This document shows, in pieces, positions 1 through 64,000 of a stretch of 64,000 nt of DNA. The stretch is from Candidatus Zhuqueibacterota bacterium. GTDB lineage: Bacteria > Zhuqueibacterota > Zhuqueibacteria > Residuimicrobiales > Oceaniaggregativiventaceae. The stretch lies in the NCBI GenBank assembly GCA_014728085.1, contig WJMF01000231.1, positions 1-64,000 on the forward strand, in the 5' to 3' direction. The notes beneath the pieces were generated by a model. The model saw only the letters and a list, made by a program, of their open reading frames with translations, ran no database searches and was not told where the DNA came from. Numbering within the stretch: position 1 is the first letter of the stretch; each line of letters begins with the position of its first letter. A program made the position numbers and the translations under genes.

Positions 1-105
1 CGCCAAAGCGGCTTGATAAACGGATTCTAATAATCCAGGGCCAAGTTGGCGATGGATTTTTATTGCCAAACCTATTATTGTATTTGTTAATTCATCAAGT
101 TTCAT
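1..105 (-). CDS. GxxExxY family protein, N-terminal part cut by window edge
   Basis: Reading the minus strand from the ATG at 105-103 gives 35 codons open to the window edge. The protein begins MKLDELTNTIIGLAIKIHRQ and continues LGPGLLESVYQAAL, which is the characteristic start of the GxxExxY family (small proteins of about 125 residues). The namesake G-x-x-E-x-x-Y is visible as GLLESVY. The family is widespread in environmental bacteria and its function is not established; a nuclease-like fold has been suggested. The rest of the gene lies outside the window. The gene is preceded on its own strand by tandem decamers (121-150). Confidence 0.85.
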   Translation of the reverse strand, partial: MKLDELTNTIIGLAIKIHRQLGPGLLESVYQAALA

Positions 106-443
106 TATTAACCATTTTTTTCTCGGCGTTTCTTGGCGTTTCTTGGCGTTTTCTCAGCGGTTAAAAAAGTACTTATTATTCGGAAGAACCAAATAAAATG
201 TCATAAATTATTAATAATTAGTTGTTTATAAATTTGTTGTCTTTATTGTTTCGATTTTACTCTGATAAATTTTTTTTCTAAATCAAATCAAGTAATGAAA
301 AAGTCTCAGCGATCCCTTTGCGGTCTGCGGTTTTGTATAGTTAAGAGACCTCTAAAAAGTAGTACTATAAATACTTTTGATACAGCCCCTGAAAACCGGC
401 CACGACTTTTAGGGGAGGAATGACTGTACGGTCGGTTACATGA
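106..443. other. AT-rich intergenic region without a recognisable gene
   Basis: Apart from the decamer tract, this stretch is AT-rich. It holds a perfect 14-bp palindrome (AATTATTAATAATT, 206-219), a 7-bp stem (AAAAGTA at 355-361 with TACTTTT at 372-378), and a second hairpin (CCCCT at 386-390 with AGGGG at 411-415, extended by an AAAA/TTTT pairing after one bulged base). Neither hairpin is followed by a T-run. The promoter of the GxxExxY gene should lie here, but no convincing -35/-10 pair was found. Confidence 0.4.
121..160. repeat. Tandem 10-bp repeats upstream of the GxxExxY gene
   Basis: Three tandem decamers occupy 121-150 (TCTCGGCGTT, then TCTTGGCGTT twice), followed by a degenerate fourth unit at 151-160. 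On the strand of the GxxExxY gene this reads as ACGCCAAGA-type units ending about 15 bases before its start codon. A similar decayed tract, with TTTGCGG and TCTGCGG, sits at about 305-333. From memory, such decamer tracts often precede GxxExxY genes, but that association has not been checked here. Confidence 0.7.
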
Positions 444-500
444 CGGTTATTCTCGGGGATATCACCATTTTATCGTTTTTTTTCAACAGGAATCCGGAAA

Positions 501-944
501 TTGCACAAGGTGGAGAGGGGGTCTACCGGATACGTCGGAATCCTTACCGAAACGCCGGGTAATGATATGCTTGACGTTCGCGGAAGGGCCTATGCTTCCG
601 GCGGCTGGCAGACCACCAACGGCGATTATGCTGAATGGTTTGAAAAAGAGGGTGATCCCGGCCCCGGTGATTTGATTGGAATTGACCCCGAAACCGGTAA
701 GGCAAGAACCTACACGGCTGGTGATAAATTTATCGGTATCCATTCCAGTAATCCGGCGGTGGTGGGAAACCGGATGAAGGAAAGCGAAGAAGAGATGCAG
801 GAAACACATGTCCTGGTGGGATTGCTCGGTCAGCTTGAAGTCGATTCGGATCAGATTACTGTGGAGAATAATCTGGTCTATGCAAAGGATGGTACATACG
901 TCGGCGTCATGCTCAGCAATGATAAAGTATTGGTTGGCCGATAA
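501..944 (+). pseudogene. Orphan IMC/peptidase G2-like C-terminal fragment
   Basis: The frame is open from 444 (stop at 441-443) to 944. The only early initiators are weak: TTG at 501 without a ribosome binding site. The 147 residues contain an 'ASGGWQTTNGDYAEWF' stretch followed by a 'GDLIGID..TGKAR' segment and a '..IGIHSSNPAVVGN' segment. This pattern belongs to the self-cleaving chaperone (IMC, peptidase G2) domains at the C-termini of phage tail fibres and some surface proteins. The lack of any preceding fibre domain or proper start suggests the 3' remnant of a larger gene. Alternatively it is a short cargo gene with an unrecognised start. Confidence 0.5.
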
Positions 945-1147
945 GTTATGGGATTCAGGATTTTTTTAAAATATGAGCATTTCACCACTCGATGATTACC
1001 AGGGTTTCAATGGTTGGGAAAGGTTGTTCGTTCAATAACAGCCTGTCCCGGATTTAAACCAGTCGTCAATCGAGGCGTTGTAATGCCTGAGGCATAAAGA
1101 GATAAGCGGATAAAGCTGTTATAAGTGCTATGGCCGGATAGTCTATC

Positions 1148-1831
1148 CTACAGGGTTTTTAGTTTCAGCATATATTGACGAAATTTGGTTAATGGAATAA
1201 TAATTTTGGGGGCGGTATAGCGAACCGGTTTTTTGGCCATACAGTACAGGAGGTGTTCACAGGCTTTGTCCACGCCCATCATAAAGGGTTTGACGTCTCC
1301 CTTGGCCATTTTTGTATCGACAAACCCAAAACGGACATTGGTAACATATATCCCCTTTGGTTTCAGAGCAAGGGCGAGGCTTTCCAGATAGTTCGACATA
1401 CCAGCCTTGGAAGCATGATAGGCGGGCGCTTCCGGGGATAACATCTCATCCGCAACGCTGGACAAGCCGATAAAATGGCCGTGGCCGTTTTCGACCATGG
1501 CCGGAATCACAACCGCAAGGGTTTTAATCATCCCGGTCAGGTTGACGTCTATGGTCTCAACTTCTTTTCCCATGTCGAGCGGATTCAACAGTTCACCGAT
1601 TCCGGCACAATAGAGGCATAAATCCATTTGATCTTTATTCTGAAGCACCGATTGTAAGCGGTGGTTATATTCCCTGTCATTTACATCAGCGATATAATGC
1701 CGATAAGAGCCGGTTTGAATCGGAGATTCACTTTTAGATATCCCGGTAACCGTCCAGCCCAGTTTTAGCAGCTTTTTGCTGAATCCCAATCCTATTCCAT
1801 CAGAATTTCCGATGACGAGTGCGGAGCTCAT
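1148..1831 (-). CDS. Short-chain dehydrogenase/reductase (SDR) family oxidoreductase
   Basis: The product is 227 residues if started at the ATG at 1831, which follows an ideal GGAGG site five bases upstream; the frame extends further to 1882 but without a better start. It has the classical SDR features: a nucleotide-binding GNSDGIG near the N-terminus, 'CAG' in place of the usual NAG, a catalytic serine in 'LSSVAD', and YHASK as the YxxxK motif. NAD(P)(H)-dependent oxidoreduction of an alcohol or ketone is therefore expected in the cytoplasm. The substrate cannot be told from sequence, and the gene stands alone between the orphan fragment and the DUF985 gene. Confidence 0.85.
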   Translation of the reverse strand: MSSALVIGNSDGIGLGFSKKLLKLGWTVTGISKSESPIQTGSYRHYIADVNDREYNHRLQSVLQNKDQMDLCLYCAGIGELLNPLDMGKEVETIDVNLTGMIKTLAVVIPAMVENGHGHFIGLSSVADEMLSPEAPAYHASKAGMSNYLESLALALKPKGIYVTNVRFGFVDTKMAKGDVKPFMMGVDKACEHLLYCMAKKPVRYTAPKIIIPLTKFRQYMLKLKTL

Positions 1832-2049
1832 TATACCTCCGGATTTGATATAAAATGAAATGTTTGCCTTTTGACTGTGCAACCAGTTTTATAACAACTA
1901 GAACTGACGCTGCAAGCATTGCAACGAATTCTGAAAGGTGCCTGATGTAGAATTAATATTCCTTCAATGCCCGGCCAATCGTATGATTATTCCCTGTGGC
2001 GTTCACAAATGATACATTCATATGGTTCGGTTCAGACTTGTTACTTGTA

Positions 2050-2535
2050 CTAAATAAAGACAGCCAGCTTTGGAAATCGCTCCCTAATCATTCTTTCCTC
2101 TTCCGGATGTCCTCTGAGCAGGCGGAAATCTTCGTATTCAAATCCCGGACCTACGGTACATCCTGTCAGGGTATATTCACCAGTGGTTTTTGCCGCCTGC
2201 CACCAACCGGCCGGGACCACGGTAACCGGGCGACCGGACGCTTCAACCGGACCCAGGAGCTGGTGGTTGTGCTCTTTTGCACCCGGCTCGATCCAGAAAA
2301 GCTCTAATGGATCACCCTCATAATAGTGCCAGACTTCGTCAGAAGTGACCAGATGCCAGGAGCTGTGTTCTCCTCTGGTCAACAGATAATAGATCGTGGT
2401 TACCGCTTTGCGCTCCTGTCTCTTGTCTCCGGTCTGTACTTGATGCGAGGAACGGAATATTTCGCGAAAATATCCTCCTTCCGGGTGAGGCTCCAGCTTG
2501 AGCCTTTCGATCAGTTCGGCAGCTCTTTTGTTCAT
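2050..2535 (-). CDS. DUF985 (Cupin_5) family cupin protein
   Basis: This 161-residue protein has the DUF985 pattern. 'EPHPEGGYFREIFRS' near residue 16 is followed by 'TTIYYLL..GEHSSWHLVTSDEVWHYY' and then 'PAGWWQAAKTT' and 'VGPGFEYEDFRL'. These are conserved cupin strands with histidine and acidic residues that could hold a metal. An AAGGAG ribosome binding site precedes the ATG. Family members are small beta-barrel proteins of unsettled biochemical role; a sugar or nucleotide-sugar epimerase-like activity has been proposed for relatives. It is probably monocistronic, as the SDR gene follows after about 200 bases. Confidence 0.85.
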   Translation of the reverse strand: MNKRAAELIERLKLEPHPEGGYFREIFRSSHQVQTGDKRQERKAVTTIYYLLTRGEHSSWHLVTSDEVWHYYEGDPLELFWIEPGAKEHNHQLLGPVEASGRPVTVVPAGWWQAAKTTGEYTLTGCTVGPGFEYEDFRLLRGHPEEERMIRERFPKLAVFI

Positions 2536-2756
2536 GATGATAACTCCTTGTATCGTTTACTTTTATTTAGCTGTTTACCTCATGCTGTATTTTTGGCCTT
2601 GTCCTGTTTTTTATTATTGGGCATGCGTTCGTATATTGCTGATTAAATACTCTCCTGGCACTGGAGGTCAACTGCGTTTAATGGTTTTAAAGACCAGTCA
2701 AGAATCTCTCTAAAGCCTTTACGATGTGTAAAAATTTTGGCGAGGGGTAGCGCGAT

Positions 2757-3974
2757 TTAGCCACAACCGCCCTGGCGCCGTACTTTTTTTACCAACTCAA
2801 CTTTTTGTTCATACTCTAATTTTTCCAGCCATTTCTCCGAGGGCTCGGACAGCGGATGTCTTGAACCCAGCGCTTTATCGAATTCATATGGCAATGCTTC
2901 ATCCCATTTTTTATTCGGGTGAACTTTTTCCCTTTTTTCTGCAAAGGTGCGCAGCCAGTTGTTGATTCCACCTGCAAGGATATAGACATTGGGGATTTTT
3001 TGCGCCATCAGAATTTTCCAGGCCTTAACGGCATTTTTTTCATTGTTACTGACTGTAACGATGACGGCATTGGCAGGGAGTTTTGCTATCCAGGAGGATA
3101 CAGGTGCGAGATCGTTGATGTCGATATGTCTGGCGTCTTTGAGATGAAATAAATTGAAATCCCTTTCATCGCGAAGATCCAGAGTGACCAATTTCCGGCT
3201 ATCGTCATAATAGATCTCAAGCCATTCTCCGGGATGGAGATGAACGTTTCGATTCTGCAACAGAGGTTGTTTTTCCTCTGCGATCCATTCCCACTTGTCC
3301 TCGATGGTCGGCTGGCCGAGCAGAAGAATAACGACCGCTATCGAAATCATGATGCCGGCACCGATATATCGTGTTTTGGGTTCTTTTTTAAGATTTTTAT
3401 TTCCATAAATGCGTTCCAGGTGTTCTCCGCCCCGGAACATAAAGAGGGCCATGAATAAAACCAAAAGCACCACGATACCTGTGGGAAGGCCAAACAGTTC
3501 CGGCAGATTAACGCGGCCATAAAAGGAAGAATTCCAGAAATTCTGAAAACGCTGAACGGTTTCGCCAAAGACAAAGATGCCGAACATGGTGCCGAGGGCG
3601 AAAAAGAGACCATCGATTTTTAACGTCGCCAGAGCGACGATAGAGGTGCCGGGACAAAAGCCGCCGATAATGAATCCGACTCCCATAATCAATCCACCGA
3701 CGATGCCGGGCCACAGATAGGTCGGATTGACCCAAATGAGGTCATAATCGAGCAACTCTAAAGCTGATGTCAGAAAAATAAGCAGCATAGCGGTGATAAT
3801 AGCGGTGAACATCACCTTAAGGACGGTGAGATCCTTGAAATAAAACTGTGCAGCGAGTTTTGTCGATTTGGCGAATCCGGACATTTCCAGTACTGCGCCA
3901 AAAAGAATTCCGATAATGAAATATATTATATAGGACCCGGGGCCCAGCCATTGTTCGAACGGAAAAGGAGCCAT
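2757..3974 (-). CDS. YeeE/YedE-type sulfur transporter half fused to a rhodanese-like domain
   Basis: The 405-residue protein begins with a YeeE/YedE membrane unit (about residues 12-220). It has several hydrophobic helices and the conserved GGFCPGT (104-110), whose cysteine is a thiosulfate-handling site in the characterised transporter TsuA. A further helix at about 203-220 precedes a rhodanese-like domain (about 250-345). The rhodanese loop reads TVSNNEKNA where an active cysteine is expected, so this domain appears catalytically dead or altered. The C-terminus ends in QGGCG, offering a lone terminal cysteine. It is the last gene of the cytochrome operon, 13 bases after the partner half-transporter, and probably imports or hands over sulfane sulfur or thiosulfate. 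Confidence 0.85.
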   Translation of the reverse strand: MAPFPFEQWLGPGSYIIYFIIGILFGAVLEMSGFAKSTKLAAQFYFKDLTVLKVMFTAIITAMLLIFLTSALELLDYDLIWVNPTYLWPGIVGGLIMGVGFIIGGFCPGTSIVALATLKIDGLFFALGTMFGIFVFGETVQRFQNFWNSSFYGRVNLPELFGLPTGIVVLLVLFMALFMFRGGEHLERIYGNKNLKKEPKTRYIGAGIMISIAVVILLLGQPTIEDKWEWIAEEKQPLLQNRNVHLHPGEWLEIYYDDSRKLVTLDLRDERDFNLFHLKDARHIDINDLAPVSSWIAKLPANAVIVTVSNNEKNAVKAWKILMAQKIPNVYILAGGINNWLRTFAEKREKVHPNKKWDEALPYEFDKALGSRHPLSEPSEKWLEKLEYEQKVELVKKVRRQGGCG

Positions 3975-3987
3975 GATCTTATCCTTG

Positions 3988-4524
3988 TTAATTCCATGTT
4001 TTTCTTAGAAAATATGCCAATGCATAAGCGCCGGCAAAGACGGCGAACATAAACGCCCAGCTGCCGGCGGAAAGAACAGCACCGCCTGATAGCGCCTGTC
4101 CCGACGTACATCCGCGCGCAAAGCGGGCACCGTATCCCATAAAGGAGCCGCCGATAAATGCCAGCAACCAGCGCTGTTTGGTGGAAATGCGGGGGCCTTT
4201 ATTGGTTTCGATTTTGAGCCGTCCGTGCAGCCAGCCGGATATTAAGCCACCTGCAATGGTCCCAAGTAGCATAAAGACAATCCAGTGATTCAATGGATTG
4301 AGTTCTCCGCCGGCCATTTTCAGCAAATAGGGCGTCTGGTCGATATGGCCGGGCACGATCAAATCCTGTATATAGACGATAATTCGGTTTAATCCCCCCG
4401 AAGCCCCCAGACCATTGCCGGTAAGGAAGAATGCCAAAAATAAAACCAGTCCGAGCAGAACACCGCCCAGATAGGGGTGGACATAAGGTTTGCCTGTATT
4501 GGGTTCGAATTGTTTATTGTTCAT
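3988..4524 (-). CDS. YeeE/YedE-type sulfur transporter half
   Basis: A 178-residue membrane protein with four or five hydrophobic segments and the signature 'ARGCTSGQALSGG' near residue 137, the form of the conserved GCTSGH motif of YeeE/YedE proteins. It matches one half of a full-length transporter, while the neighbouring 2757-3974 gene carries the other half with the CPGT cysteine. Split pairs of this kind are known in the family. Its start overlaps the end of the seven-haem cytochrome gene by 11 bases, so the two are translationally coupled. Transport of thiosulfate or another sulfur compound into the cell is the likely role. Confidence 0.87.
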   Translation of the reverse strand: MNNKQFEPNTGKPYVHPYLGGVLLGLVLFLAFFLTGNGLGASGGLNRIIVYIQDLIVPGHIDQTPYLLKMAGGELNPLNHWIVFMLLGTIAGGLISGWLHGRLKIETNKGPRISTKQRWLLAFIGGSFMGYGARFARGCTSGQALSGGAVLSAGSWAFMFAVFAGAYALAYFLRKTWN

Positions 4525-7183
4525 GACGGGACTCCTGTGATTTCATTTCGATTTCTTCCCAGCCTACGATCATAGCGCGGATATTGGATGTTGGAGTATG
4601 ACCGGTTGTGGTGAGATAGATGTGCAAGAGTAAAAAAGCGGCAAAAAACCAGGCAATGAGCGAATGAAAGGGAATTAAAAGTTCCAATCCACCCACTTTT
4701 GATAAAAATTCCGGCCAGTGCTGTGCACCCCAGATGAGGATACCGGTGATGATTTGCACCGGTAGCAGTATATTCAATATGACAAGATAGGTGATCTTTT
4801 GCAGGGGATTTAATCTTTTTTCCGGCGTTTTTTCAAAGGGGTGAGGCTGATTTCGGAAAATGCCCCTGAGATAATAGCTCATCTGTTGTACCGCTTGATT
4901 GAAAAATCCCTGTGGTTCGGGAAGGTAACGCTTGATATTGCCGCTGGCGAAATGATAAAACAGAGACAGAAAAGCATTAACTACCAATATTACGGCGAGG
5001 ATGTTGTGTACCCAAACAGCAGCCTCGAATGAGAGGAATCCAAAGACATCGGGGGCATGAATAACCAGACCGGTAAAGATGAGTCCGATAATCGTTGCTG
5101 CCTGCATCCAGTGCCAAAAGCGTTCATAGACGCTGTACATATAGATCTGATGCGTCTTTACGCTTTCTTCGGAATGAACTGCTTTGCTTCGCAGTCGCAT
5201 ACCGGCATGGAGTACTATACCCAGCAGCACCAGAATTACAGACGCTGCGCCAATGATTTGAACCCACAACACGGAGTTTAGACCGAGTATAAAAAATCCG
5301 GCGGCGCGGGCATTTGTCTGGTAAAAGAGTTTATTATCCATCTCAATAACGCGGCCATCGTGTGCCAGTTGGGCGTCCTGCACCATGCACGGGATTATGC
5401 CATAGGGATAATTTTGTGCCAACAAAAAGGGGCGGGTGGTGTTTGACGGATGGTTGTGACAAGCCTGGCAATCGCGCACAACCCATTCTCCATGGGTAAC
5501 ATTGTGATGAATAGCGAATGGCTGGATTTCTCCGCAGAGTTGTAAATTTTCAAGCCCGAGAGCAGAAAGGCGTCGACGGATAGCGTTCTGTTTCGCTTTG
5601 GTATCGAGCAGGCATTCATCGCTGTCGATTTTATTGTTTTTATTGCTGTCGAGTGCCTCGATGACATCCGGATGATAGTTATTGCCGGCAAAAAGAGCCC
5701 GTTTCAAATCATAAAGCCTCACCGGACGCTCCGGGTCGCCGAATGTCCAAAACCAGACGGTTATCAGGTTATAAGGCGCAAAACGTATTCGGCCATCGTA
5801 TTCACGGCGGGGTAACAGAACGGGCTTGTAGCCTTTGACAAGAGTGGAGATATCTTTTGCCGGGCCGTCGATACTGCGGCATTCCATTCGTGGTTTCTGA
5901 TCTGCAGTCAGGATACTCCAGTCGAGAAGGCGCCTCGCGGGGGCATATAATTTGGGAATATGACAGGATTCACAGGTTACACTGTTTTGATGCCTCTGGC
6001 GATAGGGTAACCAGGGATGTGCGACGTTAAAATCGTGGCAGGATTCACAGCGCCGCATCGTTGCTTTGAGCTCGGGGGCAAGGCCGGCAAACGAACTCTG
6101 ACCGCGCGCGAATTGATGACTCGGACGATATAAATAATCCTCCAGCTCCAGTCTTCTCGGAGAAAAAAGAAGATGAGCCGGGCGGCTCTCGGGATCTTCC
6201 TGGTAGAAAAAGGGATTATTAATAGAATGGTGGCAATCAATACAATTGAGCAACCGCTCTGCATGAATATCCCAGGACCGGTTCAGGTCACGTTTGTTTT
6301 TGAGATTCATACCGCTGTCGACCAGTCTTTGCGCTGTGATGACCTGGCCGGTGGTTTCGGTCATCCAGTGTTGAGGCTGACAACCCGCTGTAATCAGTGG
6401 AATATTCGGGTCGTCGTGCACCAGGCCATGACAAAAGCCGCAATTATCGTTCTTTGGTTCTTGTACAAGTATATAATCCGCCGATAAATTTTGCTGTGGC
6501 CCAAAAGCCGATCGGATATATGAATAGGTGCCGTTTTTTTCGCGAACAATGCCCGTTTCCAACAGAGTCGCGGTATTTGCCCATTTGAATGTTCCGGATT
6601 TCAAAGCGTTTAATCTGGCGTTGTTATTGGGATTGGGAATATGGCAGAGAAAGCAATTCATCTCTACAACACCCGACTGTTTCCAGTCCCAGGTTTCGAT
6701 TTTACCTCTCTGTGAATTGAGGCGTTGGCTCTCCTCTTTCATCGTCAGGTCATCGAGTCTTTCGCCATTGACGCTGTAGACGGCAGGACCGCCACCGACA
6801 TGGCGGGCGCCAAATAATTTCAGCCATTCCGCTCTGCCCGGGTCGAGATATTCATCATATTCGGCCGGCAGATATCGATAAACCAGCGAATTCCAGCGAC
6901 CAAACATACCGGGACTAAAGTCCCAGGGGCGCCCGGATTCCGTTTTACCGGCCTCCTTTATCTGATCAAAACCCACCTGACTGTGAAAGCTGTGACTGCT
7001 GATATAGTCCGTGTCATGACAACCGCCACAGGTACGCAGGGTTGATATCGGATTGTTGCTTTTCAGGACATTTTTATCATCCTCATCCAGCAGGGGAAAA
7101 ACAGGATGCATATTTTGTCCGAAAACCATGGCAAGCGGGAAAATGACGACCAGGAATAAACGCATGGATTTGTGGAACCACAT
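4514..7183 (-). CDS. Seven-haem cytochrome c fused to a cytochrome b561-type membrane domain
   Basis: This 889-residue protein starts with a signal-like hydrophobic segment (residues 8-22). It contains seven CxxCH haem-c sites at about residues 52, 177, 248, 314, 379, 404 and 572. An EF-hand-like loop (DSNKNNKIDSDE) lies near 512. A transmembrane helix near 634-658 leads to a cytochrome b561/Ni-hydrogenase-type domain (about 682-865) with membrane histidines that could bind two b haems. The natural reading is a quinol-oxidising membrane subunit joined directly to a periplasmic haem wire that feeds the octahaem protein encoded 15 bases upstream. A separate b subunit plus a separate c subunit would be more usual, so the fusion is notable. 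Confidence 0.85.
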   Translation of the reverse strand: MWFHKSMRLFLVVIFPLAMVFGQNMHPVFPLLDEDDKNVLKSNNPISTLRTCGGCHDTDYISSHSFHSQVGFDQIKEAGKTESGRPWDFSPGMFGRWNSLVYRYLPAEYDEYLDPGRAEWLKLFGARHVGGGPAVYSVNGERLDDLTMKEESQRLNSQRGKIETWDWKQSGVVEMNCFLCHIPNPNNNARLNALKSGTFKWANTATLLETGIVREKNGTYSYIRSAFGPQQNLSADYILVQEPKNDNCGFCHGLVHDDPNIPLITAGCQPQHWMTETTGQVITAQRLVDSGMNLKNKRDLNRSWDIHAERLLNCIDCHHSINNPFFYQEDPESRPAHLLFSPRRLELEDYLYRPSHQFARGQSSFAGLAPELKATMRRCESCHDFNVAHPWLPYRQRHQNSVTCESCHIPKLYAPARRLLDWSILTADQKPRMECRSIDGPAKDISTLVKGYKPVLLPRREYDGRIRFAPYNLITVWFWTFGDPERPVRLYDLKRALFAGNNYHPDVIEALDSNKNNKIDSDECLLDTKAKQNAIRRRLSALGLENLQLCGEIQPFAIHHNVTHGEWVVRDCQACHNHPSNTTRPFLLAQNYPYGIIPCMVQDAQLAHDGRVIEMDNKLFYQTNARAAGFFILGLNSVLWVQIIGAASVILVLLGIVLHAGMRLRSKAVHSEESVKTHQIYMYSVYERFWHWMQAATIIGLIFTGLVIHAPDVFGFLSFEAAVWVHNILAVILVVNAFLSLFYHFASGNIKRYLPEPQGFFNQAVQQMSYYLRGIFRNQPHPFEKTPEKRLNPLQKITYLVILNILLPVQIITGILIWGAQHWPEFLSKVGGLELLIPFHSLIAWFFAAFLLLHIYLTTTGHTPTSNIRAMIVGWEEIEMKSQESRHEQ

Positions 7184-7198
7184 GATCGACCGTCCTTT

Positions 7199-8629
7199 TT
7201 AGTTTTTTCGTCCACCGTAAAGCATGGGATCACCCTCATACCCGAGAGCTGCCCAGTTCAGCCTCTGTTCTCCTTCTTCTCCATGACAGTCGTTGCATTG
7301 CAACGTTTTTGAGGTTGGAGCCACCATATGCGTAATCGGCCAAAACATGGCGGTTGAGGTGAAACCGAAGGAACCGCTGTAGGGAAGCCCGACGGCTTTT
7401 GAGCCCAGCCTGGCGGCTTTGTCCCAATCGAATTCGGTCCAGTATCCCCCTTTGCCCCATGTTTTGGGCTGTAAAAGATAGTTATAGGTTTTATCATAAA
7501 TCTGTTCTGCCAGATGAATTTTGAAGGGCCATATTCTGGCATTCGGATCATCGATGGATCCTCTGGGTTCATTAAGCATTGTAACCTCATCAGGATCGAT
7601 AGTGTCTCCGAATAGATAGGGTTTTGTATTGCCGTTATACCAAAAATAATCGGGCTTGATATTGCGTTCATAGACAAAACGACCTTTGATCTTGATATAG
7701 TCATGCGGGTCTTCGGGCAAATCCTGACCGGCAGCAGACCAGTCCCAATGCATTTTGGTGGCCTCTTTTACGGCTGCTTCCGGGATGTGGCAGGCCTGGC
7801 AGGCAACACTAAGATTATGCAGGTTTAATCGTTCATCCTGGTGAACATTCATGGCATGGCAGTCGATACAGTAAATCTGGTTTCGGTCATCCGAGCTTAC
7901 CGATATCGAGCGTCCCATGATGTTGTGTTCCCGGGTGCGATGGCAATCGGTACATATGAATTCATGTTTGCCCATATGAATATCAATGCGTTCACTGGGA
8001 TAGTACAGGCTTTCATCCAAATCGCCGTGTTTTACCGCATTGCCGCCCCCGCCGCGAAAGTGACAACCGCCGCAATTTTCGCGTGTCGGAATACCAACGC
8101 TCTGAGCTGCCAGGGCCAGGTCGACACCTTCTGCCGGATATCCACCTTTGGTTTTGATATACTGGCCTGATTGGTCATGACAGACGATGCAATCAATCGC
8201 AGAGGGATCCTCAAAATCAAAGGTTTCATCGACCCAACCATAACCCACATGGCATGCTGTGCAGGGTGGCCAGTTGGAGCGGACGCCAATACAAAAATTA
8301 TTAATGGCATTCTTTTTGCCCAAAACAACGGCTTCCTGACGTTCCGGCAGCTCGACCGGTTCGCTTTCCCAGGTCCAGTGCGCGTTTTGCATCACCTCTA
8401 TAGCTGTTTCTTCATGACATTGCAAACATTCTTTTGTAACCGCAGAGCCATCTGCATAAGGACCCGGCATCAATTGGCTGTGATCCGTGTGTTGAGTATG
8501 TTGTGGTAAAAAGGACCATGGATCGTGTTGTAACTTGGTGAGCCGCGGATAGAAGAGGTAGATCGGGAGTATAAGAAAAAAAAGCACCAGGAGAGGAATG
8601 ATAATCCAGAGGTTTTGCTGCTTCATCAT
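7199..8629 (-). CDS. otr: Octahaem c-type cytochrome, tetrathionate reductase (OTR) family
   Basis: The 476-residue protein has an N-terminal membrane anchor (about 7-27) and eight CxxCH motifs at about residues 68, 123, 147, 186, 226, 254, 277 and 445. This number and spacing, with a long haem-free stretch before the last site, fit the octahaem tetrathionate reductase family. A GKKN lysine pair (105-106) precedes the second haem and is the likely counterpart of the lysine that ligates the active-site haem in Shewanella OTR; that equivalence is inferred. OTR enzymes reduce tetrathionate, nitrite and hydroxylamine in vitro. It is the first gene of the minus-strand operon, and the neighbouring sulfur transporters favour a sulfur-oxyanion substrate. 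Confidence 0.92.
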   Translation of the reverse strand: MMKQQNLWIIIPLLVLFFLILPIYLFYPRLTKLQHDPWSFLPQHTQHTDHSQLMPGPYADGSAVTKECLQCHEETAIEVMQNAHWTWESEPVELPERQEAVVLGKKNAINNFCIGVRSNWPPCTACHVGYGWVDETFDFEDPSAIDCIVCHDQSGQYIKTKGGYPAEGVDLALAAQSVGIPTRENCGGCHFRGGGGNAVKHGDLDESLYYPSERIDIHMGKHEFICTDCHRTREHNIMGRSISVSSDDRNQIYCIDCHAMNVHQDERLNLHNLSVACQACHIPEAAVKEATKMHWDWSAAGQDLPEDPHDYIKIKGRFVYERNIKPDYFWYNGNTKPYLFGDTIDPDEVTMLNEPRGSIDDPNARIWPFKIHLAEQIYDKTYNYLLQPKTWGKGGYWTEFDWDKAARLGSKAVGLPYSGSFGFTSTAMFWPITHMVAPTSKTLQCNDCHGEEGEQRLNWAALGYEGDPMLYGGRKN

Positions 8630-9024
8630 CTAAACCTTTGTTTTTATATTAGACAAGAAGAGTGGTTGAATCGAATAACAAAATCCGTGTTTTTCAAGTG
8701 ATTAATTTACAAGGTAATATTATGATGATATGAATTTTATCGCAAATATTCAACGTTTTACTTTTATCAAAAAAGTCAAATATTGGATTGATTTATTGCA
8801 AAAGGATTATTATATAATGTTAGGAAATCAGCTGTCGCAGGATTTTCCGATGATCATAGTGATCCGTTGTTCGATTTCGGGGATGTATTTTGTTCTTTAT
8901 TCTCGCACCCTTTTTGCTGCAAACTATCCTGTTCTGTTTACAGAAATGAGTTATTCTCACTTGTCGGTTTTGTATTCATTTTATCCTCAACGCTCAATGA
9001 GACTATCAACTTAAGGAGAATTGT
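8630..9024. other. Divergent intergenic region between cytochrome operon and LVIVD gene
   Basis: This AT-rich 395-bp gap must hold the promoter of the leftward cytochrome operon and that of the rightward LVIVD gene. A perfect TATAAT at 8813-8818 is present, but no -35 at a good distance was found (TTGATT at 8788-8793 leaves 19 bases). An open frame at 8730-9014 has no ribosome binding site and no recognisable protein features. A good AAGGAG site (9013-9018) serves the LVIVD gene. Confidence 0.4.
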
Positions 9025-11544
9025 ATGAAAAAGTTTGAAAGAAATTGGATCTCTATTCATGTTGCCCTGATGGTTTCGCTTTTGTTGTTGTGCGCACCGG
9101 CTTTTGCTCAGGTACGCTATGAGATTAAAATGGGAGCGCACATCGGCGGCTATTGGGGTAGTGCAGCGGTAACCGACGATTATGCATTTGTCTGTCAGGG
9201 GACAATGCTCTCTACAATCGATTTAACCACGCCGTCACTGACCAAAGTTAATTCCTATATGCTCATGGCCGAACCCACCAACATGGTTTATGCGGATAAC
9301 AAGTTGTTTTTGACTGCAGGTCAAAGCGATTCCTCTTTTCAGATTTTTGATGTCGAGGATCCGCTCAATCCGGTGTTACTCGGGACAGCTGATATCAATT
9401 TGGGTTGGGGTAGTGGTTTAGCGGTCAGTGAAAATTTTGCATGCCTGACCTCGCGTACCGAACTCCACCTCATCGATATTGCCAATCCTGCTTTGCCGGT
9501 TGTAGCGGCAACAGTTACTCTGGATGCCAGGGACATTTGTCTCTCTGGCGAGACGCTTTTTGCGGTCACAGAAGGACATCTGGTCATCTATGACGTGAGC
9601 ACTCTGGCGGCACCCAAAGAAATCAGCAGAACGCCGCTTAAAGATGGGTCTGTAGTCAGTATTCACAATAACCACCTCTTCGTCGGCATAACGGATTATG
9701 GTGGAGCACGATTTGGTCTGCAGATTGTTGATGTCAGCGACAAAAACAATCCACAGCTAAAAGGGTTTCTGGCGACAAGAGCAGAAGGGGAAGAACAGGA
9801 CGATCTGGATCCCAAGTCGATTGTTTCCAATGGCCCGATCGCTTACGTCGGTTGTAAGAATGCCTGGTTGATCATCGTCGATGTTTCGAATGTCGATGCT
9901 CCTGTTAAAGAGAGTGAAATCAGGTTGGCCTCCGGCTCATTTCCTTCCATTACTTCGCTGAATATATCCGGTTCTTATCTATATGCAACAACAGGGGCCT
10001 GTGCAGCCGGGTTTGTCAGAGTCGATGTTGCCGAAAGTGACAATCCTGCCATTGCTGATCAGATGGTGGAACCCTGGGATATTCAGAGTCTGTTTTCCCG
10101 CCGTGATACACTGTATGTCTCTTCAATTGAACGGCTATGGATTTACAGGGTTAATGATCCTGATCATCCGCAGTTGCTGGGATCAGACGATCGCTGGGGT
10201 GAAATGGTGCATATTGCCGCTGCCGGCAGCTATCTCTATGGTATTCGGAATGATTCATTATATGTTCTGACTGTTTCTGATCCGGCGACTATTCAGCTTG
10301 CCGGTAGCTACCAGAGTAGTAAAGGGGACCTGCGCCGGATTAATGTGAGAGATCAAAAGGCATTTTTACTGAATTCGGACAAGAACCAACCGCATGTCAT
10401 AGTTGTGGATGTCTCAAATACGGCAAATCCACAGGAGATCACCTCCTATCTGCTATCCGGAGAGGCGCGTGCGTTGCATGCACCGACGGGCGACTCTTTA
10501 ATCTATGTGGCCTATAGCGGTGGGCCGCTCAACAACGGCTTTGTTATTTTGGATACGCAAAAGTCAACAAATCCGCAGGTTGTCGGCGGTAATGAGGTCA
10601 GAGGGGTTCCAAGCACCATCTGGGTCTCGGACTCGTTATTGTTCGTCGGCAGCAATGCTGATAATGATTCATGTTATCTGCAATCTTTCAATATCTCCAC
10701 GCCGGCACAGCCTGATTTATTTAATGCCGTTTCCAAAGCGGGTGAGATATGGGATGTTAAAGCGAGACTACCCCAGCTGATGACAAGCCTGCCCAGCGGT
10801 TCGCTTTATTTGTTAAACGGCTTGAAATACTGTCAGCGCGGTTATTATTATGTGCCATCCTCTTTGTTTTTTACCTTTTTCTGGACGGGCGGAGGGTTTC
10901 CATCCGGCATGGCGACAATGGCAGGCTGGGGTGATACGCCCACCTTGCGGGCAAGCGCCAGCTGGGGTATCTTTTTCCTCTGGTTGTACTATTGGCTGGC
11001 TGTGCAGCAGCTCTTCATCTATCCTCAGGATGCAACGGTCCCTCAGGGGGATCAGGTAAAGTTTGGCACAAATGCGTTTGACCAACGCGGCAATGATACC
11101 AAAGGTGAATACAAATGGACGGCGACCGGTGGTGAAATGGACACCCTGACGGGAGAGTATACCGCTACGGAAACAGGTACCTTTACTATTACCGTCACAG
11201 ACACCCTCACCGGAAAGTCATCGAGCACAACGGTTACCGTGACTCTTGCAACTGTTGTGAAAGCATCGGCTGGCGAAATTACAGAGTACCGGCTTGAACA
11301 GAACTACCCCAACCCGTTCAATCCCGAAACCACAATATCCTATTCGATCAGGGAAGCGGCGCAGGTACGCCTGTCGCTCATCAATATCAGAGGCCGTACG
11401 GTCATGACCCTGATTGACCAATACCAGTCACCAGGTGCATATCAATATAGGTTTACAGCCGCGGACCTGCCTTCCGGGATTTATTTTTATCGCCTGCAGG
11501 CAAATGCATTCGGGCAGGTTCGTAAAATGGTTATAATTGAATGA
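9025..11544 (+). CDS. Secreted LVIVD-repeat protein with Ig-like and C-terminal sorting domains
   Basis: The 839-residue protein has a Sec signal (about 1-29, ending AFAQ). A long region of LVIVD repeats follows, visible as 'LQIVDVSDKNNPQLKG', 'LIIVDVSNVDAP' and 'LWIYRVNDPDHPQLLG', which build a surface beta-propeller. An unusual aromatic, hydrophobic stretch (about 602-670) is followed by an Ig-like domain (about 675-740). From 754 comes a sorting/FlgD-like domain starting EYRLEQNYPNPFNPETTISY. Such tails direct proteins to the type IX secretion route or cell surface in FCB bacteria. The gene is monocistronic: good AAGGAG site before, strong terminator after. Binding or adhesion is plausible; no enzyme motif was seen. 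Confidence 0.87.
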   Translation: MKKFERNWISIHVALMVSLLLLCAPAFAQVRYEIKMGAHIGGYWGSAAVTDDYAFVCQGTMLSTIDLTTPSLTKVNSYMLMAEPTNMVYADNKLFLTAGQSDSSFQIFDVEDPLNPVLLGTADINLGWGSGLAVSENFACLTSRTELHLIDIANPALPVVAATVTLDARDICLSGETLFAVTEGHLVIYDVSTLAAPKEISRTPLKDGSVVSIHNNHLFVGITDYGGARFGLQIVDVSDKNNPQLKGFLATRAEGEEQDDLDPKSIVSNGPIAYVGCKNAWLIIVDVSNVDAPVKESEIRLASGSFPSITSLNISGSYLYATTGACAAGFVRVDVAESDNPAIADQMVEPWDIQSLFSRRDTLYVSSIERLWIYRVNDPDHPQLLGSDDRWGEMVHIAAAGSYLYGIRNDSLYVLTVSDPATIQLAGSYQSSKGDLRRINVRDQKAFLLNSDKNQPHVIVVDVSNTANPQEITSYLLSGEARALHAPTGDSLIYVAYSGGPLNNGFVILDTQKSTNPQVVGGNEVRGVPSTIWVSDSLLFVGSNADNDSCYLQSFNISTPAQPDLFNAVSKAGEIWDVKARLPQLMTSLPSGSLYLLNGLKYCQRGYYYVPSSLFFTFFWTGGGFPSGMATMAGWGDTPTLRASASWGIFFLWLYYWLAVQQLFIYPQDATVPQGDQVKFGTNAFDQRGNDTKGEYKWTATGGEMDTLTGEYTATETGTFTITVTDTLTGKSSSTTVTVTLATVVKASAGEITEYRLEQNYPNPFNPETTISYSIREAAQVRLSLINIRGRTVMTLIDQYQSPGAYQYRFTAADLPSGIYFYRLQANAFGQVRKMVIIE

Positions 11545-11921
11545 CCTGGTCCGGGACGACCAACAACAACACAAAAACCACGACACTTTTACCTTTTCAG
11601 CGGTTTTTTTGTCGGCATTTATAGACCGACAGCAGAAAAACCGCTGATTTTTTATCCTTTTTCATCTCTTTTCAGGTATCACTTTTCTCTTTATGGTTTT
11701 TTGCGGTCTGAATAATATTCCAGTTAAGTGAGGGCATTTATTCATGGATAGACTTGATTTTTTTTATCGATGATCTGCTAATGCGTTTGATTCGGCTCCT
11801 CATGGCACCCGGATAGGGTCGCATGCTTTTCGCTTGATTATTGCAGGGTGAAGTGATATTTTGAAACAATTCATGATTTCAGGCTTTTAATCATCAATCA
11901 ATGACCAGAGGAAAAAATGCC
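11545..11921. other. Intergenic region with terminator, leader of the TonB-receptor group
   Basis: Besides the terminator, the rest (11655-11921) is AT-rich with no open frame of note. A TTGATT (11834-11839) and a TATTTTG (11857-11863) resemble the loosely defined FCB-type promoter elements at an acceptable spacing, but the match is weak. No cobalamin or other riboswitch consensus was recognised. Confidence 0.35.
11597..11653 (+). terminator. Rho-independent terminator after the LVIVD gene
   Basis: An imperfect inverted repeat pairs TCAGCGGTTTTTTTGTCGG (11597-11615) with a downstream arm that contains CCGACA and ends AAAAACCGCTGA at 11647. It is followed directly by a run of six T residues. 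The long stem and T-tract are those of an intrinsic terminator for the gene ending at 11544. Confidence 0.8.
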
Positions 11922-12389
11922 ATGAAATTGAATTTGTTACTCGCGATATTTATGCTGGCGTTGTTGACGCATGGCTGTGAGATTGATCATGGATTGGGTG
12001 TTCTGGGATCGAAGATTTCAGGAAAGGTAATTTTTATCAATCACGATCAAAAACCCGATTATGTTGAGGCTGTACGCATGGCTGCTGTTGTTGACTTTGA
12101 TTTTAGTGACATCAGCCTCAGCGATGCGGTTCTTGCCAATACGTCAGTGAATTTAAGCCGTGAAATCTCGGAATATTATATACCGGCGCCGTTAGCGTCT
12201 TATGAATTGATCGTCGCTATATGGAAACAAAAAGGTAAAGCCTGGAATGCCACCAATTGGCTCGGCTTCTATGGCTATGATCCGGTTAATCAGACAGTCG
12301 AGTACAAGAGCGTTACCTTGACGGAAAAAGATCCTGTTGCAGAAAATATTAATATTTATTGTGACTGGTCGACGATTCGTCCTAATTGA
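11922..12389 (+). CDS. Small putative lipoprotein
   Basis: A 155-residue protein when started at the ATG at 11922, which puts a short basic end and a hydrophobic segment directly before cysteine 19 (LLTHGC). This is a non-canonical but plausible lipobox. An upstream ATG at 11901 would add seven residues. The mature part has short beta-rich segments such as 'ISGKVIFINHDQKPDYVEAVRM' in shape, suggesting a beta-sandwich; no family was recognised. It ends four bases before the TonB receptor start, so it is probably a surface or periplasmic lipoprotein acting with that receptor, perhaps in substrate capture. Confidence 0.65.
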   Translation: MKLNLLLAIFMLALLTHGCEIDHGLGVLGSKISGKVIFINHDQKPDYVEAVRMAAVVDFDFSDISLSDAVLANTSVNLSREISEYYIPAPLASYELIVAIWKQKGKAWNATNWLGFYGYDPVNQTVEYKSVTLTEKDPVAENINIYCDWSTIRPN

Positions 12390-12393
12390 AGAA

Positions 12394-14571
12394 ATGAATA
12401 TGATGACAAGACAAATTTTAATTCTTATCTCGCTGATTTTTATTTCATCCACTCTGACATGGGCTGAAGACAGTTCGTCGATTCAGGGAAGAGTTACCGC
12501 TCAAGAAAGCGGTAAAGCCCTGGCCGGTGCCAATATACAGATCAGGAATACCTATATTGGGACAAGCAGTGATGAAAACGGTTATTTCCGTTTAACGAAC
12601 GTTCCCGCCGGTTCGGTTGAATTAAGCGTCAGTTATATCGGTTATAAATCCAAAACGGTTCAGCTGGATATCGGCACAGACCCTTTGCGCAACATTCACG
12701 TCGCTCTAACGGAAACACTGTTTAAAACCGAACAGGTTGTGGTTACCGCTTCAAGACAACCTGAAGAATTGGCCTCAGCGGTCTCGAGCATAGATGTCCT
12801 GGCGGCACGAGATATTCGGCAGCGCAACAGCGCGCGCCTGGATGAGGCGTTGCTTTCCGTTCCGGGCGTGACCCTTGTTGGTGAAAATATCAATATTCGC
12901 GGCGGAAGCGGTTATAACCGGTTGGGCGGAAACCGTACATTGGTTCTCATCGATGAGGTTCCCGTGTTGACCAGCGATCTGGGTGCTGCCAACTGGAATA
13001 TCCTGCCGGTATCCCAGGTCGACCATATAGAGGTTCTTAAAGGTGCAGCTTCTTCGCAATATGGCTCCGGAGCCCTGAGCGGAGTAATCAATATCATCAC
13101 CAAAGGTCCTTCACAATCCTCCCATCTTTCCCTGCAGCAGAGTTCAGGTATGTTTGATGACCCCTCGGTTCCGGAATGGAAATGGACGGACGAATTGCGC
13201 TATTTTCACCGAACCGATGTTGGTTATTCCAATAGCTTTGGTCCGGTTGGATTACGGCTGGCGCTTTCGAGGCATCAATCCACAGGGGATCGTCAGAATG
13301 GACAATTTGAACGCTGGACAATGACCGCCAAGGCGAGGTGGCAACTTGCAAAGCAGTCCAGTCTGACCCTCTTTTCGACCTACAGCATGGAGGAGCGTGA
13401 ACTGTTTTTGCAGTGGTTGGAACAGGATCGCGCTTTAATGGTACCGCCTCCGGAGCTGGGGAATAACTATGAACTGGATGGTTATGTCGGTTATCTGCAA
13501 TATCACAACCTTTTTTCGCCCACCTTGTCGACAAAGATCCGCCTGTCATATAATCAGCAATTGGTCGGGATTCCGGTTAACATTGAAAATGCTTTTACGC
13601 CGGCAATTGGCCTGGGCGGTGAGTTGCAGGTTCATTGGACCCCCCACATCAATCACAACCTTTCCCTGGGCATGGATTACAAGCGCGATGACGTTCAATC
13701 CGAATATTATGGCAAGCGCAGTGCAAACGGATTTTCTCCATATGCGCAGCATATCTGGAAAGTTTCCGAACGCATACAGATGAATACCGGTTTACGCTGG
13801 GACACCTATACGCTGGTGGGTGATTCGGTGGAAATGCAGCTCAGTCCGAGAGCAGGAATCAGCTTTCAACCCGTGTATGGAACCATTATACACGGCTCCA
13901 TCGGCAGGGGATTTCGCGCTGCAACAGTCGTTGAGCGGTTTATTTCAGTGGGAGGAAAGGATTTCAGAGCTGTTCCCAATCCGGATTTGCAGCCGGAGCG
14001 ATCCGTATTGCTTGAATTGGGAGTGCGGCAGCATCTCGGTAGCCGCGCCTATATGGAAGTGAATCTTTTTTCCAGTACCTATAAAAATTTAATCGAGCCG
14101 ACGCTTTTTGCTGATCTGTCGGCACAATTTATCAATTATCCCGCTGCACGTATTCGGGGTGTGGAAGCCGAATATCGCTGGCAGATTTTGCCGAAATTTT
14201 TATCTATGCAAACCTCGGCCACCTGGCTCGATGCCCGGGAGCTGGAGACCGATACCTTTCTGCCATACCGACCGCACTTTTCAGCTTATTTTTCTCCTGA
14301 AATCGAATACGGCCCTTTCCTCATACGTCTGGATTTCAGATATGCAAGCCGTCTCAAGCGGGTAACGGTCTATCCGCTGGATGAGCGCGTTCCGACCAAA
14401 GTCTGGAATTTTCATTTTATTTATCAAAGAGAGAATTTTGATCTTGAATTCCATATCAACAATGCTCTGAATTATAACTATACCGTTTCAGAACGCGTGC
14501 TGGGGGAGATACGCCATTTCATGCTGACATTCCGCACCGAGATATACGCGAACCAAGGAGAAAACCGATGA
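12394..14571 (+). CDS. TonB-dependent outer-membrane receptor
   Basis: Started at the ATG at 12394, just after the lipoprotein stop, the protein is about 725 residues. It has a signal peptide ending near TWAED, then a carboxypeptidase-regulatory-like domain (visible as GKALAGANIQI and DENGYFRLTNVPAG). Next comes a TonB plug: 'QVVVTASRQPEEL', 'VLIDEVPV', 'IEVLKGAASSQYGSGALSG' and 'VINIITKG'. The remaining 500 or so residues are alternating strands of a 22-stranded barrel ending in an aromatic-containing strand. It imports a scarce ligand across the outer membrane using TonB energy. The ligand is unknown; siderophore, vitamin and oligosaccharide receptors share this layout. The end overlaps the next start by four bases (ATGA). 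Confidence 0.93.
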   Translation: MNMMTRQILILISLIFISSTLTWAEDSSSIQGRVTAQESGKALAGANIQIRNTYIGTSSDENGYFRLTNVPAGSVELSVSYIGYKSKTVQLDIGTDPLRNIHVALTETLFKTEQVVVTASRQPEELASAVSSIDVLAARDIRQRNSARLDEALLSVPGVTLVGENINIRGGSGYNRLGGNRTLVLIDEVPVLTSDLGAANWNILPVSQVDHIEVLKGAASSQYGSGALSGVINIITKGPSQSSHLSLQQSSGMFDDPSVPEWKWTDELRYFHRTDVGYSNSFGPVGLRLALSRHQSTGDRQNGQFERWTMTAKARWQLAKQSSLTLFSTYSMEERELFLQWLEQDRALMVPPPELGNNYELDGYVGYLQYHNLFSPTLSTKIRLSYNQQLVGIPVNIENAFTPAIGLGGELQVHWTPHINHNLSLGMDYKRDDVQSEYYGKRSANGFSPYAQHIWKVSERIQMNTGLRWDTYTLVGDSVEMQLSPRAGISFQPVYGTIIHGSIGRGFRAATVVERFISVGGKDFRAVPNPDLQPERSVLLELGVRQHLGSRAYMEVNLFSSTYKNLIEPTLFADLSAQFINYPAARIRGVEAEYRWQILPKFLSMQTSATWLDARELETDTFLPYRPHFSAYFSPEIEYGPFLIRLDFRYASRLKRVTVYPLDERVPTKVWNFHFIYQRENFDLEFHINNALNYNYTVSERVLGEIRHFMLTFRTEIYANQGENR

Positions 14572-16259
14572 AGATTCTAAAACTCATTAACATTGTATTG
14601 TTCATACCGATCTTGCTGTTTTCCGAAACCAAAACGCTTAGCCGCAAGTACGTTCCCATTATTATTGAGAACCCTGATGAGCCTTTGCTGGGTATGCAAA
14701 TTCGCGAGCGAAATTTGCCTGCCGAATGGTCGTCCTATACCTGGCAAGCGTTTCGCTATAATGCGGGCAATAATAGCTGGCGGGCAGTGCCCTACCAGAT
14801 CGATGAAAAGGGCAATGAGAATAATTATATCCGGCAAGACAAATGGGACGGGATTTTGGATGAACGCGATGAAATACTTTTCATGCCGGCGACATTGGGC
14901 GATAAAGCGCCGTTGTCGGCATGGCTCGATAATGAACAATCGCGCAAAGAATCGCGTATCGAGATCGAGTTTAGCGATCCGGTCAATCCGGCTCTGAAAG
15001 GATGGGTCTATCTCTATCCAATGAATCCGGCCATCCAGTTGTCGCCGGCTGATACCATGGGATATCATGCCTATAAACCGGGTCCATCTTCTATCCCGGC
15101 TGCGGATACGGCCATCACCACCGCTTATACGGTCGCTCATGACGCCGATGGCTGGATCAATTATTTGCGGTTCCACACACCGGATGCCCCGGATATTCTG
15201 GACAGATTCAAGTTTCGCCTCGCCGGAGATCCGGCAATCGGATCCTGGGTGGTCAGTGAAGAAAATCTCAAAGCCAAGGAGAATCCGGTCAATTATTATT
15301 ACGGTCCCATTCGCGCCTTTCATGATGAACGGACAAGACTGACACTGCCTTTCGGATTGTCTACGAATGAAGGCGATTACAGCTGGCACTATTTTCCCTA
15401 TTCACTCTATATCGGTATCGATAACTTTCCTTTGGCCCAAAATATGATCGCTTATTTTAATGTCAATCGTATGCGACTTTCGATAGATTTTAATAACCGT
15501 GCAAAGGGCATGTTTTTTTATTCACATCGCAATCAGGGTGGTGTGCGGATAGACGGTGTACCTGATTCACCGGAGCGAGATCTCGATGCGGATTCGCAGA
15601 TGGATTGGGTTATGGCGACGGGTGAAAGCGGAACCGTTATCATGCTTTTGCAATCCGATATTGAGAACGTAAGTAAAAAAATATATTATCGCGACGCCGA
15701 ATCCGGTGGAACAAGCGACGGTACAGACGACACCGGTGACCGGCGCTCGATCGGCGATATGGGTGTTATTTTAAGGCCGGCATCCGGCGGACATTTTCAG
15801 ACCAGACAGATCACCTTTCATTTTCTGGTTTATTTTATCGATCAACCGGACATGAACAGCGCTTTCGGCGATACATTGATCGACTGGGTACAAAATCCAC
15901 TTGACTTTTCTGCAGAAAGGCAGCTTTATGTGCCCTCCGCTGTGCACCAGCACAGGCTCCAGCCTCAAACGTTTCAGCTTCATCCTGCTTATCCCAATCC
16001 GTTTTCTCCGCAAAAGAACGGGGTTCATCTCTCATTCACCAGCCAGTCTTTGCATAATGATGCAAAAATTCTTATTTTTAATGTAATGGGACAACGCGTG
16101 GCCCGGCTGGACCCTGTGAAAAGCCAGGAGCAAAATTCCTGTTACGCTGTCTGGGACGGCCGCGATAAAGATGGAGAGAGAGTGCCTGCCGGACTCTACT
16201 TGTACCGGATTGTACAAGCGGGATTCGCTTCGGCCTCCGGTAAAATCGTTCTCTATTAA
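14568..16259 (+). CDS. Secreted protein of unknown function with FlgD-like C-terminal sorting domain
   Basis: The 563-residue protein begins with a signal peptide (about 1-20, LLFSE). An AAGGAG site at 14555-14560 lies inside the preceding TonB-receptor gene. The central 420 residues were not recognised. They contain repeated statements of aromatic and acidic residues and a 'DSPERDLDADSQMDWV' stretch that may bind calcium. The last 90 residues form a FlgD-Ig/sorting domain ('HPAYPNPFSP', 'VMGQRVARL', 'WDGRDKDGERVPAGLYLYR'). Translational coupling to the TonB receptor suggests a surface partner that captures or processes the receptor ligand. This is the third member of a lipoprotein, receptor and secreted-protein set. 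Confidence 0.8.
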   Translation: MKILKLINIVLFIPILLFSETKTLSRKYVPIIIENPDEPLLGMQIRERNLPAEWSSYTWQAFRYNAGNNSWRAVPYQIDEKGNENNYIRQDKWDGILDERDEILFMPATLGDKAPLSAWLDNEQSRKESRIEIEFSDPVNPALKGWVYLYPMNPAIQLSPADTMGYHAYKPGPSSIPAADTAITTAYTVAHDADGWINYLRFHTPDAPDILDRFKFRLAGDPAIGSWVVSEENLKAKENPVNYYYGPIRAFHDERTRLTLPFGLSTNEGDYSWHYFPYSLYIGIDNFPLAQNMIAYFNVNRMRLSIDFNNRAKGMFFYSHRNQGGVRIDGVPDSPERDLDADSQMDWVMATGESGTVIMLLQSDIENVSKKIYYRDAESGGTSDGTDDTGDRRSIGDMGVILRPASGGHFQTRQITFHFLVYFIDQPDMNSAFGDTLIDWVQNPLDFSAERQLYVPSAVHQHRLQPQTFQLHPAYPNPFSPQKNGVHLSFTSQSLHNDAKILIFNVMGQRVARLDPVKSQEQNSCYAVWDGRDKDGERVPAGLYLYRIVQAGFASASGKIVLY

Positions 16260-16335
16260 AGACGTTGCCCCGGAACGGTGTATAGATCGCATTGTGGTTG
16301 TACGACCGGTTTGGAGGTGTGGAACAAGGCCGAAG

Positions 16336-16342
16336 AAAGGAG
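16336..16342 (+). promoter_or_regulatory. Ribosome binding site fixing a GTG start
   Basis: AAAGGAG lies eight bases before GTG at 16351. It shows that the GH36-like gene starts there and not at the upstream ATG at 16171, which would overlap the 14568-16259 gene by 89 bases and add 60 residues without family similarity. Confidence 0.75.
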
Positions 16343-16350
16343 ACCCTGAG

Positions 16351-18474
16351 GTGATCGAACTGGAAAATAACGATAGTCGCTTTGAAATACGGTTGGAGGA
16401 TAGAATTCGGTTATCCGGCGCTGAACCTGTTATTGCCGGACGGTCGCCAGAGGGGTTTGAACTCGATTTGTCCGCTAATCTGCTGCAATATCGAACAGAC
16501 TCTTGTTCACTATCATTTACGGTCCGTCCTGAGGATAAAAATATCATTATATTCTCAGTGGAGGATTATGGTCTTGAAAACGAAATGATTCCTTTTGGAT
16601 TTTATGCGGGAGCGTTACCCGATTTCATTCAGGGCGTATCTTTTTGGCGTTATGCCCCCTTCAAGGCCTGGACTGTTCCCATTCGGGTCGAGGACCTGCA
16701 AAGCCTCAAAGCAGATGATATTCAGTTTTTTTACTGGCAGTATCGGGATGGGCTGTACGGCGCGGCTATACCCCTTTGCGGGCCTTCTCATCGATTTACC
16801 CTGGGACAACACCGGCAGGGGTTTGCGTCATTATCCGAAAAAAGCAACTCTCAGGCGTTGATCAACGGTCCTGTTCTGGCCATCGGTTTTGGCCATGACC
16901 CTTATGCGTTGTTTCAAAATCTTTACCACAGCGGCTTGATGGCGATGGGTCAGGCTGAAAATGTTGCCGCAAAGAAAAAAATGCCCGAGATTTTCAATTA
17001 TCTGGGTTGGTGTAGCTGGAATTCATCCGGACTGGGGCATAATCTGAATGAAGATCATCTGATCAAGGCAGCCAAATCATTGCGCGATCATCGAATTCCG
17101 CTTAAATGGATACTGGTGGATGATGGCTGGTTTCAACATAGTGACAAACAGCTCGATGCGCTTGAACCGGAACCGGCCAAATTTCCGCATGGATTTAAAA
17201 ATTTAATCAAAACATTAAAAACGCGATATCAAATCGATTATGTCGGGATTTGGCATACCCTGAACGGCTATTGGCTCGGGATCAACCCCAACGGTCCGCT
17301 GGCATCTCAATATAGTGGTGATCTTTTTTACTGGCCGAATATCGATAACCCCAACGCACCTGAATCACCGGCTGAAACCTGTGCCTTTGTCAGGCCGGAA
17401 AAAATGAATTCCTTTTTTGACCGTTGGTATAAATATTTCAAAAAAGAAGGATTTTCCTTTGTCAAGGTGGACAATCAAAGAATTGTCGAAGAAATGAGCC
17501 GTGATCAATATACGGCGTGGACCCTGGCGGACTCGCTTCACAAGGCTGTCAATCATAATGCGGAACGCTATTTTGGCAACGCCATCATTAACTGCATGGA
17601 TATGATCACCGACGCCTTTTACCATTTTGGCGCCACGCCTGTGGGCAGGACGGTGGAGGATTATTTCCCCTATGAAGAAAACGAAAGCTATTGCCTGGAA
17701 AAGGGAAACGCGGCGGCCCATGTGTTGCAGGCGATTTATAATGCGCTCTATTTTGGTCAAATGGTGATACCGGATTTTGATATGTTTCAGTCTCATCATC
17801 CTGATGCCGTTTTTCATGCCATCGCCCGCGCTCTGAATTGCGGACCGATCTATATCACCGATGAACCCGATAAAGTAAATGGTGAGGTGCTGGACCCGCT
17901 CTTTCTCAGCGATGGTCGTCTTCTGAAATCTGAAACGCCATTGTTGCCAACCAGAGATTGTCTTTTTCGGTTGCAGGATCCCAAACCTTTTAAAGCCTTT
18001 TCCAGGGTTGGCCGGATCGGTTTGCTCGGTATCTGGAATTGTGCCGATGCCGAATCCGTTTGCGGAACCTTTTCTCCTGCGGATGTTTACGGCATCGAAG
18101 GCGAAACTTTTATCGCCTACGAACGGTTTTCCGAAGAATCGGTTAAACTGGGTAAAAATGAAAAATATCCGGTTGAACTGGGCCGACTGGGCTATAAATG
18201 TTTTGTTATTTCTCCCCTTCAGAATGGAATTGCTTTGATCGGGATTGTCGATAAATATAATGCCCCGGCCGCAATCCGCTCCTTTCAGATTGACGGGAAT
18301 AAATTGAATGTAGAGATTCACGAAGGCGGACTGTTCAGGTTTTTTAGCCAGAAAAAGCCCGCTCACGTATGGCTGGATGATAAGGAACACGGTTTCACCT
18401 GCGATCAGAAGCTGGTATCCGTTCAGCTTCCTGTCAGAACAGGTCAAATTTGTTACGTCAGGGTTGATTTATAG
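16351..18474 (+). CDS. Raffinose synthase/Sip1-type alpha-galactosidase-like glycoside hydrolase (GH36)
   Basis: The protein has 707 residues from GTG at 16351. It follows the raffinose synthase/seed-imbibition (Sip1) family pattern: an N-terminal beta-sandwich, then a TIM barrel with 'YLGWCSWNS', 'WILVDDGWFQ', 'FVKVDNQ' (the aspartate being the expected nucleophile), 'RTVEDYFPYEEN' in the acid/base region, 'PDFDMFQSHHPDA' and 'GPIYITDEPDK'. A C-terminal beta domain follows. No signal peptide is present, so it acts in the cytoplasm, on alpha-galactosides or a related alpha-linked sugar. Bacterial members are less studied than plant ones. The catabolic enzymes that follow suggest one pathway, although 200 bases separate them. 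Confidence 0.85.
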   Translation: MIELENNDSRFEIRLEDRIRLSGAEPVIAGRSPEGFELDLSANLLQYRTDSCSLSFTVRPEDKNIIIFSVEDYGLENEMIPFGFYAGALPDFIQGVSFWRYAPFKAWTVPIRVEDLQSLKADDIQFFYWQYRDGLYGAAIPLCGPSHRFTLGQHRQGFASLSEKSNSQALINGPVLAIGFGHDPYALFQNLYHSGLMAMGQAENVAAKKKMPEIFNYLGWCSWNSSGLGHNLNEDHLIKAAKSLRDHRIPLKWILVDDGWFQHSDKQLDALEPEPAKFPHGFKNLIKTLKTRYQIDYVGIWHTLNGYWLGINPNGPLASQYSGDLFYWPNIDNPNAPESPAETCAFVRPEKMNSFFDRWYKYFKKEGFSFVKVDNQRIVEEMSRDQYTAWTLADSLHKAVNHNAERYFGNAIINCMDMITDAFYHFGATPVGRTVEDYFPYEENESYCLEKGNAAAHVLQAIYNALYFGQMVIPDFDMFQSHHPDAVFHAIARALNCGPIYITDEPDKVNGEVLDPLFLSDGRLLKSETPLLPTRDCLFRLQDPKPFKAFSRVGRIGLLGIWNCADAESVCGTFSPADVYGIEGETFIAYERFSEESVKLGKNEKYPVELGRLGYKCFVISPLQNGIALIGIVDKYNAPAAIRSFQIDGNKLNVEIHEGGLFRFFSQKKPAHVWLDDKEHGFTCDQKLVSVQLPVRTGQICYVRVDL

Positions 18475-18681
18475 AAGGTTGTCTAGGGAAATCCCGTTTC
18501 GCCGGGTATCCTCTTCACTGCAGCATGAAAGGGGAGTGTTCTGGGTATCGACTGGTCCCGGCTCCAGGATCGCTCTTGATCCGGATTTCATCGATAAGCA
18601 TCAGCCGCTATCGAAAAAACGAGAACTATTATTGGAGAAATAAAAAAAAGAATTTATCCAAAACAACGGAGGATGGTCAAT

Positions 18682-19614
18682 ATGAAATTAAGCAGACGAG
18701 ACTTTAATAAAAGCCTTGGCGCTGCGGTATTGGGAGCCTCTCTGACTCCCGTAACCCTTAAGGCAGCAGAATTCAAGTTTCCAATTGTTGTTTTTTCAAA
18801 ACATCTGCAATTTTTGAATTACGAGGATATGGCTGCGACGGCAAAGGAAATCGGTTTTGATGGCGTTGACCTGACCGTGCGGCCGAAAGGACATGTTTTG
18901 CCGGAGAATGTAACCCGGGATCTGCCTAAAGCGGTCAAGGCAATCAACGACGCCGGTCTTAAAACATACATGATGACCACAGCAATAAACAATGCCGGCG
19001 ATCAATTTGCCACACCTGTGCTAAAGACTGCCGGAGAGCTCGGAATTAAGTATTATCGTATGGGTTATCTGAGGTATGATGATGAAACACCTGTAGAGGA
19101 GGAGCTACAGTCTGCGCAAAAAGTCTTTGTAGAGTTAAATGCGCTCAATACAAAATTTGGTATTGTCGGCTGCTATCAGAATCATGCGCGGCAGTATATT
19201 GGTTCTCCGATATGGGATTTGTGGCTTTTATTAAAGGATTTGAAACCTGACTGGATCGGCAGCCAGTATGATATTCGCCATGCTACAGTGGAAGGAGCAT
19301 CGGCATGGCCTATGGGATTGGATCTGCTGAAGAATTATATTCATACGCTGGTCATAAAGGATTTCTACTGGCACAAAAAAGATGGTGAGTGGGATATCAA
19401 AAACTGTCCCATTGGTGAGGGGATGGTTGATTTTAAAGCCTATTTTCATACATTAAAACAACTCGGCATTAATGCGCCGATTTCCCTGCACTTTGAGTAT
19501 CCGATTGCGGAAGAGCTCGATGACCCGGCTCTCAGGCGCGAACACACGATGAGGGCCATGCGGAAAGATTTGAAAACTCTGCGAACTATGCTAAAGACGA
19601 GTGAATTGATTTAA
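18682..19614 (+). CDS. Tat-exported sugar phosphate isomerase/epimerase-like TIM-barrel protein
   Basis: The 310-residue protein begins with a Tat signal (LSRRDFNKSLG followed by a hydrophobic segment). The ATG at 18682 has GGAGG at 18668-18672; the alternative ATG at 18673 abuts that site and is less likely. The mature part is an AP-endonuclease-2/xylose-isomerase-like TIM barrel: 'AKEIGFDGVDLTVRPKGHV' near the start, 'GIVGCYQNHARQYIGS', 'QYDIRHATVEG', and the conserved 'SLHFEYP' near the end. His, Asp and Glu residues at these places usually hold a divalent metal. A keto-sugar or inositol-like isomerase or epimerase in the periplasm is likely; the substrate is unknown. Confidence 0.83.
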   Translation: MKLSRRDFNKSLGAAVLGASLTPVTLKAAEFKFPIVVFSKHLQFLNYEDMAATAKEIGFDGVDLTVRPKGHVLPENVTRDLPKAVKAINDAGLKTYMMTTAINNAGDQFATPVLKTAGELGIKYYRMGYLRYDDETPVEEELQSAQKVFVELNALNTKFGIVGCYQNHARQYIGSPIWDLWLLLKDLKPDWIGSQYDIRHATVEGASAWPMGLDLLKNYIHTLVIKDFYWHKKDGEWDIKNCPIGEGMVDFKAYFHTLKQLGINAPISLHFEYPIAEELDDPALRREHTMRAMRKDLKTLRTMLKTSELI

Positions 19615-19661
19615 GCAATTGCGTATACGAAAATCATTGATACATCAGCCAGGAGTTGAAT

Positions 19662-20939
19662 GTGGATACGATTCGTTCGGTCAACAGTGCTGTCGAAAAA
19701 GAGCCTCTGATACGTCCTTTTGGATTTAAAGGCAACTATGTAACCGAGTTGTGGCAAACCGTTTCTCTGCTTGAAGATGAGAACGGCACGCCGTATACAG
19801 GGTTATGTACACAAAATGTCTTGTGGTCGGATGCAGATGTTTTTATGGCTTTAGACGAAAAAAGAGCAAATAGAATCATGTATTCGGTCACCGAACGCGC
19901 CTTGCAGATGATTCTGGGGGAGGAATTCAGTACACCTCTCGAATTACAGCAAGCTATTTTCCATGATCTCTATAACTATGCCGGGCGTCTTGCCGGCAGA
20001 TCCGATTTGCGCAAAACATTTGTTCTTAACGCCCTGGTCGGGATTGATAACGCTGCCTGGTTATTATATGCAGGGCAGAAGAATATCCGGAACTTTGATG
20101 ATCTCATTCCCGTCTCTATGCGAAACGCATTGTCGTATCGTCATCGTTCCGTGCTGAGCGTGCCTCTGGTTTCTTATGGTGTTTCCCTTGAGGAAATTAA
20201 ACAAATGGTGGAGAGCGGTTATATCTTGCTTAAAATCAAACTGGGACAGCCCGGTTCGCAGCAGGAGATGTTGGAAAAAGACATTCAGAGATTGAGTGAA
20301 ATCCATCAGTCGATAGGCGATCGGGAAACCGACCGCATTCCCTTTGGAAAAATTCCCTATTATCTGGATGCCAACGGCCGTTATGAAAGCAAGCAAACCC
20401 TGTTGAAATTTCTGGACCATGCCGGGAAAATCGGTGCTCTGGACCGTATTGTCATTTTGGAGGAACCTTTTCCAGAGCACGCCGATATTGATGTTTCCGA
20501 CCTGCCGGTCAGAGTGGCTGCCGATGAAAGTGCTCACACGGAGAAAGACGCAAAGGTTCGCATCGAGATGGGGTATAGCGCTATTGCCTTGAAAGCTGTG
20601 GCAAAAACCCTGAGTATGAGTCTGAAAATTGCACAGATCGCCCATCAACATCGAATACCCTGTTTTTGTGCCGATCTTACCGTCAATCCCATTTTGGTCG
20701 AATGGAACAAAAATGTTGCAGCCAGGCTGGCACCATTACCCGGCCTTCAGTGCGGAATCCTTGAAACCAATGGTCATCAAAATTACAAACGCTGGAAAGC
20801 GTTGGAATCTTATCATCCTTTTCCGGATGCAGAATGGGCTGATGCAAAGAACGGAACCTTTTTGCTGGATGAAGACTATTATAATATGAGTGGAGGTATA
20901 TTCAGGCCATCGGACCATTACCTTAACCTGGTCACCTGA
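19662..20939 (+). CDS. Enolase-superfamily enzyme, muconate-lactonizing (MLE) subgroup-like
   Basis: The chosen start is GTG at 19662, six bases after AGGAG (19651-19655), giving 425 residues; a TTG at 19656 is the alternative. The barrel shows the enolase-superfamily residues: a KIK motif in 'LLKIKLG', metal ligands in 'YLDANGRY', 'ILEEPF' and 'AADESAH', and a lysine in 'ALKAVAKT'. The KxK plus distal K pair is typical of the MLE subgroup (dipeptide epimerases, o-succinylbenzoate synthases, cycloisomerases). The reaction therefore begins with proton abstraction next to a carboxylate. In this gene group an acid-sugar dehydratase or epimerase role is a reasonable guess. No signal peptide was seen. 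Confidence 0.83.
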   Translation: MDTIRSVNSAVEKEPLIRPFGFKGNYVTELWQTVSLLEDENGTPYTGLCTQNVLWSDADVFMALDEKRANRIMYSVTERALQMILGEEFSTPLELQQAIFHDLYNYAGRLAGRSDLRKTFVLNALVGIDNAAWLLYAGQKNIRNFDDLIPVSMRNALSYRHRSVLSVPLVSYGVSLEEIKQMVESGYILLKIKLGQPGSQQEMLEKDIQRLSEIHQSIGDRETDRIPFGKIPYYLDANGRYESKQTLLKFLDHAGKIGALDRIVILEEPFPEHADIDVSDLPVRVAADESAHTEKDAKVRIEMGYSAIALKAVAKTLSMSLKIAQIAHQHRIPCFCADLTVNPILVEWNKNVAARLAPLPGLQCGILETNGHQNYKRWKALESYHPFPDAEWADAKNGTFLLDEDYYNMSGGIFRPSDHYLNLVT

Positions 20940-20978
20940 TCGTTAATAACGGGTGGCTTTCAAGCAGCGAGGTGTCTT

Positions 20979-22130
20979 TTGAAAACATTTAGCCGATCAA
21001 CTATACATCCGGATGATGTAATCGACATGCATGTTCATGTCGGCGGCCCTGCCGGTGAAAATGATGAGATGTATTTTTGGTCAAAGGAATTTACCAAATC
21101 TGCAGCATATGACGCCATGAAGCTGGTTACCAAACTCTCCAGCGACCGTGTCAATGGTCCCCGCTATATTGGCGTTTTGCTGCAGCTTCTCAAGCAGTCT
21201 AAATACATTGATAAACTGGTCATGTTGGGACTGGATCAGGTGTATACGGAAAAGGGTAAAAAAGAGCCGGACAGAACCAATTTATACGTCTCAAATGATT
21301 ATCTCTATCACTTGTCTCAAATCTACCCCTCCTTTCTCTTCGGTTGTTCGGTGCATCCCTATGCTCCCGATGCCATAGACCGGGTCTGGCAGTGTGCTGC
21401 CCGGGGGGCGGTATTGTGTAAATGGCTGCCTTCATCGCAGTGTTTTGATCCGACCCATCCGCTTGCCAGACGATTTTACGAGGCACTGGCACTTGTTAAT
21501 CTACCTCTGTTGTTGCACGTTGGTCCTGAAGGTACTATTCCGTCGGCATTGGATCACAAAAGTCGTTTACTGTATGATGCTGCAGCAGGTGAGTATGGCC
21601 AAAAACCCGGTGATGCGGTTGCAATGGCTCTTGAAGCCGGAGTTAAGGTTATTATCGCTCACTCTGCAACCCCCCTCGGACCGCTTTTTGACAAGGACAC
21701 AAAATACTGGGAAAAGGTTTTTGATCAGTTGTTGGAACGCATGGATGAAGCGATTGAAAACCCGCTCCTCTATGCTGACATCTCGGCGTTTTGTCTTCCC
21801 GGACGGTTTAAATATGTAAAACGGATCATAAAATATGCCGAGAAAAAGCCTCACCGGTTCTTGTATGGCAGCGATTATCCCATTCCCAGCATCGGCTTTC
21901 ATCAGGGGGATGTGTTAAAAGATTTGCTCGATGCTTTTGATTGGCTGGCGAATCGGGTTTTACCCGGTAATGATTTGGATAAAAATTATGAATTGTTAAG
22001 GCCGCATTTTTCCGACAAGACGTTTCGTGCAGCCGCCAGGGTGCTGAGAAATCCGCAAATGCCGGTTATAGACAAAGAGAGATTTATCAAAATAGCGGGC
22101 AAGAAAAAAAAGCGTTTTTTTATTTTTTGA
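20979..22130 (+). CDS. Amidohydrolase-family (amidohydrolase 2) metal-dependent hydrolase
   Basis: A 383-residue protein starting at TTG 20979 behind a GAGGTG site. The metal-binding elements of the amidohydrolase 2 family are visible in order: 'IDMHVHVGG' (HxH), 'VLCKWLPS', 'LLLHVGPE', 'IIAHSAT' and 'LYGSDYP' with the final aspartate. Members hydrolyse or decarboxylate small carboxylate or lactone substrates. With the enolase-type enzyme 39 bases upstream it may act on a sugar acid or lactone. The C-terminus is strongly basic (GKKKKRFFIF), which is unusual and may just reflect an A-rich 3' end. Confidence 0.8.
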   Translation: MKTFSRSTIHPDDVIDMHVHVGGPAGENDEMYFWSKEFTKSAAYDAMKLVTKLSSDRVNGPRYIGVLLQLLKQSKYIDKLVMLGLDQVYTEKGKKEPDRTNLYVSNDYLYHLSQIYPSFLFGCSVHPYAPDAIDRVWQCAARGAVLCKWLPSSQCFDPTHPLARRFYEALALVNLPLLLHVGPEGTIPSALDHKSRLLYDAAAGEYGQKPGDAVAMALEAGVKVIIAHSATPLGPLFDKDTKYWEKVFDQLLERMDEAIENPLLYADISAFCLPGRFKYVKRIIKYAEKKPHRFLYGSDYPIPSIGFHQGDVLKDLLDAFDWLANRVLPGNDLDKNYELLRPHFSDKTFRAAARVLRNPQMPVIDKERFIKIAGKKKKRFFIF

Positions 22131-22278
22131 AATTCGGTAGTGATTCCTGATCTTTATTTTTTCAAAGACGCAAAATTACGATTCTTGTCCTTTTGGCTTT
22201 TGCTGTTGAATTATAAGTTGCGATCAGTAAAACGGTATTCATCGATAATAGTAAATATTTTTTTATCAAGAGGTCGAC

Positions 22279-22806
22279 ATGGAAAAATCGGTTGCCAATT
22301 CCACCATCAAACTGGTCAAGGAAGATATCACGGAGCAGCAGACAGATGCCATCGTCAATGCTGCCAATGAACACCTGGCGCACGGCGGCGGTGTTGCCGG
22401 AGCGATTGTAAGAAAAGGCGGCCGCACAATTCAGGATGAAAGCAATGAATGGATCAAAGCGCATGGATCGGTCAAAACCGGGTATGCAGTCATAACCGCT
22501 GCCGGGGCTCTGAATGCGAAATACGTTATTCATGCTGTTGGTCCGATCATGGGGAGTGGTAATGAGGATGAAAAATTGCGCTCAGCCACTCTGAACAGTC
22601 TAAAACTGGCCGATCAATACGGCATTCGGAGTATAGCGTTTCCGGCGATCAGCACCGGTATTTTCGGTTATCCAGTCGAGCGTTGTGCGAATATCATGCT
22701 TGCAACCACAGAGGACTATCTGCAACAGTCTGATATTGAAACCGTGATATTTTGTCTTTATGATCAAAAGAGCTACAAGGTGTTCCAAAGGGTATTTGAA
22801 GAATAA
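22279..22806 (+). CDS. Macro domain ADP-ribose-binding/deacetylase protein
   Basis: The 175-residue protein is a single macro domain. It has 'DAIVNAANEHLAHGGGVAGAI' at about residues 23-43 and 'FPAISTGIFGYP' near 120, the two loops that wrap ADP-ribose in YmdB/MacroD-type enzymes. These hydrolyse O-acetyl-ADP-ribose or remove ADP-ribose from proteins. An AAGAGGT site precedes the ATG. No ADP-ribosyltransferase lies in the window, so it may act on sirtuin products or on imported signals. It is apparently monocistronic. Confidence 0.92.
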   Translation: MEKSVANSTIKLVKEDITEQQTDAIVNAANEHLAHGGGVAGAIVRKGGRTIQDESNEWIKAHGSVKTGYAVITAAGALNAKYVIHAVGPIMGSGNEDEKLRSATLNSLKLADQYGIRSIAFPAISTGIFGYPVERCANIMLATTEDYLQQSDIETVIFCLYDQKSYKVFQRVFEE

Positions 22807-23059
22807 ACCTCAGTCTGCTCTGTTACGCTCAGGGACAGGATAATATATTCGAAGATAAGAATCTGTATTGTCTGTAGCGACTCGAAGCGGTTTCTATTCC
22901 GTAATGAGAATTTGCTGACCTTTACCCCTGTTGTTTGCGGTTGTCTCAAACAACTGTCTGCTCATGGCCGGTAAAAGATTGTTGAAAGAGATCGTATAAA
23001 AAACTATATTAATAAAATTCCTCTCAGAAAATATCTTGGTATTACCCTCAGGAGTGATC

Positions 23060-23695
23060 ATGAAAAGAGTTGTATTGGCTATTCTTTTATTTTGTAGTTG
23101 TCAATTTTCATCTGCCCAGGAAGGCAAGTGGGCGATAGGTCCGCATTTGACGTTTTCCATACCTCAGGCTGAATTTGCCAACGTCTCGAGTTTGGGCGAA
23201 GGCATTGGTGGAAAGTTGTTTTATCGCTTTGAGTCTATGCCGGTGCTGGAAGCGCGGCTGGATATTATTTATCTTTCTTATGGTGAAAAACGAAACCGGC
23301 AATCTCTGGCAATCGGTTATTTTCCGGTTACGGTTCGAAATGAATCTTTTCAGTTTACGGCAGGGCCGCAATTCGTCACCAATATTGGCCGCTTCAGACC
23401 CTATTTTGCCCCCATGGGAGGGTTGTATGTTTACCGGTCTGTCATGTCAAGTCCGGAACTCTATTATTATTATGGCATACCCGCCTCTGAGACCACAGAA
23501 AGCTATACCAATTGGGGGTGGAATTTATCTGCAGGACTTATGTTTGATCTCACTATAGGGGCACATATTGATTTGGGCTTCAAGTATCAACGGATAACCA
23601 ATGCGGTTGAAAATCAAATCGGCGAGACAAAAATTACCAGCGACGCGGAGGATTTTATCATCACTCTGGGAGCTGTGTTTTTTCTCAACGATTGA
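23060..23695 (+). CDS. Outer-membrane beta-barrel protein (OmpW/OmpX-like size)
   Basis: Started at the ATG at 23060, after AGGAG about six bases upstream, the product is 211 residues with a clear Sec signal ending SSAQE. The mature part alternates hydrophobic and polar residues in about eight amphipathic strands rich in Tyr, Phe and Gly, such as 'FRPYFAPMGGLYVY' and 'WGWNLSAGLMFDL'. It ends with a hydrophobic strand near the C-terminus. This is the composition of a small outer-membrane barrel. The specific role is unknown. An upstream GTG/ATG start at 23036 would add eight residues before the signal and is disfavoured. Confidence 0.8.
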   Translation: MKRVVLAILLFCSCQFSSAQEGKWAIGPHLTFSIPQAEFANVSSLGEGIGGKLFYRFESMPVLEARLDIIYLSYGEKRNRQSLAIGYFPVTVRNESFQFTAGPQFVTNIGRFRPYFAPMGGLYVYRSVMSSPELYYYYGIPASETTESYTNWGWNLSAGLMFDLTIGAHIDLGFKYQRITNAVENQIGETKITSDAEDFIITLGAVFFLND

Positions 23696-23816
23696 TTTAC
23701 TAAAATTACGCCGGTCCTTTTGTGATTTGTACGGGATTATTTGAAGGTCATATACATGGATATAACGTCTAAGTTTAAACTTAAGATAGAGTAACAGAGC
23801 TGAAGAGGAGATGATT

Positions 23817-24698
23817 ATGGATGAACAGGACACCTCTGCACTATATATTTTGGGAGCGGGGACACCGACACCTGCTCCGGATCGTTTTGGGACATCATAT
23901 GTACTACAGATCCGAAACGAGCATATCATGATCGATTGCGGCCCTGCAACGACGTATAAACTGGTTAAAACAGGGCTTTTCCCCACCATGATTGATTTTT
24001 TGTTTTTTACCCACCATCACTTTGATCATAATGCCGATTATCCTTGTTTTTTACTTTGCCGGTGGGACCAGAGCACCGGCCGGGAAAAGATATTGCAGGT
24101 GTTCGGTCCAAAACCCACCAGCGAGATAACGGAGAGGCTTATTGGAAAAGCCGGCGCCTTTACTCGTGACTGGAAAGCGCGTGTAAACGCCCCGGTAAGT
24201 CAGCATGTCCATCAAAATCGTGGTGGTTCGCTTCCCCGCCCTCAGCCAGAGGTGGAGGTAAAGGAGATAAAGGAGAACGAAACGATAAAACCGGCGGCCT
24301 GGCAAGTTGAAACCAGGAAAGTGCATCATGTTGAGCCCTGGTTATTATCTCTGGCGTATCGCATCAGTTGGAATGGCGGTAGTATTGTTTTTGCGGGTGA
24401 TACGGGGCTGAGCAAAGCTGTTATCGGCCTGGCTGGTGATGCCGATGTGCTGGTCAGCAATTGCTGGGACCATCAGGAAACGATGAACGCCAATGGAGAA
24501 GCCCCGGGACAAACCGGAACTCTCGATGCGGCCCAGATGGCACTTGAGGCCGGGGTTAAAACATTACTACTGACGCATACCGGACCGCAATTATGTAAAC
24601 CCGGTTCCAGAGAAAAAGCCGTCGCCGATATCTCAACGGTTTTTGGCGGCCAAATTATTTTTGCCGATGAACTCTCAAAGCTGGAATTATGGAGATAA
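23817..24698 (+). CDS. Metallo-beta-lactamase-fold hydrolase (RNase Z-like)
   Basis: The start at ATG 23817 is preferred over 23811 because GAGGAG (23805-23810) then has a six-base spacing; 293 residues result. The fold is shown by 'YILGAGTPTPAPDRFGTSY', 'IMIDCGPATTYKL', the metal motif 'FTHHHFDHNADY', 'IVFAGDTGLSKAV' and 'LLLTHTGPQ'. The layout matches the RNase Z/ElaC-like branch of the superfamily, but the protein is long in the middle (an insert at about 90-165) and may act on a small molecule and not on tRNA precursors. No signal peptide was seen. Confidence 0.8.
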   Translation: MDEQDTSALYILGAGTPTPAPDRFGTSYVLQIRNEHIMIDCGPATTYKLVKTGLFPTMIDFLFFTHHHFDHNADYPCFLLCRWDQSTGREKILQVFGPKPTSEITERLIGKAGAFTRDWKARVNAPVSQHVHQNRGGSLPRPQPEVEVKEIKENETIKPAAWQVETRKVHHVEPWLLSLAYRISWNGGSIVFAGDTGLSKAVIGLAGDADVLVSNCWDHQETMNANGEAPGQTGTLDAAQMALEAGVKTLLLTHTGPQLCKPGSREKAVADISTVFGGQIIFADELSKLELWR

Positions 24699-25019
24699 CG
24701 TCGTTCTGCGGATGTACATTGTGGATTCATTCAATTTTATTTGCAATAGCAAACCTTCTCCTTACGCAAAAACGGATTTTTGCTGGTATAAATGAAAGAC
24801 CGAAACGTTCCGAGTGTTTTCAGTCTTAAAAAAAACATGAATTTACTTGACATTTTATTTTGGATTTTGTTAATTGATTAATATCAATAGCTATGTTGAT
24901 AAGATTTTGCACCCGGTGATTTTCAGCATCTTGTTGTCCTGCTTTTTTTGCCACGCACTCGCCATGCTCAGGAACATGAAATCAAATGAAACTGATGAAT
25001 TAAAATTATTGAGGGGAAT
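24699..25019. other. Intergenic region before the PAS/GAF sensor gene
   Basis: This stretch is AT-rich and without an open frame of note. It contains a candidate promoter (24847-24875) and a GAGGGG ribosome binding site at 25011-25016 before the GTG start at 25020. Confidence 0.4.
24847..24875 (+). promoter_or_regulatory. Candidate sigma-70-type promoter
   Basis: A perfect TTGACA (24847-24852) is followed after 17 bases by TTAATT (24870-24875), a poor -10. The stretch TTAATTGATTAATAT that overlaps it is partly palindromic and could be an operator. It lies about 145 bases before the sensor gene start. Only the -35 is convincing. Confidence 0.35.
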
Positions 25020-26663
25020 GTGAAAAAAGTTGATACAAGCCGGGCGGAGCAACAAACGAGTATAAACACCGGGTATTTTATTTGTGACAAAAGGGGTCGA
25101 TTCCTTTCTGTGAATGAATTGCTCGTATCGCTGACCAATTATTCTGAAGAAGAGATGTTATCGCTGTCAATTTCAGATATCATGCCGGAGGAGGAAGAAC
25201 CGGAATTTTTCTCGCTGTTGTATCAGGAAGAAAATATCGGTAAAACTCTGACGTTTTCATTTCATCTTATCAACAAGCTGGGGGAAAGGCGGCCTGTCGA
25301 GTTTAAAATTCGACTGATAACTGATGATAACGAGAGGGTTATCGGTTTCAGAGGGCATGTGGTCCTGTTGCCGGCCAAAGCCGGAAAAGAAAGGCCGGAT
25401 GAGTCCGGAAATCGAACCCGTTTGGTGGAGGATTTGGTCGATATTATTTATATGGGCTATTCGGAACCATTGGCCAATGTGTTGAAACGCGTCGCAGAAA
25501 GTATCGGACAGAACTTTGGGTTCAAGCGCAGCACCATCGCTTTGCTGGACAAGCGCAAAAAGACATTTGTCAAGCATGCCATGGTAGGATATAGCGATGA
25601 CTCATCGGCAACCGAACGCCGTTCCATCGAAGCCCCTCAGGATGTTATTTCCCGTATTTTTGCAGATCATAAAAAAATCAAGCTTATTCGTCATTCCCAG
25701 CCACAGGAAAGCAATAGCGGACATGTCAGCGGACTACCTCTGGCGCAGGAACATCAGATCGAAAGATGGCATGAGCGAGACCTTCTTTTGCTCAACTTGA
25801 CCAATCATTCCGGTAAAACATTTGGATACGTTTCGCTTGAATCGCCTCTTGAAGAGAGAAAACCGGATCAAACCACATTTGACAATCTGGAAATGTTTTC
25901 CTCTCTTCTATCCATGGCAATCGAAAATTACTATCGTTTTTCCAGCCTGGAAAAACGCAACCGCCGCTTAAAGCAGGTTCTGGTCAACAGCAATATATTC
26001 AAACTCTATCTCTCCCTGTCCGAACTGCTTAAAGAAGTGGTATGGTCTGTTAAATTTACCGCTGATTTTAATGTGGTTTCCCTTATTTTGATCAGTAAAA
26101 AGTCCGGTATGCTGGAAACCAAAGCGGTTGCATGTGACGAAAAGATAAAGGTGTTACAACTCGGAGAGCTGTGTTTTGACCTCAAGGCATTTAGCGATAT
26201 GCTTCGGGATGAGTATCGTCAGGGTAAATCGTACCTGGTTACTGAAGAAGAATCTGTATTGCAGCATCTTAAGCAAATATATTACGGGGCACGGTTAAAT
26301 CATCCCCAAAACAGCAGTTGGCCTATATGGGCGTTGTTGCTGGTCCCTATAAAGTCACGGGAAGGCAAAATTATTGGATTCCTGGCCGCAGATGACCCCA
26401 GTGATCGTCAAATGCCCAATCGTGATACGATGAAGATCATGGAAATTATGGCCAATCAAATTGCCATCGCCATCGATAATCGCGTCATGTATGTGCAATC
26501 CAGGGAACAGATGAAGGAATCCGAAAACAACCGATCCCCCGAACCGGACACAGAATCCTATAGAACTGGTGCTGAATCATCCGGAATCAATTATGACAGG
26601 GAAAGAGAGGAACATTATTCCAGCGGTGGCTTGAGAAAGCTTGTTGAGAAATTTTTACGGTAA
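25020..26663 (+). CDS. PAS-GAF-GAF sensor protein without an output domain
   Basis: The 547-residue protein starts at GTG 25020. A PAS domain occupies about 16-118 ('GYFICDKRGRFLSVNELLVSL', 'FSFHLINKLGERRPVEFKIR'). The first GAF domain spans about 140-305 and ends in a helix with 'LSMAIENYYRFSSLEKR'. A second GAF-like domain spans about 325-495 ('WALLLVPIKSREGKIIGFL', 'QIAIAIDNRVMY'). The last 50 residues are charged and low in complexity. No kinase, cyclase or phosphatase domain follows. It must act through protein contact, perhaps on a phosphatase or kinase encoded further along, whose GAF domains look similar. A terminator closes the gene. Confidence 0.82.
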   Translation: MKKVDTSRAEQQTSINTGYFICDKRGRFLSVNELLVSLTNYSEEEMLSLSISDIMPEEEEPEFFSLLYQEENIGKTLTFSFHLINKLGERRPVEFKIRLITDDNERVIGFRGHVVLLPAKAGKERPDESGNRTRLVEDLVDIIYMGYSEPLANVLKRVAESIGQNFGFKRSTIALLDKRKKTFVKHAMVGYSDDSSATERRSIEAPQDVISRIFADHKKIKLIRHSQPQESNSGHVSGLPLAQEHQIERWHERDLLLLNLTNHSGKTFGYVSLESPLEERKPDQTTFDNLEMFSSLLSMAIENYYRFSSLEKRNRRLKQVLVNSNIFKLYLSLSELLKEVVWSVKFTADFNVVSLILISKKSGMLETKAVACDEKIKVLQLGELCFDLKAFSDMLRDEYRQGKSYLVTEEESVLQHLKQIYYGARLNHPQNSSWPIWALLLVPIKSREGKIIGFLAADDPSDRQMPNRDTMKIMEIMANQIAIAIDNRVMYVQSREQMKESENNRSPEPDTESYRTGAESSGINYDREREEHYSSGGLRKLVEKFLR

Positions 26664-26740
26664 GCAGAACGGAACATTTCCCTGCCTGATTCGTTTTAAA
26701 TAGTGTTTTGATAACAGCCCGGATTTTTATAAATTATAGA

Positions 26741-26771
26741 AACCGTGACCCCTTTAGTCACGGTTTTTTAC
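26741..26771 (+). terminator. Rho-independent terminator after the PAS/GAF sensor gene
   Basis: AACCGTGAC (26741-26749) pairs with GTCACGGTT (26757-26765) around a seven-base loop, and a run of T residues follows. It is a compact, perfect intrinsic terminator ending just before the DUF362 gene, so the following operon must have its own promoter or depend on read-through. Confidence 0.9.
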
Positions 26772-26784
26772 TTTTAGGAAAAGG

Positions 26785-27789
26785 ATGAGACGGCGAGCAT
26801 TTTTTAAATCTCTGATTGGTGCAACAAGCTCTTTTGGTATGGTGCGACATGGATATGGCGGTAAAAAAGAGGCGTTGATTCCGACCTCTGTGGCTTCAGG
26901 TGCGCCTTTTTCCAGGGTCGTGCTGGCAACTGAAAGAGGATTGAGCCACGGCATCCGGCCCGTTGCGGAAGAACGCATCGGGAATCTGTTGGCGCGATCG
27001 ATAGAAACGCTTTTCGAAGAAAACGCCGATACCGTCTGGCGGCGGTTATTTCATCCTGAAGATGTTGTCGGTCTTAAGGTCAACTGTTTGGCCGGTAAAG
27101 GGCTTTCCACCCGCCTCGAGCTCGTGAATGCGGTATGTGAGGCGTTGCTGCAAGCCGGGATTAAGAAACATCGTATTATCATCTGGGACCGGGCCGATCG
27201 CGATCTGGAACGCGCTGGTTATTCTATTGAAAGACGGAAGAACAGAGTGCAATGTTTCGGCACCAACAAAGCCGGTTATACGTCCAGGATCTATGAGCAT
27301 GGCTATGTGGGCAGTCAGCTATCGCGCATTGTTACCGATTACTGCAGTGCGATCATCAATTTGCCTGTTCTCAAAGATCACGGCATTGTGGGTTTGAGCG
27401 TCGGATTAAAAAATTTTTTTGGCGCCATCAATAATCCCAACAAATATCACGATAATGCAGGTGATCCTTATGTGGCTGATGTTAATATGTTAACCCCGAT
27501 TCGAAGCAAAACCCGCCTGACCATTTGTGACGCCATTACACCGCAGTATGAAGGTGGGCCTCCATATATGCCACAATGGACCTGGCCGATGAACAGTCTG
27601 CTGGTATCAACCGATATGGTTGCTATGGATCAGGTTGGTTGGGACATCGTTGAGGAGAAAAGACGCGAAAACAAATTTTCCTCTCTGGCCGGGGCCGGGC
27701 GGGAACCGGTTTATATCAACACAGCTGCAGACGCCGAGCACGAGTTGGGGACCAATAATTCGGCAAAAATTAACGTGTTGAAGGTATGA
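26785..27789 (+). CDS. DUF362 domain protein with Tat-like signal
   Basis: The 334-residue protein begins MRRRAFFKSLIGATSS, a twin-arginine type export signal. The body matches DUF362: 'DVVGLKVNCLAGKGLSTR', 'IIIWDRADRDLERAGY', 'AIINLPVLKDHGIVGLSVGLKN' and 'DICDAI'-type segments near the end. Many DUF362 proteins carry a C-terminal 4Fe-4S ferredoxin part; no CxxCxxC cluster motif is present here. Its last codon overlaps the start of the radical SAM gene by four bases (ATGA), so the two are made together. The family has no settled activity; it often neighbours Memo/radical SAM genes. Confidence 0.85.
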   Translation: MRRRAFFKSLIGATSSFGMVRHGYGGKKEALIPTSVASGAPFSRVVLATERGLSHGIRPVAEERIGNLLARSIETLFEENADTVWRRLFHPEDVVGLKVNCLAGKGLSTRLELVNAVCEALLQAGIKKHRIIIWDRADRDLERAGYSIERRKNRVQCFGTNKAGYTSRIYEHGYVGSQLSRIVTDYCSAIINLPVLKDHGIVGLSVGLKNFFGAINNPNKYHDNAGDPYVADVNMLTPIRSKTRLTICDAITPQYEGGPPYMPQWTWPMNSLLVSTDMVAMDQVGWDIVEEKRRENKFSSLAGAGREPVYINTAADAEHELGTNNSAKINVLKV

Positions 27790-28886
27790 TGGATAGACGA
27801 ACATTTATCAAAATATCTTCCTGCAGCGCGGCAGGATATTGTTTGTTGAGGGACGGCAAGGTGTTGGCCGGGGATGACGGTGTTGCACCGGCCCGTTATT
27901 ACGAAAAGTTGCCTTACCGTAAGATAAAATGCACATTGTGTCCGCGAGAATGTGTCATCGATGATCTGGAGAGAGGATATTGCGGCGTTCGTGAAAATCG
28001 CGGTGGCACTTATTATACATTGGTTCATGGCAACCCGTGTTCTGCACATATTGATCCGATCGAAAAGAAACCTCTGTTTCATTTTTTACCCGGAACCCTG
28101 GCATTTTCCATCGCCACGGTCGGTTGCAATGTCTTTTGTAAATTTTGCCAAAACTGGCAAATCTCACAGGCCCGGCCGGAACAGGTCAAATCTATGAAAA
28201 TGTCCCCGGAAAAGGTTGCAAAAGTTGCTGTTGAACGAAACTGTCCATCGGTTGCCTATACCTACACAGAGCCGGTTGTTTTTACTGAATATATGTATGA
28301 TACTGCCAGGGCTTGCCGGGATCGCAATATAAAAAGCGTTATGATCTCAAACGGCTATATTCAAAAAGAGCCTATGAAGGACCTGTGCACGGTTTTAAAT
28401 GCCGTCAAAATAGATTTAAAGGCGTTTACTCGGCGATTTTATAAAGAACTGGTTGCAGGTGAGCTAAAACCCGTCCTCGATACACTGATCCTTTTACGTC
28501 AGCAAAATATGTGGACAGAGATTGTCTATCTGATTATTCCCGGTCAAAATGACGATCCCGGGGAGCTTGAAAAATTGTCAAAATGGATCGTCGAAGAACT
28601 GGGTCCTGATACACCGCTTCATTTCAGCCGTTTTTATCCGCAATACCGTTTGAAAAATTTACCGGCAACACCGATATCAACCCTTGAAACCGCCCGTAAA
28701 ATTGCACTTGATAACGGCCTCAAGTATGTCTATATCGGGAATGTACCCGGTCATGCTGCTGAAAACACATATTGTCCTTCCTGTCAACGTTTGCTCGTCA
28801 AACGCACGGGCTACCGAATTATTGAGAATGCGATTCAAAACAACCGCTGTTCATACTGCAGCGCAACAATTGCCGGTGTTTGGTAG
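27786..28886 (+). CDS. amrS: AmmeMemoRadiSam system radical SAM enzyme with Tat-like signal
   Basis: The 366-residue protein begins MDRRTFIKISSCSAAGY, an RR-type signal. Then come the family's N-terminal cysteine set (CTLCPREC, residues 49-56, and GYCG at 66), the radical SAM cluster motif C114-x3-C118-x2-C121 (CNVFCKFC), 'YTYTEPVVF', and a C-terminal zinc-ribbon-like pair of CPSC and CSYC ending ATIAGVW. These features identify the AmmeMemoRadiSam radical SAM protein, related to pyruvate formate-lyase activases. The family is normally described as cytoplasmic, so an export signal is notable; Tat could carry the folded, cluster-loaded enzyme. It is coupled to the DUF362 gene and 22 bases upstream of the Memo gene. 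Confidence 0.93.
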   Translation: MMDRRTFIKISSCSAAGYCLLRDGKVLAGDDGVAPARYYEKLPYRKIKCTLCPRECVIDDLERGYCGVRENRGGTYYTLVHGNPCSAHIDPIEKKPLFHFLPGTLAFSIATVGCNVFCKFCQNWQISQARPEQVKSMKMSPEKVAKVAVERNCPSVAYTYTEPVVFTEYMYDTARACRDRNIKSVMISNGYIQKEPMKDLCTVLNAVKIDLKAFTRRFYKELVAGELKPVLDTLILLRQQNMWTEIVYLIIPGQNDDPGELEKLSKWIVEELGPDTPLHFSRFYPQYRLKNLPATPISTLETARKIALDNGLKYVYIGNVPGHAAENTYCPSCQRLLVKRTGYRIIENAIQNNRCSYCSATIAGVW

Positions 28887-28908
28887 AGAGAATATCAAGG
28901 AGGTATAG

Positions 28909-30381
28909 ATGAATAGATTGTCTCACTGGTGTCTGGTTTTTGTTCTGACAACTTTTTGTTCGCCTCTGTTTTCACAACAAGGTTATCGTCATGCCGCTGT
29001 TGCCGGTTCTTTTTACCCGGGAAGCTCGGATGAACTGTCGCAAATGGTAGAGCATCTGATCTCCGAAGCTCCGGAACGGGAAATCGATGGTGAAATCATT
29101 GGCATTGTTGCCCCGCATGCCGGTTATGTGTTTTCTGGCTCAATCGCTGCAACCGCTTACAGACAGCTATTGAATCGGGTTTATGATGTGGTTGTGATCA
29201 TTGCTCCCAGCCATCGTGATCCGTTTTCGGGCGCCACGATCTATCCCGGGGCCGGATATATCACACCACTGGGAAAAATGGATATGGCCAAAGAACTGTG
29301 CGGAGAGTTGGTATCGCGCTGTGACAATATATCGTTTTCCAACCAAGGCCACGGGCAGGAACATGCACTTGAAGTGCAGTTGCCATTTTTGCAAACCGTT
29401 TTTTCACCACCACCTGAAATGATAGCGATGGTTGTCGGAAGTTGTGACTGGAATATGTGTCAGACAATTGGATCTCATCTGGGTCAGAGTTTACAGGGTA
29501 AGAAAGCGCTGATTATTGCCAGTACCGATCTTTACCATGGATATTCCTATGAGGAATGTGAAAGCATCGACAAGAAAACAGTTGAAGCGATGCTTAAGGC
29601 AAACCCCCGGAAATTGTATCAGGGGTTCAAGGGGCGAATCCTGCAGGCCTGCGGGGGCTCTGCGGTTGTCATCCTGCGGCTTGCCGCCGAAGCGCTTGGT
29701 GCGACCGATGCGGCTCTTCTTGCGCATACCAATTCCAACGATGTTACCGGAGAACGAGGTGGCTATGTGGTGGGATATAGCGCTTTGGCCTATTATGCGG
29801 GCGATGCTGAAATCCCTAAAGCCAGGATAGAGTATCCCCCTTTGGAGGTTCATGAACAAAATTTTTTATTGTCAAGTGCCAGGGAAGCAATCGAACAGTA
29901 TTTAAACAACAAAACGATTGCCCAATTTGAGCCAATATCAGATCGGTTGCGACAGAAAAGGGGTGTTTTTGTAACGATTAACAAAAATGGCAGGTTGCGC
30001 GGTTGCATTGGCGCGCATCAGGCCTTTGAGCCGGTTTACAGGCTGGTTCCCGATCGGGCGGTGGCCGCAGCTTTTCAGGATCCGAGATTTCCACCCCTGA
30101 CGCGAGAAGAGCTGGATGATATATCCATAAAGGTATCCGTATATACCACCAATGTCTATGCCATCAAAAGCATAGAGGAATTCGAAATGGGCAAGCATGG
30201 TATCATCATGATCAAAGATGGCCGCGGGGCAACGTTTTTACCCGAGGTTCCGCTGGAAGCGGGGTGGAAGCGTAAAGAGGAAGAGATGCGGCAATTATGC
30301 TACAAAGCGGGATTGAATTTGGATGCCTGGAAAAACGGTGCACAATTTTATGTTTATGAAACACAGGTTTTTGGCGAATAG
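28909..30381 (+). CDS. amrB: Memo-AMMECR1 fusion protein (AmmeMemoRadiSam proteins B and A) with Sec signal
   Basis: The 490-residue protein follows a perfect AAGGAGGT site (28897-28904). Residues 1-24 form a Sec signal (hydrophobic, ending PLFSQQ). The Memo domain (about 26-298) has the metal-site residues expected from human MEMO1: H70 in 'VAPHAGYVFSG', H102 in 'IAPSHRDPF' and C248 in 'QACGGSAVV', plus 'EHALEVQLPF'. An AMMECR1 domain follows (about 312-490) with the invariant LRGCIG at 363-368. Fusions of B and A are known; placing both outside the cytoplasm is the unusual feature. A redox or metal-dependent periplasmic function is suggested, not shown. Confidence 0.92.
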   Translation: MNRLSHWCLVFVLTTFCSPLFSQQGYRHAAVAGSFYPGSSDELSQMVEHLISEAPEREIDGEIIGIVAPHAGYVFSGSIAATAYRQLLNRVYDVVVIIAPSHRDPFSGATIYPGAGYITPLGKMDMAKELCGELVSRCDNISFSNQGHGQEHALEVQLPFLQTVFSPPPEMIAMVVGSCDWNMCQTIGSHLGQSLQGKKALIIASTDLYHGYSYEECESIDKKTVEAMLKANPRKLYQGFKGRILQACGGSAVVILRLAAEALGATDAALLAHTNSNDVTGERGGYVVGYSALAYYAGDAEIPKARIEYPPLEVHEQNFLLSSAREAIEQYLNNKTIAQFEPISDRLRQKRGVFVTINKNGRLRGCIGAHQAFEPVYRLVPDRAVAAAFQDPRFPPLTREELDDISIKVSVYTTNVYAIKSIEEFEMGKHGIIMIKDGRGATFLPEVPLEAGWKRKEEEMRQLCYKAGLNLDAWKNGAQFYVYETQVFGE

Positions 30382-30401
30382 ATATTTAAAGAGGTAAATC
30401 A

Positions 30402-30959
30402 ATGCAAAATCGAGAATCCATGTTTACATCAGATCAACAGAAAACATTGCTCAATATCGCCAGGGAGACCATTCGGGCGGTGAGCAAAAATCAGAATATG
30501 CCTCTTTTCGACATAAAGGATGAAAAATTAAATCAATCCATGGGGGCATTTGTTACCTTGACGATAGATGGGGAATTGTGCGGTTGTATCGGCAGTATAG
30601 AAGGGCGGGGTCCGTTGTGGAAGACAATAGAGGAGATGGCTGTTTCGGCGGCTTTTCGCGATCCCAGGTTTCCTGCTGTTTCTGCTCAACAAACGGAAAA
30701 GCTAAGGATAGAAATATCCGTGTTGTCACCGCTGGAAAAAATAGATGACATCGATGAAATTCAGGTGGGTAAGCATGGACTCTATATCAAGTCTGCCTAT
30801 TCAAGCGGCCTTTTACTTCCCCAGGTTGCCTCTGAACGCAATTGGGACCGATTGACCTTCGTGCAGCACACCTGCAGGAAAGCAGGTCTGCCGGCTGATG
30901 CCTGGCAGAATGATGAAACCGATATTTTCATTTTTTCCGCCGATATTTTTTCAGAATAA
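30402..30959 (+). CDS. amrA: Stand-alone AMMECR1 protein (AmmeMemoRadiSam protein A)
   Basis: This 185-residue protein is a complete AMMECR1 domain: 'GAFVTLTIDGELCGCIGSIEG' in place of the usual LRGCIG, 'SAAFRDPRFPAV', 'LRIEISVLSPLEKIDDIDEI', and 'LLLPQVASERNWDRLTFVQHTC'. It has no signal peptide, in contrast to the AMMECR1 half of the gene 20 bases upstream, so the cell would have one exported and one internal AMMECR1 copy. The Arg of the LRGCIG motif is replaced by Cys here. It is the last gene of the module. Confidence 0.93.
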   Translation: MQNRESMFTSDQQKTLLNIARETIRAVSKNQNMPLFDIKDEKLNQSMGAFVTLTIDGELCGCIGSIEGRGPLWKTIEEMAVSAAFRDPRFPAVSAQQTEKLRIEISVLSPLEKIDDIDEIQVGKHGLYIKSAYSSGLLLPQVASERNWDRLTFVQHTCRKAGLPADAWQNDETDIFIFSADIFSE

Positions 30960-31039
30960 CAAAGTCAGGGTCTATTTTACTTGTTTTTATCTGTGGCCTT
31001 GCCTAATTTGAAGATAAATATAACGATCCGACTCTTAGA

Positions 31040-32305
31040 ATGAAAACAGCATTATTTTTTTTCTCAATTTTATTAATCGTCATAGGTTTCCATTGTTCCG
31101 ACAGAGAACGCAATAATCCTCTGGATCCGGATAATACGGATAGCGGTGGAAGACCGACTGGTTTTTACGCTTATGCGGAAAAAAATATCGTAAAGATACA
31201 TTGGCAGCCCATAAATGCGATCGATTTAAGCGGCTATACACTCTACAGGCGCAAGGCGGGAAACCAGTTTCGCGAGCTCGTCTCTCTGGCGCCTGACGTC
31301 CATCGGTATGAAGATGTCGTAGATCAGTACGGGATTACCTATGACTATAAAATGACGGTACTGGCAGGCGCGTACGAGTCTCGGCCCACAAAAGTCGCAA
31401 AGGTGACTCCGGGTCCAACTTTTACCTGGCTGGCTGATCCCGGAGACGGAGCGGTAAAAAAATTTACGCATGATCTGGGATATGCTTTGTCGATGTTTTC
31501 CGGAGCCTATTCCCCTTTTCGTATTGCTCTCAATTCAGCGCGGCAAAATCATTGGATATTTTCGAGATACAGTGGAACCATTTACAAGATAGACTCGTAT
31601 GGTAATGCTATAGCACAAGTAAACGTCGGTATGCCGACTTTGTGGGATATGGATGTCGACACCCTTCGCAATGAGTTATGGGTGGCACGGTATGGTCAGG
31701 GTATGGTAACGCTTATTTCTCATAACGCACAGGTCTTGCACTCAATTTATGATATCGGACATCCCCTGGCAGTGGCAGTGGATTCACGGCTGCAACTCGG
31801 TTGGGTTATCGATGATTCCAGCAAGAAGGTATTTCGCCTTCAAAATCACTATGGGCGTTTGCGAATTGAAGATAGTTATGATTTTACAAACCCAAAAGCG
31901 ATCGCTCTCGATGAGAATGACCAGAGGATGTGGGTAGCTGATAGTAGCCGGATCGTAAGAATGTCGTACGAGGGCAGAGTCGAGCGGGTAATCGATTCGC
32001 CCTATTATGCCAGGTTGATTGCGCTTAATGTTCAGAATGGTGATATTTGGTATATAGATCGCCGCGCTTCCGGTGAGTTTGCTTCCCTGGTGAAATGCGA
32101 TAGCGATGGTAATATGCTTTTCGAAAGGGAGGTCTTTTACGATCCTGTTGCCATTGTTGTCAACGAATTCAATGGCGATTGCCTGGTTGCCGACCTCAGT
32201 TATGAACATCTGGGGGTTTGGCGCTGTTCGAATAGCGGTGTTATAGAACACGTTATCGAAAACGTTCGCCCTTTTGATCTGGATATCGAATATACGGGTC
32301 ACTAA
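31040..32305 (+). CDS. Lipoprotein with Fn3-like domain and NHL/SMP-30-like beta-propeller
   Basis: The 421-residue protein has a hydrophobic N-terminus before cysteine 19 (IVIGFHC, a loose lipobox), followed by a 'RERNNPLDPDN' stretch of a kind seen at the start of many FCB lipoproteins. An Fn3-like domain (about 40-122) precedes a propeller of repeated 'WVA...SRIVRMSYEG' and 'PLAVAVDSRLQLGWVIDD' blades. No ribosome binding site is visible. The stop lies three bases before the first SpoIIE phosphatase gene, so the propeller protein may report an outer or periplasmic signal to that phosphatase's periplasmic domain. This is inference from position. Confidence 0.75.
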   Translation: MKTALFFFSILLIVIGFHCSDRERNNPLDPDNTDSGGRPTGFYAYAEKNIVKIHWQPINAIDLSGYTLYRRKAGNQFRELVSLAPDVHRYEDVVDQYGITYDYKMTVLAGAYESRPTKVAKVTPGPTFTWLADPGDGAVKKFTHDLGYALSMFSGAYSPFRIALNSARQNHWIFSRYSGTIYKIDSYGNAIAQVNVGMPTLWDMDVDTLRNELWVARYGQGMVTLISHNAQVLHSIYDIGHPLAVAVDSRLQLGWVIDDSSKKVFRLQNHYGRLRIEDSYDFTNPKAIALDENDQRMWVADSSRIVRMSYEGRVERVIDSPYYARLIALNVQNGDIWYIDRRASGEFASLVKCDSDGNMLFEREVFYDPVAIVVNEFNGDCLVADLSYEHLGVWRCSNSGVIEHVIENVRPFDLDIEYTGH

Positions 32306-32308
32306 TAT

Positions 32309-34720
32309 ATGAAAAACTTTGCCAAATCTTCCGAATTGTTAATTTTAATCCTGGGAATATCCGGTTTTATTGCTTTTCTGTTTTTTTACCCGACCATTTT
32401 TGTCACCAGCGCCATCGATATAAATCATGAAAAGTCAGCACTAATAACCATTGCTAAAGAGTCACTTCAGCAGCTGGGGTATACGCCCTCGGAATATAAT
32501 GCGCGAGTCGAATTTGAGGCGCACAATAAACTGCTTGAATATCTAAATCGAAAATATTCGATAGAGGAGCAAAAAGAACATTTTGATGCTCTGCAACCCT
32601 ATTACTGGCGTGTAACCTTTACACCCGTAAATGAACCGGCTGACAGCAGTGAAATGAAAAGCGATCTGTCCTGGATCAATCAAATCGATATACTTTTTGA
32701 TCAAAATGGCGATGAAATCGGATTCTGGACCAAGGCTGACGATGATAGCACGATTCACAATATTTCTCCCGAGCGGGCCCGCCATTTGGCGGATTCTACC
32801 TTGATAGCCCGGATGCAGGCGGATACCGCAAAATTTACCTTTTCGCGTTTTAAACAGATTCCGCGTGACTATAGAATCGACTATACGGTTGAATATCTGC
32901 GATCAGAACCGATACTGGATATTCCGGTTAAACTGAATATTGATGTGATTGGCGATCGCGTTGGTAACTATGAATATGAATTTGATGTTCCGGATTCCCA
33001 GGCTTCTGAATTATCACGCATCATCGCCATTGTTCCCTTTTTCCTTGCGATCGTTGCTGTCGGTATCATGTTCATCGTCATGAGCATTAAAAAACTGCGG
33101 GCCGATGGACTCGGGCTGCGCTATGTTTCTCCTATAGCGATTTCGATGGGACTGGCCTCGGCACTTTGGGTCTTGCTGGAGGCGTCTTCCAGCGGGGTTG
33201 ATATGATCAATACCATTATAGGCATGTTTTTCCTTGGTATTATCAGCAGTATTGCTGTTTTTATCGGAGTTGCGTGTTCAGACTCGATAACGAGAGAGAT
33301 CTGGGATACCAAGTTGATCACTCTGGATGCGCTGAGGAAAGGCTATATTCAGCATCGTCTCTTTTCTTTGTCAGTCCTGCGGGGGTTTGCCTATGCCGGA
33401 ATATTACTTGGTTTGATTGTCTTTTTTTCAAAAATTGCATCGTTATTTCATTGGAGTGATATTACCGATGTTGCAACTGACCTGAGCCTGGTCAACACCT
33501 GGAGTTCTTTTTTGACCGTCCTGGTCGGGGGATATACATCGACCATATGGTTACAATATATCCTCATCCTGTTTCTGGTTTCGTTTTTGGCCAAATATAT
33601 AGGCCATCGAATGTGGATTATTTGTCTGATCGGCTTGCTGTGGGGTGTCCTGAACAGCACCGAATCCTATTATCCGACACAGCACTATTATTTGAATTTT
33701 TTGCAATATTTTGTCTTTGGGGCCCTGTTTGCCGTCATTCTTTTAAAGTATGATTTTTTTACGCTATTTGTCGCCTTTTTTTCCTTTTACCTGCTCAAAC
33801 GCGTGGTGATGCTTTATCATTTTGACCACCAGACTTGTCTCCTCAATGCGGTGTTCTTGTCGTTGATTCCCCTTGCTTTGCTGGTTCTGTCAATAGTGTT
33901 TTATAAAAACAAGATCGATTACAGCGAACTCAAAGTATTTACACCGGTCTATGTAAACAAAATTGTAGAGCGGGAACGGCTGCAACGCGAGCTGGAGATC
34001 GCACGGCGGGTACAGCTGAGCTTTTTGCCACGTGAAAAGCCCGATTTCGCGGGACTTGATAGTGCGAGCATATGTATCCCGGCTCTTGATGTCGGTGGTG
34101 ATTATTTCGATTTTGTTAAACTCGACTCTCAAAGGCTTGGTGTTGCTATTGGTGATGTATCCGGTAAGGGCATATCAGCGGCTTTTTATATGACTCTGAC
34201 GAAAGGGTTTCTGCGTTCTATTGCCCGAACCCTTGTTTCCCCAAAACAGGTGTTGATGGAGATCAATAAGCTTTTTTATGAAAATGTCGAACGAAGTCAT
34301 TTTATCAGTATGATCTATGGAATCATTGATCTTGAAAAGCGTCAATTTACATTTGCACGAGCCGGTCATAATCCGGTAATCACACATCAGACGAAAAGCG
34401 GTAAAACAGAACGGTTATGCCCGAATGGGATTGCACTGGGTCTGGAAAAGGGTGAGATGTTTGATCAAATTATTCAGGAACAGCGGATACCGATTCGGAC
34501 CGGCGATTTACTTGCCTTTTACACCGATGGATTCACAGAAGCGATGAATTCCAGCAATGAAGAATTTGGCGAAGCCCGGCTGGAGATGTTGTTGTCCTAT
34601 TCCGATGATGAGGATGCGGAAACGCTCTTGCAAACCATCCACAATCGGGTGAAGGCGTTTACCGGCAATACAATCCAACATGACGATATGACGATGATTA
34701 TTCTGAAAATTATGTCCTGA
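32309..34720 (+). CDS. SpoIIE/RsbU-type PP2C phosphatase with periplasmic and CPBP-like membrane sensor
   Basis: The 803-residue protein has a helix at about 10-32, a periplasmic part (about 35-230) with a PepSY-like look, and about eight hydrophobic segments (about 232-545). A PP2C domain follows, preceded by a coiled-coil linker. The catalytic acids are all present: GGDYFD (596-601), GDVSGKG (615-621), YTDG (738-741) and HDDMT (791-795). The membrane region aligns by eye with that of the 53373-55856 protein ('LDAL', 'SVLRGFAYA', 'FGALFAVILLKYDFFTLF') and resembles a CPBP/Abi protease core whose motif residues are lost. It should dephosphorylate a STAS antagonist in response to a membrane or periplasmic signal. 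Confidence 0.85.
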   Translation: MKNFAKSSELLILILGISGFIAFLFFYPTIFVTSAIDINHEKSALITIAKESLQQLGYTPSEYNARVEFEAHNKLLEYLNRKYSIEEQKEHFDALQPYYWRVTFTPVNEPADSSEMKSDLSWINQIDILFDQNGDEIGFWTKADDDSTIHNISPERARHLADSTLIARMQADTAKFTFSRFKQIPRDYRIDYTVEYLRSEPILDIPVKLNIDVIGDRVGNYEYEFDVPDSQASELSRIIAIVPFFLAIVAVGIMFIVMSIKKLRADGLGLRYVSPIAISMGLASALWVLLEASSSGVDMINTIIGMFFLGIISSIAVFIGVACSDSITREIWDTKLITLDALRKGYIQHRLFSLSVLRGFAYAGILLGLIVFFSKIASLFHWSDITDVATDLSLVNTWSSFLTVLVGGYTSTIWLQYILILFLVSFLAKYIGHRMWIICLIGLLWGVLNSTESYYPTQHYYLNFLQYFVFGALFAVILLKYDFFTLFVAFFSFYLLKRVVMLYHFDHQTCLLNAVFLSLIPLALLVLSIVFYKNKIDYSELKVFTPVYVNKIVERERLQRELEIARRVQLSFLPREKPDFAGLDSASICIPALDVGGDYFDFVKLDSQRLGVAIGDVSGKGISAAFYMTLTKGFLRSIARTLVSPKQVLMEINKLFYENVERSHFISMIYGIIDLEKRQFTFARAGHNPVITHQTKSGKTERLCPNGIALGLEKGEMFDQIIQEQRIPIRTGDLLAFYTDGFTEAMNSSNEEFGEARLEMLLSYSDDEDAETLLQTIHNRVKAFTGNTIQHDDMTMIILKIMS

Positions 34721-34733
34721 TTTGAGTGATTTT

Positions 34734-36794
34734 ATGAAACGAAATATCAGCACATGGTCTCTGCTATTGCCTCTGGCTCTGTTCGTAATTGCCGTTTTGT
34801 TAAAATCACCGGTTTCCTCGCAACCGGATCAAATTTATATACTGAAAGAGATACTGATATTCGGCGCCATCCTGTTATCGATTCCATTGATATTTCATCA
34901 AAAATGGGCGTCCGACCGTAATGTGCTGCGGGGATTGCGTCAGCTGTTTTTTTTCATCTTTCTTACCTATTTTCTCTTATTATTTTTTAGACAATCCTGG
35001 CCTCGATCCGCGCTTACCTTCAATGAGCCGGATTACCTCGCCCTGGTACTTTGGTCTGTCTATTCTTTTGTCTTTGCGATGATTTGTATAGGCATTCTCC
35101 GCAATTTGATTTTTATCAAGCGAAAACGTTCAACTTTGCGCAATTTTAGTGTCTTGTTGTTTTTTCTCGTTTTTTACGCCCTGTTGGGCGTTTTAAACAA
35201 CCAGCTCGATATTCCCAAAGAGGTGGTCGATTCCATTCATTATTTCATTCTTTTTATTCTTTTAAATTTGATGGTCATCAACTCGTTGAGGATTTCCTGG
35301 ATTAATTATCTCAACAAAAAACAAAAAATTACTTTATTCTGGAGTGGGCTGTTTCTGATACCTTTTTTAATCCATTTAACCGTTCTATATTATCAATCCA
35401 GCCCGATTATCCACTTTAGCGTTGTATTGGATCGATTTGTCAACCAGAGCATTTTGTTGCTGACTGTATATACCAGTTTCGCTTTAATCGGACTGCTTGC
35501 CCATCTACCCACTGCCCAACTTTTTGACCGAAAAATTCGACAAATCGAATCCATGCATAATCTGAGCCGGGCTATCAGCACAGAGTTTGATTTGAACAAA
35601 TTGGTTGTTTTAATCGTTAAATTGGTTTCAGATGTAACGGAATCAGATTTTGCCTGGCTCGAGTTGTCTGATGAGAAAAACAGGAAACTTGTATTGGTAT
35701 CTTCACGTAATTTAAAGGAGAAAGAAAAGCGAAATCGCGAGGTTTTTTATCATCAACAGTTGATTGAATTTTTGTCAGATCAGAATGAACCTTATCTGGT
35801 CAATCAGGTCAGCAAAGACGAACACGCAAAATTTCTTCTGGCCTGGAAAAAGGATATTGGTTCTGTTCTTATTGTTCCGTTGTACAGCGTGGAAAAAACA
35901 GTAGGTTTTCTCTATGCAGCAAAGCGGCAGGAATTTGCCTTTGAACAGGATGATATCGATATGATGAGAGCTTTTAGTGAACAGGTCATTGTAGCGCTTG
36001 AAAATGCGAGACTGATAAAAGAGTCCATTGAAAAGGAACGTTTACAGCAGGAATTGCTTGTTGCTCGTGACGCCCAGATGAAACTCTTGCCAAAGTCGAT
36101 GCCGAAATTGCAGAATATACAAATCGATGCAATCTGTCGTACTGCCAATGAGGTGGGAGGCGATTATTATGATTTTTTGTCGCTGGACGACCATCAGCTC
36201 GGCGTCGTAATCGGCGATGTCAGTGGTAAAGGACCCTCTGCTGCCTTTTATATGGCTGAAGTAAAAGGAATCATCAACGCTTTGGCTAAAACACAGACCT
36301 CTCCGGCAAAGATATTGTGTCAGGTTAACCGAACGCTTTATCCCAATATTGAGCGGAATCAGTTCATCAGCATGATCTATGGTGTTCTTGATGTTCGGGA
36401 AAGAACTTTTACCTTTGCCAGAGCCGGACATTGTCCGGTATATCTTGCATCGCCGCTATCAAATAAAGTGGACATTCTGGAGCCGCGTGGCATCAGTTTA
36501 GGGTTGAATTCAGGACCGATTTTTGATAAAACAATAGAAGAACGAAAGATATCTCTTAACGCCGGAGAAACATTGTTGCTTTATACGGATGGCGCCATTG
36601 AAGCGAGAAATAAAAACGGCAAAGAGTTCGGAGAAGAAAGATTAATAGAGGGTTTTTTACAATATAAAGAGCATTCTGTTTCGGAAATTAAATTAAATTT
36701 GTTAAATTATATTTATAAATTCGTTGAGGATGAAAAGTCCTTTGATGATTTAACGTTTATCTTAATTCAAGCAGCACAAAAGTTTACGGTATAG
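34734..36794 (+). CDS. SpoIIE/RsbU-type PP2C phosphatase with 8-TM and GAF sensor
   Basis: Started at ATG 34734 (686 residues), the protein begins with about eight transmembrane helices (to about residue 265). A GAF domain follows (about 280-425, ending 'QVIVALENARLIKES'), then a coiled-coil linker and a PP2C domain with intact acids in GGDYYDF, GDVSGKG, YTDGAIEA and FDDLT. An upstream TTG at 34722 is possible but lacks a site. It lies in a line of phosphatase genes and ends nine bases before the STAS gene, the likely substrate. The multi-helix N-terminus could sense membrane state or a ligand; no 7TMR signature was certain. Confidence 0.88.
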   Translation: MKRNISTWSLLLPLALFVIAVLLKSPVSSQPDQIYILKEILIFGAILLSIPLIFHQKWASDRNVLRGLRQLFFFIFLTYFLLLFFRQSWPRSALTFNEPDYLALVLWSVYSFVFAMICIGILRNLIFIKRKRSTLRNFSVLLFFLVFYALLGVLNNQLDIPKEVVDSIHYFILFILLNLMVINSLRISWINYLNKKQKITLFWSGLFLIPFLIHLTVLYYQSSPIIHFSVVLDRFVNQSILLLTVYTSFALIGLLAHLPTAQLFDRKIRQIESMHNLSRAISTEFDLNKLVVLIVKLVSDVTESDFAWLELSDEKNRKLVLVSSRNLKEKEKRNREVFYHQQLIEFLSDQNEPYLVNQVSKDEHAKFLLAWKKDIGSVLIVPLYSVEKTVGFLYAAKRQEFAFEQDDIDMMRAFSEQVIVALENARLIKESIEKERLQQELLVARDAQMKLLPKSMPKLQNIQIDAICRTANEVGGDYYDFLSLDDHQLGVVIGDVSGKGPSAAFYMAEVKGIINALAKTQTSPAKILCQVNRTLYPNIERNQFISMIYGVLDVRERTFTFARAGHCPVYLASPLSNKVDILEPRGISLGLNSGPIFDKTIEERKISLNAGETLLLYTDGAIEARNKNGKEFGEERLIEGFLQYKEHSVSEIKLNLLNYIYKFVEDEKSFDDLTFILIQAAQKFTV

Positions 36795-36803
36795 GAGGAT
36801 TGA

Positions 36804-37145
36804 ATGGCTAATTTTCAGGTAAAACGCGATGATAGCGATCACTATTCCGTTCTTCGCATTGGCGGATTTTTGGATGCACATACGGCACCGCAGCTCGAGG
36901 AAGCAATCCAAAAACTCATTGACGAAGAACGCTACAATATCATCATTGATTTTAAGGAACTCAATTATATTAGCAGTGCCGGTTTGGGCGTGTTCATGGG
37001 CTTTATCGAAAACATTCGAAACAACAGCGGCGACATAAAAATGTGCGGAATGAATCCAAAAATTTATCGGGTTTTCGATTTGCTCGGTTTCCCCTCTTTA
37101 TATGATATTGTCAATGAAGAAAAAGAAGCTGTTGAAAAGTTTTGA
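36804..37145 (+). CDS. STAS-domain anti-sigma factor antagonist (RsbV/SpoIIAA-like)
   Basis: This 113-residue protein is a single STAS domain with a strong TAGGAGG site. It starts 'FQVKRDDSDHYSVLRIGG' and contains 'IIIDFKELNYISSAGLGVFMG'-like core elements; Ser57 or Ser58 in ISSAGLG is the expected phosphorylation site. When unphosphorylated it should bind the HATPase kinase encoded next and free that kinase's target. When phosphorylated it would be reset by PP2C phosphatases, five of which are encoded on the same strand within 12 kb. It is the only STAS protein seen in the window. Confidence 0.93.
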   Translation: MANFQVKRDDSDHYSVLRIGGFLDAHTAPQLEEAIQKLIDEERYNIIIDFKELNYISSAGLGVFMGFIENIRNNSGDIKMCGMNPKIYRVFDLLGFPSLYDIVNEEKEAVEKF

Positions 37146-37187
37146 ATTGTTAGGATATATCAAGATAACCAAAAGGTGGTGAAAAAA

Positions 37188-37655
37188 GTGATCGCAAAAT
37201 CCGTACATGAATACAAATTGCGTATACCCAGCCAGACCGACAATTTGGAACTGATCCGTGTCTTCGTGGCAAAACTTGCGGAAAAGGTGGGTTTTGACTC
37301 TGACGATATCGGGAAAATCGAGCTCGCTATAGATGAAGCCTGTACCAATGTAATCAAGCATGCTTATAACGGCGACCGTTCAAAACCATTGGATATAGCG
37401 ATTCAAATTGATTTTCAAAAGTTTGCGATTGTGGTTACTGACCAGGGCAAGGGATTTAATCCGAAAAAGGTCAATATACCCAATATGGATAAATATCTGG
37501 CAGAATTGCGCGTGGGAGGGTTGGGTATCTATTTGATGAAAACCCTGATGGATGAAGTCGATTATGATATAAAACCCGGTGTCAAGAATCAGGTTCGTAT
37601 GGTAAAGTATTTTTTGGATAAAAATTCGAAAATCGTGCAAACGGAAAAGGCCTGA
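37188..37655 (+). CDS. HATPase anti-sigma-type serine kinase (RsbW/SpoIIAB-like)
   Basis: The start is uncertain: GTG at 37188 (155 residues) sits seven bases after GGTGGT, while GTGs at 37176 and 37179 are alternatives. The protein is one GHKL ATPase domain. It has the N-box 'IELAIDEACTNVIKHAY', the G1-box 'VVTDQGKGFNP' and a 'GGLGIYLMKTLMDEV' segment. It would phosphorylate the STAS protein encoded 42 bases upstream and hold a sigma factor or other target. No sigma factor gene was found in the window. It lies directly before another phosphatase gene. Confidence 0.9.
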   Translation: MIAKSVHEYKLRIPSQTDNLELIRVFVAKLAEKVGFDSDDIGKIELAIDEACTNVIKHAYNGDRSKPLDIAIQIDFQKFAIVVTDQGKGFNPKKVNIPNMDKYLAELRVGGLGIYLMKTLMDEVDYDIKPGVKNQVRMVKYFLDKNSKIVQTEKA

Positions 37656-37656
37656 T

Positions 37657-39408
37657 ATGTCCAATGTTGTGAATGAAGACATAAGCAGAGCACTGGATCA
37701 GCGATTAGTAGAATTACAGTCTCTCTTTGAGACGAGTAAAGTCCTCAACTCTTCTTTGAATTTACGCACCATACTGGATAATTTACTGCTGACACCAATG
37801 GGCAGGATGATGGTCAGCAGAGGTATGGTGATTATTCATGATGCCGGCGAGGAATATAAAGTAGAAATTGTCAAGGGACTTGACCGGGATTTGATCGGGC
37901 GAAAAATTTTAATTGAGGAACCTGTTAATACCCCGCAAAGAAGAGAGGCTCTAAAACCGGAGAATTCATTTTTTAAATCTTTTCTTGATAAAATTGAAAT
38001 CGATCTGCTTTTACCGATTGAAAGTACAAAACGTGTTGTTGGATTTATGTGTCTCGGTAACAAAGTGGGGAAAATTGAATTTAACGATAATGAAATCGAT
38101 TTTTTGAGTTCTTTGACCAACATTGCGGCTACTTCTATCGAAAATGCACTGATGTTCAAAGAACTTGAAGTTTTGAATAGAAGGCTGGATAAAAAAATAC
38201 AGGAACTCAACACGCTATTCGACATCAGCAAGGAATTGAATTCGACGCTAAAGCCGGAAAAAGTACTTAACTTATTGATATATGCCATTATGGGAGAGAT
38301 GATCACTCAAAAATGTCTGGTTTTCCTCAAAGAAAACGATGCCTTCCAGCTGGGCATGTATAAAGGACCATTGTTGAGTACTGTCGAAAAAAAGACATTA
38401 AATCGCTCCGGATTGCTGAGGAGTCTGAAGAGCGTAAAAACGGTTATTCGCCTGGATGATGAGGATATTTCCAGAAATTTAAAAATTCTCTCAAAATTGG
38501 GTTTAAAAATTGCCGTTCCCATGCGTCTGCAAAATGAAACCCGGGGTGTGATTGCTATCGGGGAGAAAATTACAAAGGCAGATTTTAAAGAGGATGAACT
38601 GGAATTTTTAACAACCCTGGGAAACCAGGCGATGATTTCTCTGGAAAATGCCAGGCTCTTTGAAGAAACCATCGAAAAACAGCGAATGGAGGACGAGCTT
38701 GAAATTGCCAGAGATATCCAAAGGCGATTGTTGCCACAGCGGTTTCCGCATCTGGAGCAGTGTGAAGTTTATGGATTGAACATTCCCAGCCGTCAGGTCG
38801 GTGGTGATTATTTTGATGTCGTTCAATTAAAAAATGACCATATCGCTTTGATCGTTGCCGATGTCTCCGGTAAAGGTGTTGGCGCTTCCCTGCTGGGCGC
38901 AAGTCTGCAGGCAAGTATTCACAGTTTACAGGATTTCCACACGGATATCGCCTTAATGATAAAACGGGTAAACAATCTGATTCATTCACAGACCAACTAT
39001 GATAAATTTATTACTCTCTTTTATGCCGAGCTCGATTTGAATACGCTGAAACTTACCAGTGTTAATGCCGGCCACAATCCACCCTATCATGTTGGCAAAG
39101 ACGGCAAGATGCGAAAATTAGAGGCTGGTGGTTTGTTATTGGGTATGATGCCGGATGTGGACTATGAATCTGAAACGGTTCAGCTGTATAAAAACGATAT
39201 GGTGATCATGTTTACAGACGGTGTCACTGAAGCCAAGAATAAAGGTGACCACGATTATGAGGAGTGGCGACTCGAAACCTTAATTCAACAGAACACATCG
39301 CCGGATATAAAAACCTTAATCGAAACGATCAAAGCATCCGTATACCAATTCGCTGCCGGAGAACCCCAATCCGATGATGTTACCCTTCTCGGTCTGAAGA
39401 TAAAATAA
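37657..39408 (+). CDS. Cytosolic GAF-GAF SpoIIE/RsbU-type PP2C phosphatase
   Basis: The 583-residue protein has no membrane helices. Two GAF domains (about 18-165 and 185-335) share near-identical openings ('LQSLFETSKVLNSSLNL' and 'LNTLFDISKELNSTLKP') and endings ('IENALMF', 'LENARLF'), showing internal duplication. The PP2C domain (about 350-583) keeps its metal acids: GGDYFDV, ADVSGKG, FTDGVTEA and SDDVTLL. It starts two bases after the HATPase gene. It is thus an internal-signal branch of the same STAS-directed network, sensing a small molecule or redox state. Confidence 0.9.
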   Translation: MSNVVNEDISRALDQRLVELQSLFETSKVLNSSLNLRTILDNLLLTPMGRMMVSRGMVIIHDAGEEYKVEIVKGLDRDLIGRKILIEEPVNTPQRREALKPENSFFKSFLDKIEIDLLLPIESTKRVVGFMCLGNKVGKIEFNDNEIDFLSSLTNIAATSIENALMFKELEVLNRRLDKKIQELNTLFDISKELNSTLKPEKVLNLLIYAIMGEMITQKCLVFLKENDAFQLGMYKGPLLSTVEKKTLNRSGLLRSLKSVKTVIRLDDEDISRNLKILSKLGLKIAVPMRLQNETRGVIAIGEKITKADFKEDELEFLTTLGNQAMISLENARLFEETIEKQRMEDELEIARDIQRRLLPQRFPHLEQCEVYGLNIPSRQVGGDYFDVVQLKNDHIALIVADVSGKGVGASLLGASLQASIHSLQDFHTDIALMIKRVNNLIHSQTNYDKFITLFYAELDLNTLKLTSVNAGHNPPYHVGKDGKMRKLEAGGLLLGMMPDVDYESETVQLYKNDMVIMFTDGVTEAKNKGDHDYEEWRLETLIQQNTSPDIKTLIETIKASVYQFAAGEPQSDDVTLLGLKIK

Positions 39409-39515
39409 TTTTCCCTCAATGTTACAAACCTGTGTGCAATATCATTGCATATCCAACATTTTTATAGTATTTTAATTTTTGAAATTTGTAACTGTATTTT
39501 TTAGGATATCCGGAA

Positions 39516-40688
39516 ATGAGTAAAAAGCTAGATATTGATTATTCCCATATACTGATGGTAGACGATGATCTCAATGTTATCAAACTTTTATCCGGATTTC
39601 TCAAGAATGAGAATTTCGATGTTACCGGGGTTGAAAGCGGGGAAGCGGCACTGGAGGAAATAAAAGAAAAATCATATGATTTGGTCATTTCAGATCTCAA
39701 CCTTCCCGGTATCAACGGAATTGAGATACTGGAAGCAGCAAAGCGGAAAAATAAACACACACAGGTATTGATTCTCACCGGTTATGGGAGCATCGATTCC
39801 GCTGTTCGGGCCATGCAAAAAGGGGCTTATGAGTACCTGACCAAACCCATCGATGGCAGTACCTTTCTTTATAAAGTAAAAAAAGCGCTGGAACGGCGAT
39901 TTCTCGGCCAGCTTATCGAAGAACAACAGACCCGTCTCGACCAGTACCACAGATTGATATCCCGTGATCTCGCACTGGCCAAACAGGTACAGGCGAGCCT
40001 TGTGCCTAAATATCTCGACCTTGCCGAGATCGAGACTTCAGTGGAATATCTGCCGATGATGGGACTGGGGGGAGATTTTGCCGATATATACTCCGATTCC
40101 CAGGGAAGGGTCTATCTTACAGTTACAGATGTTACGGGGCACGGCGTCTCCGCTGCTCTTATCGTAAATCGGGTTTGTAGTGAAATTCGAAAACTGGTGC
40201 GGGATGGACTGGAGCCGGCTCAAATGTTGTATGCTTTGAACACCTTTTTTTGTGAATCATTCGATCAAACCAGCATGTTTCTAACCTGCCAATTCATCCG
40301 TATCGATACTCGCCTGGGCGAAATTCTTTATTCAGCGAGTGCCCATCCCGCAGCACTGCTATGCAAGCGCGGAGAAAATCAAATTCTGGAATTGCCGTCG
40401 CAAAACATTATTATCGGTTTTGAAAAAAAACCCGAAAAAGAGTTTGTTCAGAACAAGATAAGTTATACGGTAGATGATTTTTTATTAATGTATACGGACG
40501 GCGTTATCGAAGCAGAGAATGCCGATAAAGTTACCTTTGGTCTGGAAGCGCTCAAAAAAACAATGATTGAAAACTGTCAGAAATCCAGTTTGAACATTCT
40601 CAAAGCTATCGTCAAACGCGTCGAGTCTCACAGCAACGGCAATTTCAAGGACGATATTATTCTTCTGATTACGCGTCTGAAGAAATAA
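39516..40688 (+). CDS. Response regulator with REC and SpoIIE/RsbU-type PP2C domains
   Basis: The 390-residue protein joins a receiver domain (about 10-125) to a PP2C domain. In the receiver, D16/D17 are the acid pair, D60 the phospho-acceptor, T88 the switch residue and K110 the lysine. The phosphatase keeps GGDFADI, TDVTGHG, YTDGVIEA and KDDIILL. The GGDFAD and TGHG forms differ from the GGDYFD and SGKG of its neighbours, so it belongs to another branch of the family. No histidine kinase is encoded nearby, so an orphan kinase must supply phosphate. A 107-base AT-rich gap precedes the gene, which may hold a separate promoter. Confidence 0.9.
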   Translation: MSKKLDIDYSHILMVDDDLNVIKLLSGFLKNENFDVTGVESGEAALEEIKEKSYDLVISDLNLPGINGIEILEAAKRKNKHTQVLILTGYGSIDSAVRAMQKGAYEYLTKPIDGSTFLYKVKKALERRFLGQLIEEQQTRLDQYHRLISRDLALAKQVQASLVPKYLDLAEIETSVEYLPMMGLGGDFADIYSDSQGRVYLTVTDVTGHGVSAALIVNRVCSEIRKLVRDGLEPAQMLYALNTFFCESFDQTSMFLTCQFIRIDTRLGEILYSASAHPAALLCKRGENQILELPSQNIIIGFEKKPEKEFVQNKISYTVDDFLLMYTDGVIEAENADKVTFGLEALKKTMIENCQKSSLNILKAIVKRVESHSNGNFKDDIILLITRLKK

Positions 40689-40705
40689 AACACAGAAGCA
40701 TTGCT

Positions 40706-42061
40706 ATGAAAAAAAGAAGAATCTCAAATGTTTTGCTTTTCAATCCGTGGATAGTCGATTTTGCCGCTTATGATTTCTGGCAAAAGCCTTATGGTCTACT
40801 GCATGTCGGCGCTGTATTGAAGGAACGAGGATTTAACGTCTCTTTGCTCGATTGTCTTGATCGTTTTGACCCGGTTCTGTCATTCAGACATCACAAGGAG
40901 GACGGTTCCGGGAAATATTTCAAAGAGGTCATCGAAAAACCTCAGGTTCTCGATGATATTCCCCGTTATTACGGGCGCTATGGGTTCCCCTATGATTTGG
41001 TGGTGCGTAAGCTAAAAGCTCTGGATCCACCGGATATTGTTTTGCTGACTTGTATGATGACTTATTGGTATCCGGCAGCAAAAGAGGCTGTTTCCCTGTT
41101 GCGAAGCATTTTTCCCGACGCTATTATCGTGCTGGGAGGTATTTATGCCACGCTCTGTCCGGATCATGCACAACGGGTGGTCAAGCCTGATATCCTGGTA
41201 AGAGGCGCAGGAGAGCAAAAAATTTTAGAGATACTTTCTAATATCGATTCTGAAATCCGGAAGGATTATAGCCATTCCGAATGTTGTCAATTCTCACGAC
41301 CTCTGTATGACCTCTATCCGCAACTCAATCATGTCGGTGTGATGACCTCCCGCGGCTGTCCTTTTCACTGTGATTTCTGCGCTTCCAGATTATTAAGCGA
41401 ATATAAAAGATACCCAACGGATGCCGTGATTGATGAGATTAATCACTGGTATCATCAGCGAAATGTTCAGCATTTTTGTTTTTATGATGATGCTCTGCTG
41501 GTCGATGCGGATGAATACAGCAAGCCTCTGTTTCGTTACTTTGCCGGCCACAAAAAGGACATTCATTTTCATCTTCCCAATGGAATACATCCGCGTTATT
41601 TGGATGAGGAACTCGCTTTTTTGTTTAAAGCGGCTGGTGTTCGGACCATTCGCCTCAGTTATGAATCGAAAAATCAAACATTGCAACGGGAAATGAATAA
41701 GGTAAGCGATGACGAGCTTGAACGCGCGCTCGAGTACCTGCACAGGGCGGGATATCCGCTGGATTCCATCGGAGTCTATTTGCTGATGGGCCTGGCGGAA
41801 CAGACATTTGAGGATGTATCGGCAAGTGCAGACTATATTGCGCGATTGGGGGCAAAGATAAATTTAGCTTCGTTTTCACCCATACCCGGAACCAGGGAAT
41901 GGATAAAGAGTATCCAGGTCAACCTTTGGGATGAAAAAAATGATTTGCTATTGAGCAATAACACTCTTTTTCCCATATGGTCCGGTAAGTATGGTTATTC
42001 TGCCTGTATGGAATTTTTAAATCGTTTAAAGGAAAAAAACATAAAATTGGCTGCGGCATGA
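40706..42061 (+). CDS. B12-binding-type radical SAM protein
   Basis: The 451-residue protein begins with a B12-binding-like Rossmann domain (about 8-165: 'NVLLFNPWIVDFAAYDF', 'IVLGGIYATLCPDHA'). It lacks a DxHxxG base-off motif, as in many MiaB/PhpK-like relatives. The radical SAM motif C218-x3-C222-x2-C225 (CPFHCDFC) follows, then the barrel. No reaction can be assigned. Its stop overlaps the start of the next phosphatase gene (ATGA at 42058-42061), and it lies between two phosphatase genes of the signalling run. It may modify a membrane lipid or a cofactor. Confidence 0.87.
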   Translation: MKKRRISNVLLFNPWIVDFAAYDFWQKPYGLLHVGAVLKERGFNVSLLDCLDRFDPVLSFRHHKEDGSGKYFKEVIEKPQVLDDIPRYYGRYGFPYDLVVRKLKALDPPDIVLLTCMMTYWYPAAKEAVSLLRSIFPDAIIVLGGIYATLCPDHAQRVVKPDILVRGAGEQKILEILSNIDSEIRKDYSHSECCQFSRPLYDLYPQLNHVGVMTSRGCPFHCDFCASRLLSEYKRYPTDAVIDEINHWYHQRNVQHFCFYDDALLVDADEYSKPLFRYFAGHKKDIHFHLPNGIHPRYLDEELAFLFKAAGVRTIRLSYESKNQTLQREMNKVSDDELERALEYLHRAGYPLDSIGVYLLMGLAEQTFEDVSASADYIARLGAKINLASFSPIPGTREWIKSIQVNLWDEKNDLLLSNNTLFPIWSGKYGYSACMEFLNRLKEKNIKLAAA

Positions 42062-44031
42062 AAATTTTCCGGTTAAATACGCTCTGGACAAAGATGTCCT
42101 TTGCGATTTTTATCCTGGTGGTTTTTATGATGAGCATGGTCACCTATCTGTTTACCATCAGTCAATTTAAAAATCAACGGCAGGACCTGCGCCAGAATAT
42201 GCGCCGTATTGCCAGGCAGATTGCTACCATACGTTTTGCTGAAACCGATGGGGGCTATTATGTCTATCAGGATTGGATTGACAAGATAATCAATTCAGAT
42301 GCCGGAGAAGATCTGGTTTACATCGCCGTCTTTGATGAAAGCGACGCATTAAAGGCTTTTGTACTTAATTATGCCTGGTTGGATATCGGTGATCTGACCT
42401 ATCTGACCCGGGAAGAAAAGGCCGATATTATCAAAGCCCTTTCAAATAATCAGATTGCATCTGAAAGTCAAAAGGATTTTGATCATGTTGTCGTGGATAT
42501 TTTGGTCGGTGAAGAACGAATCGGCAAGGTTGATGTCGGTTTTTCTTTAATCGAATTCAACAACTCTATGCAAAGACAGTTGTTGTTAAATTTAAAAGTA
42601 TTGGCCTTGTTTCTGGTCGTTGGCATTATTGGAACGGTTTTAATGAGCTTGAGAATAACAAAACCGCTGAACAAATTATCCGCGGCGATGAAAAGGGTGT
42701 CAAAGGGTGATTTGAAGCATAACATCGAGAGCTCGCGCCAGGACGAAATCGGACAATTGGCCCAGTCCTTCAACCACCTCGTAGAAGGGCTGCGGGAAAA
42801 AGAGATTATTGAAAAATTTTCCGATACCATAGCCTTTACACTGGACCAGGACAAACTAACCTCGGTTCTGATCAAACAGCTGGTCACCTCGGTCGATGCG
42901 ACGGGTGGTGCGTTGTTTTTGTACCACGGGGGCGATAAAGGCTCTGTTTATTTTTCCGAGAGTTACCCAAAGCAATCTTTCAGACGGGCTGTCTTAAAAT
43001 TGTCTGATAATTTTTACACACAGTGCATTTCCACAAATTGTGTTCTTGCATCATCCGATGCAATCAGGGATGAAACGATTCTGCAGATTGAGCGGGAATT
43101 ATCGTTTCCGATCAAATGGATATTTCCGTTGAAGAGCAAGAATCAACTTTTGGGATTGATTTTACTGGGAGCCAAAAAGGGAAACACCGGCTACAGTCAA
43201 GAAAATATACAGTTATTACAGATATTGATTAATCAGGCGACACCAGCCATCGAAAATTTATTCCTGCTGGATGAGCTTGCCGAACAAGAACGCTTGAAAC
43301 GCGAGCTTGAGATTGCTAAAAATGTTCAGCGACGTTTACTACCCGCCGTCATGCCGGCTGTAAAGGGACTGGCAGTAGCCGGCGTGTGTGAACCTGCCAA
43401 TGAAGTGGGTGGGGATTATTTTGACTTTTTTGAACAAAATGAGCACAGGCTGGGTATTGCTATTGCAGATGTCGCCGGGAAAGGAACCTTTGCTGCGTTT
43501 TATATGGCGGAGCTAAAGGGCATGATGACTTTTCTGTCACATGGAGATATTGCGCCGCAGGATCTGGTCAGCAATCTAAACAGCCGCCTGTACCGCAGCT
43601 TTGATCGAAAAGTATTCGCAACCATGATTTTTGGAGTATTGGATACAATAGAAAATGAATTCATCTTTGTCCGCGCCGGTCATACGGGTTTGTTAAGGCG
43701 GGATGGTGTGGATAAAAAGACAAGAACCGTATTACCCAAAGGTATGGGACTGGGATTGGCAAGTGACAGGGTGTTCGACGAAAATTTGCAACAGCAAACC
43801 ATTAAACTGAATTCCGGAGACCTTCTTGTTTTTTATACAGACGGAATCACAGAGGCCATGAACGATTCTTTGCAGGAATATGGTGAGGAACGGCTGATTA
43901 GGCTTTTGGATCGCTGTAAAGATGACGAACCAAACCGGGTGACCAAGGCAATTTTGGCGGATGTAAACCGCTTTACCGGCTCGAGACTGCAACACGATGA
44001 CCTAACCATGGTCGTCATTCGTATAGATTAA
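42058..44031 (+). CDS. SpoIIE/RsbU-type PP2C phosphatase with periplasmic sensor, HAMP and GAF
   Basis: The 657-residue protein has two transmembrane helices (about 13-33 and 180-203) framing a 145-residue periplasmic sensor. A HAMP domain (about 204-255, 'KPLNKLSAAMKRVSKGDLKH'), a GAF domain (about 262-405) and a PP2C domain (about 415-657) follow. The catalytic acids are in GGDYFDF, ADVAGKG, YTDGITEA and HDDLT. The SGKG motif is AGKG here, a minor change. Translational coupling to the radical SAM gene suggests a shared purpose. This is the fifth phosphatase of the run. Confidence 0.9.
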   Translation: MKIFRLNTLWTKMSFAIFILVVFMMSMVTYLFTISQFKNQRQDLRQNMRRIARQIATIRFAETDGGYYVYQDWIDKIINSDAGEDLVYIAVFDESDALKAFVLNYAWLDIGDLTYLTREEKADIIKALSNNQIASESQKDFDHVVVDILVGEERIGKVDVGFSLIEFNNSMQRQLLLNLKVLALFLVVGIIGTVLMSLRITKPLNKLSAAMKRVSKGDLKHNIESSRQDEIGQLAQSFNHLVEGLREKEIIEKFSDTIAFTLDQDKLTSVLIKQLVTSVDATGGALFLYHGGDKGSVYFSESYPKQSFRRAVLKLSDNFYTQCISTNCVLASSDAIRDETILQIERELSFPIKWIFPLKSKNQLLGLILLGAKKGNTGYSQENIQLLQILINQATPAIENLFLLDELAEQERLKRELEIAKNVQRRLLPAVMPAVKGLAVAGVCEPANEVGGDYFDFFEQNEHRLGIAIADVAGKGTFAAFYMAELKGMMTFLSHGDIAPQDLVSNLNSRLYRSFDRKVFATMIFGVLDTIENEFIFVRAGHTGLLRRDGVDKKTRTVLPKGMGLGLASDRVFDENLQQQTIKLNSGDLLVFYTDGITEAMNDSLQEYGEERLIRLLDRCKDDEPNRVTKAILADVNRFTGSRLQHDDLTMVVIRID

Positions 44032-44046
44032 CGAGGGTATCGTTTT

Positions 44047-46575
44047 ATGAAACGTTATATGCTTTTATTTTTAATTCCTCTATTGTTTTATTGCGCGAAA
44101 GATGAAAATCGCCGTATCAGACTGTCCTCCCGATCCGAGCAGTCGTTCATGCAGGATGAAGTCACTACCATACAGGTCGCTATCGCTCATAAAAAAAGTG
44201 TGGCTATTTTAGGCTTTATGAACCGGACCCGGGATACGGAATTGAATTGGCTCAATCAGGGTATTGTTGAGATGTTTCGTGATGATCTGGGTCAGCTACA
44301 CCACCTTTATATTATCGAAGGAGAAAAAATTGAGGAAATGAAACAGACGGTGCCTCAGAATGCGACCCTTACCCTTGCGGCATTAACCGATATGGCAAAG
44401 CGCATGAGTGCACAGGCGATTATTTATGGTAGCTATTATTTAAAAGACGATTCTCTCACCGTTCAGCTGGTTTTGTATGATAGTGATAGTGAGAAATTAC
44501 TTTTGTCAGAGAGCAGGAGTGGTGACGGTCTGAGCAGTATTTTTAGCATCGTGCCGGAATTGATTCTTGAGGTAAAGAATAGTCTGCAAACCTCCAGAAT
44601 AGATGGGCGTCAGCTCGCGGAGAGCGAGGTGGACTATCAGTCTGCTTATCTGGCCACCCGCTCACTGGAAGCTTATAAGAATTATGCAAAGGGTATCGAA
44701 TATGCCAACAGAATCTATCATGAACAGGCAATCGCCTGTTTTGAAAAAGCAATCGCTCTGGACAGCACTTTTGTTTCCGCCTATCAAAAGCTCTCTTTTG
44801 CCCAGGCGACTGTTGGTAATCTGGATTTGGCCCGTTCAACGCTTCGTAAAGGATTGCCCTATGTGAATTCCGCTCCACCGAGAGAAAAGCGTATTTATCT
44901 GGCTTATCAGGCCTTTATGAATGGCGATTTTTATAACGCTGTCCGCTACTATGAAGAGGTTTGTGAGTCGTTTCCCGAGGATGGCGAATCGCATTATAAT
45001 TTGAGCGTCATTTATCACAATTTACAGATTCATGAAAAATCCATCGAACACGCCAAAGCCGCTTTGGCCCTGGGGTATGAACAGAGCGTCATTTACAATC
45101 AACTGGGCTACATTTATCAGGAAATCGGCAAACACGAATACGCACAGAATGTATTGCAGAAATATATCAAACTTTTACCGGATGAACCCAATCCCCATGA
45201 CAGTATGGGAGACATCCTGAGATTTCAGGGTGACCTGGATGCAGCAATTGAAGAGTATCAAAAGGCACTGGAGCGGGAAGCCTCGTTTACTTTTTCCCGG
45301 ATCAATATGGCTTATGCCTACCTGGACAAGGGCAATTTTAAGGAGACGGAAAAAATCCTGAAAAAATTGTCCTTTGACCCTTATTCGCAGGCAGGGTTAC
45401 GGGCAACACTGTTGGCTGTACACAGCAAAATTTTGCAGCAAGACTATAATAGCGCACAACGCATTGTGCTGGCTCTGAATGATTCTTTACCTTATACCAT
45501 AACGACGATAAGACTTTTACTCGATCTTTTTCCGCAAAAAACGGATATTGAGCAACGAATGGACCGGTTAATAAACCATGTGAAACAGAACCCCGATGAT
45601 TTTCAATCATTTGACAAATTATATGATCTCGTTTTGTGTTGCATCAAAGCCGATTACCATCTCGAATTTGCTGAAGAATTGTTACAGCAAGCCCGTGCCC
45701 GCTCTTCCAATATGTATATGCGGTTCAGTATTTTAGGATTTATACGGGTTTTGGAGATGATCAAGAAGAATCCAGATCTGCAGTTGCTTGAATCTGACCG
45801 ACCGGAAACTGGTCCAAAATCACTGGATGTTTTTCCCACAATTGGCTGGGAAGATTATTACAGATATTATCATATGGGGCTGATTAATATTTCTTCCCGA
45901 ATATCAGATGTTGAAGCATTGGAGGGTATGTGGCGGGCCATTGAAGAAATGCAGGATGAAAATTTTCGTTTACAGTCAAAGCTGGGCTATATTCATTTAA
46001 GCGTTTTGTTGAGTGATTCAGGCCGAATGAAAAATCATTTACAACATATCGGAATGCCGGTGGAGCAGGCCTGGAGAATTCTGCCTCCATTCCGCAATAC
46101 ACACGGATTTCATAATTCTTTCTGGCCTGAAAAAATGACCGCTGAAGATGTTGATGCAGAGATGGACAATTGCCGTCTTGTTGGTTTTGACGGCGTTCTG
46201 GATGGATATATTGATTTGTACTCTTGTGCTGAAAATAAATTCAACCAGACCTATTACGCTCTTTTGCCGGTAAACTGCGTAAAAAGCCGTAATGTCCAGC
46301 TACGATTAGGATCCAATCGTCCGGTAAAAGTATGGTTGAATGATGAGAATATTTTTACCATCAATCGTTATGAACGCTGTCATATTGATCGCTATAAAAT
46401 AGCAGCCCGTCTGAAATCGGGTATGAACTGGATTCTGCTCAAGAGCACCTCCAGACTGGGACAGCAGGGATTTTATTTTCGCATCACAGACGAGCAGGGC
46501 ATGGGAGTACGCGATATCTATTTCAATCGTCTACCGAAACTGTTTTCTCAGAAAAGCGGACAAGGTACCTTATGA
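44047..46575 (+). CDS. Lipoprotein with TolB-N/FlgO-like domain and TPR repeats
   Basis: The 842-residue protein has a short hydrophobic start ending in C16 (PLLFYC), suggesting a lipoprotein. Residues about 50-185 resemble the TolB-N/FlgO-type domain found before TPR arrays ('SVAILGFMNRTRD', 'LNWLNQGIVEMFRDDL', 'AQAIIYGSYYLKDDSLTVQL'). TPR repeats follow (about 205-490, for example 'AYKNYAKGIEYANRIYHEQAIACFEKAI' in outline, and 'GDLDAAIEEYQKALE'). The C-terminal 200 residues were not recognised. A GAGGGT site precedes it and its stop overlaps the kinase gene. A scaffold or sensor function at the membrane is possible. Confidence 0.78.
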   Translation: MKRYMLLFLIPLLFYCAKDENRRIRLSSRSEQSFMQDEVTTIQVAIAHKKSVAILGFMNRTRDTELNWLNQGIVEMFRDDLGQLHHLYIIEGEKIEEMKQTVPQNATLTLAALTDMAKRMSAQAIIYGSYYLKDDSLTVQLVLYDSDSEKLLLSESRSGDGLSSIFSIVPELILEVKNSLQTSRIDGRQLAESEVDYQSAYLATRSLEAYKNYAKGIEYANRIYHEQAIACFEKAIALDSTFVSAYQKLSFAQATVGNLDLARSTLRKGLPYVNSAPPREKRIYLAYQAFMNGDFYNAVRYYEEVCESFPEDGESHYNLSVIYHNLQIHEKSIEHAKAALALGYEQSVIYNQLGYIYQEIGKHEYAQNVLQKYIKLLPDEPNPHDSMGDILRFQGDLDAAIEEYQKALEREASFTFSRINMAYAYLDKGNFKETEKILKKLSFDPYSQAGLRATLLAVHSKILQQDYNSAQRIVLALNDSLPYTITTIRLLLDLFPQKTDIEQRMDRLINHVKQNPDDFQSFDKLYDLVLCCIKADYHLEFAEELLQQARARSSNMYMRFSILGFIRVLEMIKKNPDLQLLESDRPETGPKSLDVFPTIGWEDYYRYYHMGLINISSRISDVEALEGMWRAIEEMQDENFRLQSKLGYIHLSVLLSDSGRMKNHLQHIGMPVEQAWRILPPFRNTHGFHNSFWPEKMTAEDVDAEMDNCRLVGFDGVLDGYIDLYSCAENKFNQTYYALLPVNCVKSRNVQLRLGSNRPVKVWLNDENIFTINRYERCHIDRYKIAARLKSGMNWILLKSTSRLGQQGFYFRITDEQGMGVRDIYFNRLPKLFSQKSGQGTL

Positions 46576-47222
46576 GTAATCAATCTAAATTCAGACCTCC
46601 TGTTCCCTTTTTTTTAACCATCGCCGGAAACATCGGTGTGGGTAAAACCACCCTTACGACCCAGATCAGCGAATACTTTGGCTGGCAGGCTATATATGAA
46701 CAGGTTATTGACAATCCTTATTTGGAGGATTTTTACGCAGATATGAAACGCTGGAGTTTTAATCTGCAGGTTTATTTTTTATCCCGCCGATTCAATGATC
46801 AGCGGGCATCTGTCAAGAGAACGGTTTCCTGTGTGCAGGACCGTTCGATTTACGAGGATGTGGAGATATTTGCCTATATTTTACAAAAACAGGGCTATAT
46901 GGATCAGCGGGATTATCGCAACTACAGGGAGTTGTTTTATATCATGACCAGGTACCTGCGAAAGCCAGACCTTATTCTCTATTTACGTGCATCGACGTGG
47001 ACGTTAATTACCCGAATACGAAAACGAGGCAGAGAGTTTGAAAAGAATATATCTCTGGATTACCTTCACGAGCTGAACCAGGCTTATGAGCGTTGGATCG
47101 CTCTGATTCAAAAGGAGATCAAGGTGTTGATCGTGGATGCGGATGAACTGGAATATGAGAAAAATCCCCGGGTTTTGTTGCCAGTCTATGAAGACATTAT
47201 TAAATATGCCTCCACGACCTAG
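46572..47222 (+). CDS. Deoxynucleoside kinase
   Basis: The 216-residue protein belongs to the deoxynucleoside kinase (dNK/dGK-dCK) family. It has a P-loop 'IAGNIGVGKTTL', an acidic 'YEQVIDNPYLEDFYAD' with the conserved E/NP segment, the DRS motif in 'VQDRSIYEDV', and the LID-type 'RIRKRGREFEKNI'. It phosphorylates salvaged deoxynucleosides with ATP in the cytoplasm. The ATG overlaps the TPR lipoprotein stop by four bases, so it is expressed with it. Two-kinase pairs are common in the family; only one is present here. Confidence 0.93.
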   Translation: MSNQSKFRPPVPFFLTIAGNIGVGKTTLTTQISEYFGWQAIYEQVIDNPYLEDFYADMKRWSFNLQVYFLSRRFNDQRASVKRTVSCVQDRSIYEDVEIFAYILQKQGYMDQRDYRNYRELFYIMTRYLRKPDLILYLRASTWTLITRIRKRGREFEKNISLDYLHELNQAYERWIALIQKEIKVLIVDADELEYEKNPRVLLPVYEDIIKYASTT

Positions 47223-47287
47223 GTCTTGTTTGATTCGATTTTTAACAGGGAACGGTAGTATTTTATTTTAGGAATAGGAGACCAACT

Positions 47288-48055
47288 ATGGGGAAACTGA
47301 TTACTTTACTATCGGATTTCGGCGACCGGGACGGATTCGTCGGAATCATGAAGGGTGTCATTATGAGCATCAATGCTGATGCGCATATCATAAATCTGGC
47401 ACACGGTATTCCTGCCGGAGATATTGCAGCGGCTGCTTTTGTACTGGAACGTTCACACAGCTATTTCCCCAACGATACAATTCATGTCGTGGTAGTGGAC
47501 CCGGGAGTGGGTTCCACGCGGCGCTCATTGATTCTCAAGACTGAAGAGTATTACTTTGTTGGCCCTGATAATGGCGTGTTTAACAGAATACCCGCCATAC
47601 AGAATTGCGTCCATATTACCAACATGGATTTTTGTTTGCCGATAAGCAATACTTTTCACGGCCGGGACGTTTTCGCGCCCGTTGCCGCTCACATCAGCAA
47701 GGGCGTCCCTCTTGATGAATTTGGTCCTCCGGTCAGTGATTTTTACAGACAGCGCCCGGCTGCTCCTGAAAAGGGAATGGCTGGAATCAGAGGCGAAATT
47801 ATCTATATCGATCGCTTTGGAAATCTTGTTTCCAATATCAGTGAATCCTGCCTGCGGGATCGCACCATAAAAGACAGTATAATCAAAGGGTATTCTGTTT
47901 CAGGACTCTGCCACGCTTACGCAGAACGTAAAAAGGGCGAATTTCTCAATATCATCGGCAGTCATGGAAATCTTGAGGTGGCCTGTAATCAGGGCTCAGC
48001 AGCTGCCGATATGGAGGTAACCGTAGGAGAATCGATCTATATTCGGTTCGAATAA
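47288..48055 (+). CDS. SAM hydrolase/SAM-dependent halogenase-family protein (DUF62)
   Basis: The 255-residue protein is a DUF62 member: 'LITLLSDFGDRDGFVGIMKG' opens it, then 'VVVDPGVGSTRR', 'FVGPDNGVF', 'FHGRDVFAPVAAHI' and 'IIYIDRFGNLVSNI'. Asp, Arg and His of the FHGRDVFAPVAAH element plus the early Asp fit the SAM hydroxide adenosyltransferase (SAM hydrolase) group, which cleaves S-adenosylmethionine to adenosine and methionine using water. The AGGAG site is good. Neighbouring radical SAM enzymes consume SAM, but a functional link is only a guess. Confidence 0.9.
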   Translation: MGKLITLLSDFGDRDGFVGIMKGVIMSINADAHIINLAHGIPAGDIAAAAFVLERSHSYFPNDTIHVVVVDPGVGSTRRSLILKTEEYYFVGPDNGVFNRIPAIQNCVHITNMDFCLPISNTFHGRDVFAPVAAHISKGVPLDEFGPPVSDFYRQRPAAPEKGMAGIRGEIIYIDRFGNLVSNISESCLRDRTIKDSIIKGYSVSGLCHAYAERKKGEFLNIIGSHGNLEVACNQGSAAADMEVTVGESIYIRFE

Positions 48056-48105
48056 ATAAATATTGATTTTATACTCACAATATGTGTATACTATAACTGC
48101 GTCTT

Positions 48106-48975
48106 ATGAAAGAAAATACTTGGAAAACCGACAATCCCCCTCTTTCTTTTTCTCGACCACGGCAACGGCGTTTCCCGGCCGCTCGGCTTTTTTCGGGCAA
48201 GCCCTCTGTGAATCTGATACTGTTTATACTCACGATCTTTTCGACATGGGTGACGGCAGGTTTCTGGTATAGTATTTCCATTATTTCCATTTTATTTGTA
48301 CATGAAATGGGGCATTATCTCATGTGCAGGCGTTACGGCGTAAGTGCCACCCTTCCGTATTTTATTCCTTTTCCCCTGCTAAACCCTTTTGGGACAATGG
48401 GAGCGGTTATTCGCATGAAAGGCATTATCCCGGACCGAAAAGCATTGTTCGATATCGGTGCAGCCGGCCCCATTGCCGGCTTTTTGCTGAGCTTGCCCGC
48501 CGTTGCCATCGGTATTTATTTTTCCACGGTCATACCGGCGGGAGAAAACTCTGAATTCAGTATCCAATTGGGAGAACCACTTTTATTCAAGTTTATCTCC
48601 AACCTTATCGTCGGCCCTCTGGATGACAGTCATGATATTCTTCTCCACCCGGTAGCCTATGCCGGCTGGGCAGGTCTTTTCGTTACCTCGTTGAACCTGC
48701 TACCCATTGGTCAACTGGATGGCGGACACGTTTTGTACAGCTTGTTTGGGAAAAAATCGCGACTATTTTATCTGGTATTCCTCGGTTTTCTGGGAATGCT
48801 TTCTCTTGTTTATCCGGGCTGGATATTATTGTTCATCCTGCTCGTTTTTCTTGGTCGAAAACATCCGCCTCCCTGGAACGATTTTACACCACTTGATAAA
48901 AAGCGGCAATTGCTTTCGTTTATCGTTTTCATTATTTTTTTGATCAGCTTTACCCCAACTCCATTTATTTTGTAG
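48106..48975 (+). CDS. Site-2 protease family (M50) intramembrane metalloprotease
   Basis: The 289-residue membrane protein has the M50 zinc motif HEMGH at about residues 66-70 in 'FVHEMGHYLMCRRYG' and the third-ligand motif 'NLLPIGQLDGGHV' near 200-210, across about six hydrophobic segments. A conserved 'DIGAAGPIAGFLLSLP' lies between them. Such proteases cut membrane-spanning segments, often anti-sigma factors or transcription factors, in regulated proteolysis. No PDZ domain is present. No ribosome binding site is visible, yet the next gene follows within seven bases. Confidence 0.93.
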   Translation: MKENTWKTDNPPLSFSRPRQRRFPAARLFSGKPSVNLILFILTIFSTWVTAGFWYSISIISILFVHEMGHYLMCRRYGVSATLPYFIPFPLLNPFGTMGAVIRMKGIIPDRKALFDIGAAGPIAGFLLSLPAVAIGIYFSTVIPAGENSEFSIQLGEPLLFKFISNLIVGPLDDSHDILLHPVAYAGWAGLFVTSLNLLPIGQLDGGHVLYSLFGKKSRLFYLVFLGFLGMLSLVYPGWILLFILLVFLGRKHPPPWNDFTPLDKKRQLLSFIVFIIFLISFTPTPFIL

Positions 48976-48981
48976 GTGTCT

Positions 48982-49845
48982 ATGAAAAAAATCTATAAAC
49001 CCAAACTGCTTTTGGCCCTTTTGCTTGCGGCCATTGCCCTTGTACTGGCCTTCGATATTGTTGAAATTATCGTCGGTAATTTTATGCAGTTGACGAACCG
49101 TGTTCGGCCCGAGATTGGCCGCTTTTGGATTGAAGAAAACAAAGAGTCAGAGGGACCTACTTCTATCGAAGCGCTTGAGAGAGAGACAGATGTTGATTCA
49201 ACTCTTGTCTTCTCGGTAGAATCCTTTCAGGAACTGAAATCCATACTCAGCAGACGTCCGACCATCAGCATGGGGAGAGAGGATTTTTTGACGCTTTACA
49301 GAAAGTTTACGCCGGAGCGAGCCAGACAACTGATCGATCCGATGATTTTATATGATATGAGCCGCAATGCTGCCTGGAAAAATGTCAGGCTCTCATTGCA
49401 GGGCACCCGTTTACACATCTACTTTTATGACGGCTTTGGCCAGCTGCTGTGGAACAGGGATACGGACTTTTCAACCACCCATCTCAAACCGGACGAGGTT
49501 GCGTCCCGTTTGGCACAGAGTTCTCTTTTTGAGAACCGTGTAATCGATGCCGGTCTATTTTTAAAGGCTTTTGATAATCTCTCCACCCAACATCGTTTGC
49601 AGATCGTCGGGGATCTGTACAAGCTGATCGAATGGGAGAAGAACCTTGCTTTTGTCGGTGTTTCACCATATGTGCGCAACGGCACGGTTGAGATTGCCTT
49701 TGAAAGATACCGGAATAATCAGACCCAAATTGATACTCTGCAGGCTTCAGAAATCGCTGCTGCCTATCTTATACAACAAATCAACCAACTCGATCCTGAA
49801 ATTTCGCTTCGCTCACCTGTGGAAAAGGAAAATAATCATGAATAG
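48982..49845 (+). CDS. Unknown membrane-anchored protein preceding a PBP1A-type gene
   Basis: The chosen start is ATG 48982 (287 residues), after AGGTGT; a GTG at 48976 is the alternative. One N-terminal helix (about 8-32) anchors an extracytoplasmic domain of about 250 residues with no recognised family. It contains 'VRPEIGRFWIEENKES', a mixed alpha/beta middle, and a C-terminal helix rich in Gln and Asn. The last eight bases overlap the start of the penicillin-binding protein gene, so the two are coupled. An accessory or regulator of the transglycosylase is a reasonable guess, as with LpoA-type activators, though no similarity to those was seen. Confidence 0.65.
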   Translation: MKKIYKPKLLLALLLAAIALVLAFDIVEIIVGNFMQLTNRVRPEIGRFWIEENKESEGPTSIEALERETDVDSTLVFSVESFQELKSILSRRPTISMGREDFLTLYRKFTPERARQLIDPMILYDMSRNAAWKNVRLSLQGTRLHIYFYDGFGQLLWNRDTDFSTTHLKPDEVASRLAQSSLFENRVIDAGLFLKAFDNLSTQHRLQIVGDLYKLIEWEKNLAFVGVSPYVRNGTVEIAFERYRNNQTQIDTLQASEIAAAYLIQQINQLDPEISLRSPVEKENNHE

Positions 49846-51790
49846 GAGAAAAGGCATTTCTCTATATATCAAATTATTGATTTATTTTTTGCTTTTTGTC
49901 GGTTTCGCTGTACTGATATTTGTTTTTACCCTGCCCAGAATCCCGGATACCTTATATAAAGAAACAAAGCCCACCACCATTTACGATGAGACCGGCAAGG
50001 TGGTAAAGGTGCTGGCGAACCGGGAAAGAGTCAGACTTGATCAGGTCTCGTCCGATTTTATCGATGCGATTATCGCACTGGAGGACGCAGATTTTTATTC
50101 GCATCATGGCTTGTCCAAACGATCCCTTTTGCGGGCACTTTTTTATAATCTCAAATCCGGAAAAATCAGACAAGGCGGCAGTACCATTACGCAACAACTG
50201 GCCAAAAATCTCTTTTTTGAATTCGACCGGACCTGGTATCGAAAAGTGAAAGAGTTCTTTATCGCCACCCAGCTGGAACAGCAATTCAGCAAAGATGAAA
50301 TTCTTGAAGCCTATATAAATCAGATCAATTTCAGCTCAGGGGTTTTGGGGGTTGAAATGGCTTCTCAGGTTTATTTTGCCAAGCATGCCGATGAGCTGAC
50401 CCTGGCGGAAGCAGCCATGCTGGCCGGGATTCCCCGGTGGCCTGAACACTACAACCCTTATAAGAATTATGATATCGCCAGGGAACGCCAGACGTTTGTT
50501 CTCAATAGAATGGTTGAAGAAAATTTTATCGAGCCGGAAGAGAAAAAAAATGCACTGGCCAAAGATGTGCAATTGGAGCGATTGAATGCCCTTGCCGGTT
50601 ATGCCGACTATTTTCTTGATTATATCATTCAGATGGCGAGCGACGAGCTGAACAAAACAGCAGTGTATTATGGTGGTCTGGATATTTTTTCAACCCTTAA
50701 CGCCCAATATCAGTATCATGCATCCAGAGCCGTACAGGAGGGATTAAAACTGATTGATGATCTCCTTGGCCTGGAACCCTATAACACGGCAACCTGGAGC
50801 GAAAAAGTAAATTATCCACAGGCTGCATTGGTTTCTCTCGATGTCCATACGGGTGAGGTGAGGGCTTTGGTTGGTGGAAGAGACTTTCAACGAACGCCGT
50901 TCAATCGCGCCATTTCCAACAACAGGCATCCCGGTTCAGCATTTAAAGTGTTTACTTATACAAGTGCTCTGGACAAACGCATCGTCAATCCGGCTACTGT
51001 GGTTGTGGATGATACGCTTGTGATCCGGTATGATAACCAGCGGTGGGAACCTGAAAATTTTGATCTGCAGTATCACGGACCGATGGTGGTCAAGTATGCA
51101 TTGATGAAATCTGTTAATGTGATTGCCGCCAAACTGATTCAACGGGTTGGTCCCAAAACGGTTATGGATTATGCTCACCGGATGGGTATACAAAGCGATA
51201 TGGAAGCTAATTTTTCACTTGCCCTTGGCGCGACCGGTATAGCGCCTCTGGAATTGGCTTGTGCAGTTGCGACCCTTGCCGATTACGGCGTCGCGAAAGA
51301 ATGTTTTTCGATAAACCGTATTACGAAATTCAATGGCGATGAATTGTATGAGAACAAAATTGCAAGTCGGCGGGTGCTGGATCCACAAACGTGTTATATA
51401 ATGATAGACATGATGAAGGGCGTGATGGAAGGGGGAACCGCACAATCAAGCCGGCGGCTTGGATTTTTACGACCCGCTGCAGGAAAAACCGGAACCTCTG
51501 ATGACAATCGGGACTCGTGGTTCGTTGGTTTTACCCCCAATCTGATTACTGTGGTTTGGGTAGGTTTTGATGATAATCGGAAAATGAAAACAAAATACGG
51601 TACAGAGGTCACAGGGGCCAGCGCTGCGTTGCCTGTCTGGACCCAGTATATGAAAGAGGCACTTGCTGACGAGCCTTTTGTAGAGTTTCCCATACCTCAG
51701 GGAATCAAGTTTAAAGAAGTTGATCCAAGAACGGGTAGCGGTCCTTTGCCCGGAGGACCGAGCTTGCGTATAGCCATTCGAAAAAAATAA
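49838..51790 (+). CDS. Bifunctional PBP1A-type transglycosylase/transpeptidase
   Basis: The 650-residue protein starts at ATG 49838, inside the end of the previous gene; an earlier ATG in the frame (49646) would overlap that gene by 200 bases and is rejected. A helix at about 10-32 is followed by a GT51 transglycosylase domain ('IIALEDADFYSHHGLSKRSL', 'GGSTITQQLAKNLFF', 'EAYINQINFSSGVLG') and a transpeptidase domain. Active-site motifs are SAFK (SxxK), SVN in 'MKSVNVIAAKL', and KTGTSDDNRDSWF. It makes and crosslinks peptidoglycan at the outer face of the inner membrane. It is shorter than typical PBP1A (about 750-850 residues). Confidence 0.95.
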   Translation: MNRRKGISLYIKLLIYFLLFVGFAVLIFVFTLPRIPDTLYKETKPTTIYDETGKVVKVLANRERVRLDQVSSDFIDAIIALEDADFYSHHGLSKRSLLRALFYNLKSGKIRQGGSTITQQLAKNLFFEFDRTWYRKVKEFFIATQLEQQFSKDEILEAYINQINFSSGVLGVEMASQVYFAKHADELTLAEAAMLAGIPRWPEHYNPYKNYDIARERQTFVLNRMVEENFIEPEEKKNALAKDVQLERLNALAGYADYFLDYIIQMASDELNKTAVYYGGLDIFSTLNAQYQYHASRAVQEGLKLIDDLLGLEPYNTATWSEKVNYPQAALVSLDVHTGEVRALVGGRDFQRTPFNRAISNNRHPGSAFKVFTYTSALDKRIVNPATVVVDDTLVIRYDNQRWEPENFDLQYHGPMVVKYALMKSVNVIAAKLIQRVGPKTVMDYAHRMGIQSDMEANFSLALGATGIAPLELACAVATLADYGVAKECFSINRITKFNGDELYENKIASRRVLDPQTCYIMIDMMKGVMEGGTAQSSRRLGFLRPAAGKTGTSDDNRDSWFVGFTPNLITVVWVGFDDNRKMKTKYGTEVTGASAALPVWTQYMKEALADEPFVEFPIPQGIKFKEVDPRTGSGPLPGGPSLRIAIRKK

Positions 51791-51799
51791 GGATTGAAT

Positions 51800-52687
51800 A
51801 TGAATGACAAACAAAAAATTGCAGGATTGGGAGAAGTTCTTTGGGATGTTTATGAGGACAAAAAATATCTGGGCGGAGCCCCGGCAAACTTTGCCGCTCA
51901 CGTCAATCAGGCCGGCGCTTATGGGATTATTTTGAGTCGTGTCGGCAATGATGCGGCCGGAGACCAGTTGATCAAGGAACTCGTTTCTCTGGATTTCGAT
52001 GTCTCCGGTATCCAGATTGATCCCCAAAAACCAACCGGAACCGTTAAGGTTACCTTGAATGAAGAGGGAGTGCCTGCGTTCCAATGTGTTCAGGATGTAT
52101 CCTATGATTATATGGAATATAATGACATTTGGGACAACATTGCCATTGAACTCGATGCTGTGCTGTTTGGTACCCTGGCACAGCGATCAACTGTTTCACG
52201 CAAAGCCATTCAGCGGTTTTTGCAGAAAACCACTGCCATCAGGGTTTTTGATATTAATTTGAGGGGATGGTCAGATCATACTGAAAAGATCGTTCTCGAA
52301 TCGCTCGAACTCGCCGATATGATCAAGCTCAACATTGGGGAACTCGAAAAGCTGAAAAATCTTTCCGGTCCCCGGGAGAATAATATTGAATTCTTGCGAC
52401 AATTGATAGATGATTATCAACTAAAAATGGCCGCTCTTACGGCAGGTTCAGAGGGTTGCTATCTCATCACAAAGGATGAAAATATCTATCATCCCGGGTT
52501 CAAAGTTAATGCTGTGGATACCACCGGAGCGGGAGATGCATTTGCTGCCGGGATGATTGTCAAATATCTGAGCGGTGCTCCACTGGCAGAAATTGCCGAT
52601 TACGGCAATCGGCTGGGTGCTTTTGTGTCAACACAGCGGGGCGCTATACCCGAATGGAGTTATTCGGATATCATGTCCATAGATTAA
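51800..52687 (+). CDS. PfkB-family sugar kinase (fructokinase-like)
   Basis: The start is ATG 51800 (295 residues), after AAGGA. The PfkB signatures are 'GLGEVLWDVYEDKKYLGGAP' at the start, 'ANFAAHVNQAGAYGIILSRVG', and the phosphate-transfer motif 'VDTTGAGDAFAAG' near residue 245, whose aspartate is the catalytic base. 'NLRGWSDH' and a 'DINLR' element suit the fructokinase branch. It phosphorylates a keto-sugar at the expense of ATP in the cytoplasm. The gene follows the PBP gene by nine bases. Confidence 0.9.
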   Translation: MNDKQKIAGLGEVLWDVYEDKKYLGGAPANFAAHVNQAGAYGIILSRVGNDAAGDQLIKELVSLDFDVSGIQIDPQKPTGTVKVTLNEEGVPAFQCVQDVSYDYMEYNDIWDNIAIELDAVLFGTLAQRSTVSRKAIQRFLQKTTAIRVFDINLRGWSDHTEKIVLESLELADMIKLNIGELEKLKNLSGPRENNIEFLRQLIDDYQLKMAALTAGSEGCYLITKDENIYHPGFKVNAVDTTGAGDAFAAGMIVKYLSGAPLAEIADYGNRLGAFVSTQRGAIPEWSYSDIMSID

Positions 52688-52700
52688 TCAAAGGATCGCT

Positions 52701-53366
52701 ATGACCTCAAAATCACAATTATTCGGAGTGGTTTTTCTTGTTTTTTCATTAATCGTCATATTGGTTGTTTTTAGCAGTATGAAACAGAATCTGACCGATC
52801 CTGTGCAAGAGTATCCCAGGTTGAGATCTGTGAATGAGGGCGTGGTTGATTCTGTTTATTATAACTATATTTTCCACTTTTCTCTCATTTTGCCTCACTC
52901 GAAATGGACGGTGGCGTCAGAGTATGCGGATTCAACGCTCTCGCCGTATGAAAAAAGTCAGCCGATACCAGAGCAGGTAAAAGAGATCATAACAGTACGG
53001 CGGCAGGGTGGGCATGCTGCTCTGCGCGTGGGTGTAATATCAAAAGCGCCGGAGCTCGAAGCAAGGGATTTTGCCATTTCCTTGCTTTATGAAATGCTGC
53101 ATCAGAGTCGGGAACAGCAGGATTCCATTATAAAACCCGTCTCCGCTCCCGCTCATCGCATTCTTCAGGGATACTATTTCATACTTTTGAAAACCGGCAG
53201 TGAAAACGACAGGGTCATCATCACCAGTGTACTACCGAGGAGGGATTATTATTATATTCTCCGTTGTACCGTAGATCGGAACCATTATGACTCGTTACAG
53301 CAGGAATGTGAATGGATCATGAAAGGGTTCAAGCCGCTGCTCTCCACCTTCCGTCCTTCTCCATAA
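52701..53366 (+). CDS. Unknown single-pass membrane protein
   Basis: The 221-residue protein has one N-terminal helix (about 7-27), then a soluble domain outside the membrane. Segments 'SLILPHSKWTVASEYADS' and 'GYYFILLKTGSENDRVIITSVLPRRDYYYILRCTV' resemble, in pattern only, the PsbP/DcrB-like fold used by small lipoproteins; no secure match was recognised. AAAGGAT precedes the ATG. It ends six bases before the convergent stop of the minus-strand phosphatase gene, with no terminator between. Confidence 0.6.
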   Translation: MTSKSQLFGVVFLVFSLIVILVVFSSMKQNLTDPVQEYPRLRSVNEGVVDSVYYNYIFHFSLILPHSKWTVASEYADSTLSPYEKSQPIPEQVKEIITVRRQGGHAALRVGVISKAPELEARDFAISLLYEMLHQSREQQDSIIKPVSAPAHRILQGYYFILLKTGSENDRVIITSVLPRRDYYYILRCTVDRNHYDSLQQECEWIMKGFKPLLSTFRPSP

Positions 53367-53372
53367 TGAAAT

Positions 53373-55856
53373 TTAATGGATTTTGACCACAATCATGGTC
53401 ATATCATCGTAATGGGGATAATTTTTTATATATTTTTTAACATCTGTGTAGATCGTGTTTATAATTTCTTTTGAGCCTCTATGCCGGTTTTTATAAACGA
53501 TGTTTATCAATTTCTCCTCGCTGTATTCACAAAGCTCATCGTTCATCGCTTCGATAAATCCGTCAGTATAAAAGACCAGCAAATCTTCCTGATGTAGCTG
53601 CATCTTTTCTTCCTGAAGCAGCTGATTGAAAATTTCGCCGGCATCCAGTCCCAGGGCCATTCCGCTGGATTCCAAAAGCTTGCAGGTGTCTTCCTGTGAA
53701 CAGTAATAGATAACCGGGTTGTGCCCGCCCCGGGAGTAGACGAGTTGTTTCGATTTTACATTCAGAATGGCATAAAACAGACTGATAAAGGTTCCCCGTT
53801 CAATAGTCTTGTAGAGAAGGCTATTCACTTTGATGAGCAAGTTGCGCGGACTTTTTTCTTCAGAATAGGATTGGAAAACGCCCTTTGTCAGGGTCATATA
53901 GATCGATGCCGGAACCCCTTTGCCGGAAACATCGCCGATAACCAGTCCGATGCGTTTTTCATCCAGGGCAATAAAATCATAATAGTCGCCGCCCACTTTT
54001 TCCGCCGGGATGCAGAATCCGGCTATGTCGCTTTCCTCGAAATCGGGGTCTTTTTTGGGCAACAGTTTCATCTGTACCTGTCTGGCAATTTCCAGCTCTC
54101 TTGCCATACGTTCGCGCTCGGAAATCCTTTTGATATGTTCGGGCATGGTTTCGGGTTTGTAGGTAAACACCTTTTGCGCCAACAGACCTCGAACAATAAT
54201 GATACCCGGCGAGAACAGGAGTAAGAGCGAAAGTACGCCCTGAAGCTGCAATGAAAAATTGGGGTTGGATAAAACCGGGACGGTATAGAGTATGCCGATA
54301 AGGATAAAATCCGCAAACAAAACAGTAACCAGATCGTATCGCCAGAATAAATAACCGAACAATAAACCGTTTATAAAGGCGATGATTAGATAGAGATAAT
54401 ATGGTGTTATTGCGAGCTGGATGTTCCAGATCACCAGGGAAGAAAGCGAGAAAATCACCGAAGAGAGAATAATGGCCAGGAATTTATATTTTAAAATTTT
54501 AAAAAAGTATAAATTGGCAAAAAGCCGGAAAAGCAGTTCTGAGAAAAGAGCTGCGATAAGGGCGCTTGAAACGGGCACCAGAAACGGCAAAAAGAGAGAT
54601 ATTGTATGGCGGTAAGAATCGAGTTGCAGAGTACCGTTAAAAATATTAAGAAGAGACCATGTCGCCAAACCGGTCAGACCCAGGGCAACAAATCCAAATG
54701 CATAGCCCCTCAACGCTGACAGGGCGAACTTTTTGGTTGAAAATTTAAGATTTATGATAGCGTCAAGCGCGGCCAGTTTTTCGCTGAATTTTTCTCTGGC
54801 GAGAGATTCACCAACACTCCAGCTCATAAAAGCAGAGGAGGCGAGAAACGGATAGATGATCAAGGTGTAGAAAAGCAACTTGACCATGGCGATTTCGTCA
54901 TAACTCAATTCACCCAGCGCCCAGGCATTGGCCATGACTTTGAAAGAGAGAACGCCTTTGATGAACAGGGCTATCCATAAAATAAAAAAGAAAACCTTTG
55001 CGGTTTTGATGCTGATTTCGCCGGCGTGATATTTCTTGAGGAAAACGGATATCGGCAATAAAAAAATCAGTAAAAGAAAAATGATCGAATATATATTTGC
55101 GGAAAACCGGTCACTGTCGTGATGCTGCAATTTCAGCATCACGTCCCGGGGGAGGGTGAATCCCTGCGAGAATTGTCCGACCTTGTTTCCCTGAATTCGA
55201 ACTGTAATATCAACATGGCCTTTTAGGCGCTCAAGATCACGCTTCCAATGAAAGGTGTGGTCGGTTCGTTTTTCATAGGTGTGTGCGGAAGAAGAGAGCT
55301 TTTCAAACCGCTCGATATCAACGCCGGTTCGGTTGAGAAAATCCAGCGCGAGGGTCAGGGCTTCTTCCTGGGTGAGATGGGATTTTGCCGGCGGACAGAG
55401 CGTGGTGTCCGGAGGCAAGAGGTGGTTGAAGCCAACTATTTTGCCCTGATCGGTAATGTAGACAAAAAATCTCTCTTGCGGAGCGTTCCTGGGCACATTC
55501 TGGTACCAGTATACTTCCCACCGTATGGCGAATATCTCCGGCATCTCCTCTTGCATGAGGTTTACCGTCTGATCATAGCCCAGGTTTTTTTGCAGATAAT
55601 GAAAGAGATGATTGTTATCCGTCGTTATGGAGGCAACCCGGTAATTTTTTGATAGAAATCCCTGTTTGTCGACAAAGTTTCTGGCAATGTCCACCGCCTG
55701 AGATCGATTGAGTTCAAAACGGGCTGCTCTAATGGGTAAAATGACATCTGCAAACTGATAAAAAAGGACACCTCCCGCAACAGCGAGGAAGAGAAAAAAC
55801 ATTATGCGACAAGAGAGGCTCTGCATTATTCCGACAGGTTTTTTTGCGTTTATCAT
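53373..55856 (-). CDS. SpoIIE/RsbU-type PP2C phosphatase with degenerate CPBP-protease membrane domain
   Basis: The 827-residue protein has a helix (about 18-38), a periplasmic part with two PepSY-like copies (about 45-240, '[18 protein letters not shown]' and '[19 protein letters not shown]'), then about eight helices (252-560). The membrane core reads SELLFR (439-444), '[13 protein letters not shown]' (461-473) and '[21 protein letters not shown]' (496-516). These match the CPBP/Abi motifs EExxxR, FxxxH and HxxxN, but the first Glu is Ser439, the second-motif His is Ser473, and the third His is Asp516. The PP2C domain from about 590 keeps GGDYYD (622-627), [15 protein letters not shown] and YDDMT. 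It ends the methyltransferase/PhoH operon. Confidence 0.87.
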
Positions 55857-57169
55857 AATAGATTACTCGCCAATTCCGCCAGTTCCGAGCGTTCACCCTT
55901 TTCCAGATTAATATGGGCGTAGAGGTTTTGTCCTTTCATACGATCGATGAGATAGCTCAGTCCATTCGACCTTGAATCCAGATAAGGCGTATCGATTTGA
56001 TACGGATCGCCTGTAAAGATGATTTTCGATCCTTCACCAGCACGTGTGATAATGGTTTTGACTTCATGGGGAGTCAGGTTTTGAGCTTCATCCACGATGA
56101 AATATATGCGATCGAGACTGCGCCCGCGGATATATGCAAGGGGTTCTATTTGCAGTTTGCCGGTTTCGAGCATGTCCTGAATTTTAATAAATTTTTTATC
56201 GGTTTCGCTGAACTGGTTTTTGATGACACCGAGATTGTCATAGAGGGGTTGCATGTAGGGATCCAGCTTGGATTTAATGTCACCCGGCAAATATCCGATG
56301 TCTCTGTTTGAAAGCGCCACAATCGGCCGGGCCAGATAAATCTGGCGATAATTTTGCTGTACTTCAAGAGCACCGGCCAAGGCCAGCAATGTTTTGCCGG
56401 TACCGGCTTTACCGCTCAGGGTAACCAGTTTTATATCCGTTGTTTGCAGAGCATGAAGGGAAAATATTTGTTCTGCATTCCTCGGCAGAATACCATAGGC
56501 GGCGGCTTTGTCTATTCTTTCGAGAAGACCGGAATGCGGATTAAAATATGTCAAAACCGATTGGCTTTTATTACGCAGGATAATATATTCATTTGGAACG
56601 ATATGCTCAATATCCGCTTCAGCAGCGGAAACTTCAAAGGGAGGCGTGAAGAGACGTTCGATAATTTCAGGATCCACATGTTCGAGGAGGCGTTTGCCGC
56701 GATAGAGCTTTTCGACGTCCTCGATCTTGTCGGTGTAATAATCCTGTGACGGAATACCGAGAGATTTGGCTTTTAGTCTTAAATTAACATCTTTGCTGAC
56801 GAGAGCGATCTGTTTACGGCTGTATGCTTTTTTTAATGACAACGCCGCACTGAGAATACGATGGTCCGGTTTTTTTTCCATAAAGGCATTGAGCACTTCA
56901 TCTTCATCCTTGAATACGTTAAGAATAAAAATATTGCCACGCCCCTTACCCAGAGAAGCTCCTTTACCGACGAGTTTATCACCGGAGAATTCGTCGAGCA
57001 GTCGTATAAATTCCCGGGCATGATAGTGGATAAGATCATGTCCGCGTTTAAAGTGGTCGATTTCTTCCAAAACGGTAATAGGGATAACGATGTCATTGTC
57101 ATCGAAATTAAAAATACAGGTCGAATCATGAAGAATGACATTGGTATCGAGGACAAACGTTTTTTTCAT
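55853..57169 (-). CDS. PIN-PhoH ATPase (YlaK/PhoH2-like)
   Basis: The 438-residue protein joins a PIN nuclease domain to a PhoH ATPase domain. PIN residues D8 ('FVLDTNVIL'), E35/E36, D102 and D127 are present (about 1-150). The ATPase has Walker A GKAGTGKT (253-260), Walker B '[10 protein letters not shown]', and '[12 protein letters not shown]'. This is the PhoH2/YlaK layout, an ATP-dependent RNA helicase/nuclease implicated in RNA handling. Its stop overlaps the phosphatase start by four bases. No antitoxin-like PhoAT is visible upstream; a methyltransferase gene comes first, seven bases away. Confidence 0.93.
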
Positions 57170-57176
57170 AGCACAA

Positions 57177-58079
57177 TCAGTTCGATTTTTTTAAAACATA
57201 AAGATTAGAGCGGGATTGATCGTTTTTGCCAATCGTATGGTTATAGAGAAATAAGGCGATTGCAGGCAGCAATGGCACATAATAGAATATTTTTTTAATC
57301 CAGAAAGGCGCTCCACCGGGTTTTGCCAGATTGCCTTTTCTTAGGGCGATTTCCATACGGGAGGAACTTTTTTTTGCGACAATGTTGAGATCTAAAAGCT
57401 CACAGAGTTTTTTTATGGATTGATCAGAAAACCAGTAGAGGTGGTCAGGAACTCCCCATGGGTCTTTCCACATTGCTGCTTCATCGGGAGAGCTGATTTC
57501 TCCCCGGTTGCCGGTTCGTATAACCATTATTCCGTCAGGATCGAGATTGTTGGCCAGATTCTCCAGTGCCCGTAAGGGATTCCGCAAGTGACTGAGCACA
57601 TTGAATAATGAAATAACCTGAAAAGTTTGAGAAGAATTAAAGTCCTCTAAACTGGATTCCACGATGGGGATGTCAAATGTTTTGCGTCCAAAGGAAGCTC
57701 TTTCTGCCGATGGCTCTACCCCCGTGGCCTTCCAGCCCCGGTCGCGGGCAACCTTGACCAGATGGCCAATACCGCATCCCACGTCCAGGAGCGATCCGCC
57801 TTCACTGTGTGACTCGATAATGTCCATACGACGCCTGGCCATCATTAATAATCCTTTGGTTCCTTTGAGGTGCTCGGTCATGTCCACAATTACTTCTTCA
57901 TTCAAGCTCTGGAATTGCTGCGAGTCGATCATTGCCTCTTGTTCTTGCTGTTGAGGTCTGGGGTTAAGATAGTTCAGACCGCAGGATGAACATCGGACAA
58001 TTTGATAGCCGTTTTCTTCAGCAACCGGTATAGAATGAGATTTACTGCATAAATTGCATGAAACCGATTCAAGCTCCAT
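57177..58079 (-). CDS. Class I SAM-dependent methyltransferase with N-terminal zinc ribbon
   Basis: The 300-residue protein has cysteine pairs C8/C11 and C30/C33 forming a zinc ribbon, typical of the family's 'CNLC ... [13 protein letters not shown]' opening. A class I methyltransferase core follows with motif I '[19 protein letters not shown]' and '[11 protein letters not shown]'. A hydrophobic C-terminal segment (about 260-282) may anchor it to the membrane. Such zinc-ribbon enzymes often act on sugars or polyketides in cell-surface biosynthesis; the substrate is unknown here. AAGGAGCC precedes the ATG. It is the first gene of the three-gene minus-strand operon. Confidence 0.88.
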
Positions 58080-58493
58080 TAAGGCTCCTTATCAATAATG
58101 GTTTAGTAATAAAACGCAGATGATTGAACATGGTTTCAATATATTAAAAAGAAATTTTAATCAAAAGAATATTTCGAGTAATTGCATTCTGTTGTTCATT
58201 TTTCACAAAGCGGCGTAATGGCCACAAATCAAGCACCAATGGCTGGCGAACGTTCTTTGCTGCCCTTTGGTGCAGAATGCTGTGGCGTTCGATCCCTGCT
58301 GAAATGAAAGGAAACATAATTTTGTTACATGGGTTATTAAATTATGGCTTTATTATTGTGAATTGTTTAAATATATTATACTGCATCTCGATCATATTGC
58401 TTTTTTTACTGTCAAGCATTTCGTAAAAACCATCGTTTTTACACGGATGTGGATTAAATGTAAACTTTTGTGATAGAAAAAGGCGTGGACAAA
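58080..58493. other. Divergent intergenic region with a GC-richer island
   Basis: The gap separates the minus-strand operon from the secreted metalloprotease-like gene. Its flanks are AT-rich. The middle (about 58210-58310) is markedly richer in GC and holds an unusual island (see next entry). TATTAT at 58374-58379 is a possible -10 without a good -35. A weak AAGGCG site (about 58480-58486) serves the start at 58494. Confidence 0.4.
58144..58317 (-). other. 57-codon open frame and interleaved inverted repeats in a GC-rich island
   Basis: On the minus strand an ATG at 58317 opens a frame of 57 codons to TAA at 58146-58144; it starts MFPFISAGIERHSILHQRA and contains DLWPLRRFVKNE. No ribosome binding site precedes it. 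The DNA holds two perfect inverted repeats that interleave: GCACCAA (58233-58239) with TTGGTGC (58267-58273), and CGAACG (58247-58252) with CGTTCG (58286-58291), the topology of an H-type pseudoknot. The peptide was not matched to a known family with confidence. It could be a dispersed repeat remnant, a structured RNA, or a small protein. Confidence 0.3.
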
Positions 58494-61400
58494 ATGCGAT
58501 CTCACTTTTTGATATTAAGTATTTTTATCGGCTTCCAGATCAGTTCTGCGGCATTGACCCCTGTGCGCTTTGTTGATCGGTCCTGGGTTAAGAGTGGCTG
58601 GCACTATTTAATAGATGATATCGATCAGGCCGTTACCAACACAAAAACATACTATCCCCATGTAGCGGCGGACCTTGCCAAGGCGACACAACTCCAATAT
58701 TCTGTCGGCGATACGGTTGAATTTTATACCTATACAACCAGTGGCAACAGATTTGAACAGATAGAAGCGGTATGCCGCAAAAAATCAGAGCGGACCTACA
58801 TTTTTGCCGGGGTTGAGGAGTGGCAGGCGGGAAAAATTGGTCAGCAAGGTGTAGAAAATTTTTATCAGGCGTTTGAAGAGAGCACACCGGCCTCTTCCTT
58901 TGATCCTGATCAGGGGATACGCGAAATACTTGAATCCTATATCGGCCCCACACCCAACAAGTCCGGTGACAACTATATCTATATCCTGATCTATGATATC
59001 GATGATGATTACAATCCGGGAGAAGGCAAAAACGTCTATACCGCCGGATATTTTTTGCCTTATGACCAGTCGGACGGTTCTTACAGCAATAAAAAGGATT
59101 TGCTTTATATCGATTGTGATCCCGGAGATCCTGCGAGTCAGGTTACCGCATCCGTGGTTGCGCATGAGTTTCAGCATCTTTTACACTATGGTATGGATGC
59201 AGATGAGAGTTCACAAAATGGTATATGGGTGAACGAAGGGGCATCGATTTATGCAGAAGTGCTTTGCGGATATGGTTTACGCAATCCCACGCCATATCTG
59301 CAGCATCCGGAGCGTTCTCTCAATGTTTTTTCCTATGAAAGCGATAGTCAGATCGATTATGCCAAAGTTGGACTCTGGTTTTATTATATCGCCGAAAAAT
59401 TCGGCGCCGAACTCGTATCAAAAATCGTCCGCAATCCTCTAAATGGGATCGAAGGCGTCCGAAGCGCCTTGCAGGACCATAATGTTGAACTTTTTTTTGA
59501 ACAGATTTTTAGCCGTTTTGTTATGGCCAATCTTGTTAATGATAAAAGCATGGGCGATAATGGATATTTTGGTTATAATACCCTTGTTCTTCCAATATTA
59601 CCGAGAATCAAGAAATCACATAAAAGTTATCCGGTTGCAGATCAACTCAATCATGTAACCGAATATGCGAGTCACTATTTCCGATTCGATGCCAGAGACA
59701 GTACAGCCATTTTATATGCGAATAGTTTTTCCGCTGATAATTTGAGATTACAGATTTATTCCACCGGGGAAGATTTGATCGATAGCATCGAATTGGATAA
59801 TGATGGTTATGGCCGGTATGGGCTTTCCGGAATCAGGGAAACCACCGACAAGTTGTACCTGATCTCTTCCGGGTTGAGTGGAACCTCTTCCTACAGTTAT
59901 TCAGTATCCAGTACGATTGAAGATCTCAATCCTCCGCAACTTGTCGATGGGCCTTATGAAAGTCTTCCCACCGGAGATGCGATTACAATTTTTTGGGAAA
60001 CAGATGAGCTGGCGACCAGTATCGTCGAGTATGGCACCAGTGAGAATTACGACAACAGAGTTGAAAAGGATTCGCTGACTGTTTCTCATCGTATTTTGTT
60101 GAGCGCTCTTCAGCCCAATACAACCTATTTTTACCGCGTCGGGTCATCGGACAGCAAAGGCAATGGACCGGTTTTCAGTGCGAGTTTCCGGTTTTCAACC
60201 GCCAGCATGAATCAGCATATCATAGCCGGGGTACAGCAGGCACATTCTTACGGATACCAGGGCAGAAATTTGCTCAAACATCCTTCCGGGGGATTGTTTA
60301 TTGTTTTTCATGATTTACGAGATGACCGTCGATTTATTTATTATAGCCAGTCCCAGGATGAGGGCAAAACCTGGAGCCCGCCCATTGCTGTCGATACCAC
60401 CCTTTACTATAGCGGTATGCCGTCTCTGGCAATCGATGAAAATGAACGGTTACACACAGTATGGCATGCTCAGGCTAATTCCGATGCTGATCCCTTTACA
60501 ATATATCATAGTTTTTCCGATGATCAGGGTAAAAGCTGGTCAGCACCAGAATTGATTAGCCGATCATTTACCGGAGGCGACCAACTCTATCCTTTTATTG
60601 CCGTAGACAACAAAAATCAACCCCATGTGGTATGGAACACTGTTCTGTATGCAGATGTTTTTGAAGGGGATATCTACCATGCCTTTTCACAGGATAATGG
60701 CCTGACCTGGCAAACGGACATGGAAATCAGCGATTCGGATTATCACCATTGTTTTGTCCCTGGTATTGATTTTGATTCCGCAGGCAAGGCTTACGTCTTT
60801 TATTCGGACGGGGTGTTCCAGGAACAGACCTTAAATGTTTTTTATACAGCAAGTGAGGATTATCTTGAATGGCAGCCCGCAAAAAAAGTTACACAGTCGG
60901 GTGTCTTGTATGACGGGCTGATATCTTTTGTCATCGATCCGTTCGACCGATTGCATTTTGTCTATGCCGATAATTTTATACCAGGCGACGTGCGCATCAT
61001 GTATTCACGGCTGGAATCCGGAGTCTGGCAGGCACCTTTGCCGATCGCTCAAACAAGTGAAGACGGGAATCTGAGCTATCCCAATATTTCTGTCGATATT
61101 GAAGGAAATGTTTACGTTGCTTATGAAGATGAGCTCAATAATGCCACCCTGGGAAAGCTTGCAAACAGGATACCCGCTGACCGGGCTCAAAACAAGCTGC
61201 AAAAGACGCAAGCGGCAAATAAAAAGGTTTTTCTGACGCTCTATAAATATGATTCCTGGCAGCCGCCCATAAATCTATCCAATGATCCGGGGGAATTTTC
61301 CTTTCCGGAGCTGCCGGATTTTGTTGATGTCGATGAACTCGATATTATTTTAATGAAAACCATTCATGCATCAAATTATCAGATCCGGCATCTCAATCTA

Positions 61401-62699
61401 AGTACGAACACCGTGCAAGGCGGTCTGCCGCCCAGGGTGAGTTTGACCTCTCCCGAGGACGGAGATACGCAGATTTCATATTTGAAAGAGATGCTCGATA
61501 TTACCGTTCAGTTTGATCAGCGCATGGCAGCCGATTCGTTTATTCCCCAACATGTAACCGTCAACGGTGCAGCGTCCGGTCTGATTAAAGGAGAATTGAC
61601 CTATAACAGCAGTCAAAGAATGATGCAATTCAGACCGGAAAAAGATGTTCAGCCAAACGATGAAATTACGGTGAGGTTGAGCGGACAACTGGCCAATCCG
61701 GCCGGTATATCACTGGATGGAGATCGAGATGCAAAGGCAGAAGGATCACCGGAAGATGATTTTGTCTGGAGTTTTTTCACATCAGGAAAAGATGAAACCG
61801 CGCCACAGTTTACGCTGGGGGTTTTACAGAATCCTGTATTAACCGCCTATATGGATATCTATGTCATCGCTTCTGAACAATTAAACGGGATACCTCAGCT
61901 GTCGGCAAACGAGCAGTCGCTTTCTTTGCAGACCATCAATGCAGAGAAATCCATCTATAAGGCTGATTACAAATTAGAACAAAGCCAGACGATCCAACTG
62001 GCGGTAAATGGAACCGATCTGGCAGGAAATGCCGGGCAATCGGCTAAAAATTTTGCCGCTCAACGATTACAAACCGGTCAGGAAAACTGGGTGGAATCTG
62101 TTGATAAAGCCCTGCACTTGTATGTTCCCGCAAGCGGCATTGCGCAGGATACATGGATAACCATCGTAAAAGAAAATACCAACGAGGCAGACGGGACCTA
62201 TACAATAGGCCCTTCATCCCTCCGGCTTGATAGGGCCGCAGAGTTGAGTTATTATCTTTCCGATTCAAACGGTCTTGCAGCCGTCTTTGAAAGAAAGAAA
62301 GAGGAGGGAGGCTGGCAATCTGTTCCTACTGTGGAAAAAGACAGAGTATTCAGCGCCCGGATCACCCGGTTCGGGACCTACAGGATATCAAAAACGGTCT
62401 CGGCGGTACCCGAGGCTTTCACCCTGATACAAAATTATCCCAATCCCTTTTCGTTGCATAAGGGCTACACAACACTTGGGTTTAGCCTGCCGCAAAAAGC
62501 GAGAATTGAAATCGCCATTTATGATATTTTGGGTAGACACGTCAAAACCCTGGTTAAGCGCGTCAAAGAAGCCGGCATCCATTATATTAACTGGGATGGT
62601 ACGGATAAAACTGCCCGGCAGGTACCCAGCGGCGTTTATTTATACCAGCTAAAAACATCCCATACTATATTAACCGAAAAGATGATTGTATTGCGTTAG
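58494..62699 (+). CDS. Large secreted gluzincin-like protein with Asp-box, Big_5 and sorting domains
   Basis: Started at ATG 58494 the protein has 1401 residues and a signal peptide (MRSHFLILSIFIGFQISSAA). A gluzincin-type metallopeptidase domain shows H224-E-F-Q-H228 followed by E248 in WVNEG, in the manner of the M30 and immune-inhibitor (M6)-like families. Then come an Fn3-like domain (about 485-570), a sialidase-like Asp-box region with SQDEGKTW, SDDQGKSW and SQDNGLTW (about 615-735), a Big_5-like Ig domain (about 979-1097), and a sorting domain (about 1309-1401, 'NYPNPFSLHKGYTTL'). A secreted protease that binds sugar chains is plausible. The catalytic activity is inferred. Confidence 0.83.
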   Translation: MRSHFLILSIFIGFQISSAALTPVRFVDRSWVKSGWHYLIDDIDQAVTNTKTYYPHVAADLAKATQLQYSVGDTVEFYTYTTSGNRFEQIEAVCRKKSERTYIFAGVEEWQAGKIGQQGVENFYQAFEESTPASSFDPDQGIREILESYIGPTPNKSGDNYIYILIYDIDDDYNPGEGKNVYTAGYFLPYDQSDGSYSNKKDLLYIDCDPGDPASQVTASVVAHEFQHLLHYGMDADESSQNGIWVNEGASIYAEVLCGYGLRNPTPYLQHPERSLNVFSYESDSQIDYAKVGLWFYYIAEKFGAELVSKIVRNPLNGIEGVRSALQDHNVELFFEQIFSRFVMANLVNDKSMGDNGYFGYNTLVLPILPRIKKSHKSYPVADQLNHVTEYASHYFRFDARDSTAILYANSFSADNLRLQIYSTGEDLIDSIELDNDGYGRYGLSGIRETTDKLYLISSGLSGTSSYSYSVSSTIEDLNPPQLVDGPYESLPTGDAITIFWETDELATSIVEYGTSENYDNRVEKDSLTVSHRILLSALQPNTTYFYRVGSSDSKGNGPVFSASFRFSTASMNQHIIAGVQQAHSYGYQGRNLLKHPSGGLFIVFHDLRDDRRFIYYSQSQDEGKTWSPPIAVDTTLYYSGMPSLAIDENERLHTVWHAQANSDADPFTIYHSFSDDQGKSWSAPELISRSFTGGDQLYPFIAVDNKNQPHVVWNTVLYADVFEGDIYHAFSQDNGLTWQTDMEISDSDYHHCFVPGIDFDSAGKAYVFYSDGVFQEQTLNVFYTASEDYLEWQPAKKVTQSGVLYDGLISFVIDPFDRLHFVYADNFIPGDVRIMYSRLESGVWQAPLPIAQTSEDGNLSYPNISVDIEGNVYVAYEDELNNATLGKLANRIPADRAQNKLQKTQAANKKVFLTLYKYDSWQPPINLSNDPGEFSFPELPDFVDVDELDIILMKTIHASNYQIRHLNLSTNTVQGGLPPRVSLTSPEDGDTQISYLKEMLDITVQFDQRMAADSFIPQHVTVNGAASGLIKGELTYNSSQRMMQFRPEKDVQPNDEITVRLSGQLANPAGISLDGDRDAKAEGSPEDDFVWSFFTSGKDETAPQFTLGVLQNPVLTAYMDIYVIASEQLNGIPQLSANEQSLSLQTINAEKSIYKADYKLEQSQTIQLAVNGTDLAGNAGQSAKNFAAQRLQTGQENWVESVDKALHLYVPASGIAQDTWITIVKENTNEADGTYTIGPSSLRLDRAAELSYYLSDSNGLAAVFERKKEEGGWQSVPTVEKDRVFSARITRFGTYRISKTVSAVPEAFTLIQNYPNPFSLHKGYTTLGFSLPQKARIEIAIYDILGRHVKTLVKRVKEAGIHYINWDGTDKTARQVPSGVYLYQLKTSHTILTEKMIVLR

Positions 62700-62708
62700 G
62701 AAAATAAG

Positions 62709-63629
62709 ATGAAGAAAAGGTTATTGATCGGATTTACATTGGCCTGGCTTGGCGGTTGGATGTTGTCTTCCTGCGACATGAGCGGTGGAACAGAGCCGGA
62801 AGAGGTAGCGGCACCCCGAATTGTTGCCGGCCCCACAGTGAGTAACGTTGACATTACTTTGGCTGAAATTCGCTGGCAAACGGATGTCGTTGCCAATTCA
62901 ATCGTGCGGTATGGTACGGTATCCGGGAGCTATGAAAAAATTGTGCAGAGCACAGAAAAGGAACAGAGCCATTTTCTGGCACTGACCAGCCTGAATGCCA
63001 ACACCACCTATTACTATATCGCTGAATCGGAAAATGAGGGGGGTAAAATTGTTTCTCCCGAGGGTGAATTTACAACGAAAAAGACCATTGAGATGATATT
63101 CGATCAGGCATGGAATGATTATGCAGAGGGGCGATATCAGCAAGCCATTAGGCAATTTAAGGATCTCATTGAGAACAGCAGTTCTTTTTATAAGGCCTAT
63201 GTGGGACTGGGGTGGTGTTACGCAGCCTCACCGGTCGATTCTCTGCAAAAATCAAAGTTGAATTTTTCCATAGCTATTTCATTTAAAAGTGATTTAACCT
63301 CTGCGTATGCAGGCAGGGGATTTGTCAATATGGCATTGGAATTATCTCATGAGGCCATAACAGATTTTCTGATGGTGCTGCAATTGGATGAAGATTTTGT
63401 CTTTGAACGCGATTCTGAAATAAATAATAACGATGTTCGTCTTGGGTTGGCCGAATTGTATTTTTACCAGCAAAAATTTAACCTTGCACAGGAGCAGGTT
63501 GATGTTTTAAAACCGGATAATGGCTTGAATGCTGACGATTCTGAAACCTGGATTGTGAACGGAACCGCATACGGCAGTTATGCGGAAAGCCTGTTGGCTT
63601 TGATCGAAACGCTGAAATCGTTGGTTTGA
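62709..63629 (+). CDS. Lipoprotein with Fn3-like domain and TPR repeats
   Basis: The 306-residue protein has a good lipobox (LSSC, cysteine 22). An Fn3-like domain follows (about 38-125, 'NVDITLAEIRWQTDVVANSIV'), very close to the Fn3 domain of the preceding large protein, then TPR-like helices (about 130-300: 'YAEGRYQQAIRQFKDLIEN', 'SYAGRGF'-type turns). It sits nine bases after the large secreted protein, so the pair is probably co-transcribed and may act together at the outer membrane. It is convergent with the next gene, 26 bases away. Confidence 0.83.
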   Translation: MKKRLLIGFTLAWLGGWMLSSCDMSGGTEPEEVAAPRIVAGPTVSNVDITLAEIRWQTDVVANSIVRYGTVSGSYEKIVQSTEKEQSHFLALTSLNANTTYYYIAESENEGGKIVSPEGEFTTKKTIEMIFDQAWNDYAEGRYQQAIRQFKDLIENSSSFYKAYVGLGWCYAASPVDSLQKSKLNFSIAISFKSDLTSAYAGRGFVNMALELSHEAITDFLMVLQLDEDFVFERDSEINNNDVRLGLAELYFYQQKFNLAQEQVDVLKPDNGLNADDSETWIVNGTAYGSYAESLLALIETLKSLV

Positions 63630-63655
63630 TTTCTTGTTTTCTGTTTTTTGGTTGT

Positions 63656-64000
63656 TTATCTGATCAGGCTGCATTTACCGATGATGATGTGAGGGCCCGC
63701 TTGCAGGCGATATAAATAGATGCCTGTGGGTACCGCTTTGGATTGGCTATCCCGTCCATTCCATCTTATTTCATGAATGCCGGCGTTCAAGTTTTCGGAT
63801 CGCAGCAGGGTTTTCACCAAAGAGCCACGGATATCATATATTTTCAGCATAGTCGGGCTGGTCTTCTTTAATCGAAATGCTATAGTTGTTTGCGCATTAA
63901 AGGGATTTGGGTAATTTGTCAGCTTGAATTGTTCCGGAGCCCGATGTTCATCTGCCGGCTGCCTGATCCGGCTTTGTTCGTTGTCGTAATAAAATGTCCA
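63656..64000 (-). CDS. C-terminal part of a secreted sorting-domain protein, cut by window edge
   Basis: On the minus strand the frame is open from the window edge (64000) to TAA at 63658-63656: 114 visible residues. The part has 'FKLTNYPNPFNAQTTIAFRL', then 'MLKIYDIRGSLVKTLL' and 'VPTGIYLYRLQAG', the complete FlgD-like sorting domain that ends secreted FCB proteins. The rest of the protein, to the right of the window, is not seen. The apparent ATG at 63850 is internal and not the start. Confidence 0.88.
   Translation of the reverse strand, partial: WTFYYDNEQSRIRQPADEHRAPEQFKLTNYPNPFNAQTTIAFRLKKTSPTMLKIYDIRGSLVKTLLRSENLNAGIHEIRWNGRDSQSKAVPTGIYLYRLQAGPHIIIGKCSLIR

Follow-up and report, generated by a model that had tools for sequence, protein, structure and literature searches.

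We find that the window, the whole 64,000-nucleotide stretch of DNA analysed here, carries a gene that joins a seven-haem cytochrome c domain with the fold of octahaem tetrathionate reductase (OTR) to a membrane cytochrome b module, and that this fusion gene lies between a gene for OTR itself and two genes that encode a YeeE-type sulfur channel in halves (Table 1). We propose, with a probability of roughly 55%, that the fusion is a dedicated conduit from quinol to OTR, coupled to sulfur import. Our literature searches, in which most of the papers listed stayed unopened, found no published description of the fusion or of the operon. New here are the seemingly disarmed OTR-fold domain of the fusion, the plain b561 gene that takes its place in some OTR operons, the channel in halves with its Cys-less rhodanese-like part, and an exchange of Cys for TGA within the channel genes.

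Table 1. Features of the fusion gene and its neighbours, in window coordinates.
Feature	Position	Strand	Details
YeeE/YedE half	2757..3974	-	N-terminal half of the Sulf_transp profile; pore Cys107, Cys-less rhodanese-like domain, C-terminal GGCG
YeeE/YedE half	3988..4524	-	C-terminal half of the Sulf_transp profile
Fusion gene	4514..7183	-	889 aa; OTR-fold seven-haem c domain plus cytochrome b (PF01292)
Cytochrome b module	4568..5137	-	residues 683-872; PF01292; H691, H726, H840 and H854 are candidate b-haem ligands
Seven-haem c domain	5282..7111	-	residues 25-634; CxxCH from residues 52, 177, 248, 314, 379, 404 and 572
EF-hand-like loop	5615..5650	-	residues 512-523 (DSNKNNKIDSDE); D512 and E523 nearly invariant
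Former haem-2 site	6785..6814	-	residues 124-133, FGARHVGGGP; from alignment with the eight-haem sister family; His and GGGP kept
OTR	7199..8629	-	eight CxxCH, K200, one N-terminal TM segment

An intact fusion of cytochromes c and b

A first-pass annotation had described seven CxxCH sites and a membrane cytochrome b in a single chain, and both parts hold. The gene is one uninterrupted open reading frame with exactly seven CxxCH by motif scan, and its C-terminal domain matches PF01292 (E 6.3e-24; 85.2 bits, gathering cut-off 30.1). The frame is open with seven CxxCH in all 77 named full-length relatives (the ORF script reported no fusion frame in 3 of the 80 named loci, which lie outside the 77), and 10,000 composition-preserving shuffles gave a mean of 0.018 CxxCH and never more than two. 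An assembly, sequencing or frame error, or a chance set of CxxCH, thus has next to no probability. The four candidate b-haem ligands are invariant in 52 of 52 fusion rows. Among NCBIfam models, the cytochrome b part best matches that of the thiosulfate reductase cytochrome B subunit, at 134.5 bits and under the cut-off of 204. The EF-hand-like loop has a weak recoverin match (E 0.2), and a SoxA-like match around C177 (E 0.037) was treated as chance.

The haem domain resembles a non-catalytic OTR

The predicted model of the c domain has the OTR fold, superposing on 1SP3 with Z 13.3 and rmsd 3.6 over 330 of 436 residues. 1SP3 was the only structural match to the haem domain, and a CbcA- or c7-type origin was therefore rejected; CbcA has seven haems. 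A fold search with the model of the entire protein also returned unrelated rows, which were set aside. Against TIGR04315, the OTR family, the domain scores 21.0 bits (cut-off 375), and it falls short of the eight haems, Lys-ligated haem 2 included, that define OTR.

An eight-haem Cys/Sec sister family (P0009, P0010, L160-L162) aligns with the whole c domain (hhalign E 3.6e-64 over 539 columns). Unlike the fusion, this family keeps haem 2, a Lys aligned with K200 of OTR, and a Cys or TGA. At the corresponding positions the fusion has no CxxC (absent in 52 of 52 rows), D289 and N98, respectively. Sequence-only profile alignment of the fusion with OTR reaches the later haems only, and haem 2 was assigned from the sister family, motif order and fold match, not from a residue-level structural alignment. 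We infer the loss of the Lys from the alignment, in which its position falls within a long insertion; K297, near that position, is invariant in all 52 rows. The former haem-2 site has not decayed but stays conserved (R127 in 46 rows of 52, H128 in 40, G130 and G132 in 50 each) and so may serve some unrecognised role. Altogether, the haem domain looks like a disarmed, non-catalytic twin of OTR, similar to MmcA. In one other genome (G102), a seven-haem gene weakly like the C-terminal part (46.6 bits) is followed by a separate b561 gene.

OTR accompanies the fusion wherever the contig extends far enough

The octahaem OTR that had been annotated upstream is genuine: it scores 557.7 bits against TIGR04315 (cut-off 375) and matches 1SP3 at E 1.9e-152, with K200 aligned to K153 of that structure. 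It lies 15 nt from the fusion, the fusion overlaps the first YeeE gene by 11 nt, and the two YeeE genes are 13 nt apart. For gene order in other genomes we used tblastn on all 89 sequences (including the duplicate pairs L003=L031 and L006=L097) in place of the ORF script, which had overlooked OTR in several loci with a longer antisense frame. Where the contig extends far enough, OTR is directly upstream of the fusion in 73 of 73 loci and both YeeE halves are downstream in 64 of 64. The same domain order and partner thus recur elsewhere, and wherever the flank is long enough the fusion's neighbour is OTR rather than an unrelated reductase.

Across 301 evenly sampled genomes of the phylum to which a named Anaerolineae MAG belongs, the same 12 genomes hold an OTR over the cut-off and the fusion, adjacent in every case. 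Pairwise identities of fusion and OTR are correlated over 69 loci (r = 0.82, a value that ignores shared phylogeny). Within the window's phylum, the 13 genomes with an OTR over the cut-off comprise nine with the fusion, two with a plain b561, one with neither and one cut by a contig end. Plain b561 genes stand in the fusion's place in three OTR operons (G031, G015 and G088), and these have both YeeE halves. A strictly conserved operon of OTR, an apparent quinol feed and a sulfur channel offers a concrete, testable role.

A split sulfur channel with probable selenocysteine in relatives

Two sulfur-transport genes had been annotated downstream of the fusion. Both match Sulf_transp (PF04143; 81.4 and 54.2 bits, cut-off 27), and their ranges are complementary halves of the profile; for this reason we read them as halves of one channel and reject two independent transporters. 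An active rhodanese in the 2757-3974 gene was rejected as well, because the catalytic Cys is absent at the aligned loop: among the 69 loci read, the residue is Ser in 61 (the window's included), Gly in 7 and Asp in 1. These counts, like those of the pore and tail, start from the 87 loci that remain without L003 and L006, minus those cut by a contig end or unmatched to the motif.

In relatives of this gene, an in-frame TGA replaces the pore Cys in 4 of 73 readable loci (GGF[U]PGT) and the Cys of the C-terminal GGCG in 5 of 64 (GG[U]G); the window gene has Cys at both. A hairpin follows at +13/14 nt in all five TGA tails, and one occurs anywhere in 9 of the 58 Cys tails scored, out of 59. SelB is over the cut-off in 20 of the 24 genomes searched; G150, the genome with the L058 tail, has no SelB over it. 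With TGA at Cys positions, a SECIS-like hairpin and SelB, these relatives carry the sequence marks of selenoproteins. The TGA is probably read as selenocysteine, and the channel seems to use selenium in some relatives. The Cys/TGA exchange would flag the thiols that do the chemistry.

A proposed route from quinol to imported sulfur

Based on these data, we propose that the two-b-haem module of the fusion oxidises quinol and that the electrons would enter its seven-haem domain, an OTR relative that keeps the haem chain and lost the catalytic haem-2 site. By protein contact, this domain may pass them to the separate, catalytically equipped OTR, whose lysine-ligated haem would reduce a sulfur oxyanion, for instance tetrathionate, in the periplasm. 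The split YeeE channel would take in the product, thiosulfate or sulfane sulfur, along a putative Cys/Sec relay ending at the C-terminal GG(C/U)G tail. The invariant gene order, the 12 co-occurring genomes and the correlated identities speak for this reading, as do the OTR fold, the absence of the haem-2 CxxC, the Cys/Sec and the aligned Lys, and the analogies with MmcA and CbcL. For sulfur import and a membrane link of OTR we draw on YeeE, whose three Cys relay thiosulfate to a fourth, which belongs to YeeD (passages of PMC11073785), and on T. dismutans, where a cytochrome b near the OTR gene is proposed as its membrane link (passages of PMC4911364). The fusion, its OTR neighbour and the first-pass idea of a dedicated quinol-to-haem wire stand. 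The two sulfur genes of that annotation become halves of one transporter, its seven-haem part turns out to have the OTR fold without the catalytic haem site, and its respiratory reductase, acting on tetrathionate, nitrite or hydroxylamine, stays a candidate reading. C. abyssi also has Otr, yet the predicted respiration of sulfur compounds was not supported by growth tests.

A tentative and rather doubtful extension is that enzyme and pseudoenzyme form a pair. The stripped, quinol-moored OTR-fold domain would dock on its active sister as a 15-c-haem wire, and a Cys/Sec relay would draw the sulfur of the reduced compound through the split channel to a thiol or selenol tethered at the C-terminus, in a reduce-and-import sulfur respiration. 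If a catalytically stripped sister domain is a dedicated redox partner, a respiratory electron-transfer module would have arisen in an unusual way.

Alternatively, YeeE might bring in sulfur for further oxidation or signalling, which we consider unlikely. YeeE-like SoxT proteins of Hyphomicrobium act in sulfur import for oxidation and in SoxR signalling (passages of PMC11582611), and an ArsR-type gene lies ahead of OTR in 56 of 69 loci. Electrons could also flow through the fusion and OTR in the opposite direction, a reversal that has been proposed for CbcBA in Seep-SRB2 (passages of PMC10553843), but in the parts of the literature consulted OTR is characterised solely as a reductase.

Distinctly less plausible is a quinol:nitrite or quinol:hydroxylamine reductase, for respiration or detoxification, with the YeeE genes as passengers. 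Shewanella OTR does reduce nitrite and hydroxylamine as well (passages of PMC4484225), and 6 of the 13 fusion genomes searched, the window's among them, gave no NrfA-family match. But NrfA is present in the other seven, and the YeeE halves follow in every locus with room for them and in the three plain-b561 operons. The co-occurrence with NrfA did not discriminate between readings.

It is very unlikely that the fusion serves, in the manner of CbcL, as a general quinol oxidase for several periplasmic or extracellular cytochromes with OTR as one client. Its overall plan is that of CbcL (passages of PMC9129911), and a relative carries one further multihaem/b561 fusion (P0011), but the fusion is invariably paired with OTR, whose fold its haem domain shares.

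Comparison with known systems

Relative to OTR of S. oneidensis (SO4144, 1SP3), the c domain of the fusion shares the fold and its later haem motifs align; it differs in its seven rather than eight CxxCH, its lack of the haem-2 CxxC and the aligned Lys, and its fused cytochrome b. An OTR fed by the fusion would have an electron route independent of the Shewanella CymA/STC shuttle. A C-terminal cytochrome b is also present in one member of the eight-haem sister family, L160, where it belongs to the formate dehydrogenase gamma type. MmcA is not known to have a cytochrome b part. Like the c domain of the fusion, MmcA of Methanosarcina is related to OTR, has seven haems and lacks haem 2 and the Lys; it is described as an electron conduit, and its gene, unlike the fusion, accompanies Rnf genes (passages of PMC11024163). 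The match to TIGR04314 (MmcA) covers part of the domain (E 7.4e-9) and, at 34.9 bits, is below the cut-off of 250.

As a kind of protein, a multihaem c/cytochrome b fusion is not unprecedented. In Geobacter CbcL and CbcBA, too, a multihaem c domain goes together with a quinone module of six helices and two b haems; CbcL, a quinone oxidoreductase, has a nine-haem c domain with little secondary structure, and no OTR partner appears in these passages of PMC9129911. Compared with CbcL by description, not by sequence, the fusion has the same architecture, a multihaem c domain joined to a six-helix b-type module, with four invariant His, and seven CxxCH instead of nine c haems.

The operon's YeeE genes have the Sulf_transp family and conserved Cys in common with YeeE/TsuA, which works with YeeD, and with SoxT (passages of PMC11073785 and PMC11582611). 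Passages of a review list a Sec YeeE with the motif GUxSG, together with a GenBank-annotated Sec OTR (PMC13188914). The operon's YeeE differs from all three in its two halves, its Cys-less rhodanese-like domain and its GGCG tail, and its relatives have TGA at the pore and tail sites instead of GUxSG, their GCxSG-type motif being TGT/TGC in all 82 matches.

A fused multihaem cytochrome in a conserved four-gene operon

The octahaem tetrathionate reductase (OTR) gene opens a run of four consecutive genes, followed by a fusion of a seven-haem c domain with a cytochrome b and by two YeeE/YedE halves. Only 15 nt separate OTR from the fusion, which overlaps the next gene by 11 nt, and 13 nt separate the two YeeE genes. 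The fusion protein begins with a hydrophobic segment, followed by seven CxxCH motifs within residues 52-576, a single helix at residues 639-669 and a PF01292 module at residues 683-872. In the source assembly (5.19 Mb; completeness 97.9%), the fusion gene is single-copy and its module is the sole PF01292 match above cut-off.

Coordinates of the operon genes and of other features mentioned in the text
Feature	Sequence	Position	Strand	Remark
OTR	window	8629-7199	-	first of four consecutive genes
Fusion	window	7183-4514	-	second of four
YeeE/YedE half	window	4524-3988	-	third of four
YeeE/YedE half with rhodanese-like domain	window	3974-2757	-	fourth of four
Secreted LVIVD-repeat protein	window	9025-11544	+	divergent; type IX secretion C-terminal sorting domain
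Putative TonB-dependent receptor	window	12337-14571	+	assigned by eye
ArsR/SmtB-type regulator	L035	4040-4369		directly upstream of OTR
OTR	L152	4003-5376		neither cytochrome b nor YeeE adjoining
OTR	L151	4781-6148		neither cytochrome b nor YeeE adjoining

Across 84,980 species genomes scanned, 241 relatives of the fusion were confirmed; the best 80 of these 241, which were retained, are chiefly titled Chloroflexi or Anaerolineae, with others from KSB1, Neomarinimicrobiota and Eisenbacteria. Exactly seven CxxCH motifs are present in all 77 full-length ORFs read. We examined gene order in 89 loci (the window, L002-L009 and 80 named loci), a set that contains two duplicate pairs, one being L006 and L097, the named KSB1 bacterium 4484_87. 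As L006 belongs to a genome of the window's own class, the window would also fall within candidate phylum KSB1. OTR lies directly upstream of the fusion on the same strand in 73/73 loci with more than 1.5 kb of upstream sequence, and both YeeE halves lie downstream in 64/64 loci with more than 2.5 kb on that side. Because these 89 loci had been collected by similarity to the fusion, we also examined an unbiased, even sample of 301 genomes of the phylum to which G154 belongs; G154 is the genome that carries the named Anaerolineae locus L035. In this sample, OTR scores above cut-off in 12 of the 301 and the fusion is found in the same 12, each pair adjacent and on one strand; G264 has a weak OTR match (283.6 bits) without the fusion.

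Among 82 genomes searched from the window's own phylum, 13 have OTR above cut-off and the fusion adjoins it in nine. In two others (G031 and G015) OTR is accompanied by a plain b561 of 214-236 aa and both YeeE genes; OTR stands alone in one (G052), and in another (G060) the locus is interrupted by a contig end. G049 carries an additional second, isolated OTR, and the plain-b561 layout is likewise found in G088, a genome outside this phylum. Since operons of OTR, plain b561 and YeeE exist, the plain b561 represents the simpler layout, relative to which the fusion brings an extra seven-haem domain at the same place. An ArsR/SmtB-type regulator lies directly upstream of OTR in 56 of the 69 loci with room for it, and its only Cys is invariant in 56/56; the regulator is absent from this position in the KSB1 loci tested (window, L031 and L097).

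An OTR fold that has lost its active site

An AlphaFold2 model of the whole fusion protein, built from a 52-row alignment (pLDDT 82.0, pTM 0.78), has as its best Foldseek match the S. oneidensis OTR structure 1SP3 (E 2.5e-6), followed by FdnI. VIA-align superposes this model on 1SP3 with Z 11.7 over 338 residues (model 23-638), on FdnI (1kqf_C) with Z 13.8 and on HyaC (6g94) with Z 10.5. For a predicted model of the c domain alone (pLDDT 84.4, pTM 0.86), 1SP3 is the sole Foldseek match under E 0.001 (4.5e-8) and the sole match with Z of at least 2 (Z 13.3, rmsd 3.6, 330 residues aligned). The global TM-scores from Foldseek are low (0.32 and 0.43), and the c domain exceeds OTR in length and contains insertions. 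In the cytochrome b module, the candidate b-haem ligands His 691, 726, 840 and 854 are invariant in 52/52 rows and align with His residues that act as ligands in HyaC.

The closest relatives of the fusion c domain are a sister family of eight-haem proteins (P0009, P0010 and L160-L162; 539 columns aligned, E 3.6e-64). P0009 has eight CxxCH motifs ordered as in OTR. This family retains the haem site CxxCHPGGGP and an invariant Lys (K304 of P0009) that aligns with K200 of the window OTR, equivalent to K153 of 1SP3; upstream of the haem site is a W[C/U]xP motif with Cys in P0009 and P0010. In four genomes the OTR-like multihaem cytochrome has an in-frame TGA here where relatives have Cys: L015/G068 (also L160), L018/G070 (L162), L019/G054 (L161) and L020/G066. 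The C-terminal end of L160 is a cytochrome b of the formate-dehydrogenase-gamma type. C113 of the window OTR (C64 of 1SP3 by alignment) lies outside the haem motifs and is conserved in 21/21; it is possibly the counterpart of the sister-family Cys/Sec.

Haem 2 of OTR is described as the catalytic haem, with a Lys ligand (PMC11024163 and PMC4484225). In the fusion, the stretch aligned with the sister haem site reads FGARHVGGGP and the CxxC is absent in 52/52 rows. Of the 52 rows, 49 have the Cys/Sec position, where each shows Asn, Asp or Ser; the aligned Lys position is variable, with Lys in 2/52 rows. In the absence of haem 2 and the Lys the fusion c domain resembles MmcA, the seven-haem OTR relative of Methanosarcina, which according to PMC11024163 is likewise without both and serves as an electron conduit. 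Given the missing CxxC, Cys/Sec and Lys and the precedent of MmcA, the fusion haem domain probably transfers electrons without catalysis. The retention of H128 (40/52 rows) and of GGGP (49-50/52) at the former haem-2 site makes this site look repurposed rather than left drifting; an invariant K297 is nearby. In three genomes of the same taxonomic order (L007-L009), the fusion is shortened to 741-750 aa: the EF-hand segment is missing and so is the greater part of the former haem-2 region, yet seven CxxCH are kept.

Cys/TGA exchange in the split YeeE channel

The two genes downstream of the fusion match complementary parts of one Sulf_transp profile (177-309 and 11-192), and therefore jointly make up one channel. 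In the rhodanese-like part, the place of the catalytic Cys is taken by Ser (61), Gly (7) or Asp (1) in the 69 loci read. The same YeeE half has two other conserved Cys, one in a pore motif, GGF[C]PGT, and one at the extreme C-terminus, GG[C]G. Of 73 loci, 69 have TGT/TGC as the pore codon and four have TGA there (L004, L034, L043 and L044); of 64 loci, 59 have TGT/TGC as the tail codon and five have TGA (L043, L044, L058, L092 and L109). L043 and L044 have TGA at both. The reading frame past the pore TGA continues into conserved sequence. A hairpin (stem of at least 5 bp, 3-nt loop) starts 13 or 14 nt after the tail TGA in 5/5 cases, while some such hairpin follows 9/58 Cys tails (Fisher p 2.8e-4, with phylogenetic dependence among some of the five). 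SelB is above cut-off in 20 of 24 handles, including the window's genome; in G150, the home of the L058 tail, it is below cut-off, with pieces only. Based on the TGA at conserved Cys positions, the frame continuation, the SECIS-like tail hairpins and SelB, the TGA-bearing relatives are probable selenoproteins with Sec at two places. The window's own YeeE half has Cys codons and no TGA.

Proposed electron path and relation to known systems

The analysis shows by computation the gene order, the fold, the lost site and the Cys/TGA exchange, and we infer the electron donor, the contact between fusion and OTR, the direction of the electrons and the substrate. We propose that quinol would reduce the two b haems of the fusion module, which would pass electrons to the seven c haems of its disarmed OTR twin and on to the eight haems of OTR, where a sulfur substrate would be reduced at haem 2. 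The sulfur product would then enter the split YeeE channel and reach the tail thiol or selenol. Electrons may instead run through the same chain in reverse; the system probably works from quinol through the fusion and OTR to a sulfur substrate, followed by channel uptake. Tetrathionate is favoured as the substrate because of the known activity of OTR and the linkage to YeeE. According to PMC11073785, YeeE hands thiosulfate along three Cys and then to a fourth Cys on YeeD; by analogy, the GG[C]G tail may be a thiosulfate acceptor in cis.

OTR, cytochrome b modules, YeeE and c/b fusions are all kinds of protein already known. In a literature search that covered subscription papers in part, neither the OTR-fold fusion nor the four-gene operon was described, and the GGF[U]PGT and GG[U]G sites were likewise absent. 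CbcL of Geobacter is a c/b fusion (PMC9129911), OTR genes are noted in Anaerolineae bins (PMC7887784) and a cytochrome b adjoining OTR is noted in Thermosulfurimonas (PMC4911364). The table of a review includes a GenBank-annotated Sec OTR and a Sec YeeE (PMC13188914); the motif of that Sec YeeE is GUxSG, whereas the relatives described here have TGA at GGF[U]PGT and GG[U]G.

Follow-up and report, generated by a model that had tools for sequence, protein, structure and literature searches.

A candidate extracytoplasmic AmmeMemoRadiSam module with conserved export leaders in Candidatus Zhuqueibacterota

We propose that a row of four genes in a Candidatus Zhuqueibacterota genome, found in a 64,000-nucleotide stretch of DNA (hereafter, the window), probably encodes an AmmeMemoRadiSam system of an extracytoplasmic kind, with the same basic chemistry as a cytoplasmic paralogue set. 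Export of three components, predicted from their N-terminal leaders, is very likely; radical catalysis outside the cytoplasm is plausible because the active site is fully conserved, and we give it roughly even chances. AmmeMemoRadiSam is usually described as cytoplasmic, location not being part of the family models, and the general view of radical SAM enzymes is that they depend on cytoplasmic SAM and on a low-potential donor. We know of no radical chemistry in the cell envelope. If the proposal is correct, a conserved exported radical SAM enzyme, in cells with paralogous inside and outside sets, would bring such chemistry to the envelope, and the exported module would open a fresh approach to what Memo and AMMECR1 do, an unsolved question for two proteins conserved to humans.

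Results and discussion

Gene row and leaders of the module

The four genes lie head to tail on the forward strand and begin 3' of the intrinsic terminator (26738..26768, a 12-pair stem and T run) of an upstream PAS/GAF gene. They encode a DUF362 protein of possibly LarA-like fold with the Tat leader MRRRAFFKSLIGATSSFGMV (26785..27789), an amrS-type radical SAM enzyme with the Tat leader MMDRRTFIKISSCSAAGYCLL (27786..28886, leader 27786..27869), a Memo-AMMECR1 fusion with the Sec leader MNRLSHWCLVFVLTTFCSPLFSQ (28909..30381), and a free-standing AMMECR1 (30402..30959) that is leaderless, as are its inspected relatives, and presumably cytoplasmic. In a profile scan of the window proteins, DUF362 (PF04015, 76 bits) and all three AmmeMemoRadiSam families scored above curated cut-offs: the radical SAM enzyme with 395 bits (TIGR04337, cut-off 220), the Memo domain of the fusion with 231.7 bits (TIGR04336, cut-off 26), and the fused and free AMMECR1 with 163 and 183 bits (TIGR04335, cut-off 99). 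The radical SAM ATG overlaps the DUF362 stop codon and AGGAGG stands directly 5' of the Memo-AMMECR1 ATG, which makes translation of the leaders very probable.

An earlier note on this DNA had claimed Tat-like N-termini for the DUF362 protein (RRRAFFK) and the radical SAM enzyme (DRRTFIK), a Sec signal for the fusion, and thus export signals on most components, all of which our analysis bears out for three of the four proteins. Tat leaders were called with a rule written for this analysis (RR-x-hydrophobic followed by an uncharged stretch of at least 11 residues), which nearly every orthologue of DUF362 and of this radical SAM clade passed, as against 13 of 628 other genes (2.1%). The uncharged stretch is 12 residues long in both window leaders, so that they miss by one residue a stricter TATFIND-style rule demanding 13 after the motif; 43 radical SAM ORFs of the phylum pass that stricter rule. 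In alignments, the twin arginines are invariant in 19 radical SAM orthologues, and R3, R4 and F6 in 22 DUF362 orthologues. The radical SAM leader, predicted by AlphaFold as a helix at residues 3-16 with low confidence over residues 12-32, has a possible cleavage site after VLA; no clear cleavage site was found in the window DUF362 leader. With a conserved RR, a hydrophobic stretch and one TatC (243.7 bits) in the genome, both proteins are predicted Tat substrates. The radical SAM enzyme resembles known Tat-exported Fe-S proteins in pairing a twin-arginine leader with a folded cofactor protein, but the literature searched turned up no exported member of the radical SAM class, which sets it apart from them.

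Export leaders and leaderless paralogues across the phylum

We sampled 82 genomes of the same phylum and read the N-termini at 120 loci. A radical SAM protein above the cut-off occurred in 70 of the 82 genomes and was of the Tat type in 47 of those 70; 42 of the 47 also keep a leaderless copy. The Tat rule passed 48 radical SAM ORFs, including one false call (L159), and missed one true leader by a single residue (L097); false calls (L135, L146, L159 and L187) were discarded on visual inspection, and L107 and L119 were cut at contig ends. The earlier note had suggested asking whether the signals co-occur in homologous gene groups, and they do, by counts that take no account of shared descent. 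Of 25 DUF362 proteins adjoining a Tat-type radical SAM gene, 24 carried a Tat leader and the other (L060) belongs to a fused ORF at the end of a contig; none of the three that adjoined a cytoplasmic one had such a leader. Similarly, a simple leader rule was passed by 39 of 41 Memo-AMMECR1 fusions but by no canonical Memo out of 18. The two fusions it missed are L084, in which a leader can be seen, and L263, which was cut in parsing; three single Memos that passed are fusions truncated at contig ends. The kind of signal differs among relatives (Tat, Tat with a lipobox-like cysteine, Sec, or lipoprotein), with a cysteine at the lipobox position in many fusions and some DUF362 proteins (for example, L059, L064 and L071), while export signals are kept. 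Few switches of the exported label are required on a FastTree phylogeny with 191 rows, in which the window enzyme falls within 32 exported rows with a local support of 99, deeper forks being weak.

The host genome (5.19 Mb, 98% complete) encodes elsewhere a second, leaderless radical SAM enzyme with the N-terminus MPKEALFYKKLDD and a leaderless single-domain Memo, indicating that inside and outside sets coexist. Only two AMMECR1 domains were found in this genome, both in the module, so the leaderless AMMECR1 may serve the inside set. A third Memo-domain protein (L019; G000:C145:39967-40854) is longer and divergent (122 bits); many genomes of the phylum have comparably long matches with low scores, including ones that lack the exported module. 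The window proteins thus share with AmmeMemoRadiSam (amrA, amrB and amrS) its three families in one gene row, and the catalytic cysteines of its cytoplasmic radical SAM copies. They differ from it in the predicted leaders on the radical SAM enzyme and Memo, which depart from the usual cytoplasmic location, in the Memo-AMMECR1 fusion, in the added Tat-type DUF362, and in the separate leaderless radical SAM enzyme and Memo of the same genome.

Conserved active site of the radical SAM enzyme

The CxxxCxxC motif for the SAM-binding [4Fe-4S] cluster (C114, C118 and C121; 28125..28148) is present in every one of the 47 exported and 45 cytoplasmic copies compared (100%), as are the remaining structural cysteines, making 11 in all (C49, C52, C56, C66; C330, C333, C355, C358). 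Counting 46 other positions, 57 are conserved in both clades, whereas 12 separate exported from cytoplasmic copies (for example, K208 versus N, V247-Y248 versus T-T, and W267 versus F). Among solved folds, the predicted model (pLDDT 82) comes closest to the pyruvate formate-lyase (PFL) activating enzyme (3cb8 and 3c8f; phmmer 9e-9), its nearest match being 3cb8, which contains AdoMet and a peptide (TM 0.82, normalised to target length); together, motif and modelled fold mark the protein as a probable radical SAM enzyme. We rejected its assignment as a glycyl radical activase, its score of 63.5 bits being far under the PFLA cut-off of 231.75. It also has N- and C-terminal cysteine modules that the PFL activating enzyme lacks, and no glycyl radical enzyme was noticed beside it.

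Two kinds of unusual radical SAM protein appeared in the survey. L154 and L156 are leaderless-type proteins within ORFs of ~935 residues, probably fused to another domain. L157 and L159-L168 form a divergent group (~190-230 bits to the window copy) in which the region before the first conserved cysteine differs (GELYxxxxDxxxxCYxCG).

DUF362 and Memo-AMMECR1

In a PDB fold comparison, the 12 highest-ranking hits to the DUF362 model are all LarA-type, at low scores (E 4e-4, probability 1.00, TM 0.45). DUF362 and the LarA nickel-pincer family (DUF2088) both belong to Pfam clan CL0471 (PMC11770544), but the window protein is only 10-16% identical to these enzymes, with TM below 0.5. In the fusion, the presumed metal ligands H70, H102 and C248 match H49, H81 and C244 of MEMO1 (PMC11081632), the two histidines within the alignment and the cysteine by position beyond it. 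These ligands and the AMMECR1 motif RGCIG (residues 364-368) are at least 97% conserved in 44 aligned Memo proteins, comprising 43 exported-type or window sequences and one canonical copy (L169). Homology to human MEMO1 (7KQ8) extends over residues 27-211; the human protein is cytosolic (PMC11081632), whereas the window Memo is fused to AMMECR1 and bears a leader.

A haem motif and a leaderless lineage in other phyla

Alignment searches outside the phylum covered genomes near two MAGs, one titled Deltaproteobacteria (G082) and the other Bacteroidetes (G088). They recovered further Tat-type radical SAM proteins, many of those in the G088 group with KR instead of RR. In seven relatives from two other phyla, which form one clade with a support of 100, the Tat leader is joined by a variable linker to a CxxCH-type motif just before the radical SAM domain. 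The motif is CxxCH in six of them (L186/L246, L189, L211/L256, L212/L257, L293 and L295) and YxxCH in L294; R8, R9, C71, C74 and H75 are invariant in four aligned members (56-74% identity to the first). Attachment of haem c to CxxCH takes place only outside the cytoplasm, so the motif is independent evidence of an outside location in these relatives and makes that location directly testable. The window enzyme itself has no CxxCH. Two long ORFs with 5 and 7 CxxCH motifs lie within a few genes of L246.

One lineage of the G082 phylum has a leaderless radical SAM protein nested among exported ones, beside a lipoprotein Memo-AMMECR1; the enzyme and Memo therefore need not obviously share a compartment. 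At 16 loci of this lineage (L191, L193-L203, L205, L207, L208 and L326), a small ORF with a Tat leader (weak in L326) and a C-terminal xAG lies directly downstream of the radical SAM gene and before Memo-AMMECR1; a few other loci of the group (L187, L188, L190 and L192) have no such ORF or one with another ending. The small protein may be a hitchhiker carrier that exports the radical SAM enzyme, or a peptide substrate. A related radical SAM enzyme is described from peptide-processing systems (PMC7159879), which keeps the peptide-substrate reading open. That these peptides are a detached N-terminal arm of the enzyme was unsupported (2 of 17 at p ~0.02 with an ungapped arm profile). No AG-ending peptide of this kind was found near the window module.

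A 16-TM spermidine-synthase-like protein

A spermidine-synthase-like protein of ~720-800 residues and 16 TM segments, with two sets of ~8 hydrophobic segments around a PRK03612-like domain that scores under its cut-off, had a full-length match in 41 of the 47 genomes that carry the exported radical SAM enzyme versus 7 of the 35 that lack it (Fisher p = 7e-10, a test that ignores shared descent). The gene adjoins the exported module in many loci (L090, L241, L247, L252, L253 and L255-L260) and lies on another contig in the host genome (G000:C49:9572-11740). That the protein moves or uses SAM or decarboxylated SAM is only a guess.

Proposed mechanism and alternatives

In the reading we favour, that of an extracytoplasmic variant, the radical SAM enzyme, an Fe-S protein, and the DUF362 protein with its possible LarA-type fold would fold in the cytoplasm and exit folded via Tat. 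Memo-AMMECR1 would exit unfolded via Sec, as a soluble protein here and as a lipoprotein in many relatives, and the exported parts would come together on the periplasmic side of the inner membrane. There the set would perform the basic chemistry of its cytoplasmic paralogues on an envelope or extracellular substrate, with electrons possibly arriving through c-type haem and SAM handled by the spermidine-synthase-like protein, as relatives alone suggest. The proposal takes its basis from features read directly in the sequences, namely conserved leaders, intact catalytic sites, paralogy and gene order; from these we infer actual translocation, complex formation, outside radical catalysis, the substrate, and the SAM and electron sources. 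The complete scheme, in which a working outside radical SAM enzyme is reduced in some lineages by its own haem c, receives SAM or a derivative via the 16-TM protein, and acts with exported Memo-AMMECR1 on an envelope substrate, is tentative, and we would not bet on all of its parts together. The earlier note saw no obvious source of SAM or electrons in the periplasm; this stands for the window, and we know of no periplasmic SAM or low-potential donor in this organism, but the relatives do provide leads in the built-in haem c and the spermidine-synthase-like protein.

The lack of a known periplasmic SAM or strong reductant would also suit an enzyme that has given up SAM radical chemistry and become an outside Fe-S redox or metal-handling protein working with Memo. 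Fe-S proteins usually leave the cytoplasm through Tat, and the haem c fusions are also compatible with electron transfer. In a protein with a purely redox role, loss of SAM-site residues would be expected; the 11 cysteines and 46 other positions held in common with the cytoplasmic paralogue count against this reading, which we consider unlikely. The earlier note offered as an alternative that the RR segments are membrane anchors placing the enzyme at the inner face; in this reading DUF362 and the radical SAM enzyme would be held at the cytoplasmic face by uncleaved leaders, with Memo-AMMECR1 alone exported. Some leaders do have weak or absent cleavage sites, and a leaderless radical SAM protein does sit beside a lipoprotein Memo in another phylum. 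An anchor, however, does not need invariant arginines; the h-regions are short and weakly hydrophobic, as in Tat leaders; several DUF362 orthologues have a lipobox-position cysteine after the leader; and relatives carry CxxCH behind the same type of leader. We therefore disfavour anchoring as quite improbable. Least credible of all, and in our view barely worth entertaining, is an artefact of wrong start codons or chance arginine pairs: the window leaders are short and ORF starts were picked by rule, but the starts are backed by AGGAGG and the stop-start overlap, and leaders are conserved in most families of the phylum against the 2.1% background. Export of the module as a set, in contrast, is strongly supported by this phylum-wide conservation, the contrast with leaderless paralogues, the lipobox-position cysteines of some DUF362 proteins, the lipoprotein leaders of many fusions, and the relatives that combine a Tat leader, CxxCH and a radical SAM domain.

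We found no description of an exported AmmeMemoRadiSam system or an extracytoplasmic radical SAM enzyme, nor a function or substrate for any AmmeMemoRadiSam family member, in the literature searched, whose coverage did not extend to Burroughs et al. 2019, cited for Memo-AMMECR1 systems in PMC7159879.

Other neighbouring genes

PAS/GAF and phosphatase genes are repeated neighbours in the subset of loci to which the window belongs. Genes related to the upstream PAS/GAF gene (25020..26663, forward strand) precede the module in 17 loci, the window included. Downstream on the same strand, a lipoprotein-like gene (31040..32305) has relatives close to the module in 4 loci, and two SpoIIE/PP2C-like phosphatase genes (32309..36794), named by reading their sequences, in 6 and 7 loci. 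At other loci (L084, L093, L111-L113, L115 and L120), an ApbE-like lipoprotein gene lies four to five genes downstream of the exported module, in some cases with NfeD-, SPFH-, STAS- and polyprenyl-synthetase-like genes, several of them likewise named by reading sequences.
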